Shown piece by piece: positions 1 through 64,000 of a DNA stretch of 64,000 nucleotides. The DNA lies in the NCBI GenBank assembly GCA_029204225.1, contig CM055092.1, positions 85,792,032 through 85,856,031 on the forward strand. Reading direction: 5' to 3'. Position numbers and translations under genes: made by a program. Numbering within the stretch: position 1 is the stretch's first letter; every line of letters starts with the position of its first letter. The DNA comes from Diphasiastrum complanatum. Its lineage: Eukaryota > Streptophyta > Lycopodiopsida > Lycopodiales > Lycopodiaceae. Below the pieces are notes generated by a model. That model was not told the DNA's origin. It did not search any database and saw only the letters and a list, made by a program, of their open reading frames with translations.

Positions 1-2127
1 ACCGCACAATACACCAGCTCCATAATGAAAAAAGACAATATGAAATGAGTCCTATGTCGAAAGAAACCGATATTCCGTCATCTGCTACAATGTCCAACCA
101 AGAGCAACCTCCACAAGGAATTTACAGTTTTTCTCCCCTTCTACAACGTCAAATCTATTTTGTCTTTCCATATGTTGATATGATTTCCAATGTGCAATAC
201 ATAATAAATCTAGGATTCGAAATCCAGATAGAGATTCGGTTCTGAATCTCTTGTTCAGAGAGGTCCTCAGGGACATAGTACCTCAATAATATATGCATCT
301 CAAGCTATATCTTACAACATTTGCTATCATTGATGGTCGATTTTAGCGTCACCCACCTGCCTTGTTTTGACAAGGGCATGTCAGAGTAAGTCACTCTTCT
401 ATACAAAACAATTGAAATATTGCAACTATCAAGGTACATTATCAATGTTGATTAATGCAAGTTTTGTTAGACAAGTGCACTACAGTTTTCACTCTTTGTA
501 CCATTTGTTTATTTCCTTGTTGCTCTTCATTCCTAGTGTGAGACTGATTTTTGCATGAGAAATAGCTATTGCACGAGAGTCTTCCATAGAGCATCTCACG
601 AACACATTTTCATTCATCTATCCATCTTCAGATTACCTTGTATAGCAGTTTAGAATTTTTGAGACATATGAGAAATCCATGTCAAATTAGAGTTGATTCC
701 TGCATCTCAGCGCCATATTATTCTTTGAGTCAACTACAGCAAGATCGAAACAAATTTAGTTAAAATTTGTTCAGTCTTTAGTCCAGTCGCTGTTCAACGA
801 GTTTCAACTACGTGTTCCACATGCTGATCCAATCTTGAGCATGAACAGTCATCAACAAGATCGACAACCAAGGTCACAAGTCAAATATGAAAAAGACAAG
901 GCTAAACAAGGCAGATGGGTAATCCGAAGAGACTCAATCAAAAGAAGTATTTCAGTCATGATGAATATCCTTCAGAAAAGGGAAACACAAGCATTGGAAT
1001 ATCAGTCTCCTTCTTCAACCAGCCTCTTGCCATACTTCTGCACCCATTCTCATGTCTATCTCCACAACATCTGCCGTTGTCACCACCACCCTTCCTTCCA
1101 TCTGTTTGTGTAATCATCAGTTTACTGTTCTTCTGAGAAATTTCCAGTTTCTGATAGTCTTACCGAAGCAGCTGATAGATCATTGCAAGTGTCTTGCGGA
1201 GACCAACTACCACTTATATTGGTTGTTCAGCCGAAAAAGACCTACAAAAGCAGGCAAAGTAGCTAGAAAGAAATAAAGAGAAAAATCCAGGAAGCTGAGG
1301 AGGAAAGGACAAAACTTAAGCAACTAATGAGTCAGATCCAATCTTGATCAAAAGAAGCTCTCTGGAGTAATGATATTTGAATCCCCTCTTATGAAGCCCA
1401 AAGAGATCCAAAAGTAACGGATCAAAAAGAAAGAGTTGCAGAAATGAAAGATGAAGATTACCGTGAACCTGCAAATAAGCAAGCTCCTCACCCAGCAAGT
1501 GGTGGTCAAAGCTCAACATTGCAAGGGTCCAAGGCTGCAACTATAGAACTATCAATTCCTTCACCCTACCACCAAGCCTTCATCATGTTTCCTTACCGTT
1601 ATCAATCATCCATCCAAACTATTCCTACCACCAATTTTTGATGAATCCATCCCCTTGAGATTGATAATCAAAGTTTGTGCAACCTGCAGATCAAAGGTTT
1701 TCCTTGATACTGAACTTCAACTGAGAGAGAAACCACAGAAACACCCAGAGGCAAATGGGAGGATATAGACCTCCCAGAAGATAATCTGCCAAGAAACCAA
1801 AGATGAAACCGTCAATGGCAGATACAAGTGACAAAACAAGAGACATATGGAAAGCACTTGAACATGCAAGTTGTGAAGCTATTGAGAGCTCTCCAATTTT
1901 GAGAATGTCAACCAATTGCAGCAATAAGACATTCTGGTTAAACTGTGGCAATTCGTGAAAAACAGTTTTTGTGATAAAGACTGGCGACGATAAGCACTTG
2001 GTTTTATGTAAGCGAACGAGGATCTACGCTTTTCCAAGAGTGACGATCAAAGATGTCAATGCAAAGCGGAGCGACATCGTCCAATATGAGTTGTAGTGGG
2101 TCCTGCAACACATTAGGGGTGGGATGA
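1..2127. other. Unassigned sequence with possible decayed coding remnants
   Basis: No intact gene is visible. The plus strand has short coding-like stretches. One frame from 835 runs through stops at 1111 and about 1262 and ends near 1347 in a Lys/Glu-rich, coiled-coil-like peptide (QEAEEERTKLKQLMSQIQS). Another stretch at 1444-1641 reads as a Ser/Pro/Gln-rich tail, and a third is at 45-160. They could be exon remnants of one dead gene, but I recognise no family and can place no convincing splice sites. The stretch from 1690 to 2127 shows nothing. Confidence 0.25.
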
Positions 2128-3272
2128 TGTTTGCTGATTCTGACGAATCCCAAGATACTCGAACAGAGCAACTCAAGAGCACCTCTCACCTTAGACCGAG
2201 GAGGTCTCTGACAAGTCGAGACCAACAAAGACTGAGAGCCGCAGTATGAGAGTAGGAAAGACATGCAAAGACTGTGTAAGCCTCGTGGTGAATCCCGGGA
2301 AGATGGAATGACCATGTAGGAACTAGTATTTCTAGGCAAATGTATTAAATGCAAGTGGACCCCTCTTAAAGAAAGTAGAGTGAGCCACCTTTTGATGGTG
2401 ACCTCTAGTGGAGAGCATTATTCCAATTGTAATTTGTGAATGTGGAAATTCCACTAGGATGCCACCTAGGAGCTCTCTTGCTTATTTAAGGGACTCCCTC
2501 TTTGTGAAGAGGAGCTTTTTGTGAATTGTATCAACTCCATGCTGAAATGAGAAGAGTCTTCACGAGTTTGGTGCATCCATTGAGCTCCTTGATCATGCTT
2601 GTTTCTTGAGTGATGCATTTATGATCTTGCCCTTCCCTCCTTTTGTGTGTGGTTGTGGACTGTAGAGTGGATTAGATTTGCTGCTTTCGTAGAGTGGATA
2701 GTTTCTTTTCTTGTTTTGTGGATTAATGTAGGAACTAGCATTAAGGTAAAACTACATAGGCTGGATCTATGGTGTAGTTCTTGCATATCTCTTTACAATC
2801 CAGTTCTTGATGTTCTTGGATGTCCAAGAATCAATAGACTGGTTGGTTTCTTGATTCTTGGACTTCTAACAGTGCTGTAGATTAGTTCTTGGTTCTTGTT
2901 TTGTCATTCATGCAAGTGTAGCTCAGTGTTAGTAAAGTGTAGGCTCTGATTCAGTTCGTTTTTTAGGAGTAGATAGCTGTAGAATCTTCTGAATGTTCAT
3001 TTGGGCTGCACTCTCATCTGTGAATGAGCGTTCTGGCTTGCATCTATGTATGAATGTAAGTGCGTTCAAGAGAGTTCGACCCGGAGTAGTCCTCTGACAG
3101 GCAGGACAAAAAATGTACTACAACAACAATCTGTTCCCATTCTGTCTGATCTTGGGTTTAAAACAAGAATGACAATCTCAAGAAGAACCCACCGTCTCTA
3201 CTGATAGGCAGAAGTAAGAAAGAATTAATTTTAAAAACCAACGAATCCTTTGGATCAGAGGATCTGTAAACA
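2128..3272 (+). mobile_element. Long terminal repeat (LTR), solo or 3' copy
   Basis: This 1.15 kb block starts with TGTTTGCTGA and ends with TCTGTAAACA, so it has the usual TG...CA ends. A diverged copy lies in inverted orientation at 33217-34289, and the two copies share end points. A TATA-like CTTATTTAAG lies near 2480, as expected for an LTR promoter. The base run after 3272 does not resemble a primer-binding site, so this copy is a solo LTR or the 3' LTR of a degraded element. The flanking pentamers (GATGA and CGTGC) do not match, so no target-site duplication survives. A short reading frame at 2647 (MWLWTVEW...) recurs in the other copy only because the DNA is duplicated. Confidence 0.65.
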
Positions 3273-3443
3273 CGTGCAAAGGAAAGAGTCTTCATGTATT
3301 AAGAAATGGTGAAGGTATGGATGATCATGAAGAGGAATTTTAATTAAACTCTTGTTTGATCTTGTTTAGCTCAAGATGTCAAACAAGGTATAATTTATGA
3401 TGTTTTGTTTTATGATTCATCTTTGCCATTTTGAAAAATTGTT

Positions 3444-3445
<2 letters not shown>

Positions 3446-3526
<81 letters not shown>
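3446..3526. repeat. (AG)n microsatellite, about 40 units
   Basis: Uninterrupted alternating A and G for 81 bases. It is one of several long AG/CT tracts in the window. Confidence 0.98.
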
Positions 3527-3528
<2 letters not shown>

Positions 3529-4489
3529 ATTTTTAATATGATTGCATGAAAGAAATGATGGATCTAAGCTAGGTCTTCATTATGTCATTGTTCCTAGAGA
3601 GGGTGTATTTTTAATGTGTTGTTATGACAAAGATGATGTGGTTGGTTGAGAAAATATGAAAATTTTAAAGAGAATGTATTTTTTTTATATGTGGCTACTA
3701 TAAAGGAGTAACAAGTCCATCTTGGAATGGCAATCCAAAGATAAAATTCATGCGCTTGGAGGTGAAGATCTTCATCAACGAGATGATGAAGAGTCAAATC
3801 AACACAAAGGAAAAACTCAATAATGGTGGCTATATTTTTAACAATTTTCTAGACATTTGTAGCATAAGAGGTAACCATTCTGAAAAATCAAGAATGCTTA
3901 GAACTAGATGTGGTAGATGAGAGAAATTGTAGGACACTGTGATACTAACTAGATGCAAAAATTTCAATGGATTTCAATGTAAACAAACACGTGTTTGTGA
4001 GGACCTTATGTGAGACAATTTTGGAAGTGACACTGGTTGTCTCCACTCTGTACTACTAATAATCTTCTCAATGTCTCTTGATAGCTGTCATGACAATCTC
4101 TAGCACATCTTCCTTCTACAGTTTTGTGTCCATATTTTTTTTTGTCATGTATTCAAACTGGTTTTCATTTTCCAGTACCACAAAAGGCTTGGACTCCATA
4201 GCATGAGTCACTGTATCATGTATTCAACTTTCATGTAACACAAATTATATAGCTTATAATGCGATAATGTAACTACCAAATTGTGTAATCTATGTGGCAA
4301 TTTAGGTATCAAAACCATCACTGTCATGAACAATAACTACTTTTAAGGGATTACATTCTTTTTGTGTGGATACATCACAGGTTTGATAGGTTGAAAAATT
4401 TCAATGATGAAATCAAAAAGGTATTTTGACACATTTGAGAACCAAATTGTGAGTAAAACCATTATTTCATAATATTTCTTGTAGAAACA
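3527..4489. other. No gene seen
   Basis: AT-rich DNA without an open frame of note. Short frames here (for example minus 3594-3797) have no recognisable domain. Confidence 0.6.
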
Positions 4490-4680
4490 TAGCACGCCGA
4501 CATGCTAAGTAAAACAATGAAGAAAAAAGAAATTGTAGCCTTTAAAAATAGCATGTCGGTGTGCTAAATGAAACAATTTTTTTTTGCAGCTTCCAAAGAT
4601 GGCACGCTGACATGCCAAGCATTCCAAGCAGTTTTGCTTGGCACGCCGACGTGCTATCTTTGGAGGCTACAAAAAAAAAT
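4490..4680. repeat. Cluster of foldback repeats with a near-perfect hairpin
   Basis: A unit with core TAGCACGCCGACATGCTA occurs at 4490-4507, at 4549-4566 (as TAGCATGTCGGTGTGCTA), and in both arms of a hairpin. The hairpin arms are 4577-4620 and 4636-4680, with a 15-base loop. The arms differ at only a few positions, and both carry the run GCAGCTTCCAAAGAT or its variant, ending in T/A homopolymer. A degenerate copy follows near 4775. It could be a small foldback transposon or MITE remnant, or an inverted repeat transcribed as a small-RNA precursor. The sequence alone does not decide. Confidence 0.7.
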
Positions 4681-5498
4681 TAAAATTTATTACTCTAAGA
4701 TTCCATTGTGGTATTTTGAACTATGTACCAAACCACATTCTTAATAATAGACATTCAAGTAGTGACATAAAAAGGTAGCATACATGTGCTATCTTTTGGT
4801 TGAAACTTGAAAAGAAAGAAATCCACAAAACTCGCAAAAAAGCCAAGGCTCACACATGCAAGGTCTACAAGCTAGCTTACAATCGCTATCTATTCTATTT
4901 CATAAAAAAATTGCAAAAACCATGTTAGCAATTTTTCTAGTTCTTTCACCTACTTTAGGACTAATGTTCACCTCATGCAACTACATATTGATCCTTATAC
5001 ACTCAAAATTGTTAGATTTCTTATGCTCAGTCTTAACAAATCGTTCAAAGTAATGAGCATCCTGAAAATAGCCGAAGGCCGACTACATGTTTCGGACCTT
5101 CGCATTTTTCATCGTTGGGATTTTTTGTGCTTTAACCATTTTTGGCACTTTTGCCTTTTTCGCCTTTTTCACACCTTTGCGAAGAAGACGACACAATGAC
5201 CAAAATCCATTTTTGACCTGCCTTAAACATTTTAAGACACCTTCGGGTTTTTCGCACCTTCGAGGACTTGCATACCTTCCCTGTTCAAAGGCACCTTCAA
5301 GTTTTTTGGGTTTTTGCAACAGTGGCAGACCGATGTCGCCAACTTATCATCAATTCTAAAAACAACAGGACAACTAAATATCCCAAGGGTGGTTACCTAC
5401 TTTGTACATATACAAAGACTGGCATAAATAGCATTCAATGCTTGTAAGATATTTAGAAGACACTTGTAAATATGTACTACAAGTTGAATCAAGCCAAG
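4681..5498. other. TTCG-rich low-complexity stretch, probably LTR U3
   Basis: From about 5050 to 5330 the plus strand repeats motifs such as CCTTCG and TTTTTCGC. Related motifs in the opposite sense (CGAAGGTG) occur at about 18530-18570. A TATA-like CATAAATAG lies near 5423, just upstream of the recognised LTR segment at 5499-5781, so this stretch is probably the U3 part of that LTR. The small frames at 5083-5359 on both strands are by-products of the simple composition. Confidence 0.4.
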
Positions 5499-5781
5499 AT
5501 AAGTTTTTATCAAGGTTTTTCATTACAATCAGAGTTACCTACAGCCAATGTAATCACGCTCAACAATCAAGCTAAAGTTATCACTTAAAACATTGTACTC
5601 ACTGTTGATATTAATTAGAGTGCAATTTTTCTTGTCTCACTACTCTATTATTCATTTGCGCAATTTGTCTGAATCATTCATCTTGAATATTTCTACTGCT
5701 AACTGTTGTGTTTCCGATCCTACACGCCCAACACTCAAAGCTTTGAGCTTCCGCTGCCAGTCATCCCCACATTTTATGACA
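5499..5781 (+). mobile_element. 3' part of a copia LTR, followed by a primer-binding site
   Basis: This segment matches 18967-19248 in the same orientation. It ends in CA at 5781 and is directly followed by TGGTATCAGATCAGG (5782 on), which matches the plant initiator tRNA-Met primer site TGGTATCAGAGC except near its end. It is therefore the R/U5 part of a 5' LTR, leading into the gag frame that starts at 5938. The upstream limit of the LTR is not defined. Confidence 0.7.
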
Positions 5782-5937
5782 TGGTATCAGATCAGGCATT
5801 TCAGTAATCTGCAATTCTATTGCAGATTATCAGTCTTGTTTCTACCAAGACGTCTATCTACAAACACACAACCAACAATATTTCGACAATCGTTGTCGAA
5901 AATCGTTGTTTCTACCAACGATCTCGTTCAAACCAGA

Positions 5938-6815
5938 ATGGATCCATCATCTAGTTCATCTCTCATTAACAAACTTGATGGAGATAACTACCATCTCTGG
6001 AAATACAAGATGAAGGTTATACTTTTAGCCAAAGAACTGTCGGACATAGTTTATGGCACAGAGCTCAAACCAGAAGGTGATGCAAACAGCATCACCAAGT
6101 GGAGACTGAGAGATGGCAAAGCATTTACCATGGTCACCCTCAACATCAAGGATACTCAGATCAGCCACATATGTGCTACTCAGACTGCTAAAGATGCATG
6201 GGACATCTTAGCAACTCTTGACGATATCAGGGATATTACTTCTAAGTTACACTTGAGGAAGAAATTTTTCACCCTGAGAATGTCTGATGCAGAAAGTGTT
6301 TCGAGTCATCTCAACACGTTCAAATATCTTATGGAAAAAATGACAACAACTGGCTCAGTCATAGAAGATTCTGATGCTCTCATGGCTCTATTAACGAGTC
6401 TATCTGAAGTCTACAAAAATTGGGTCATGGCAATTTTGACCTAGAAGCACCTCACTCTATCAAGAGTAATTTGGCTGCTCCTACAAGAGGAGATAAGAAG
6501 ATCAACATCCTCCTCAGGCTCAAGATCGGATCAACAAGCTCTATATTCAAAAAGAAATCAAAATTCAGATCAAAGAGATCTACACAGTCAGATTATCCTG
6601 ACAGGAAGAGCAACATGAATGTCTGGACCAAATTCCGGTTCAGGATCAAATTCAACCTCTTCATTGTCCCAACCAGTGCATAAACTATTTTGCAGATACT
6701 GTAAGAGGATTGGCGACAAAATAGAGGACTGGCCACAAAATCAAGGACTGCCAAACTTTGAAGTACAACAACAAAAAAAAGAAATAGTTCCAACAACAAG
6801 CACACAGTGCTACAC
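5938..6815 (+). pseudogene. Ty1/copia gag fragment, interrupted by a second copia element
   Basis: The frame starts MDPSSSSSLINKLDGDNYHL, a typical copia gag start with the 'L.G.NY..W' pattern. It continues through the UBN2-type region (about 170 residues, with KDAWDILATL) to 6444. Frameshifts follow. A damaged zinc knuckle, CRYCKRIGDKIEDWPQN, lacks the expected His and last Cys. The ATG at 5938 is preferred over the upstream Met at 5593 because it follows the LTR and primer site, while 5593 lies inside the LTR. The frame stops where the minus-strand copia LTR begins at 6816, which indicates nested insertion. No protease or pol of this element is found nearby, so it is dead. Confidence 0.8.
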
Positions 6816-7085
6816 TTAGAATTTGCTTTGCACATTAACACAGATAATGCTACACAGTAACATAGACATAAAACACTCTCCACAGCAAGCTCACATAGCA
6901 ACTGTGTTTTTCAAAATGAAATTACACTGTACATATAGCTGTTCACTCAGGCAACCCATGCATGACCCAGGTTGCCGTTGGCGGGACGCATGTCCCGTCG
7001 ACTTGCCTCGTGGCAAGGCCAACTGATCCTTATCAACTGATAGGACCCACAGTACAGTAGCACAGTGATTCTACTTTAATTCTAA
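6816..7085 (-). mobile_element. 3' LTR of the minus-strand copia element
   Basis: Read on the minus strand, the LTR starts TTAGAATT and ends AATTCTAA, an exact 8-base inverted terminal repeat instead of TG...CA. The inner end is bounded by a purine tract (7086-7096, AAGGGAGAGAG on the minus strand). The outer end is bounded by the interrupted gag of another element. The outer end sequence recurs at 12589, immediately next to the primer-binding site, which confirms the boundary. Length is 270 bases. Confidence 0.75.
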
Positions 7086-7141
7086 CTCTCTCCCTTAAAG
7101 TAGAGTCTACTTTATATACAGTCATATACATAGCTTTAAAG

Positions 7142-10100
7142 TCAACAAACTTTAAGTACAGAAAGCTTTGATATAAACTTATCAAACTTTTCTCCAACAA
7201 GTGGCTTAGTGAAAATATCAGCTATTTGTTCTTCTGTGCTACAATGAACAACATGAATTTCACGACTCAGCAGCCTTTCACGTATAAAGTGATACTGAAT
7301 CTCAATGTGTTTGGTTCTCGCATGGAACACTGGATTCTTTGCTAGCTGAATGCAACTCTGACTGTCGCTATGTAATGTTGTGGGATTTTTCTGCCTCATG
7401 CCAACTTCTTCCAAGATTTGTCTCAACCATATAGCTTCTTGTGCTGCACTACACATTGCCTTATACTCTGCTTCTATGGTGGATAGAGCAATTGTACTTT
7501 TCTTCTTACTAGACCAGGAAAAGCTACTACCACAAAACTAGAATACATACCCTGTGGTGGATCTACGATCATCATAGTCACCTCCCCAATCCGCATCCAT
7601 ATAACCACACAACTCAGGTAACCCATCATGCTTCCTATAAATCAAGCCAAAATTTGAAGTGCCTTTCACATAACGCAAAATGCATTTAGCTGCCTTCCAA
7701 TGTGTTTCCGTAGGTGCTGCCATAAACTGACTTACAATGCCAACAACATAGCATATATCTGGTCTAGCCGTGGTAAGGTAAATCAAGCTTCCTACAATTG
7801 CCTATATAGCGTAGCATCAAATGGCTGTGACTCATAAAGCTTAGAAAGCTTTTTACCTGGTTCAATGGGAGTATTCACTGGTTTGCAATCCTGCAACCTA
7901 AACTTGTGCAACAACTCTTTGACATATTTCACCTATGTTAAACCCACTTCGTGTCCTTTTTGCCACACCTCTACTCCAAGGCAATAATGCATCAGGCTGA
8001 GATCTGTCATCTCGAATTGTTGCATGAGTTCTTTCTTGATCATATATATCATCTCTTGATTATTTCCCGTAATAATCAAGTCATCAACATAAAGAGCAAT
8101 CAAAGCAACCATACCATCAAAGCATAAGACATATAGATTTGGATTAGAGTGTGTTCTTACCATCCCCTTTGAACGAAAGTAGGCATCAATCCTGCTATAC
8201 CACGCACGTGGTGCCTGTCTAAGACCATAAAGCGCTTTCTTCAAGTGACATACTTATTTTCCTGTCCCTTCGCTACAAAGCCTTCAGGTTGATCCATGAA
8301 CACCTCTTCTTCTAACTCACCATTTAGAAAAGCAGATTTCACATCCATCTGATGCAAAGGCCAACCAAAATGTGAAGCTAAAGCAACAAGTAGACGTAGA
8401 GTATTCCACTTACATACTGGCGCAAAGGTCTCCTCATAGTCGATGCCTTTACTTTGTGCATACTCTTTAATCACCAATCTTGCCTTGTGCTTTGCTATAC
8501 TTCCATCTGCATGATACTTAGTCCTGTATACCCATTTGCAACCAATGGGTTTCTTGCCAACTGGTGGGTCTACTAAGTCCCATGTGCTATGCTTAGCAAT
8601 TGACTCCATCTCCTCTCCCATGGCCTTGACCCAAATGTCATCATCCTTCGCTTCACCATAAGTCGAAGGTTCTTTGCTTTGAATAATGCTAGATAAGAGA
8701 GCATAATTTGCTTCATACCTTTCAGGTTGTGTCTTGTTGATCTTCGTAGCTCTCCCTGGCTAGATGATCCCGGAAAGTCATCCATGTCATGACTCTCCAA
8801 CAATCTCTCAAACTAGTTAAGGAGCTTCCTGTCAAGTGATCGGCTTCCTGGTGAAAATGTATCCAACGATACATCCTTCTCCTTGCGTTTGTCACCTGCA
8901 ACTTCAATCCTTCTTGCACCAAAAGGTTTATCTCTACCTCTCCAACCTGTTTCTTGGGGTTGAGTAGTAGTATCTTGAGATGTATCCTCATGTTCATCAC
9001 TTGGAAGGTCAATGAATGGATCATCATCATGAGGTATCCTCACTATACCATCTTTCCCACTGGATGTATCTATTTTCTCAGCATCCTCGTCTTCATACAT
9101 CTTGGATTCATCAAAGATAACATCACGAATTACATGGATTTTGTTTTCCACTAGATCAAAACATCTATAGCCCTTCACACGATCATCATATCCTAGAAAT
9201 ATACACTTGATAGCTTTTACATCAAGTTTACATCTCTCTTCCTTAGTAATGTGTACAAAGGCCTTACATCCAAAGATTCGCAAGTGGTTCACCTTTGGCT
9301 TCTTCTTCGTGAATGCTTCCTCAGGTGTTATCTTTGGTAGTAGGACTTCTATTTTGAAGATAGACTGCCGTACTGCATGCTTCTGACCAAAAATCTTTTG
9401 GTAGTTTCATCTCAGCTAGCATAGATCTGGCATTTTCCACAATCGTACGATTCTTGCGCTCAGCTACACCATTGAGACCAGGAGTATGAGCTTGCGTAAA
9501 TTGTCTTTTAATCCCACATTGATCACAAAAATCATTGAGGTCATTAAACTTGTACTCACCTCCACTATCTGATCTTAGAACTTTTATCTTCCTACCTGTC
9601 TGATTTTTGACCAATGCTTTGAAGCTCTTGAAATTGTCAAATGCATCCGATTTCTTCTTCAAGAAGTAGATCCACGTCTTACGTGACATATCATCAATAA
9701 AGATAATGAAATAGAAGGCTTTACCTAAGGACATGGTCCTCATAGGCCCGCATAAATCTATGTGGATCAAATCCAAGATGTTCTTTGCCCTTGCAACACC
9801 ACCTTTATTGAACTTCTCTCAATGCTGCTTCCCATATACACATGATTCACACATCGATTTCAAGTGGTCTTCTATAGTAGGCAATCCTGTTACCATCTCC
9901 AATTTTCTCATCAAACTGAGGCTTCCCAAGTTTAAGTGACCAAGCCTCTTATGCCACAACTCAGTTTGCGATGGAATGGACGATATGAGTCCATGTTGCC
10001 CCTTGATTGTAGCATTCAACCTGTACAACTTAGTATTAGGCTCCCTTACTCCATCTGCAATAACTTTGAACTTTTGGTTCACATCCTTCACAAAGCAACG

Positions 10101-11259
10101 ATCATGGGCGAATTCTACTTTCAAATTTTGATCGGTAATGACTCCAACAAAAAGTAGATTTTTCTTCAAACTTGGTACGTAAAGTACCTCCCTGATCATC
10201 CTGCTTTTGCCATCAGGTAGTTGGATTGAAACGGTGCCTGTCCCCTTGATCTTGCACACCTCACCATTTTATTGTGAAAGAGACGTTCCATTATCCAACA
10301 CTTTCAAGCTACTGAACCAATTCTTGTTACCTGTCATGTGTCTTGTGGCTCCCGAGTCAATATACCACGCTTGATCATCTTGATTAGATGACAATGCAGA
10401 TATGAAGATGCTAGAGTCTTCAATCTCACCCTCATCGACAAGGTTACCTGCTTGTTTTGGTTTTCCCTTGTCTTGTTCCACCAGAAATTTGCGACATTCA
10501 CTCTTCCAATGGCCCTTCTTACCACAATGGAAGCACTTGCCTTTCTTCTTGGCTGGAAGATCCCTCATCCTCTTGAGACTTGGCAAATTGCTGCTTAGAC
10601 TTCTTCTTGCCCTTGCCCTTGTCTTATTTTTGGCGTGTCGCAAGTACTTGATCGTCAGTATTTTGACGTCTAGCTTTCACCATTTCTTGCCGTTGCTCTT
10701 CCTACATCAAGATTCCTGTGAGCTCGTCAAAGGTTGGCAATCTTTCTCTTGATGCTATTCTGCTCACAAACATCTGATAGGGTTCTGCAATGCCGCACAA
10801 TGCATTGTGCACCAGCTCCACATCATGTATGCGCTCACCAATAGAATGCAGTTCATCCCTCATTGTCTTGATTCTGGTCATGTACGTCTAAATATGCTCT
10901 CCTTGCTCCATTCGGGCACTATTCAGCTTTGACTTGAGAAACATGATTCTTGACAGATTTGACGTCTCGAACTGCTCCTTTAGCACATCCCATGCCTGTC
11001 TGGGTGTAACAGCATCACAAATGTGGGTAATGATGTGATCCTTCACTGACAAGTTAATGAAGGTCAAAGCTTTCCTCATCTTTTTGTCGAACACTTTGAT
11101 ATCCGCTTCATTTGGTAGCCTTCTCTCATCACTTGTGATGACTTCCCACACGTCTTTCTCCATCAAAATGTTTTCCATTTTGAATTTTCACACTGCATAG
11201 TTGGAAATCCCGTCCAATTTGCTACTTTCACTCAAAATGGACTCTCCCATGTTTGTCAT
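7142..11259 (-). pseudogene. Ty1/copia gag-pol polyprotein, broken
   Basis: The domains run in copia order along the minus strand. Gag starts at 11259 (MTNMGESILSES) and has the KDVWEVI and DVLKEQFE segments. A zinc knuckle CFHCGKKGHWKSEC is at about 10530, and a protease site WYIDSGATRHM at about 10350. The GAG-pre-integrase HKRLGHL is at about 9960. The integrase core (9321-9776) has D...D...E with SDSGGEY and AERKNRTIVENA. The reverse transcriptase (7933-8621) has WVYRTKYHADG, QMDVKSAFLNGEL and LYVDDLIITG. RNase H (7142-7786) has the SDSQSCIQLAKNPVFH and KHIEIQYHFIRE segments and ends in IADIFTKPL. It is dead: an in-frame TGA replaces a Trp near gag residue 27, and several stops and frameshifts separate the pieces. 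Frame order and LTR position fix the orientation. All protein motifs are present, so the decay seems moderate. Confidence 0.93.
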
Positions 11260-12573
11260 CGCAAAACTGCTTGAAACTTCTGTCGTAGGCTAAAAGCAGT
11301 ATGCCGAGGCCAACTGTGATGTCAAAAGTTGAAAATAATGACCTGCACTTTTTTCCCTTACCAGGCCACTCGTCGCTTTTCAACCAATTTGAAAGCCAAA
11401 TCGACGTCGCCTTCCGAAATGCACTCAGTCGTCAACTCCCAACTACGTGCCCAGTGGAATGGTGAAATCACTTTTGGCGCACTCCGAACACTTTCACCGC
11501 TGCAATCACTCTGTTTTGTTGTACCATACTTGCAGGTACAGTTTGAGTCCCCTTCATTTGGAGGTTATAGCCTTTCGTTTGGGTCAAAACGGATAAGAGA
11601 CCCAAAAATAGGGACTTTTCTAGTTTTTGAACTGTTTCTTCATCTTGAAGAAACTTCACCTTTCACTTGTGAAGGGTCCCAACTCCAATTTCAGCTTGAA
11701 AATTTTTAGTGAAGTTGAATGGTCAAATGCCCTTCAACCCCTTCTATTGAAGTTTCCCATGGATTTAAGGAGATCTAATGGTTTATCAGGATCTGATGGC
11801 CCACATTGCTTGCAATCCCCATCGTGTATTCATCTTCCTCACAATCTGATGGAGGAGATTCTTTTGGTGCGATGATGCACCACCCTCCAGCCACTACACC
11901 CCTTCGTGCACTGAGCACCCACTCGGGTGAGGGCGCGCGACTGCCCACGACCTGTCTACGGGCTTTTCTCCTCCAAGCTTTCCTCTTCCTTGCTTGAAGC
12001 TATGGTGGCCAGGGTTTATCTACACCTGTAAATCGCAATCCAGCGCTCCACACTGCCTATGGCTGTCCACGGCCATTTGCCTACTAATTAATCTTTCCAG
12101 GGCGGCCTCCTACAAGCTTTTACAGCTCCAAAAACCATTCAGAGCAAAGAGATAACTACAATTTTATGCTTTTAAACCCCAAATCAGGATTTTTCTCAAA
12201 AAATTGATCTTGGCTTCCTATTCACAGTTCTTTGACATGCCAATTCTCTTCCTCTAAGGTTGTCCTACTGCTAGGAGTCTGTTGCTTCAATCTGTTTGTC
12301 AAATGGTGTCCGATTGAATGCGCTCTAATTGCAAACACCAAATAGCCTGCTTCGGAATTTCAAAATTCCGTTTGCTGAGGTTCTGATTCAGCCGACAACC
12401 CTTGTCTCTGAATCCTCACACAGTCTCAAGCTCACCAAGCTTCTGTGTGCTAAACTCTCTACACCAGTGTTTCTCCTCCCGTCTTCAACCCGCCGTAAAC
12501 CCCAAACTCTCAAAAGACAGTTCTCCCAAAGCTCTCTTCAACGACGATGTTGTACTGTGTACACTCCCTGTAC
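11260..12573 (-). other. Long leader between primer site and gag of the minus copia
   Basis: About 1.3 kb separates the primer-binding site (12574-12586) from the gag start (11259). This is much longer than the short leader usual in copia elements. No domain is recognisable in its small frames. It may be an untranslated leader or an older insertion. Confidence 0.45.
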
Positions 12574-12586
12574 GGCTCTGATACCA
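12574..12586 (-). other. Primer-binding site, initiator tRNA-Met type
   Basis: The minus strand reads TGGTATCAGAGCC two bases inside the 5' LTR end. This is the standard plant copia primer site. Confidence 0.85.
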
Positions 12587-12588
12587 AC

Positions 12589-12640
12589 TTAGAATTTGCT
12601 TTGCACAGGAACACAGATCATGCCACATAGTAACACAGAC
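12589..12640 (-). mobile_element. Truncated 5' LTR of the minus-strand copia
   Basis: About 52 bases match the outer part of the LTR at 6816, beginning TTAGAATTTGCTTTGCACA on the plus strand. The match ends at 12640, where a different LTR begins. The remaining ~220 bases of this LTR are missing, and I could not find them beyond 17059. The junction therefore reflects deletion or recombination, not a clean insertion. Confidence 0.75.
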
Positions 12641-13792
12641 AGAAGTGTTATTCTGGTTGTCGACAGACATTAAAAAGTAACCAGTATTACTTATTTTTGG
12701 ATGGGTAGTTTAAATAAACTCAAAACAACAATCTAGCCTCTATCGAATTAGATGAAGCACGTTCTACAGATGAGATGTTATCAGAGTAGTACAGCGGTAC
12801 TACACTCTGGCTGATTAAGGTGTCAATAGAGAATCAAGAATTGTTTGATGTATTCACAACTGTGCAGACAATTAATTAATCGCGTTCGCGAACTATTCGT
12901 TTCTAGACAGAAGTCCTCAACAACTAAAGTCCAACTTAATGGTTAAAGAACACGAAGAGTTTTAGAATACGTTAGAAACTTATGTCAATGCCAATCAGGA
13001 AGACAAATCAGAGACTTAATTCTTCAGGCAGGGACTGTCATCTCATATGTATACATACAACTTTATTCAATGATCGTGCTAGACTGTACCAAAGATAGTC
13101 ATTATTTGAGTGCCGAAAAAAAAGTATTCGCGACAGACGAATAAGATGGTTTAAAGATAGTTCTTTAGAGCATGCTTTACGAAAACACAGCAAATGACTG
13201 TAATGCACTAGAGCGTCTGTCTGATCGGAGAGAAATTCATGAAATGCGTTAGAGATTGTTAGTAGACTCCAGATCACTCACACTTAGCAGTGCGAAGAAC
13301 AGAGATAAGAGAGAATAACTCACAGAACTCTATTCACTTCTTCAATATCTTACAGAATCTTCTCTCTCGATGATCGAGACTGAAGTGTGAGATCAATAGA
13401 TGTTCTACGGGACGAACAAACACACCTCTAAAACAACAGGTGCATCGCTCCCGCAAAAGGGTCTAGTTAACGATTAGACTGAGAATACGTTCACCTATAC
13501 CATAAGAGGTATACTTAACTATGAGTTAAAGTTACTCTAGTTTATCATGTCTTTTCGTATCTAGTCCTTTCGTATGGACAACCTAGTAAAGGTTGTCCAA
13601 GACAATGTCTTTTCCTTTAAAAAGTCTTGCCCTTAATTACAAGGAAAGTACTTAGGAGATATAATCCCAAAAAATGACTAAGGCCTCTTCATGATTTATA
13701 CTTATCCAGCTCATATCTTCATTTTCGAATATATCATGCCATATTTATGTTGATATTTAATATTTAACATTTACAATTTTTGTGGCATCACA
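12641..13792 (-). mobile_element. 3' LTR (truncated) of a gag-only LTR element
   Basis: This block repeats 15946-17059 in direct orientation. Read on the minus strand it starts TGTGATGCCAC at 13792, preceded by a purine tract (GAGGAAGGGGATA). It lacks the last ~115 bases of the LTR (equivalent to 15831-15945) and abuts the copia LTR remnant at 12640. Differences include a ~20-base indel near 12970. Confidence 0.8.
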
Positions 13793-15110
13793 TATCCCCT
13801 TCCTCAAATGTGAAACGTCCTCGTGAACATATCATTTTTATTTCGAGGAGTATTCGAAAAACATTCTTGTTCATCAGATTTTCGTTGAGGCGAAAAGATA
13901 TTTCTTTGTGGATTTCGTCCTTTAGATATTTCTTCATCTTAAAGAATATATGTCTTGCTGTTTTTTTTAATTGAATAGGTTGTTTTGAGTTGATCTTTGA
14001 ATTGCTAATGAAAACTGGAATCAAACTTCAAAACATCTTTAAACTTCAAAAAGTCGGCATCCCATAGAAACATCACCACGACAAAGACACGAATGAATTT
14101 TCAGGAATGATTCAGTTCTTCATATAACTTCTGAGCAAGCTCCAAGTTCTATTGAGCTTCGATCAAGAGCAAGTCTTCTTTCGATTTGGTATAGCGGCCA
14201 ACTGGTAAGTTGCCGAATTCTTCTAACTTAACCGGGAGTAATGTTCCATCGAATAGCTCTTGGGTTAACTTGGTATCTTCATCTGAATCACTTCGTAGAG
14301 TGATTTCTTTACTGTAACGAGCTGAAAATCTAATAAAATTGCTTTTAACATAAAGGTTTTGAACAAAAAATAATGTGTTCGCCGCAAAAGTACCAAACTA
14401 CCAAAATGTATATGTACAAAATTGGTTATAACGAAATGACTTCCTTCTATCTTGCAAATTATGGCGAATCTCCACAAAATATTCTACAAGATTTCGCTTC
14501 CAATCCACATATAGACTGAATAATTCCGGATAAGCCATATTGATATTTATCAGCAGACCTGCATCGTCGAATGCGCCTAAATCTGCAACCGCTTGTGGTT
14601 TGTACAGCTGAAACTGCAACTTTCGCTTCCAAAAATGTCGCTTATTATCTTCGTTTTGCAAAAATTGAAGTTCTTTGATACGGATATATTCGAGAGCATA
14701 CATAGCCGAAGAGCCTATGTATAACTCTGCTGATCCGAAAGGTACGACCTGGAATTTACCCTAGATTATGCCCCAGCAGAGACATCCTTTCTGCTCAATA
14801 GTGAGCTGGGCCCATAACCAGAGAAAGTCGTCCTTCTCCCACAGTCACTTCTAGTCGTCGAAGGCGATGCCTACTGCGCCTGGTAGCATCATGTAATCCA
14901 CACGCCATTGCAACTCAATATTTAAAACATGTGGACACCATTTCTAGAAGCGATCAGCAAATGCACGGAATCTGTCAGCACATACCTTCGATTGATTTTG
15001 CCGCATTCGCTTTGGCTGTGTAGATGTAGTTGCCAAATCCTGAGTTTGCAACTTAGCAGCTAGCTTATGATCTTCCATTTGTTGTTTTGGTTTGACAGCT
15101 CCTGTTCGGG
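13793..15110 (-). other. Internal region of the LTR element, no pol found
   Basis: No reverse transcriptase, integrase, protease or RNase H motif is visible in any frame. The longest minus frame (14398-14703, starting MYALEYIRIKELQF) is charged and aromatic-rich and may be the decayed C-terminal part of the gag-like protein. Lack of pol suggests a non-autonomous element. Confidence 0.55.
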
Positions 15111-15756
15111 CTAGTCAATCTTCGCGACAGCCTCCAAGAATTCTGGATGGTCTGAGGCTCCGATGTAGGCAAGCACAGCTTGGAGTTGCTGTGTAAGTTC
15201 ATCAATTCGCAGCAGGGCCTGAAGATAGTCATCGTATGCATCGGGCTCGTTGCAAGATGGGGTGGCATCACTGGAGAGCTCCTTCAGCTCCGCCAACTCT
15301 TCCTCAACAAGAGCCTTCGCATCCTCGAGCGGTTTTAAGAACTCGACTTGAAAATTGTCAAGCATCTAGCCTCGGAGCTGGTTCAGCTTCGTGAGATCGA
15401 CAGTGATTGACCCTGTGGTGGTGCTCAGAGACAAAGCAGCTTCTGTCTTTAATCTCATCATTCGCTCCTCCTGTAGATGTTTCCGGAGTGCGACATTATG
15501 CTGATTTGCAACCAAAAGTTGCTGCTTCAAAGAATCGTTTGGAGTCTGAAAATTGTCAGACTTGGCCTGAATCTACAATTTTGGAGATAGAAGTGAAACG
15601 TGCAGCAGGACCCTCCATACCGAAGCTAATTAGGAGTTCGAATAACTGGGTAGTGATTTCGTCTAGATTTCTTCGACTAGTATTCTCACTTTGTCTTCGT
15701 AAAAATTCCTCTCTAAGCTTACGATATCGTTCTAATTTGGATTCTCTATCTGACAT
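15111..15756 (-). pseudogene. Gag-like coiled-coil protein of the LTR element, broken
   Basis: The frame starts MSDRESKLERYRKLREEF at 15756, about 55 bases inside the primer-binding site, where gag is expected. It runs to 15556. A +1 shift then leads into ...SLKQQLLVANQHNVALRKHL, and after one in-frame TAG near 15367 into MLDNFQVEFLKPLEDAKA and ELTQQLQAVLAY, ending at 15111. Most of it is charged with heptad-like spacing, so an alpha-helical coiled coil is likely. No zinc knuckle is visible. Position and composition suggest a capsid-type protein of a gag-only (TR-GAG-like) element. This is inference, as no family signature is recognised. Confidence 0.55.
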
Positions 15757-15810
15757 ACACTAGAGATGGAGATGGATTTGTCAAATTTCTTATAACTTTC
15801 CTAAAATATC

Positions 15811-15825
15811 CCGGCAACGGCGCCA
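15811..15825 (-). other. Primer-binding site, tRNA-Asp type
   Basis: The minus strand reads TGGCGCCGTTGCCGG. This matches the 3' end of plant tRNA-Asp and is known as the primer site of Athila/Tat-type elements. It lies five bases from the LTR end at 15831. Confidence 0.8.
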
Positions 15826-15830
15826 AAAAT

Positions 15831-17059
15831 TGGTATATGTCGTACTATACCAATAGGGTTAATATAGATTTTATAGTAAATAATGTCATTCCCATAGAAG
15901 ACAACGTTAGAAAGTTATGTTTTTGGTACAATTATGGCAAGTGGTTTTGAGTGTTATTCTGGTTGTCGACAGACATTAATTTTTGGGATGGGTAGTGTTA
16001 ATAAACTCAGAACAACAATCTGGCCTCTATCGAATTGGATAAAGCGCGTTCTACAAATGAGATGTTATCAGAGTAGTACAGCGGTACTACACTCTGACTG
16101 ATTAAGGTGTCAACAGAGAATCAATAATTGTTCGATGTATTCGTGACTGTGTAGACAATTAATTAATCGCATTCGCAAACTATTCGTTTCTAGACAGAAG
16201 TCCTCAACAACTAAAGTCCAAATTAATGGTTAAAGAACACGAAGAGTTTTAGAATGCCAATCAGGAAGACAGATCAAAGACTTAATTCTTCAAGCAGGAA
16301 CTGTCATCTCATATGTATACATACAGCTTTATTCACTGATCGTGCTAGACTGTACCAAAGATAGTCATTATTCGAGTGCTGAAAAGAAAGTATTCGCGAC
16401 AGACAAATAAGATGGTTTAAAGACAGTTCTTTAGAGCATGCTTTACGAAAACACAACAAACGACTGTAATGCACTAGAGCATCTGTCTGATCAGAGAGAA
16501 ATTCATGAAATGAGTTAGAGATTGTTAGCAGACTCCAGATCACTCACACTTAGCAGTGCGGAGAATAGAGATAAGAGAGAATAACTCACAGAACTCTATT
16601 CACTTCTTCAATCTCTTACATAAGCATAAACTCTTCTCTCTCGATGATCGAGACTGCAGTGTGAGATCAATATATGTTCTACGGGGCGAACAAACACACC
16701 TCTAAAACAATAGGTGCGTCTCTCCCGCGAAAGGGTCTAGTTAACGATTAGACTGAGAATACGTTCACCTATACCATAAGAGGTATACTTAACTATGAGT
16801 TAAAGCTACTCTAGTTTATCCGATCTTTTCGTATCTAGTCGTTTCATATGGACAACCTAGTAAAGGTTGTCCAAGACAATGTCTTTTCCTTTAAAAGGTC
16901 TTGCCCTTAATTACAAGGCAAGTACTTAGGAGATATATTCCCGAAAAATGACTTAGGCCTCTTCATGATTTATACTTATCCAGCTCATATCTTCATTTTC
17001 GAGTATATCATGCCATATTTATGTTGATATTTAATATTTAACATTTTCGTGGCATCACA
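15831..17059 (-). mobile_element. 5' LTR of the gag-only LTR element
   Basis: Read on the minus strand it begins TGTGATGCCACGAAAATG at 17059 and ends CATATACCA at 15831, giving TG...CA ends and a length of about 1.23 kb. It matches 12641-13792 over all but the last 115 bases. Together with the tRNA-Asp primer site and the purine tract at the other end, it defines a minus-oriented element of about 4.4 kb. Confidence 0.8.
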
Positions 17060-18966
17060 TGTGCATAATAGCTACAACATCATCTAATGATCCTATTGGT
17101 TTAAGCACTGTTTGACAGACCCACACAACGCATTGGTGTGAGAGAATCGGTGTTCTCCCACGAAAGTGTCTCGCTTACTGGCAGACTTCTCTATTCTGTA
17201 TTTTGTCTATCTATATCTTCTGTATCATTAGTGCATCTTACAACTGCATATATTCAGAGTAACATTTCTAGATAGATTAAACAATCTAAGACTAATCACA
17301 GATTACAAGAGCGGCGGATTAGGCACATCCTAACGTTCTTCTACTGACGTCATCATATCATATCAAAAAATTGTACTTCATGGTACTTGTTTGATCTTCC
17401 TGGTCCTTTGGAACGTGAGTATTCGAAAGTATTCGACCTTTGGGTGTCCTGAATATTTTCGTTTCACGTCGTTTGACTTTCGGCTGATCTATAGTTCTTC
17501 GTGAACATTTCGTCTTCGAGTAACTGTTCTTCATTTTTTTGAGAGTCTTCGAGTTCAAGGTATTCAAGAGGTTGGGAGTCGAGAGCTAGCAGAGCTTTGG
17601 TAATAGAAACATTTTGTTTCTTCAGCTCTCTCTCAATGCATGGTAGCTTTGATGGGGCAAGGGAGATAAGAAGAACCAGAACGGAGAAGAGAGCAAAAAT
17701 ATTGCGGAACAGCTCTCCTGTTCTAATCAGCTGCTAAATGCAAAAATAGTTTAATAGACAGCTTATGCTAAATGTAATCATAGCTTTAAATGTTCTAATT
17801 GCCCAACAGGATCTTAAAAATTAATTCATACTCTAAAAACAAGAGTACAATCCATCAAAGAGATTAGAGATAGTTTGTGTGTGGTACTACTGAAATCAGA
17901 TTCAATGTGAAGTGTAGTTCTGAAATAAGTGGAAGAGCAGTATGATATCGCGAGTTCCTCAGACATCGAAGACGACCATCGTCTGATCAAAAACTGAGGA
18001 GTCGTAGAAGTCCGTGTTCTTATCAGAGTGAGTAAACAAGCGCGATCAAACAATAATGAAAGTGCATCCAATCACAACATGCATTCATCTACGTTGTACA
18101 CAAATAAAAATGTGCAGCTGCTATATTACACTGAAGCACAATACAAATAGCAATTGCAACCAAAATTGACGGTGTAATTGGGAGGCTCAAATAATGCGAC
18201 GGAGCAACCAACAATTTGTGCTTGGATGATCTATTTATAGATTTCATCTGTGTATTAATTACAATAAATGATTGTCACCTAATTAGGTAAGCCGTTGTAC
18301 TTGGAAGTCCATGGCTTCTGTGACAACTATACATAGTGTATACTATCAACCCATAGGGAATGTTGATGTGGACGAGGGCGTTGCAAATTCTCTCACTTCG
18401 CTTTATAAGGGAAGTGGCTTTCTCTCACTTCGCAAATTTGGGAAGTGGCAGGGAACATTCCTCGTTCAAAGTAGATGACCTTCGACATTTTTCTCTCTCT
18501 TCGGAATTTTGCAAAAAAGATGAAGGTGCCCTTAGAAAGGCGAAGGTGCCCTTGAAAAGACGAAGGTGTCTTTAAAACAGCTCAACATAAAAATGGATGA
18601 CCTTCGGAAATTTTCTTGCTTCACGAACTTTTTGCGAACAAAGTTGAAGGTGTTGAAAATTATTTGAATTTTTGAACTATCACGAAAAAGTCAAGGGTGT
18701 TTTAAAATAGTTGAACTTTTGGACTGTCGCGAAACTTTCGCAAACATTTCGCGAAGTTATCTTGAACATAGTTCATTTCTGCAGACTGTCTCGAAAGTAA
18801 TGTATTTCTGCAGACTTGTTCTAAATGCAAGTTTGCGGAAGTCCTTGAAGATAGCCAAGTTTTTGATGACTTCAAGTTATTAAACTTAACATCCAAACTT
18901 TGAAATTATGACAGGATTGGTTACCCTTTGCTGGAGATCAGCCAGAAGCCCGTTGTAGACGTTCTT
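17060..18966. other. No gene seen; partly CGAAGGTG-rich
   Basis: No coding domain is visible. The missing pol of the plus-strand copia, which would be expected here if the nest were simple, is not present. From about 18480 to 18760 the sequence repeats CGAAGGTG and TTCGCGAA-like motifs, related in the opposite sense to 5060-5320. Confidence 0.5.
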
Positions 18967-19248
18967 ATAAGTTTTTATCAAGGTTTTTCATTACAGTCAG
19001 AGTTATCTATAGCCAGCGTAATCATGCTCAACAATCAAGTTGAAGTTATCACTTCAAGCATTGTACTCACTGTTGATATTAATCAGAGTGCAATTTTTCC
19101 TATCTCACTATTGTATTGTTCATTTGCGCAATTTCTCTAAATCATTTATCTTGAATATTGCTGCTACTAACTGTTGCGTTTCCGATCCTACACGCCTACA
19201 CTCAAAGCTTCGAGATTCCGCTGCCACTCATCCCCACGTTTTACGACA
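18967..19248 (+). mobile_element. Partial LTR, second copy of 5499-5781
   Basis: It matches the LTR segment at 5499-5781 along its length and ends in TTTTACGACA. No primer-binding site follows, so it is the 3' LTR or a solo fragment of the outer plus-strand copia. Both copies lack a common longer upstream match, so the U3 parts differ or have been replaced. Confidence 0.7.
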
Positions 19249-20245
19249 AAAATGACCTAAACCAACCTTTCACAAAACTGATTTTGCTAGACAATAGTTC
19301 TTATTATTTGTTTCAAGCTATTTTTAACCAAAACATATTTTCAACATGCAATCATTAAATCTGTACTTAATGATTCCCTAATAGCAAGTACATGTGCTGA
19401 AAACACTCAATCACAATGACTTATGAGCAATTCAAGCAAAAAACCATGATATTAGCAAAGACCATCATAAACGCCACATAGATTCAATTCCAATCATTAT
19501 AGCTATGGAGAAAGCCTATACTAATGGATCTTAGCAAGAAGCAAGTGAAAACCTTGAGAAATTAACATCTACTTGGAGGATTGTTCACCACCAAGAAGAG
19601 AAAAATGATTGCCCTTTACCAAAAAATTGATGAAGAGTTCACCAACTCCAAATCCCGTAATCTTCATAAGCCTTTGCTTTGTTGCCACTGTGAGGAAAAG
19701 TACCTCAAGATGCTCCAAGCAAGATCACACATTCTATCTTGTGCTAGTGTATCATATATCCTCGTTGGCTAGCTCTAGTCCTTGTGCTAGTCGTAGTTAA
19801 GCTTACTCTCATGAGTGGTTGTGGTTATAGTATATGAGAGCTTAATAATAGTATGTATTGTAATTCCCATAGTTTTGGAGTGAGTTTTATCAATTGTGTC
19901 TATATTTCTATTTGTTTGGGTAAGATTGTCCTATGCTTGAGTTGTATTGTATTGTCGTTATCTAGTTTGTCCTAGGGAGTCATCAAGTCAAGGTCAACAT
20001 TGGAGGTGTGGGACCATTACCATACACAATCCAAGACCCACCCACAAGCTATTCAAGGACTAGATTAATGATGTGGTAATGGCTGGGATGATGGAAGCTA
20101 TCTCACATATTAATTGTCTTTTCCTAGATTTTGTTAATCTATTTTACTTTTTATTTTTGCTTCGGTCCAAAAAAATGGCTATGCTTCAAAAATTATATAT
20201 GGTTCTAATGACCATCTCTCTATGAAAACAACTTTCTATAACATG

Positions 20246-20247
<2 letters not shown>
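19249..20247. other. No gene seen
   Basis: Short frames only. Nothing recognisable. Confidence 0.6.

Positions 20248-20319
<72 letters not shown>
20248..20319. repeat. (CT)n microsatellite
   Basis: 72 bases of uninterrupted CT. Confidence 0.98.
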
Positions 20320-20322
<3 letters not shown>

Positions 20323-20536
20323 GTCTTTTTGGGAGATAATATCAAAATGACTCTTTGGTGGCTCTTTGTTTTAGGTAGGTCCTCTCAAACAACAAATCAT
20401 TAGGATTATCCCCCCCAAAAAGCATATAAATAAAACAAAAGACAATTTGAGATCAATAATGAGAATATTCAAATATTTATGGAGGTTGGAACAAACTCCC
20501 TCTTGTATTTGAGTCACACTGGGGAGGCGCATTTTG

Positions 20537-20675
20537 CACCACCAATGTCATGTCAGTGGTGGTGGAGTGCCCATCTAATGGAGATGGGCAATGATAGCAC
20601 TATTTTTTAAAAACATTGCTATCATTGCCCACCCTTGGATCTGTGGGCCACCACCACTGCTGTGCATTGGTGGTG
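20537..20675. repeat. Inverted repeat (hairpin, MITE-like)
   Basis: The arms begin and end with CACCACCAATG / CATTGGTGGTG. They also share GTGGTGG and GGGCAATGATAGCA with their complements, over roughly 60 bases each. The loop is a short A/T-rich stretch around 20611-20625. The arms are imperfect. A small foldback transposon or a small-RNA hairpin are both possible. Confidence 0.65.
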
Positions 20676-21256
20676 TGGAATACACTCTCCCTCGCATTGG
20701 TCGCAATAAATACATAGTGTACTAATCTAGGCTAAGCAAATTTTGCCATGGCTTGTCCCGTCATAGTGATTTATGATAGAAATGTTACTTGTGGCAATGA
20801 TCTCTGACGCAAGAATCCCAATCTACATCATATATAGAGCATCTATGCTTGGCTTCCTGATCTAGATCTAGATCTTGTGTGTACTAAGTATCATACATGA
20901 CGATGCAGGAGCGGCAAAGTGTGCTCGGATGAATGATATAGGTCTTAGCAGTTGGAGATGGACGACTCAGATTGAACATAGTTTCTGAGTACCTGCTATG
21001 GCCTTTAATTCCCTTCACAATATAAATTGTGAATCTTTCTAGTTAATAGTATTAGGTCTTGTGCCATTGGACAAGAAAAAAACAATGCCCTAGCACCTAG
21101 CTTGTCCACAACATAGTTAGTGGCTCCCCTTGTGAGAGTCCTTCAGTCACTTGCCGCAAGAGCCTTTGTAATGATCGCCTCGATAATGCCGTATTTGGAC
21201 TACTTGCAATTGATTGCTCTTGTTCTTGAGTGTGTGTGATCGTAGTAGCATGAGAC
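20676..21256. other. Intergenic, upstream of the phosphatase gene
   Basis: No coding region is seen. It probably holds the promoter-proximal DNA of the downstream gene. Confidence 0.5.
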
Positions 21257-21262
21257 TATAAG
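21257..21262 (+). promoter_or_regulatory. Possible TATA box of the purple acid phosphatase gene
   Basis: ACTATAAGTAG lies 236 bases before the start codon. Spacing would give a 5' UTR of roughly 200 bases. This is the best TATA match nearby, but no transcript evidence is available. Confidence 0.35.
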
Positions 21263-21492
21263 TAGTGACAAATGCGAAAGGAAGGATCGAGCTGGAAGCA
21301 AGATAAAGCTCTTTAGCTGCTATACGCTGTGAGTATTAGGACTTATCAGCTGCATCAAATGGAGCAGGCAGTAGCTGCACGACAGCCAATTAGTGGCAAC
21401 TGATGCTGCAAGAGCTGAGATTAATTCTACCTACAGTAAACTTGGAAGCAAAAGGTTTGATTACTGGGCGAAATTATACATTGTGAATAGAA

Positions 21493-28910
<7,418 letters not shown>

Positions 28911-31019
28911 GATCCTTGTGACCCTTAAGAAGCAGTGTACATAGCACATCTACGCCATTCATGCAGCTACAGTCTTCGATCAGAAAGCACACCATAAAAA
29001 AGCTTGTTCCTTGGAATTACTTACATAGACTATTCATGTAGCTTATATTTGTGTGGCTGGAAAACATCAACAAAGCAGAACAAATTCTGTTCTCAAACCA
29101 CTTGAAGCAACAACAAGCATACTCAACAACAAAAGCATGTCTTTCAATTTTTTACCGAAGTGAAGGTGTTTCTTGATTAGCACCATAATTGTACTTCCAC
29201 CCATGAATGGCAAAACTAGAGATGAATTTTCACTTTTCAAATTCAAGAACATCATTGTAGATGCTAAACTTAGTTTTCTTTGGATTTATTATTAAGGTGA
29301 CTAGTAGTCATTGACACAGCATTTATATTGTGGCCAAGCCAATTCCCTAGGTTTTGAAGAAAGCTCTTTAGATGTCATTACTGGGGTTTGAACCTACACT
29401 CCAATAATAAGATCTACTCAAGTGACCTAGGACATGATTGGACTAAAATTAGCTTCTTGCAAAGTTGTAACATTCACTGGGCTATTTTGCTACTTACTTG
29501 AGTTAGTCTCTTTTAAATCCATTGGAGAATCTTCATACTCTAGGTATCTAGCGCACTGGTGTGTTCAATTCATCTAGTGGAAGCAATCACAAGATCTCCC
29601 AGGATATGATTTTGGTGGTTGGTAAGAAAAATGTACTCATGGGCATTCAATGAATAGATAACTATTCTCCTATGCAAATCCAAATCATATACATATATAG
29701 CATAAGATAATTGTGGTATACGACAACACAATGATGTGCTCAATATAGGTCATACTTTTCCCTTTGTGATATATGTGAGATTTGTGAAAGCTTTATCCAA
29801 GATGGCTACGATGATAATTATAGAACACCAAGAGATGGAAATTGAATGAAAACATCTTAATGTATGCCAAACTTATCATGGTAGGAATTAAGATTGAACA
29901 ATCTTTGACAAGTTGCAGTGGATACATTCAAGGTCAAAATGGATTTAAACAAGATTTATACTAGTAGGCTCAAAATTGATTAAGAACATCAAGATTGCAT
30001 CAAATCCAAAGTTTTTGTATACCAATAGATCATAAAGTTATGTCCACTCTAAATCATATCATCCAACTGTGCACAAAGATAGAAATGAAACTAGTCACAA
30101 ATGTGAACTATATCTTTCATAAGCAGAAGAGGTTTTCATGACAGCTTCAAAGGGACATGGTAAAAATGATTAGAAAAACGTCCTACCTATGCTTGTTGAG
30201 GCTCATATAAGGTCAATAAGAAATAATGGAATTTGAGCCATCAACTTTCCCCATTAATTGAAGCCATAGATCAAAACCAGTGATCTACATCTTATGTAAA
30301 ATGTGCACCAATAAGAAATGAGTCGGGCCAAACTTTAGGTGTCACCAATTGGCCTCTAGAGTTGGTATTTGGCTTAAAGTAGGATTTTTCATATATTGGT
30401 TCATATGGCACTTTTGAATTATATGGATTTTTCAAAGATTTATTCATGTTTTCTAAGATAGTCAATGTCAATAGATATACATGCAAACTCGAGTTGAAGT
30501 AGAGCATTCAATCCCTTTGATCTTTCAGATATCTTGGCACCTTATATAGTGTCCAACAACATAAGAACAACCATTCATGATTCTCTTGACCTTGATCTTG
30601 AGTCATCTTGGAGACTGAAAGTGCTCGATGACATCCCATTTATCATCTTGATCTTGATCTTGATTTGAGTCAAGATTTTAGCAGGTCGCAATGCCCATCT
30701 TGAAATCTTAGTCTGAGTCAAGAAGTCAACTCAATAGCCTCTAGAACTAACAATTTCAAAATCTTAGCTCAACACCCGTCATGGTGTTCAATACAAGGGC
30801 TCTCACTATTTAAGTCCGACATTAAGCCATCTTGAGTGGACTCATAATGACGATCACAAATCCAAACTTAAAAACTGAAGAATCAACAACAAGCACATTC
30901 ATACATCAGTACTCGAACTTAATGCATGAAAATGGAGCATAGATGGAAATGTAAATAGGAAGATCTTCAATTAACTATGCAACAACATTTCAGTACAATA
31001 TCTAGTGCTTAGAAACTCG
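28911..31019. other. No gene seen
   Basis: The first few hundred bases are probably 3' UTR and terminator of the phosphatase gene. The rest is AT-rich with no recognisable domain. Small CTTGATCTTGAT repeats occur near 30590-30670. Confidence 0.55.
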
Positions 31020-32419
31020 TGGAGGAGGCCTCTATGTATACCCACAAGCTGGTGAATCGTCGAATGCAATCGCCGGACGAAACATGTTGGATGGTAATTA
31101 GTGCAAAAGCACTATCGGATGCAATAGCATCGGTTGCAATTGTGGCAGGTGCAAACGATGGATGCAATCTGGCGGATTTAAACTAGCGCATGCAAACTGT
31201 ACTAACAAGTCGTCGGATGCACTTCAGACGGAAATGTTTTAGGAGGTCGTCAGGGACACAATGTCGGACACAAAGTTGGACGGAAATGTTTTTGGAGGTC
31301 GTCAAACACAAAGTCGTCGTAGAACGAAGGCTAGGTGAGGTGCGTGGAGGGCTGGGCTTGTACAGGTGCAGTGTTTTTCAGGGAAGGATGTCAAGAGTTC
31401 TGATCCCATAGCCATCTAGTCGTGCAGGTCGTTAGGACGCAGTTGCAATCGGAGTCGTGTGCTACGAGGAATGCGGTTTCTACGGTGTCTACGATGATCT
31501 GCAATGTCTATGGTTACATGTGGTTATGATGGGTGATGGCGGTGTCAACGGTCAATTACGGTTGTAGCGGGCGATTGCGGTTGCAGCGGACAATTGCGGT
31601 TGCAGCAGTTAGTGATGGTGATTGCGACGACTCAAGGTGATTACGATGGTGTAAGGTCTGGGGTGCGGTTGAGGATTGTCAGTTGCGATTGTGTGCTGTG
31701 ATGGTGGTTACGACAGGGCAACGATGGATGGGGTTGGAATACAGGTGAAGGAATGATGGGATTGGATTACGGGGTGATAGAATGATGGGATTGGATTGTG
31801 ATCCTGACGGTGTAAGTGTGGAGGTAGTGTGCTAGTGAATACGATGTGAGTACAACCTGTTGCGATCGAAGGGGAATGCAGTGGGGTGTGATTATGTGTA
31901 GACGTTGCGGTGGGTTGCGGTGAATGTGATCTCTATAGTGCAGAGACTGATGCAATGGAGGTGCAGTTGAATGCGGTCCCTACGATGGACGAGTGGAATG
32001 CGATGGGTGGCCGAGGGTAGCCGTAGGGCGGATGAGTGCGATCTGTATATAGCTGTGACTGCGGACTGCGGACGAATGCGATTTGTAGCAGTGGTTGCGA
32101 TTGTAGTGGGCGATTGCGACGTAGAGCAATTCAAGGGTGAATGGAGGTGAACTGTCTACGAATGCGTTTTCCACGAGTCTAGTGTGGAGGTTGTGTGATG
32201 GCGATGAATACGATAGCTGCAGTGCTGGTTTTTGACGATGGTGACGGCTCAAGGCGGTTGCTCTAGGTGAATGCGGTTGTTATTACCCAATGCAAATGTA
32301 GGCTCGTGTAGTTGGCCTCATTTCGATAGATTGTCAAATAGATCGTCAATGCAAGCTGTAGTTCTGATCGTCATTGAAAACGTCTGTGGTCGAGCGTGGA
32401 TCTGGGCTGATTGAAGTAG
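31020..32419. repeat. GC-richer degenerate repeat tract
   Basis: From about 31430 to 32290 the plus strand is full of related short words (GCGGTTG, GATTGCG, TGCGGT, GGTGATGG) with no fixed period. Composition differs sharply from the AT-rich flanks. The minus-strand frames here (for example 31980-32252) are Ser/His/Arg-rich and have no domain, so I treat them as by-products. Confidence 0.6.
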
Positions 32420-33135
32420 GACGTCGGTTGAGATTTCACCGAGGCCGTCGGTTGAGATTTTACTGAGGGCCATTGGTCGAGATTTCATAGGGCACCGTCG
32501 ATTGAGATTTGATTTGAGGGCCGTCGGTCGAGATTTCACAGGGAACCGTTGGTTGAGATTGTATTGAGGGCGGTCGGTCGAGATTTCACAGGGCACCGTC
32601 GGTTGAGATTTGATTTGAGGGCCGTCGGTCAAGATTTCATAGGGCACCGTTGGTTGAGATATTACTGAGGGCCATCGGTCGAGATTTCACAAGGCACCGT
32701 CGATTGAGATTTGATTTGAGGTCCGTCAGTCGAGATTTCACAGGGCACCGTCGGTTGAGATTTTACTGAGGTAGTGCGTCGGTTGAGATCTGAACGATTG
32801 GCTTTGATGCAGTGCGTTGGTTGAGATCTGAACAAGCACTCTGGTTGAGATGTAAGCTAGATCTTTGGTTGAGATTTGATGCAGTGCGTCGGTTGAGATC
32901 TGAATGAGCACTCTGGTTGACATCTGATGGAATACCGTCGGTTGAGATCTGAGTGGAAACCGTCGGTCGAGATTTCAATAGATTACGGTCGGTCGAGATG
33001 TAACGGATGACCGTCGGTTGAGATCTGAGAGAGTGTGTGTCAGTTGAGATGCAATAGAATGCGTCGGTTGAGATTGGACACGAGATCTCCGGTTGAGATT
33101 TCAACACAGGGGGGGCTCCGGTTGAGATGTGATCA
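32420..33135. repeat. Minisatellite, about 25 copies of a ~28-30 base unit
   Basis: The core CGTCGGTTGAGATTT (variants CCGTCGGTCGAGATTTCA and CTCTGGTTGAGATCTGA) recurs at intervals of about 28-30 bases. From 32430 to 32780 the copies form a higher-order pair of about 58 bases. On the minus strand the unit reads as repeated ISTDG-type peptides in two frames, as expected for a repeat whose period is near a multiple of three. It lies just inside the primer site of the LTR element at 33217-34289, so it probably belongs to that element's internal region. Confidence 0.85.
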
Positions 33136-33200
33136 TGAGGGGACGGGTGGAGCGTGGACAAGGTTGTGGGTTTCTGATGTAGAAGGTGTTGGAGTTCAAT

Positions 33201-33214
33201 GGGCAACGGTGCCA
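33201..33214 (-). other. Primer-binding site, tRNA-Asp-like
   Basis: The minus strand reads TGGCACCGTTGCCC, two bases after the LTR end. It differs at two positions from the tRNA-Asp primer site TGGCGCCGTTGCCGG seen at 15811-15825. Confidence 0.55.
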
Positions 33215-33216
33215 CA

Positions 33217-34289
33217 TGTTTACAGATCCCATGCTCCAGAGGATCTGTTGGTTTTTGAAATTAATTCTTTCTTACTTCTGCCTATTAGCAGAGACGGTGG
33301 GTTCTTCTTGAGATTGTCATTCTTGTTTTAAACCCAAGATCAGACAGAAGGGAACAGATTGTCCATTTTCTACGAATGGCGTCAATTTATAGTGTTGTCT
33401 AGTACGGCCAGTGGGCGACGTCGAGGGAAATCTTGAACGCACTTACATTCATTCATACATAAATGCAAGCCAAGGATGCTCATTCACAGATCAGAGTGCA
33501 GCTCAAATGAACATTCAAAAGATTCTTTAGCTATCTACTCTAAAAACGAACTGAATCAGAGCCTAAGCATTACTAAATTGAGCTACACTTGCATAAATTG
33601 ACAAAACAAGAACCAAGAACTAATCTACAACATGTTAGAAGTCCAAGAATCAAGAAACCAACCAAATGAATGGTAGTTCCTACATTAATCCACAAACAAG
33701 GAAAGAAACTAATCCAATCTACGAAAGTAGCAAATCTAATCCACTCTACAGTCCACAACCACACACAAAAGGAGGGAAGGGCAAGATCATAAATGCATCA
33801 CTCAAGAAACAAGCATGATCAAGGAGCTCAATGGATGCACCCAACTCGTGAAGACTCTTCTCATTTCAGCATGGAGTTGATACAATTCACAAAAAGCTCC
33901 TCTTCACAAAGAGGGAGTCCCTCAAATAAGCAAGAGAGCTCCTTAGGTGGCATCCTAGTGGAATTTTCACATTTCACAAATTACAAGTGGAATAATGCTC
34001 TCCACTAGAGGTCACCATCAAAAGGTGGCTCACTAAGAGGGGTCTACTTGCATTTAATACATTTGCCTAGAAATACTAGTTCCTACATGGTCATTCCATC
34101 TTCCGGTATTCACCACGAGGCTTACACAGTTCTTGCATGTCTTTCCTAGCTAGTATTTCTCGGCTCTCATACTCGGCTCTCAGTCTTCGTTGGTCTCGTC
34201 TTCTCAGAGACCTCCTCGGTCTAAGGTGAGAGGTGCTCTTGAGTTGCTCTGTCCGACTCATCTTGGGGATTCGTCAGACTCAGCCAACA
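33217..34289 (-). mobile_element. 5' LTR of a minus-oriented LTR element
   Basis: This is the inverted, diverged copy of 2128-3272. On the minus strand it starts TGTTGGCTGAGTC at 34289 and ends TCTGTAAACA at 33217, followed by a tRNA-Asp-like primer site. Insertions and replacements between the copies (for example around 33380-33440) show age. No partner 3' LTR in the same orientation is found to the left, so the element is incomplete. Confidence 0.7.
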
Positions 34290-35913
34290 GCATGTATTGT
34301 TCCTTGTGCTTGAAGTACACCCTTCTAGGACACAAACATACTTTCTTGCTCGAAAAATGACAATGCCATTCATGCTACCAAAGGAATCATTCTAGCTTGG
34401 ATCTAAATATTCAAAACTTTTCATGCTATCTCCTTAGTTAAGCATGTCTCCATCGAAGCAAACCAACTCACCATCATCACTTGGGACTGCCATTACTAGA
34501 ATAAGTGCTATTACTTTGAATATATTGTTGCATTGACATTCCTTGGCTACATCCAATAGATGTGAGTGTGTTAGTGATATCCACATGTATGCAGTGGTGT
34601 TATATACAATGGTAGTAGCATTTTGAAAGCTTTTATTGAAAAACTAATTCTTTAAATTTTTTGTCAACTTGTTTTGTGCAAAAAATATATATATAATTTC
34701 AAATGACATGTAATACAAGCTAACCAAGATGGCGGCACCATGACTATATGCATGTAGCGAACACCACGACATTTTCAAAGATTTCCGACCCTATTACCGA
34801 GGCTTCTCTGAAGCAAAAATTACATATACACTGGTATTGCCAACGATGTATGCCTCGATAACAGAACCTTGATAATTGCATCGGGTCCCGAGGTATCCCC
34901 AAAATATATCAACCCTAAACCAATAAGCATCAATCCAAAGATAAGCAACTATATTCAAGTGAAGTAACTCTCTCAAGCAATCAACTAGCATGTGAAACAA
35001 GCCAAAAAAAACGATTGCGCATGCAAGTAACTTTTTGGGGAGTTGTTTGCTATTTTCCATGCACTCATGATCACTTACATGATTTTCCATGCACTCATGA
35101 TCACTTACATGTTGGGTAGTTGGGCCTTTAAGCAAGGTCCAAGCCTAAAAAATTGAGGCGGTCTCGACTTTATACCGCCTCAACTTTTTAGCCTTTAACC
35201 TTGATTTTCTCATGAACTCCATTGACCAACCTCAACACATTCTATTGCCTTATGCAAGGCAAGGTCAACAAATTCCCTCTTTACCTCCCTCCTATTGTCA
35301 ACACGTTACACTCCCATTGACAAAGTCACTCATCCCACCCCCAAAAAAAAGTAGTCACCCCTACCCCGTCAATGCTGAATTTTGCACGTGAAAGCCCGTC
35401 TTATTGAATTTGAAGGGGATGAAAATATTGGGAACGGACGAGCAACGACCTGTTCTATTCTTCTTTCTGATTGGCAACTTGAAAAATGCACGTCAACTCA
35501 CGCCATTTTGAAACGTCGAACGCTTCAAATCTGAAAATGAAGAGCAAGTAATTGTGCAGGGTGAAATTCGGCAGCCACACATGACGGGCATCACCTTTCC
35601 AAATGCAGTGATGTCAACTGATCTTCCATGGACACGGACATGGAGGACCAGGCTCTCCCAGGATCCTCACTGCCCAGCGTCATCCCCGTCTCCATCGATT
35701 CTCTCATTCCTATTCAGACACAAATATAAATATGTTACAGGGCGAAAGCTACAAAAACATATAATTCTTCCTAAATCTGGCGCGGTGAGGAAGAGACTAG
35801 AAGCACCAAAAAGAACCCACGTTACGAAGACACAGAGCTAACTATAGAGCTATTGGAGCTGAGATTGTGTAAAGGAAAAGAAAGAATTGTTGAGATAGGA
35901 ATTGTGGTGGTGC
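34290..35913. other. Intergenic, with a 2 x 30-base tandem duplication
   Basis: An exact 30-base unit containing TTTCCATGCACTCATGATC occurs twice, at 35052-35081 and 35082-35111. No coding domain is recognised. The last few hundred bases are the likely promoter of the GTPase-like gene. Confidence 0.6.
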
Positions 35914-35920
35914 TATATAA
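35914..35920 (+). promoter_or_regulatory. TATA box of the IRG-like gene
   Basis: GCTATATAAGTAG is a strong TATA match. It predicts a start of transcription near 35945. A probable 5' UTR intron follows, with donor CAA|GTAAGT at 36030 and acceptor AACAG at 36225, which would place the start codon at 36283 in the second exon. Confidence 0.55.
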
Positions 35921-36282
35921 GTAGCCTAGCCCAAGTTGCCCAACCCACTTCTTTGCTAGATCATTGCTGTCTTCAGATTGTTGCTTTAGTGAATTCTGCT
36001 GCTGCAGCCTTCAGATCCACATATCCCAAGTAAGTGATGTAAGGTTTTTTGAATTGCTGCAGTTTGTGGGTCTTCTGCTGGTGGCAATTATGAATATGAA
36101 AACCTTCTTAAACGTTACCCTTTCCTTGGTTGAGATATTTTTAAGAAAAAACAAAAGAGGATATATTTTGCTGGTTTTAATGTGGATCTTAATGCAATGG
36201 AATCCTTTTGTCTTTTTCTGAACAGGAGTATAAGCTCTAAACAGGACAAAACAAGACTACAATCGACAAAATTTGTGTAAAT

Positions 36283-39200
36283 ATGTTGACAAAGAGCACA
36301 GTAGCTCGGGAAATACGTCTCAACAAGAACTGGCAAGATCTATATAGGAAGCGTGCCAAGGAGTTGCTATCGGGCTCGAAAAGAGTCGGAGCTCCATTTA
36401 CTGTTCGTATTGTTGGACGAGCTGGAGTTGGAAAGGGATCTTTGGTGAACCACTTGCTTCTATCTTACTCTGCTACCGTCTCACATAACATCAGCGGAAA
36501 TGATGAAGTGGAGAAGGTGTATAATATATCAGGCCTTCGCGTGCTGGATATTCCAGGCTACGATGGCACGCATGCCAACGCTGCGCAGCATGGAGGGTAT
36601 GTTTATCACCTTTAAGCACTTTCTGGTTGCAACTTACACATGGTTTTGGCACAATCCTTTTAAGACCTGAGGTATCAAATTTGTGATTGGGGAATGAATT
36701 TCCTAGTGGCCTTTCCATCAGGTAAATTTGAATTTGTGACGAAATGGGTAATGGAAATGGACCGAGATGTAGAGGAAAGGTCTCCACTAAAGGAGGGAAA
36801 TGCAGACCCCTTTTGCCAGACCCCTTTTACGAGTCACACTTCACCACTCAAACTTTCTTTAAGCTGTATTTCTAGAAATTTCTTAATGGATGTTGCTATA
36901 CATCCTATGCCAGCTAAAAACATGAGATGACTTTCGAAACCGACAGTCTTTCCTTTCACATCTATTGACTCAACTTAAAAATTTTCAAAAAAAAAAGGAG
37001 GCAGCAGGCAGAGGTCATAAAGATTCTGCTGAACTTCCTGCATTGTAATTTCCCAAGGCACTTTACTGAAGATTCAACAACTTTGCAGTGCTAGATTTGT
37101 ACAAGCTCTCTTTTTCTTGCTTGTGTGGGTGTTGCTATCTGTTATTTGTCATTTCATGGGAAGTGGTGGTTGTTGTCAGTAAAATCTCTGGATGGACACA
37201 GGTCAGCAATCCTGATGCAATAATTTTAGTGGGCCAGGCTGAGATGGTAGCATAGTAGCAAGAATGAGGAACAATGAGAATAGCAGGATCTGAAAATGTA
37301 ATACTTGAGTTGGCTAATCTTAGTTTCAGGTAGAGCTCAAGACCACATCTGAGTACCAAGTGAAAAGCTCAAACCTTTCCTGTAGGTGAAAAGTAGACTA
37401 GAAACTTGTAAAATTTAAGCTCCCAGTAAAATCTTGAACAAAAACAGGGCAGGCATGTACATCTTGACAATATATGGTAATCAACAAATCTATCCCTTTG
37501 CTACAGGAATTGGTGCATAAGGAGGTCATTTGCATTTTGCCAACAAGGGAAGCTATCGAAGTTACACCAGCCAGTAGGAGATTTTCTGCATTGTTTTAGT
37601 AATTAATGATCCAAAAAATAGCCATTTAAGATCATATGTACGCGTCCAGGAAGACAAAAATTGTTGCATAATTTTCTATTCTTTGAATAAGAAATTGCTC
37701 ACAAATCTTTAACCGAGTTTCCAACGAAAGGGCTTATCTGATCATTGAAAGGGATTCTTTTACATATGAGTAGTCCTTTCTGCAGTTGTTTGCTCATATT
37801 TTTACATTTATCCTGGATGCAGGAAAGATGGAAAGCTCAGTTTGGAGCAGTTTGCAAAAGCATATAATATCTTTGAAAACGAGACTAGTGCTGTGATCTT
37901 CGTGGTAAACAACAGAATCACGCCGCAAGACAAAGACCTCATGTCCATGGCTGTTGATGCTCGAAAGTTTTTTTGTGTTGTTCGAACTTATGCTGATAAT
38001 ATTGCTCGCATACGGGATCCGAAACACCAAGAGAAACGCTTGAATGAAATGGAGGAGAGTATCAGGTACGCTTTTCCTCATGTGGATTTCAATAGATGTG
38101 TCTAGGTCTTTCACACTTCATAAGAAACAAGGAGTACATATGATGACAGAAAGGAAATCTTGACAATTTTTTGTGTGGTTCCTCCCTGCCCACTTTTGTG
38201 CTAGTTTTACTTGGAAGAGAACGTGGTCCTGAAAACTTTGAAAGCAAGATATGATGAGATTGAAACCTGTATAGTACAGTCAGGATAATCCAATTTATTT
38301 ATAAAAATCACACACAAAAACACAGAGAGAAACGGAAGAGACAATCTGTTGATCAAATGAACGTGAATCACTGACAAATTGAACATTCCAGCAAATCTAA
38401 GCCTGTATTTGCCAACTCTGAGCTATGCTAGTCTTTATCTACCATTTGAACAATCAAACACAGTGGAAGGAGGCTCACAGTCCTCTTCATATCTGCTTGA
38501 TATGATTAGGGCTTGAGCTGTGGCTCCTAGTTCTGGGGCCCAAAGATTCATTTTATTTATAAATGCCCCTGTGGTTCTAGGCCACCCCCCTCATCTGAGG
38601 GTGTGCCAGTATTTGTAGGGCCATCCCAACCTGACTATCTCCAGAGGACAAAGAATCAACATTTATGAAATAAAACCAGTCAAAAATGTGTTATATACAT
38701 TCAGACTCATGTTAGATACAAAATCATTCTACAATATTGATGGTGGTTCAAACATGTAATTCCACAAGAAGATGGAGGCATTTGGATCCTCATTGTCAAG
38801 AGCTTTAGAGTTTATGCCTGTGTTGACAAAAAGTTCAAAAAATACCTTTGAACACTCAAAAAAGACCTTTGAACCAGTCAAATGTCTCTCAAATGTCAAC
38901 GTAAATCTTGGGTGGTGAGAAACAATGTTATTCATCACCTTCTTTGAGATTTAACAGCGTTTCATCGAACATTAACTTTTTTTTAAGTTTTATGAATTAG
39001 GCCATGCCTAGCACTATTCATTTTAAGATTCATGTATAACACCCAGTTCAGTCCAGAAAGTTTGGAATTCCATGCTATCACATGAGAAATTCCAATATAA
39101 ATGCCCAAGAATGTTGACCGATGTAACTTTTCAAGAACTACTGGATAGCGTTAAGGCTTAAATATTTGAGAGTTAAAAATCAGTTGACATGGTTCTTGAT

Positions 39201-40734
39201 TCGCCTGATAAGAAATTAGATTACAGTCAAAAAGCAAGGACATCAAAGAAATGTTTCTTACTTCGTAGAGATATGCTCCTGTTTTTAGTTGGTGTGGTTT
39301 GTGGAGAGAAAATTTGTCCCTAGGAAATTTATGCTTCTTGGTTTCCAAGGGGAGGCTCAAACTTGGGACCAAAGGATCTTTGGATGCCAGGCAAACCAAC
39401 GGAGCCAACCCCGTTGGGTACCCTAGAAAATATATGAGAAAACTGTTATTGAAATGGATTTCTTTTGCTGGTTTCAGCAACCTTGGTAGTACTTTATTTA
39501 TGAATGGCAAAGAGTTACTCATTGTGAACTTCATTTTTTAGTTTAAGCAACCATCCTGTGGAGGTTGTAAAACTATGTGAACTGAGCTACTTATTGTTGA
39601 TATGGGTTGCTCAATTCAAGTTAACACTTCTGTCCTCGTAAACTTTGTCCTTGTGCAAGGTCAAGCTTTCTCAGTCTTTTGAAGTATTGGGAATCCATTC
39701 ATCATCAGGGCTAAGAACTTCTTTATGAGAATTTCATGGAATAGAGATTTGTAGAAATGGCTCTGTTTTGAACAGACTTATTAGATTTTGTTGATGAGAA
39801 TCTATGCAATATAAATGTGTAGTAATGTTTGTATATTTAAACAAAGTAATCGTTCTTTTTTATAACAATCTGTGCAAATGACATTTGTAGAAATCCCTGT
39901 TTGTTCTTGATTCTCTTTATGTATATGACATTAATGGTTGCCAGTACAGCAATGTACAAGATAATTATAGGAATTGAGAACATATTGCATCCTCGTTGCT
40001 GCAGGAAGGAGCTTAGTTTGACAACAAATTTGAACATTCGTATCTTCGTAGTCAGCATTGGTTGGCCAGAATACTCTGTTGTGGGGGAAGAACTCCAAGG
40101 GGAAGATTTAGAAGAGGTTGAGGACAATAGAAACTCCTTACAGTTTCCTTTGCTTAGATCATATCTCAGTGAGCAGAAGGGTCTATCTGATGAACTACAA
40201 ATCCATAGTTTTGTAAAAGAGGAGATCTGGAAGGTGTTGTCCCCATTTCAGACTGTGACAATGTGGTATCAAACACTGGATTTTTTTGAGCATTTGGCTG
40301 TAGGTACATTTGTCCCTGTTGCAGGTCCAATAGCACTCTCATTCTCTAAGACTTTGTATTACACATTAAAAGCTATCGGAGAAGTTGGGATTCTTGAAGA
40401 CCCAGATGGAGCCATTCTAACATTGAAAAAGCACACACACAAAACTGCCTTGATCATGCATTCGGCATCTAGAGGTGGTCTTGTGACTGCAGTTCACGAA
40501 GCTTTGGTGGAGATCTTTGGAGAAGTTATTTTTGAGATTGCAATAGCAGATCTTGTGGTTACAGCAGCTGAGGCCACCGTTTCACAGGCGATTCCCCTTC
40601 TTGGACCACTCTTATCTGCAACACACTTGCCAAGCCAATATAGGAAGCTTGCAAATAAGTTGGCATCAAAAGCTTGCATGCTTCATGAGCTTTGGATAAT
40701 GCAGAATATTACCAATCTCATTAATGTGGCCTAA
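36283..40734 (+). CDS. IRG-like (immunity-related GTPase-like) protein, three coding exons
   Basis: Exons 36283-36596, 37823-38065 and 40005-40734 join in phase across GT-AG introns into 428 residues, close to the usual IRG size. Order of features: a basic helix (1-35), a P-loop GRAGVGKGS (45-53), a G3-like LDIPGYDG (88-95), then a segment like the IRG G-domain (VIFVVNNRITPQDKDL, 129-144; FFCVVRTYAD, 154-163). A long helical C-terminal part follows, with VPVAGPIALSF and IPLLGPLLSATHLPSQYRK, resembling the IRG helical domain. Two motifs are odd: the P-loop has Gly where Ser/Thr normally binds Mg, and the G4 TKxD is TYAD. In animals IRG proteins act on membranes and in cell-autonomous defence; the role in a plant is unknown. 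AIG1/IAN GTPases are the alternative, but the C-terminal half fits IRG better. The ATG is supported by the TATA box and UTR intron upstream. Confidence 0.65.
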
Positions 40735-41597
40735 ATAAAGAACGGTACTCCAAAAGCTTCAAGCGGGATGTCTACACTGCTTTTTGCCTCGATTAGAAAC
40801 CACTTGCTGTGACATGACGGGTTCAACTTGATCTCGTAATTTGCTCAAAGCTTTTCTGCAGACAAGGCATTAACACGAGGATCAAGGTGTAACTTGGAAT
40901 AGCAACAACTGCGGAGCTGCTGATAGTCCCTTATTGTGCAACATATTGCAATGGATACTTTCCTGTCTAGATCTGCTGTGGCTCGCTTAATTCTGCTGTA
41001 AACGGTACCCAGATGACTGATAAAAGTATATCTGTACAAGAGCATAATTCATGTTCTTCTGTATTAGAAGGAGCATGATGCAATGCTCAAAAGGGTATTG
41101 ACTCAAAGAAAACAAAACAAACTAGCAGCCAAGTGATGGGCTGTCAAAATCGAAACTAGGATACCTAGAGGCACGTTCTTTATTGAAATGATTGAGGAAT
41201 CTATAGACTTTCTTGTGTTCTATCAACCTCAGAAGTTCCGAGTGAAGGGCATTGCAGGAGTTAATAAATTAGCTTTAGAGCTGCTAGAAACTGCCAGTGG
41301 CAGAAATGCGATCAATTTGTTGTACACATTCTTTTCTCTATTCATTCGATTAAGAAACCTACAAACCTGCGTATGTTCTAGCAACCTAAGAAAGGTGCAA
41401 GAAGGGAGCACTGTGGGAGTTGACAATCTAGCTCTAGAGATGCTAGAAACTGCCAGAGTCAGAGAATGGATTGATTTGTCTTTTCCTATCTTGTACGGAT
41501 TAATATATCAACAAGAGTTTGATGATAGATGCCCTTTGTGCCACCCTGCTCTTGTTCCATGGGATGAATAGCCCAAAAAATGCCTTTGCTCTCTGAG

Positions 41598-41639
<42 letters not shown>

Positions 41640-42525
41640 GATAATGATGAATAGTATGAGAGGTACATCAAGTTTTTCTTTTATCGCTAGTGGCAACCCA
41701 AAAAACTTGGATCAAGTGTTGTGACGACCACAGGGCCTTCAAATGATTTGAATTGGATCTTAGGCTCTGCTAATCATATTGTGATCTGCATGTTGGAAAT
41801 TGCATAACAAATAGGAAGACAATCCCAAACACAACTTCATTCAAAGAGATGAAAACAATTAAGCGTGGTTGTAACTCAAAAGTAAAAGCCATACAACAAA
41901 AAATGAGATCTAAAATGGCCTCTTATCAATCAGGTGGATCTTGTTAAAGTGGTTAATCATATCAAGAAAGTGCAACCGCTCTTCTTCCTTCATGCCGCTT
42001 GTGACATGAGTTAAAAGTTTCAAGATCTATAAAAAAAATGGATCCCTCATCACTTAGCAATTGAACATAACATGAGATCTTTTTTTGGATCGTCGTGTGC
42101 TCACCCAAGGCCCAACAATATTAAAGTTGTGAACAAAATTTACAAACCAGCCTTATAAGAATCTCCTCCATCCAAGTAAGCGACTTCGATAAGGCTCTCA
42201 CAACATTTGAATGGAAGCAGTAAAATACTACAATAAAACCTGTCAATATGATCTTTATTTCTAAAATGAATGCATTTTCCAGAGATAAACATGTCACAAC
42301 CTTTGAACCTTCAACCTACTAAATAAAATGTCAATTTCAGCAATTGGGTTATGTTTTAATCAATTTTCTGCAAGCACTGAAGATGTCTGGTTAGTGTTTT
42401 GCAACAAGGAAACCCCTGTCCTGGCTCCCTTCCAAACAGAAAACCCAAAACTTTGGAGCCCTCTTGCCAATTAATTGTAAAATCTTGTATGCGGAGAAGT
42501 AAGCAATCACCAAAAACACATTTAG
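40735..42525. other. Downstream region with a duplicated segment
   Basis: The first part is probably the GTPase-like gene's 3' UTR. A plus frame of 127 residues (41188-41571) contains two diverged copies of a ~110-base segment starting near 41240 and 41406. Both encode NKLALELLETA / DNLALEMLETA-like peptides. I recognise no family and no promoter, and it may be non-coding. The remaining sequence shows nothing. Confidence 0.4.
41599..41637. repeat. (CT)n microsatellite
   Basis: 39 bases of uninterrupted CT. Confidence 0.97.
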
Positions 42526-42598
42526 TGGCCCCAGCGAGTTTCGAACTCGCGACCTTTCGCGTGTAAAGCGAACGTGATAACCACTACACCATGGGACC
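42526..42598 (-). tRNA. tRNA-Val, anticodon UAC
   Basis: The minus strand folds into a full cloverleaf of 73 bases. The acceptor stem is GGTCCCA/TGGGGCC with one G-T pair. The anticodon stem TTCGC/GCGAA encloses the loop TTTACAC (anticodon TAC). The T-arm is GCGAG-TTCGAAA-CTCGC and the discriminator base is A. No intron and no encoded CCA, as usual for nuclear plant tRNAs. The gene lies in AT-rich DNA without other genes close by. The A and B boxes match the consensus by eye, so it is probably functional. Confidence 0.93.
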
Positions 42599-42791
42599 GC
42601 ATTGAACTTTTCTGTATCAAGAATGGACTTATCTTGTTTCATATTCATGTAACCCACGTGATATTTGCATAGTATTGTTTTTTGTTCTTCATTTATGATG
42701 CCATATTTTTCAATAGTTTTGATTCTAGGAAGGCCAATCAATAGATGATATAGCAATGAGTACTTTAAAGAAATGTACACTCACAAATAAC

Positions 42792-43441
42792 TAGCAACAC
42801 AATTTTGTCCCACGACCACAGAAGCTCAACTCTTATACTTTCTTGACTACTATGCTTGAAGAATCAACTAGTTTTGAGGAAGCAAATAAGTCTCAATATT
42901 GGAGGAAAGCCATGCAAGTAGAGTTTGATGCATTAATGGAAAATCAAACTTGGAAACTTGTTGATTTACCTTATGGAAAGAAGCCTCTTACTTGTAAATG
43001 GATATATAGATTGAAATATAATCAAGATGCTTCCTTCATAAGTACAAAACTAGACTTGCAGCAAAAGGCTTTTTGCAAGTCAAAGGCATAGATTATGATG
43101 AAACCTTTGCACCTATTGCAAAGCTTGTGACCATTAGATTAATCATATGTCTTGCAACTTCTTTCAAATGGGAGCTCTTCCAACTTGATGTGACAAATGC
43201 TTTCTTGAATGGATTCTTGGAAGAGGAAATCTACATGTGCCAACCCAAGGGCTTCATCAAAGATGGAGAAGAAGACAAGGTGTGTCTCTTGAAGAAGAGT
43301 CTTTATGGACTCAAGCAAGCACCAAGAGCATGGTACTCTAGGTTGCATTCCTATCTTATTTCCATTGGATTTGTTGTAAGTTCTTATGAACCATCATTGT
43401 ACTACAAATGTAATGATGGAAAGCCACATCCTTTGGTTAGG
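42792..43441 (+). pseudogene. Copia reverse transcriptase fragment
   Basis: The frame from 42843 reads SFEEANKSQYWRKAMQVEFD and TWKLVDLPYGKKPLTCKWIY, the start of a copia reverse transcriptase. A frameshift occurs near 43060. It continues with GIDYDETFAPIAKLVTIR, FQLDVTNAFLNGFLEEEIYM and LKKSLYGLKQAPRAWYSRL. It stops near 43440, before the YVDD catalytic box, where an LTR-like sequence begins. No integrase or RNase H of the same element is adjacent. Confidence 0.88.
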
Positions 43442-43985
43442 TGTCACATCCCATGTGTAGAGGACAGCTCACATGTGTGGAATAAGCTGAAGTAGACAAA
43501 TTTTGACTTCTAGAAGATTTTCAAGTAGATCTCCATATAGAAGGAAAATGGACCAAAAGTGCTCAAAATAGAAGGTTTTATCCAAGTGTCAGTTTTGCAT
43601 GATGAATCATCATATGACAAAGCACCTTCACACATGTGGGATCAAAGGGATGATCAGTACCACGAGCTCTCACTTATTGTATATATAGAGCCACATTTGG
43701 CCATAATCATTGTGAGACACCAATCTTGGTTTTGGAAGCAATTTTGAGTGATTCTCTCCATTTGTCTACATTTGTTTTTATTGTTTTGAGGTTCTATCAA
43801 TGTGTACTTGATTTTTAGGTTGGATTCCGTACTCAGACAGTGTTTCACACGTGTGAAACCAGAAAGTACACCTACCTTCAATTAATGATTGTTCTTGTTA
43901 GGATTTTGTGTCTAGAATTGATCTAGATTGATCTTAATCTCAAGTAGATTGATAGATCAAGTAATCTGACAACCAATCCCTCTTG
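43442..43985 (+). mobile_element. Possible solo LTR inserted in the copia fragment
   Basis: The sequence begins TGTCACATCCCATG exactly where the reverse transcriptase homology ends. It contains a TATA box (TTGTATATATAGAG) near 43680. The 3' limit is uncertain. The coding continuation of the copia was not found after it. Confidence 0.35.
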
Positions 43986-45134
43986 AGGATCAGATTAGGA
44001 TCCACTCTTGGTCCTTTTTGTACTTTTTGCACATGGGCGATATGTTGAAACCTGAATTTCTAACCAGTTTGAGAACTTGAAACTAAAAACAATGAATCTC
44101 GTCTACATGTGCATGAAGATATGGGAACACCAAGTAATATTAACAAAAATTATGTTAGAACAATGTTAACAACTCTAAAAGCTCTTCTTTTACAACAACA
44201 TTTATAGCTAGGTTAATGCACAAATACAATACTATAAACACGAATACCTGAACAAGACGAATAATTGCTCTCATCTTTAGATTTGATATTTAGAGCTAGC
44301 GTTTGAGTGGATGTTTGCAAATATTTTTGAGAAATCTCATTTTTTGCTATTGCATTTTTTGTTTCAATATGCAGCTCTGATCTAGCTTTTTAGCTATTCT
44401 CACTGTGTTGCTGCATGAATTTTGTGGTTGTTCTTTTTCCATGGCGCCTCTCCACTACCCCCTTTACATCCATTCCCAAGCAACAATACTGATCTCAGAT
44501 CTTCGATAACAGCTTAGCATTTTCCATGGCTGTGCTCTCAATAGTGAAGTTCCATCATGCAGTTGATATGGATAATCACAATACCCAAAACACACAGTAT
44601 TGTGATTACCCATAATCCTAATTTTATTTTTTAATCATTTTTGGACAATTGCTCAATGACAACTATAGCAATAAACAAGGATTGTGGCAAGCCATTAGGG
44701 CCCTGCCTTTCTAAAATGATAGTGTGTAGATCATTGAAAATTTCTTATATTTTATTTGGTTTGCGTAAATCATTGAGAAATTGTATTTTATTTGGTTATT
44801 TTAAATGGTTTGCAGACATAGACCTAGGCGTTTTCACACATTTGAGAGTATGTGGGAGAGGACTCAACTACTCTTATATTGTAATTGGTTGTATGTCATG
44901 ATTGTACTCTTATATTGTAATTTGTTTTATGTCATGCATAAGGTATCCCATACAAAATATTAGATAACCCAACAAACTAGAAAAATCTCAAGAAGCTAAA
45001 AAGAACTAGTAAGCGGTACTAAAATCTAGTCTCATGTATCTTTGTTGAAACCATCTCCAAAATGGCAACAAAGCTTGTAATTCTAATCACAATATTATAT
45101 TTAGCTATAGGCTGCTACATCCACCCAAAAAATC
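43986..45134. other. No gene seen
   Basis: AT-rich. No frame with a recognisable domain. Confidence 0.6.
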
Positions 45135-45164
45135 TACACTGAACTTAACTACCTATCATCAAGC

Positions 45165-45710
45165 GATCGCGTGCACCATCAGTTCACAGCCAACTACACT
45201 CCACAACAGAATGGTGTAGCTAAGCGAAAGAATCGTACATTGCTGGAAACTGCACGATCCATGACTGTAAATGCTCAATTACCCCAGAACTTTTGGGCTG
45301 AAGCAATCTCTACAACCTGCTATCTGCAAAATTATTCCAGCACGAAGGCAGTCAACTCCAAGACACCTTTTGAAGCCTACTATGGCTACAAACCAAGTCT
45401 GAAACATTTACGTATATTCGGATGTCTCTGCTATGCTCAAATTCCATCTAATCTGAGAAAGAAGTTAGACCCAGCAAGCTATAAGTATATCTTTATCGGC
45501 TAATCAACATCACACAAGGCATATCGTATCTATGATGTTGCCACATGTCAGATATCAGTCAATTGTGATGTTGTCTTTCTTGAAGACAAGTTTCATGATT
45601 TCAAACAGAAGCAGCAAATGCAGGAGTCTATCACAACAACTCCATTCTCCATCGATAGGCACCGACCTACAAACGTTCAAATGCAGGAGTTTGTCCCAAC
45701 CAGTGTTGTG
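45165..45710 (+). pseudogene. Copia integrase fragment
   Basis: The reading frame carries HHQFTANYTPQQNGVAKRKN, the end of the integrase core with its Glu region. It continues with TPFEAYYGYKP and LRIFGCLCYAQIP. A TAA replaces the Tyr expected after YIFIG at about 45500, and the frame then goes on as STSHKAYRIYDVATCQ. The fragment ends at the palindrome-ended insertion at 45711. Confidence 0.85.
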
Positions 45711-45911
45711 TCGAATCGCGATTCGAAAGTCCTTTTCAAAAAGGTCCGATTCGAACCGTTTTTTTGCTGTTCGAACCGTTTTCAAAAAAAAAAAAAACTC
45801 GTTACTAGCTCGTCGGATGTCCTACTCCTTGCGATAGAGTTTCAATCCCAAATGTTCCGAGATTTGCGCGCCCAAGAGAGAGAGAGAGAGAGATCCGAGA
45901 CAGGATCCGCT

Positions 45912-45967
<56 letters not shown>

Positions 45968-46260
45968 ATGTGTGTGTGACTGTTGACAAATGTGTGTGTG
46001 TGTGTGTTAAATGTTTGACAATGTGTGTGTGTGTGTGTGTTTTGTCATTTTCGTGACATTCGAATCATTGAACATTTGCTAATTTAGCACTAACTAACCA
46101 TGCACACGGTACATTGGAATATGACATATGTAATATGTATGTTGTGACATTAATGTTTTAAAAAAAAAAAAACCCTAAAACCGATTCGCCGGTTCAAACC
46201 TGGAGAAGTAGATTCTTTCCCGATTCAAACTCGGTTCGAAAAACCGATTCGAAAGGTACC
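45711..46260. mobile_element. Insertion of a repeat with palindromic end and simple tracts
   Basis: It starts with a perfect 16-base palindrome, TCGAATCGCGATTCGA, which cuts the copia fragment. It contains further TTCGAACCG words, GA tracts (45874-45892 and 45914-45965) and TG tracts (45969-46040). It ends with GGTTCGAAAAACCGATTCGAAAG near 46255, so related TTCGAA words mark both ends. It has no coding capacity. It is probably a non-autonomous DNA element, but class and exact end are unsure. Confidence 0.45.
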
Positions 46261-46311
46261 CTCAAACATTGGTCCCAACAGCTCCATTTATCATAGACGG
46301 GCTTCATCAGA

Positions 46312-46655
46312 TGTATCTCATTAAGGACTTTGTTGCAAAGCAGGTATGCCAATTTCAAGACAAAGTTCTCTCCATTCAATTTGCACTTATAACATCAGTC
46401 TGAAATCTTGAACAACTACATCAACTAATGAACCTACACACCCTGGTGTATCATCTTAAAGCTGACCATTCTATTGATTGTTTGCTTTGTTGAATGATGC
46501 AGAATACTGTATAACATGCTAAAATATGCCATAACCAAGTGCGGGTGGTGTTTTACAAGAAGCTTCATCACGTTATCTTCATGGACGCAATACCCAAGTC
46601 ACCTACTGGAAAAATTCTGCGAAAAGATCTGAGGATTAAGTTGTCTGCACACTAA
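46312..46655 (+). pseudogene. 3' end of a 4-coumarate:CoA ligase-like gene, broken
   Basis: The last exon frame (46545-46655) reads [20 protein letters not shown] then [16 protein letters not shown] and a stop. This is the C-terminal end of the adenylate-forming 4CL family, including the PTGK lysine region. The preceding piece, IKDFVAKQ followed by a GTATGC donor (about 46324-46350), matches the exon before it. The acceptor before VVFYK reads GCGG instead of the expected CAG, so the intron could not be removed normally. No earlier 4CL exons are seen upstream, where only retroelement and repeat sequence lies. It is a dead fragment. The family makes CoA thioesters of hydroxycinnamates or related acids. 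Confidence 0.7.
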
Positions 46656-47695
46656 TTCTTTAACAGTGAGAAAAATCACTCGAGCAACCAAGAAACAGAA
46701 TCAAATGATAACGATACTGAAGATTTAGTTTTTAGCTCATTAAAAAAAGGTGTTCCATATTATCTTGGAAGGTCAAAATTAAAAGAACATTACTAAAGTG
46801 CAGATAAGGGCGCACACGTCTCTGGAAAATCTACGATTAGTAGGCACACGCGCTGATGCGACAATCACTTTTGAGAAATCGGCATAGATTCAAGCCTGTA
46901 ACCAAGAATCAAGAAAGCACTAGGGTGAACGGAACTTGAATTAGAAAACAAAAACATAAAATCGCTTCACTTATCAAAACATTTGAGGTTAAAGCACAAA
47001 GTAATCAACTGTACATGCAAGAAGCGAAAACCTCAGAAACCAGAAACCGGGAAGGGATTCAAGTAGGTATTGTGCATGTAAACCCTGTGAATAAACATGA
47101 GAACCACTTGTCAATCGCTAGTTGCAGCCCATAAGGGCAGACCATGCACGCTGACATGCTGACAGCGTCAAGCTTGGAGCCTAAATGCAAAGTTGATGCT
47201 TGCTTTTCTAAGTACGAATGTACAACTGGTCTACTCAGATCGATTTTAACTTTGCATCTTGGCAGACTATTGAAGCATGTAAATTTTGACAATCAAGAAT
47301 AATTCCTGACATGGATAGTTGTTTCTTCAGTGGATAAGTTTGTAACTAGTGGATAAGATTGTTAGTTACACCACATCATTTTGGGCTTGGCCGATAATGT
47401 AATTAATAATCTTATGAGGACCCAAGTATTCCAATTGGACCTATGGAGCTTTTGCATGGTGTTTGATGGCTTTTATGCAAGAATAGGAGGTCAATTGCTT
47501 TGGATAAGAATGGAGGGATCCTAGAGAGAATATTATCTAGTTCTTGGAGAGTATATATCCTAGTGGAACTTGCCCATCTCCTCATTGTCTTTTTTGATTT
47601 CAAAAGCCAGGATCCCCTCCTCTTACACTCTTTATTTTGATCTACTGATCTTATCATTACAATGACATATGTACATGAGAACAGTTGGTGATGCC
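46656..47695. other. No gene seen
   Basis: Nothing recognisable in either strand. Confidence 0.6.
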
Positions 47696-48189
47696 TGATT
47701 AGTGGAGAGAAGAGTGGATATTAGGCACAATTGTCGCTTTGGGCTGTAATTGCCTTGCTCTGTTAGTGACCTCTAATTAAGGTCTGTACTCTACAAAATG
47801 GGATTAAGGCACCATGCTGCTAAGTCAATTTAGTTGAGAAATCGTAGACTTCGATGTCGAGCTGCTTTTGAGAAGATGTCCATGACTTTGATGTCGGAGA
47901 CTTCGATGTCAATGATGTGGATGTCGAGCTTGCTCGATGTTGATGACTTCTAAGTCGGAGATTTCGATGTCGATAACGTGGATGTCGAGCTTGCTCTATT
48001 TGAATAATGACCTTTGATGATCGTTGGGACAATTCAGACACTTCGATGTCGGGAGAGTCGAAGAAAAATTGTCATCGACTTTCCTTGTATTTTTGCAGGT
48101 CGAGCGACATTTCAATGTATTTACATACAACAAATGAATGGATCTAGATTAGTGAAGAGATAAGGGATGGAGAGGATAGGAATCCAACA
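47696..48189 (-). mobile_element. 3' LTR of the next copia element, with internal tandem repeat
   Basis: On the minus strand it begins TGTTGGATTCC at 48189, directly after the purine tract AAGGGGGG (48190-48197). It probably ends CCACTAATCA near 47696. Between about 47890 and 48020 a ~64-base unit is present twice, containing CGTGGATGTCGAGCTTGCTC-like sequence, and CTTCGATGTCG recurs at least five times. The outer end is inferred only from the TG...CA rule. Confidence 0.6.
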
Positions 48190-48195
48190 CCCCCC

Positions 48196-49865
48196 TTAAT
48201 CTGGATCCTTGAATGCCTTGATTTTTAAATTCAAGATAGCACAAAAACTCTTGTGTGCTTCTTGACTTAACCCCTTTGTAAATATGTCAGCTGCCATGTA
48301 CTGGGTTCTACAAAATTTCAAACTCACCTCCTTGTTAAGTACTCTGCTCATGATATAGTGGTACTTAATCTCGATGTGCTTGCTCCTAGAATGAAATCTA
48401 GGATTGATTGATAATGTTAAAGCACTCTGATTGTCGCACTGAATAATTGTTTGAGCAGTTTGTCTAAGACCAATATCGAACAATAGATTCCTCAACCAAA
48501 TTGTCTCTTTGGTAGCTTGAGAGGCTGCAATGTACTCTAATTCTATCGAAGACATTGCAATGGAGGTCTGCTTTTGACTATTCCAAGATATTGGACCATT
48601 ATTGAACAGAAAGACTAATCCAGATTTCGATCTTCTAGTGTCTATATCACCTGCCCAATTCGCATCTGTATATCCATGAAGTGTATGGATCTTCATCTCC
48701 ATAGCAGATACAAAGGTCGATGGTAGCTCGTACATATCTAAGAACTCTTAAAAGAGCTTTCCAGTGGACCATACCAGGATTAGCCATATATTGGCTTAAA
48801 GAGCTAACGGCGTATGCAAGATCAAGTCTAATCGATATCATAGCATATATCAGAGATCCGATAATTGATTGATATGGATACTCCTTCATTTCGACCTTCT
48901 CCTCATCAGTTTGAGGGCATTGCTCTTTCGATACTTTTAAACTTGGGTCCATAGGATTATGCAAAAGATTGCAATTCATCAAATTGAATTTTGATAATAG
49001 ATTTTGGAAGTACCTCTGCTGAGTGATATAGAGAAGCCTCCTGGTTCTGTCTTTGTGGATTTGAATCTCGAGACAATAATGTGCCTCTCCCAGATCTGTC
49101 AGCAAATTCTTGAGATAACATCCTTTTAATATCCTTTGTTAGGCCGATATTATTGCCAAACAGCAACATATCATCCACGTAGAGTGTGATGATGACAAAG
49201 AATTGATTAATAGCTTTGAAGTATACATTTCAATCTGCAGAACTTGGTTCAGATCCATGATGAATCAAGAATGTGTTGATTCGATTAAACCATGCTCCGG
49301 GAAGACTGTTACAGACCATACAAAGCTTTATGGAGTTTGCATACCTAGTCTTCTTGACCATTGAGGATATAGCCTTCTGGCTGGATCATATAAATGTCAT
49401 CCTCAATAACTCCATTGAGGAATTATGTTTGTACATCCATCTGGTGTACCTCAAGATCGACTGCAGCAGCATATGATAGTAGCAATCGGATGGAAGTGTG
49501 CTTGACCACTGGACTAAAAGTTTCGAAGTAGTCGATATTGGAAACTTGTGAAAATCCCCTTCTCACGAGTCGAGCTTTCCTTATGCCGATGCTGCCATTT
49601 GTTTTATACTTTTGCAGTCGATAATCTTTTTGCATGCTGGCAGCTTGGTAACAGTCCATGTATTATTTCTCAACAGTGAGTTGTACTCCTTGGCCTCTTT
49701 CCAGAGATCTGAGTTGGCCTATGACAAAGCTTCCTCAACTGTGGTTGGCTCCTAAATAGAATAGTGAGCAAACTCATCGATATATCGGACAGGCTAAACT
49801 CGAATTCTTGTTGATCTCCTGGTTGAAGCTTGTGGCTGTGAAGTCCGAAACTTTTTGTTGGTTGT
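48196..49865 (-). pseudogene. Copia pol fragment: reverse transcriptase and RNase H
   Basis: From the high end: RRSTRIRV and VRYIDEFAHYSI (linker before reverse transcriptase), then EPTTVEEALS and LWKEAKEYNSLLRNNTW near 49700. RKARLVRRGFSQ and IDYFETFSPVVKHTSIRLLL follow at 49423-49659, then a damaged middle part with MDDMLLFGNN near 49170. The RNase H region (48196-48735) has DANWAGDIDTRRSKSG, SSIELEYIAASQATKETIWL and AADIFTKGL. Several frameshifts and stops break it. It ends against its purine tract and 3' LTR, so the order is correct for the 3' half of a copia. Confidence 0.9.
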
Positions 49866-52288
49866 GTCGAGCATGTCGGACAGATTTGCTGCTCCTAAGT
49901 TGTAGTTTCTTCATTGTCTTCTAATTTTTGATTGTAGAGGTTGACAAGTCAAGACCAAACCTTTTGAACCCTTCAATTTATAGCATAACATGTAAAAAAA
50001 CAGTTGTATAAAGTTTAACAGTACAGAGTACCATAAAGCGAAGCAAGTTTTAAGATGCCCAGCTGTTACCTGCCACCATCCCACACAACAAAACCGCACA
50101 AGTTAGTCGCGTGAGGAAGGCATGTGTCATAGTTGAGCATCAATTGTTATCCATGTCCGAAACAAGATTCACAATCGTTCACTTTCTAAATTAGCAACAC
50201 GTTCAGCCCTTTAACGAGACTGTATCAGGGCGGAAGCCATACTGATCAGTAAAAGAGCAAAAAAGAAACGTGTTAAGTTGATAAATACACTCTACATGTA
50301 AGTGGCTATTTTTCATATACAGATGGACAACAATTTGACCTCGGTCACAGTGCTAGGTACTAGAGCACTTACGTGCTATACTAGCCCCATGGATTTCCCG
50401 TATCACTTTTTCTAGGAATCCAAGCACCGAACAACTTGGGCAAATCCATGCCATTCAAGTGTACCTCAAGAAGGAAAATCTCGATTTTGCTCATAGTTGG
50501 ATGGAAATCCCATCACATATTTATACATGTAGAGCTCGGATCTGAGCATATTAGGACTTCTATGTATTCATCATAACCTAACCCTAACATCTAACCTAAA
50601 GATCCACTTGATCCACCCTATATAGGGTCAATGCCTCGAGATACAAAAACAATGAGAAAAATGCTATTTTTAGCTCCTACTTTTTCTCTACCCTATCTAT
50701 GCACTCTTTGGACATATCCCAAAAGTACCATTCCAAAGCTAGGTTAATGATTTGACTCTGTAAGAGTAACTGACTTAACATATAACATCTGGACTTATGA
50801 TGCCGAGAACAATTTTTTTAAAAAACTCAAGCCCAAGACAACTTTTACGCATGCAGGATCAGACTTGTCTGGATTATTTAATTACCAACCCTTAAAAGCG
50901 AAATTATGCATGCATGAAAATGTACACATTAGTGAGTCAGTTGCCCACCGTATCGGTGGAGGTCCATATAGCATCGTACCTGAATGATAGACGAAGTCAT
51001 CTCTTGTGTACTCTCCATCTTCAGTTGTTTAAACGAATCACCTACGTGTTAGAGAATTCAAACCGAAAGTATTGCACTAAGCATAGAGTACTCCTACCTA
51101 TATCATAGTCTTCGCCAATAGTTAGATCATTAGCTTGTCACTTTTCTTTTCAAAAGCATTCCATTCACCACCATATCAATGATAAGCAGATTATCAACTT
51201 TAGTGCACACGTCTTCTCAAGAAGATACTAGAAGTTCAAACTTTACTTGTGCTAATTAATATTCCAGCCATGTTACTAGTTATCAAAGGTAGTTATCATC
51301 ATAGTTTATGTGATCCTATCAGAGCAATCATCCGTAGCAATCACTGACAACACGTTTTAGCCACTGGAGTATACAAAGAGCACCATTATCAATCATAGAT
51401 GTTCTAGAACTATTCGTATATTCGGACCACCAACAGATGGCCATCGCACTTTTATCATGATTATATGCTGCAAAAAGCGTGTAGTAAAGCATGCATGCAA
51501 TGTATTGTAAAATCGTAGGAAGAAATCGAGTTTTCTTTCAAAAAACAAGCGCTGGCCAGTGCCCAAATCCGCTCTAGAAAGAGCGCTAGCCAACGGTAGT
51601 GCTTATCTAATAACGTATGCAAGTTTATGCCAACATTTGGATGGTTGTCCAGCACCAATCATATACCAAAAGAGGTTGAGCAAATACCTTAAAACAAGCC
51701 CACAACTACTCTGGAGCCAGCGTTTGTCTGTAAGAGCATTCAATCACAATTTGTCGACCAATTTTTGCTACTACACAACGGTAATCATAGCAGGTCGTAA
51801 GCATCCATTCCAAAACGTAAAGCACGGCATACATCCTTCATTATCAGCGAGCTACCATTTCTCAAATCATTCTCACCTTTGTTTGCAATATCGTTTCACC
51901 GATTGCTTTTCCAATAGCACTCACGAGTATTCTCTTCAATCGCAATCACAGTATGGTAGAGCACCAGGAGAACAAGAAAGCATGAGGAAAAATGAATAGG
52001 GTTGTGTGATTTCCCTCTTTATAGAACCAAAGGACACTTAGGTATTCTAAGTGCAAATTGTTGCTCACCGTTAGATTGACTGTCCAAAATGTGCACAGAT
52101 CCTGGCCATTGAAAGCTTCACAACTTTCCCACCAAAAAAATTTAAAAAAAACTTTTTTAATTGTGGGGTCTTTTATCATAGTAAGGCATTTATTTTGCCC
52201 CCACACGTAAATAAGGTTAGTACGCGACATTTACAATCCACAGAGGCTTGCGAAGCGAATGAAGCGATATATGTATGTAACATAGCCC

Positions 52289-52290
<2 letters not shown>
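49866..52290. other. No gene seen
   Basis: AT-rich DNA. The frame at 51559-51999 has no domain and no supporting signals. A TATA-like CTATAAAGAGG on the minus strand near 52010 has no gene after it. Confidence 0.55.

Positions 52291-52370
<80 letters not shown>
52291..52370. repeat. (GA)n microsatellite
   Basis: 80 bases of uninterrupted GA. Confidence 0.98.
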
Positions 52371-52373
<3 letters not shown>

Positions 52374-55300
52374 ATTGTTAAAATGTAAAAATCTTAGAAT
52401 AGATTAGATTGTAGGAATAGATGTGTGTAAATAAAATAAAATGAGGTTAGAATAGAATAAAAACATTGATTATTTTGAAAAAATTGTAATGCATACACTA
52501 TCGGATTACTTGAATCGTTATGTGGTACAAAGTAAAGCAGAACATGTTATTGTTTCCACATGAGATAGTTGGCAATGCAAGTTGTGCTAATAGATTTTCA
52601 CATATATATCTACCAATATCAACTTTTCATATTAAGCCAAATATAACGTATAGATGATAATTAAACAATATCCATGATGAGCTACATGAAGTGAGTTAAT
52701 ATTTAGCTTCCTTTGAGCTTATAGTTGGATAATTCATGCTCAAGTAGCACAATGAAATGTAAATATATAAGTTCAAAAGGGTAAAATTATTCTTCTTTTA
52801 TCTTGTCATGATCAATGCGTTCTTTTTAACTTGTATTGAATCAAAATTTTCGTCACCTTATTATATAAAATATGTTTGATACATGAAGAAGACGGAAAAG
52901 AGATTTTAACAAGTGGAATTTTTTCAGATTCATGGACTTCATCTTTTCAATTACATTATGAGTTCTTTATCTATGGTATTGTGATACTCATAGTTAAAAT
53001 ACTTTATTCTCTTGTGTTTAATTAAAGATGAGGACTCAAAAAAATTGATGACTGTGCGTGCATGGACTAATCATGGTACCTACCTTGGATCATGGTGAAT
53101 TTAACTACTCAAAATTGCTTAAAAATCAAAGGACGCCCATATGAATAGCTAGCTATATAGAAGAAACATCAACAAAAAACTCTATTTTTGAAAATATGGA
53201 AAATATCTAATTCTTGTCTTCTATATCCATAGGTTTTGACTTGTTCATTAAGTCTTAAAATGTTTGTAAACATTTGGCAAATTTGTTCTTAGACAAATCA
53301 ATCACTTTGGTAAAATGATGTTTTGAGATATCTACATTTAAGTCCTTGGGCTAGAAAAAACCATGGATCTTTCTAGAGCTTGTGCCCAACCATGGATCTT
53401 TCTAAAGCTTGTGCCCTATAATAATAAAACAAGAGATAATTAGATTAGCCTAGTTTGGATCTACGAATTTGATTCTAAAGTATCCCACAATTTGACTTTA
53501 TCACATTATAATCACCAAATACACTCAGATGATGTGTATAATCGCTCTTTATTTCACCTTACAATTTCAAAATTGCCTCATAACAACTTCAAGTAGCATA
53601 ACTGATTTATTGCTTAAAAGAGGAATATTTTGCTCTTGTATCAAAGATTAAAATCGCATGCAAGAAATACAAATATATTTTTTGCAAAATAAGAACAATA
53701 CGTGCCTTCAAAACCAAACATCTTATGGATGTTCCTTTACTGAAGTACGTAATGTTAAGAACAGCAAAACCACAAAAAGGCAAAGCTAGTCTGTACCACC
53801 CAACCAACACATTCTCTTATAGAATGCCCCTCCTAGCCCAGTGTGGGATTGCATACGATAGGTGGCAACTATAACCGACACTCACCGTGCATGCATGTGG
53901 TTACTGTGGCATGAGTCCCAATCAACTATTGTATGAGTGCATGAACCCCAACTACCATGCATGTGTCTGTTTGGGCAATGCTAGCCCTCATACCTATTGT
54001 CATGTATGCATGGATGCCTCTGACCCACACTGTCCTTTGCCCGACAATAGTTTGTTGCACCCAATAACTCTCTTGGAATTCAGCTCGTTTTACGGTCTCA
54101 TAACACATATTAGATAATAAATGTTAGCAATCTCAACGTGATTACTTTTGATTATATAAATACATTACTACAATATGATGGAAATCTCATTATTTGCAAC
54201 AATAGATCATATATGGCCAATGTAGGTATTCTAATCTCATTTTAACAAATTAATCTCTACATGAATCTTCTATTTTGTTATTTATTGTAGGTCTAGTAAA
54301 ATTCACACAGAGAGAATGTAGAAGGTAAGTGTTTCATATCTCAGCGTTGATAATGAAGAGCCTATCCATTGTGATTTCAACAATGCAACTTTGCATAGTG
54401 AACAAACCAGTATTTGGTACTTCTATATATGTTGATTGTACAATTGTCATCATGTGAATAATGTCCAAATGCCAACTTAATTTTGTGTAATAGTTGCTCC
54501 AAGAAAATGCTATTACTTATTTTCAAACTGAAGGAACAAAACATCATTGAATAGGACTTTTTGTGCTTTGAAATTGCTATCACCTGTCACTTTCTGGAGC
54601 AATACTATCTTATTTTGCAATAATATATCTTTTGTGTTTAAGTTGATATCAAGTTTTACACTCAACGGCGAGTCTATAAAAACTAAAGCCATTTTGAATA
54701 ATATGCTACTTGTGTTTGCCATGAATACATGTAAGGTGCACCTCAATTGTGACTTAGCAGCAATGCAATTATGTTGTACATTGATGATCTAGTTTGGATA
54801 GTTGGCATGTTAAAAATCGTGATGCATACAAACATGTGTATATGTGTGCTCTAGATATGAGACCAATCGCCCTCCTTCCTATAAGGATTCTTCCACATGA
54901 TTTTAGCAAGTGTGTCCTCCAAACAAGTTCACTTTGACACGATTCTACAAGCGTGTCCTGAGATACCTATGACATGTATCATGCTCGGCCATTCTATAAT
55001 AAAGGTATTGTTTGTACAATCAATAAAACATCTCTTAACTCAGACATGCACATCTTGATGGGTTGAAAACAAATCTTCCCTGCAAATGAGGCATGGAAGA
55101 GACAAGTTTACCTTTTAAAATAGACAATGGATCTGGGAAAGGCAATTTCCCATCATCCTGTAGACTTGCTATAAAGAAGCATCCTCAATAGGAGAGACAA
55201 GTACAGAATAGATAAGTAGCAACTCGTGAGATGGGTAATTGATTGAGCAACCTAAACATTTAGGACATTCATTTTTTTACTCTCCTGTATGAAACACCTC

Positions 55301-56849
55301 CTAATTGATGTAAAATTTGATGGCCTGAATCATCGTAAATAAAAGGTCTGAATTGGTCATCGGAATTCAATTGGATATGAACATATTTGCACATGCTGAC
55401 TTTGTATATTCTTCCACTAACTTGAAAGTATCACTAACAAATAATAGTGGGTGGGATGTCACCATATTTGTGACAAGAAGATGCAAATTAGTTGACCACC
55501 ATCCACCACTTTTCTTGTTGAGCAAGAAAAGGTTGAAAGATGCATATGAAGAGCACACCTCATCCTGAGCAACTAAGGCTTGATAGATGGTAGATTATGA
55601 ACAAGTGAAGCTGAATGGCATCTAGTTCTTGATCATTTTAGGAAAGATAGGCAAGCCTGATGGCCATTATCCTTCTCTACTTTCAAGTTTCATCGTAGAC
55701 GTGTTTCCATTGGATAGTCACAAGTTTTGACCCAAAGATAAATATCTTGGCATGTTAATTGCAAACCCATTGCAATTCAAACCAAAGGCTCACTCGTTTC
55801 TTACATGTCTCCACTCAAAGGTTTCTCTTTTCACTATTTATGATTTTGTTGTGCTTATGGTGTCTACTGTAAAGCCTCTCTTCAGAAAGAGTCATACAAC
55901 CCTGACCTCCTTTTTACTACTGAATATGGCTCCCTTCATATCTCGTCTTTGTGGTTGTGTTTGTCCTTTGCAAAGTCATCCCTCCCTCCATACCTTCAAG
56001 CTTCGATCTCTTTTATTCTATCACCAGTTTTAACTTGATGTCAATGTCCTTGATTTTATCAACTCCTCCAACCTTCAGTAGACACTGAAGATTGTGCAAT
56101 GTTGCTAAGTCTCGAGACAAGTAGTAACCCCTTTCCTAAAAGGCCAACTTACATTAACCATGACGTTAAATTAGCATTCAAGCATGCCATTCTCTGTACA
56201 AGTTCGACAGTTTCCTGTCTCTTGTTTTCAATTTGTTATATATCAAATGCCTCTAAAGAAAGAACACATGGCTTACAATTCAGAATCCAGACTATTAACT
56301 GTCAGCACTATTCACAGTGCAAAAGCACAAATTGGGAAGTTTGAGACCTCCAGCAAACGGCAGTTTCCTACTTGAAAAGCCAAACTTGCAAAAATTCACA
56401 ATACACAGGACACTCACTAGGAATGAACTACCAACTTTATTAAAGAATTTGACTTTTCCAATAGTGCACTATCATTTCTATTACAATAAAGTACATCCAT
56501 TTGCTAACCATAATATTGACAAAAGCAAATCCAAAAGTAAAATTGTTCATCGTCTGTTTGCCTAAAAGCTAGAAACTCATAGCTATGAAGGTTCTTCGAT
56601 TGGCTTTTGAAACAAGCAAAAAGGTTGAGCTTATCTGGATATTTCCAGGTTTTCATGACCTCTTACCAAGCGATGCAGGTTGAGGCCCACCAAAGAAAAA
56701 GTGCGCTATAAACTCCAAAATCTCTTCCGATCGCTTGAAACCTGTGTAGTTTCAAGCAACCCACGTGTTAACCGAGACCATAAATAAGATGCATAAGTAG
56801 CGAAGGCATAAGGACATACAAATTCACTGATCCTCAAGCTTCATTGCAT
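52371..56849. other. No gene seen
   Basis: AT-rich throughout. Frames of 60-90 residues occur by chance. The Cys-rich one at 53887-54117 is discussed under rejected items. No retroelement domain is recognised. Confidence 0.5.
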
Positions 56850-58677
56850 TTAATCAAAATGCAAACAAGTGAGTGAGTTTGTCTGATAACGACTGTTGAA
56901 GAATCTTCCAAGATGTAATTTCAGCGAGCACTGTCCCAGTACAAAAATGAGGATAAACCAATATGCCCCCTCGATAAGCTTATCTGTCTTAGTCACAGAA
57001 ACCCTGCCCCCTTTCTCACATTCTAACTCTGCAATGCTCAAAGGCCTCAAAAATGATGGAAATCCATATATTGCAAATGCTAAATCTTATAAGCTCAAAA
57101 TACACACCTTCTCAAGTTGTACAAAGGGACTAATCATAAGTAAACACTACTACTAAGAGCTAATCATAAAAATTTGTGAACATCCACACAGCAGACATAG
57201 ATGGTCAAACTAACTCGAGGTCCAAGTACCAGCTTGTATCAGCAGGAGAGAAACTATGTCTCTGCAAATGGCTACACCAAACTAAACCCATTATTCCATT
57301 CAAATTAACGTCATGCATATGATATAGCCAGCTTCATTCGATCTTTAGATAAATAGTTGGCAGCTCAGGATAAAATGCATGCACAATATCCTACGCCACC
57401 TACACAGAAAATCAATAAGCACCTTTAGCCCCTTGCAGAGCAACTCTACAGTCTAGATATCAGAGCTGCACCACACATTCATGCAAAACGCACAAAAGGT
57501 AGAAGTTCAACTTGCACCTTGCATAATGGATCAAGAGACCACATAGCTAGGTTATAGACTGGAGAAAAAAAGAAATTGACATGCAACTTACAGTTTTTCT
57601 TTTGTCGAAAATCCAGGAAAACATAAAATTCGCTATCAGAGATCATTCTGCAATATACCAAACAGTGTGGAAACAAAGAACAAACTGAAATTCATGAAGT
57701 GGAATTGATAATTTCAGGAGTGACCCCAGGAAATCTCAAATCCTATGTGAATTTTTCCCAGCAAAAGAAGAGAGTTTCCGCATGGAAAAGTCATACTTTT
57801 CTCCGTAACTTGTATGGTGTTTACTGTCCGATAAACATTGATAAGTTTAGCTTGTTGAACTGAATTGAACCTTTTAAACAATCGGGAGGTACTCGAGGCT
57901 TCTAGACGAAGTTCATAGTCAGAATTTACCCTTAAAAGTACTGGATCAGCCAAGCAAAACATAGTAAGCGATTGTCCCAGGGAGCTTCCAGAGCTAGACT
58001 GCACCCAATTGGGTGACTTTTGATTGCATTACATGTTATAGTAGAGTTATCGTCGTGTTGAACTACTATTTATTTGGGGGTCTATATTGACCCCTAGACA
58101 TTTGTTGCAAAATCAGACGAGCACTTGTTGTCATTATTAATTCTCACACTTCACAAGCTCATCTGCCTTGGCATGGGGACATCATGATTTGATTCATCTA
58201 CATCAACCATTTTCCTTTTACTACATTTATTTCTGACACATTGAGGGCAATGTTCTTATCAAACACACGAGGACATACAAGAGAAAGAATACTGCCAAAT
58301 TCAAGACACTTGTGAATGAACTAGTTTGATAACAAATCAACCCATGAAAACAAAGAATCAGACTCATAAAAAATTAAATTGGAAAATCACATAGTGCAAC
58401 AATTGTTTGCATGAAATGTACCAAAGTGCACTAACGTTAGTCATGAAAAAGTTTCATGTGCCTGTCCAAAATGTTCATATGTCAATAGCAATTTTGTAAA
58501 ATTGTCCAAAAATTTGTATGACAACAAAGTTCTGAGCAAAGTGCTTGATCCTAAAATGATAAACAACAAACCTTGAGGAAAAACCTGAAATCTTGATAAA
58601 ACTATGAAAAAACTATGGCAAAGCCACCAAACTTTAAACTTTTAAAGTTGCAAACTTGCACAGACTAGAAACTCTAC
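56850..58677. other. Unassigned, with two minus-strand frames of coding-like composition
   Basis: Minus 56850-57050 (frame containing RPLSIAELECEKGGRVSV) and minus 57714-58004 (MQSSSGSSLGQSLTMFCLAD) look more protein-like than their surroundings. They lie downstream of the thioredoxin-like exon on the same strand. I recognise no family and cannot join them by good splice sites. Confidence 0.2.
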
Positions 58678-58789
58678 CCGGTGACTGATGATGAAGTTGT
58701 CCTCCTTTGATGAAAAGCAAGCTTGGGAATTCTTTGACCTTCAAGGCGCTAGCCAAGTCTTTATCCATTTTTCCATCCACTTTCACAGC
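58678..58789 (-). pseudogene. Possible thioredoxin-fold exon (orphan)
   Basis: The minus strand reads AVKVDGKMDKDLASALKVKE then FPSLLFIKGGQLHHQSPG. It is bounded by an AG (GATAG) before and a GT (GTAGAG) after. It resembles the central thioredoxin segment after the active site: 'VD......LA..L.V..FP.LLF.K.G', including the Pro of the cis-Pro loop. No exon with the CxxC active site is visible upstream on this strand within the window. It could be one exon of a gene with long introns or a captured fragment. The typing as pseudogene reflects the missing exons and is unsure. Confidence 0.35.
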
Positions 58790-59756
58790 CTATCCACAAT
58801 GACATAACCATAAGTAAACTTCACTTTCAAAATCACATGAAGTACAAAGTGCACCTTCAGATATGTTTGAGCTAAACATTCTTGACTACTTAAAAATGTG
58901 AATTTCACTTTAGACATGAAGAAAGCTTAGGTTCATAATTATGTAGTCTTTTATCACAAAAAGAACACTAGGACCTCTCAAACTTTAACCAAGATCAAAA
59001 GGCCATTGGAAATGTTTAAGCATGTGATAGTGTAAGTGGGTTGTAGAGAGCTAGTCTCATTCATTATGTAATCAAACAGAACAATCACAACCAACGAGAC
59101 CGACTGTAAATGATGGCATAAGCTTAACCATTGTAACTTATTACTCCTAAGCTTAGAAACTCGTTCCGACCCTTTTGGGCTGGAACGTACTATACGTTCC
59201 GTACAATACGTTCCGGAACGTACTGAGTCGGAACGTTTTTTTTTTTTTTTAAAGGTAAGCACCTGCTGGCTGCATGTTCCCTCTAGTTGAGGGACATATC
59301 TTGATATGCATAATGCGAGCAATCTGTAGATTTTTCTGTAAAAATCTTGTTGTATCTGTTTATCTAGTCAGAATCAAGCTTCTTTAAACTCAGATATAAT
59401 TAGTTGAAGGTTTCTTTTCACATATTATGCCCATCATGAACGAATTTACAACATAGCAGAAAGAACATCTGAAAGTAGCAATAAATGTTAATGAATTGAT
59501 GATTCTACAACAAAGAAAGCACGGAACCATTGATAGAGAGCTAAAGACTTGGGGTACTCAAACCTGTCATTCAAATAGAAGCTGAAACTTCAATCGCACG
59601 TATCTATCCCTCGATGGTTGATCTGATCTACTGGCTGGTTGTCTCAATCGCACATATCTATCTCTCAACCATCTACGTCTATCTAGCGTAGATGACTACA
59701 GATTATTTTTTCATCGGTTGAAGTAGTTACGAATAGAGCCACAGCTGATCTAGAGC
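58790..59756. other. Intergenic, with a palindromic GGAACGT tract
   Basis: At about 59160-59238 the words GGAACGTAC and CGTTCC alternate in both senses, giving several overlapping inverted repeats before a T-run. This may be the end of a small DNA element. No coding region is seen. Confidence 0.45.
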
Positions 59757-60049
59757 TAAGCTATGAAAGCATCACATAAGCAAGACTTAAGCTATGAAAG
59801 CAGCACATAAGCGAGACTTAGCCCTAGAAAGCAGGAAAGAGAGAGATTAAGGAGGCTAGAGAAAGAGATCAATATCATCAGCTGAATAACAAATGACACA
59901 GCCAAGAGGAAGCCCTAAAAGGAAGCTTCCGGTGGCTAGGGCCCAACTGGGAGGGAAAATAGTGCACCCTCCAAGAAGGCCCCCACTCTCCAGTAATATG
60001 TCCAAATGGCCTAATAACGAATAATAAGGCCAAAGGCCAACCATATAGT
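59757..60049 (-). repeat. Tandem duplication, in the probable LTR of the gypsy element
   Basis: A 31-base unit containing AAGCTATGAAAGCA is present at 59757-59787 and 59788-59818 with three differences. The segment lies just past the 3' end of the gypsy pol frame, where its 3' LTR is expected. The LTR limits were not found. Confidence 0.4.
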
Positions 60050-61236
60050 CTAAGTCGCACTAATGAATAAAAAAGGGCCCAAGGCCTGCTTATGCATAAA
60101 GTAAAGTAAATGTAAATGGACGCGGCGAATGTAATGGGCCGAGTCCATAACTCTCCCTGGCACAAAAAAAAAGACCCAACTACCGAAAAGAGCAGCAAGC
60201 CCTGGTGCATCAACAGCTATAACATCTGATGTAGAGGAATCAACAAGTGCAGCAAGAGCACGAGCCTGATCCGCAAGTGATGGTGTATGATAAAAGACAT
60301 CAATAGGCTCCCATGTGGCCTCCTCAATAGGACGACCATCCCACTGGACCAAAAACTGAATCTGTCGGCGGCGTCGACTATGGTATAGACGAACCTGTAA
60401 TATAGCAGCAGGTAAAAATGAAAATAACTCTAGAGCAGTAGGAAACTCAGCATCACAAGGAGCGTCATCCTCAATAGCAGCACGTAATAAACTGACATGG
60501 AATACATCACAAGCGCGTGTGGAAGCAGGAAGCTGTAAGCGATATGTAACTGGACTAAGAACCTCCAAAATGCGATAAGGCCCATAATAAAGTGGTGCAA
60601 GCTTCTCAATAGAAGCATAGCCCTGGACAAAATGATGACGTGCAAACCGTAGGCGTAGATAAACCATATCTCCAAGCTGAAACTCAACATGGCGGCGGTG
60701 ACGATCAACTGAGGTCTGATAATGCTGCTGTAACAATCTGTAAATGAGAACTGGCCCAGGTAATAAGCTCTCGGGCACCTAATAGAAAAGATGCAAGTGT
60801 GACAGGTGTATCCTCAAGAGGGAGAGGAATGCAAGATAAAAGAGGTGCATAGCCATGAGATTATAAGAATGGTGAGACACCTGTGCTGGTACTAACAGAG
60901 CTATTATAGCTATACTCTGCTAAACATAAATGCTGATCCCAATCCTTCCCAGAAGGAGTAACAAAATGGCATAAATAATCCTCAAGGATCCTGTTAAGGA
61001 CCTCAGACTGTCCATCAAAGTAGAATGATAAGCAGAACCCATAAAAAGTTGTACATCCAATATACGCATAAGCTCTGTCCAGAATATAGATGTAAACTTA
61101 CTATCCCGATCAGAAAGGATAGTACGAGGAAATCCATGTAAGCGGAAAATCTCTTATAGGAACAAACGTGCACACTGCTCTGCTGTGATAGTACTGCAAA
61201 CTAGTATAAAATGTGCCTGTTTCAAGAACCTGTCAA
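60050..61236 (-). pseudogene. Ty3/gypsy integrase with chromodomain, broken
   Basis: From the high end: VDRFLKQAHFILV and TITAEQCARLFL, then FRLHGFPRTILSDRDSKFTS with the second catalytic Asp. WDQHLCLAEYSYNSS follows after a frameshift near 60990. Then come the C-terminal LGDMVYLRLRFARH and GPYRILEVLSPVTYRLQLP, and a chromodomain-like QIQFLVQWDGRPIEEATWEP (around 60320). The frame 60050-60778 is open. Frameshifts and stops (for example a TAA in FL*EIFRLHG) kill the upstream part. The chromodomain places it in the chromovirus branch, which targets marked chromatin. It is truncated at about 61236 by a plus-strand copia. Confidence 0.88.
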
Positions 61237-63000
61237 CATGCCATATGACTTATCACAAAGAAGTCTTCACAAAGCTTGTGAAAGTGCATGATGGAAGCAA
61301 AGTTCAAGGTGTTAATCAAAGGTATTGGAGTGATCCCCATTATCTTACCCAATGGTGAGGAAAAGTACATTCGTAATGTAGTTTATGTTCCAAAAATAAA
61401 AAAGAATCTCATTTCGGTCTCTACAATTATGAACCAAGGATTGGTTGTGGAATTCAAATAAGACAAATGTCTTATCAAAGACCCCAAGAGATCTCTTATG
61501 ATCATTGCTTCGGGAACATTACGTGGTGGATTATTCCTTATGGATACCTATGAGCGAAGAGCTTCATCATCTTTTTGTTTTGTTGCATCAAGTTCACATT
61601 CTTTGGAGTTGGCTGAATTATGGCATGCTAGGTTTGGACATCTCAACTTTGCTAGCTTGAAGATGTTGAAGAGATTCAATATGGTTGAAGACATTCCTAA
61701 TATTGAGCATCCCAAAGGACATGTATGCGAAGGATGCATACTTGGAAAATTTCAAAGGCAAGTTTTTCCAATTGATGGAACTATTAGAGTTGATGGCAAA
61801 TTTGATTTGGTTCATAGTGATGTATGTGGTCCAAGGAGGACCGAATCCATTGAAAGGTGTAAGTACTTTGTTACTTTTATTGATGATTTCAAGATTTACA
61901 TGGATTTATCCTATGAAGGCAAAATCTGAAGTTCTTCAACGCTTTAAGGATTTTCTAGCAATGATAGAAAATCAGTTTGGTGTTGCCGAAAGAAAGAATC
62001 GCACTATCATGGAGATGGCTCGATGCATGTTCAAGGCAAAGGGCCTACCTCACAAGTTTTGGGCTTAAGCGGTTATAACGGCGGCTTACATTAGTAATCG
62101 GTGTCCTACTAAAGCCTTGAAGGTAATAACTCCTTATGAAGTTTGGTATGGTAAGAAGCCTACTGTTTCTCACTTACGCATCTTTGGTTGCACAGCTTAT
62201 GATAAGCTAAGAACCAAGCTTGATGATAAAGGAGTTAAATGCATATTTGTTGGCTATAGTAGTGAAAGCAAGGGCTATAAGTTGTTCAATATGGATACTA
62301 ATAAAATCATAGTAAGTCCTGATGTTCATTTTGATGAAAAGACCTCCTATGATGTTGCGCCGCGCCCACTCATGTTATGAAAGGGGACTTCCCCCATGAT
62401 ACATATCTTGAAATATTTCTTGATTTGGTTTTGTCATCTAATCATGAAGAGAAGGGACTGCCATCTACTTCTAGTGGACAGCCCACTACTCCTTCAAATT
62501 TGCAACCCATAGTTCATCAAGAAGAACCTATTTATGGTGAAGAGCAGCCTGTTGAAGACATTGGACAGCAAGGTCCAAGTTCGGAAAACGTTGGACAGCA
62601 AGGTCCAAGTTCGGAACACTTTGGACAGCAAAGTGTTGACAAAGGTAAGGCTCTTGGACAGCCCAAACCAGTCCCTAAATGGTTGTTGCAGACTTTGCAG
62701 GACAGCAAAGTGGATCATTTCTATGAAGGGAAGACTCGTGCCTCTACTAAATCAGTAAAGAATTTGCTGAGTTTTTTGATTTTGCTCTAACTTCTATTGA
62801 GGATGGTGCAGTAGAACCTGTTTTTTATGAGCAAGCCAGCGGAGTGAAATGTTGGGAGGATGCGATGCAAGAGGAGTACAACTCACTCATGAAGAACCAC
62901 ACTTGGGTTCTTGTTGATCTTCCACATGGGGCTGGAATCTTCATCTCTCAACAACGATACATTGAGCAGATGTTGAAACAATCTTCTTTTTTCAAGTCAC
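61237..63000 (+). pseudogene. Copia pol with large internal deletions
   Basis: Order: end of protease (YIRNVVYVPKIKKNLISVST, near 61370), GAG-pre-integrase WHARFGHLNF, and integrase start LVHSDVCGPRRTESIERCKY with its zinc HxxC segment. Near 61975 the frame jumps from IENQFG to VAERKNRTIMEMA, so roughly 70 integrase residues are missing. The C-terminal integrase follows (62117-62380: TPYEVWYGKKP, LRIFGC). A linker has a 30-base unit in tandem (GQQGPSSE, near 62565-62640). The reverse transcriptase begins KCWEDAMQEEYNSLMKNHTW at 62844. After HTWVLVDLPHG it jumps directly to IFISQQRYIEQMLKQ, which normally lies beyond the YVDD box. Stops and frameshifts confirm that it is dead. Confidence 0.88.
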
Positions 63001-63440
63001 CGCAAGTTGATGCATATGATGGATGCATTAGTGAAAAGTTTCATGCGAAACCTTTTCAATTTGATGTTTTAGCAAAGGCTGAAAAATTCAAGCACTCTTT
63101 GGAACCTTTTTGTACTAATCAAGGAGGGAGTCAACATGTGTCAATTAGTACTTTTGTTCAAAGTATTAAGAGTGAGCATTTGATTGGAGAGAATTTTTCA
63201 TTACTTGAAGAATCTTCTATGTCATCCCATACCTCTTCGAGGGAAAGCTTTGATGACGCCATCGGTGGCAGCCGTATGGAGTGTTGTGCAAGTGAGTGGT
63301 CAAAATTGTATTTGGGTGCACGAGACAATGGTGGGGGTGAGAACTGTCAAGGCAAAGAAATAGTACCAAGGCTAAGGAAAAGGAAGGAATGATCAAAGAG
63401 TGTGGTAGGAGAGATACGAAAATCATGGATAGTGAGATGG
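63001..63440 (+). other. Unassigned continuation of the copia frame
   Basis: The frame 62844-63392 continues past the copia homology with a Ser-rich tail of about 130 residues that matches nothing I recognise. It is probably fused non-coding sequence. Confidence 0.35.
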
Positions 63441-64000
63441 ATGAAGATGATCCTATAAGGTAATCAACAACACTATGGCCGCCACTGTGGGGATGGCAGG
63501 TGTATCTGCCCGAGTCGGGCCAGCAAGTTAAGCCATAAAAAATGGCCAACTCATGAGCTTCTCCTAATTGCAATAAGTATTCGCCATAGGTGGTAATGGG
63601 GCCCAAAATGTCCTCAGAAATCCTAGTAACACACAAATCATCTCCATCGACGGCACATACACGAAGCTGGTCCATAGAATCATAAAAATATGTCTGTCGT
63701 GAAGCTGTCCTGGCATTAAAGTCACCAATGAGAAAGATGTAACCTCATTCTGCATATCTGATAATATCTGTAGAAAGATCAATGTAGGGTGAACCAATAC
63801 CCTCCACAAAGGAAGAAGATACTGGAGGGAAATAACAAGCTGCAACAAAGATGTCTTTGTCAGAACCAACGCTATGCACGTCAATGCGGAACCAAATATA
63901 CCGTGAGTGTTCATCATGGCTGATGAACTCAAAAATAGGATGTAGTGACTCCCTATATGGGCAAGCGACCCCACCAGAACCCCTCCCACTAGCAGATCTC
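63441..64000 (-). pseudogene. LINE-type endonuclease fragment, cut by the window edge
   Basis: The minus strand encodes parts of an endonuclease/exonuclease/phosphatase domain: GSGGVACPYRESL, then DIFVAACYFPP, then GYIFLIGDFNARTASRQ (the catalytic GDFN motif), and near its end GHSVVDYLIG (the S/H-x-x-D-Y motif). A stop codon lies just before GYIFLIG. The N-terminal motif is beyond the window end and no reverse transcriptase follows on the low side, where the copia lies. It looks like the broken 5' part of a non-LTR retrotransposon. Confidence 0.75.

Follow-up and report, generated by a model that had tools for sequence, protein, structure and literature searches.

A gene of the clubmoss Diphasiastrum complanatum was confirmed as a real, intact, and conserved nuclear gene in the window, the whole stretch of 64,000 nucleotides analyzed here. 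Judging from sequence comparison, its product belongs to an undescribed G-protein family of land plants, the named members of which are all seed-free. We regard it as somewhat better than an even chance (probability about 0.55) that the product is an ancient G protein of seed-free plants that handles nucleotide in an altered way, has a helical tail that may associate with membranes, and works like IRG, quasi-IRG, or dynamin-like proteins without demonstrated membership of these groups. A layout like that of immunity-related GTPases (IRGs) was partly supported, and IRG membership is unproven.

Gene structure, duplicate, and partial copies

The initial annotation had proposed three exons joined in phase into 428 residues. 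This model was borne out: the exons (Table 1) join into 1287 nt including the stop codon, with no internal stop, and both coding introns are GT-AG introns of phase 2. A deposited D. complanatum protein, O6H91_01G158000 ("hypothetical protein"), is 100% identical over its full length, and the gene model was thus already in the database. Three relatives, P0003, P0004, and P0005, run unbroken across both coding junctions; P0003 and P0005 are genome annotations, and P0004 was read from a contig of 1728 bases, suggestive of a transcript. The proposed TATA box and 5′-UTR intron were both found, with signals retained in a duplicate of the gene. Intron 2 interrupts codon 186, near the end of a modelled helix (residues 171–188) after G4. 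Fish irgf genes are described in an excerpt of PMC1297648 as having one intron, at the end of G-domain helix 4.

Table 1. Positions of the window gene and of other features in the window
Feature	Position	Strand	Remarks
TATA box of probable promoter	35914–35921	+	TATATAAG, read directly; TATATAA kept in duplicate
Probable 5′-UTR intron	36030–36225	+	Donor GTAAGT, acceptor CAG; both kept in duplicate
Coding exon 1	36283–36596	+	N-terminal helices, G1 GRAGVGKG, G3 DIPGY
Intron 1	36597–37822	+	Phase 2, GTATGT...GCAG
Coding exon 2	37823–38065	+	Further G domain, RITPQD stretch, TYAD at G4
Intron 2	38066–40004	+	Phase 2, GTACGC...GCAG
Coding exon 3 and stop	40005–40734	+	Last G-domain strand, C-terminal helical domain; two P-x-x-G-P segments, HELWI...QN stretch close to the end
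Retroelement fragments	5554–6441, 8244–8759, 23497–24030, 60053–60778		Copia-type gag (twice), reverse transcriptase, and a fragment carrying chromo and integrase-C domains
Open frame	21487–21855	+	No Pfam match
Metallophos (PF00149) match	26686–27021	+	
Minisatellite array	32422–33028		51/101-bp and 24–25-bp units; overlaps long minus-strand open frames
tRNA-Val	42525–42598	−	Anticodon TAC (ARAGORN); tRNA match in Rfam too

A search of the 1.74-Gb assembly, in which the window lies on C1 at 85.79–85.86 Mb, listed 23 matches with two intact genes among them. The second of these is an inverted duplicate of 429 residues on the minus strand, about 77 kb away (C1:85909682–85916178), with 387 of 429 alignment columns identical to the window protein. 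The public annotation splits this duplicate into two half genes, P0012 (O6H91_01G158400) and P0002 (O6H91_01G158300); its exons form one protein, the acceptor of the third exon being TAG, not CAG. Between the window gene and the duplicate, dN, dS, and dN/dS were 0.043, 0.184, and 0.233 (0.149–0.351, 1000 bootstraps), respectively, and the pair is therefore under constraint. For exons 1, 2, and 3, dN/dS was 0.13, 0.10, and 0.34, respectively, as point estimates without intervals. Purifying selection acts between the two clubmoss copies and is strongest, by point estimate, on the G-domain exons. The earlier proposal of a live gene without stops agreed with the intact frame, the conserved relatives, and this constraint.

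The small contig C3382 carries a second copy of the window gene, whose coding sequence differs by one nucleotide and one residue. A match on contig C4316 scored the same as exon 3 of the duplicate, and exons 1 and 2 of this copy were absent from the listed matches. Exon 3 was covered by only four of the 23 matches (window gene, C3382, duplicate, and C4316). Partial copies containing only parts of exon 1, exon 2, or both were found elsewhere on C1, on C9 (twice), C15, C19 (twice), C23, and C1713. The two exon-1 matches on C9 share two TAG stops each and lie in opposite orientation about 100 kb apart. Partial duplication of the window gene seems to recur.

Among the other features of the window, the Metallophos match and perhaps the open frame upstream of it resemble, by eye, parts of a purple acid phosphatase gene, as possible exons. 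More retroelement pieces were recognized by eye.

Relatives and conserved motifs

Two protein searches, with the whole protein (10 matches) and with the C-terminal alignment (11 matches), yielded 12 different proteins. Each search scored the 7996 candidates with the most shared words, so that the absence of seed plants, mosses, and other groups is only indicated. P0003, with 533 residues, exceeds the length limit of the C-terminal query and fell outside that search. The 12 proteins comprised three models of two genes from the clubmoss, one protein from the liverwort Marchantia paleacea (49% identity), four fern proteins (two from Adiantum nelumboides and one each from A. capillus-veneris and Ceratopteris richardii), three proteins from short contigs, and one EukProt entry. 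The named relatives, at about 50% identity, thus come from a liverwort and several ferns, all seed-free plants, and homologues in related plants, whose existence the initial annotation had left open, were found. On search, no relative was confirmed in bacteria, archaea, or viruses. A long insert rich in His and Ser follows G3 within the G domain of P0004, P0005, and P0007 (two from Adiantum, one from a contig) and is missing in the clubmoss protein; it is possibly metal-binding or disordered.

The P-loop (GRAGVGKG) and DIPG motif noticed earlier are present in the window protein. What had been missed is that the P-loop ends in GKG, not GKS/T, and that G4 reads TYAD, not TKxD. In P-loop GTPases, the G4 aspartate reads guanine and the G1 Ser/Thr binds Mg2+. 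G1 was covered by five of the 12 rows, four of which, including the window protein, have GKG; the fern protein P0005 has the canonical GKS P-loop, and the change is therefore not universal. In the same five rows, G3 was DIPG (two), EIPG (two), or DIPS (one), each followed by Tyr. G4 was TYAD in three and THAD in six of the nine rows covering it, and TKxD in none. In the rows covered, the G4 aspartate is thus kept, the G1 Ser/Thr is mostly replaced, and the G4 lysine is always replaced, by Tyr or His.

The HELWI and QN residues near the C-terminus did not vary among the 11 rows of the exon-3 alignment. Among the hydrophobic stretches of the window protein, residues 353–371 scored 1.96, and the two P-x-x-G-P segments scored 1.43 and 1.05. 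The start Met is not followed by glycine in the window protein, and myristoylation is therefore not expected.

Comparison with known GTPase families

The window protein matched MMR_HSR1 (PF01926) at 32.8 bits (cut-off, 21.9). Of the 10 alignment members, four matched this profile; several of the others have no G domain. The IIGP profile (PF05049), expected to match if the protein were a typical IRG, gave no match to the window protein at E≤1, and among the 10 alignment members it reached only the P-loop of one fern protein, over 19 residues (15.6 bits; cut-off, 24). A six-frame IIGP search of the whole genome gave no matches and says nothing on absence, since the control genomes failed too. 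The G domain found its best sequence matches in EngB/Der. The IRG signatures GxxxxGKS (or GMS) at G1 and (T/S)KxD at G4 were absent from the window protein and from all nine rows covering G4, respectively, and DIPGY is not diagnostic of IRGs because EngB also has D(L/V)PGY.

In the predicted model, of medium confidence, helices at the N-terminus were followed by a G domain and by a helical domain at the C-terminus; the helical domain was placed by this one model, and the other four had mean pLDDT values of 59–66. Folded alone, the helical domain had a pLDDT of 50.9 and no significant match. IRG crystal structures accounted for 22 of the best 50 Foldseek rows, with near-full-length alignments of 393–470 columns. 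Their TM-scores were 0.25–0.33 and their rmsd values about 19–22, so that there is no whole-chain superposition, and the structural alignment spans the G domain only. Comparison of residues 37–240 with 33 IRG domains combined into a profile gave an hhalign probability of 96.3%; the 167 aligned columns were 23% identical and took in the R-x4-D and KFF/FYF-V-R-T..D stretches. In profile comparison, the helical half was no more similar to the IRG helical domain than shuffled controls were; in pairwise comparisons of three plant rows with five turtle, fish, and shark IRGs, its mean scores lay above those of 100 shuffles by 3.2 sd (global) and 3.4 sd (local). A helical C-terminal half, as proposed initially, was supported.

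EngB/YsxC and Der, of the TrmE-Era-EngA-EngB group, are ribosome factors. They share with the plant family the top G-domain sequence scores, D-x-P-G-Y, and an RI.PQD.DLM stretch, but have a canonical TKxD (TKMD and TKAD in two alignments) and are not known to have such a helical tail. Dynamin-like proteins (BDLP, IniA, and MxA) likewise combine a G domain with a long helical part and were among the best 50 Foldseek rows, but their chains are longer, and Dynamin_N gave only a sub-cut-off P-loop match in one plant relative. The IRGs (p47; Irga6/IIGP1, Irgb6, and Irgb10) are similar in length and, as far as the model indicates, in domain order, and share with the plant family a hydrophobic residue, not Gln, after DxPG; unlike the plant family with GKG and TYAD/THAD, they have GKS (or GMS) and TKxD. 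According to an excerpt of PMC1297648, the IRGQ quasi-GTPases combine an IRG-like layout with altered nucleotide-binding motifs, but they are related to IRGs in sequence and linked to IRGC; for the plant family, no such sequence link was seen here. The same excerpt states that outside vertebrates no IRG homologue had been identified without ambiguity and that sequence did not suffice to place the IRG look-alikes of bacteria and nematodes (PMC1297648). The seed-free-plant family is in the same position as these look-alikes.

That the gene is dying or mispredicted in a retrotransposon-rich region is hardly credible: partial copies of exons 1 and 2, two of them with stops, and the retroelement fragments point that way, but the frame is intact, the splice sites are conserved, dN/dS is low, and identity to a liverwort protein is about 50%. 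Assignment to AIG1/IAN (GIMAP) or another already named plant GTPase family is just as improbable. AIG1 genes do occur in plants, GIMAP2 was one of many G domains in the best 50 Foldseek rows, and two of the 10 alignment members scored below the AIG1 (PF04548) cut-off of 27 bits (12.4 and 13.3 bits), but the better score covered only 23 P-loop residues and the window protein gave no AIG1 match. The profile result largely refutes this reading, and the concern that AIG1 might fit better than IRG fell away. It is quite unlikely that the protein is an offshoot of the EngB/Der/Era group that acquired a helical tail while retaining an organelle role related to ribosomes or RNA: the EngB equivalog (TIGR03598) scored 34.7 bits, far under its cut-off of 124.45, no transit peptide was recognized by eye in the window protein, and we know of no EngB with a conserved helical domain of this kind or an altered G4.

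It is also unlikely, if not to quite that degree, that the protein is a genuine IRG of plants, or a quasi-IRG comparable to IRGQ, with a homologous helical half diverged past sequence detection. The hhalign probability, the near-full-length Foldseek rows, and the helical-half scores over shuffles argue for this, and the altered motifs recall the vertebrate quasi-GTPases in the excerpt of PMC1297648.

Proposed mode of action and significance

In the favored reading, an undescribed G protein of seed-free plants, short N-terminal helices would be followed by a G domain of TRAFAC type, of the same kind as in EngB, Der, and IRG, and then by a conserved C-terminal domain made up entirely of helices. 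Because GKG replaces GKS/T, Tyr or His the G4 lysine, and Tyr the Ras catalytic Gln, we infer that binding of guanine nucleotide may be weak, or may involve altered contacts with Mg2+ and the base. The protein would probably be a dimerization switch, slow or poor in hydrolysis, and not a fast enzyme. On nucleotide-dependent pairing, the helical domain would become exposed or ordered, and its hydrophobic helix and the two P-x-x-G-P segments may then contact membrane or other copies. For Irga6, an excerpt of PMC3042988 describes activation across a dimer "catalytic interface" required for accumulation on the parasite vacuole, and vertebrate quasi-GTPases of the IRGQ type with altered motifs are a precedent for possible regulatory partners (excerpt of PMC1297648).

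A defence role of the window protein is conjecture. It is a long shot that the family represents an ancient land-plant IRG or quasi-IRG branch that seed plants have lost and that acts on the membranes surrounding intracellular microbes, such as fungal structures in liverwort, clubmoss gametophyte, or fern cells, its conserved non-canonical site (GKG, TY/HAD) making it a regulatory partner and not a fast GTPase.

The family is a conserved, unnamed one of seed-free plants, with a GTPase site that departs from the textbook motifs. Since this site sits in the exons with the lowest dN/dS, we see the protein as a candidate for a pseudo-GTPase, or for an altered GTPase with a chemistry of its own. 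Should the helical half prove to have the IRG fold, the architecture of an immune GTPase would extend to land plants.
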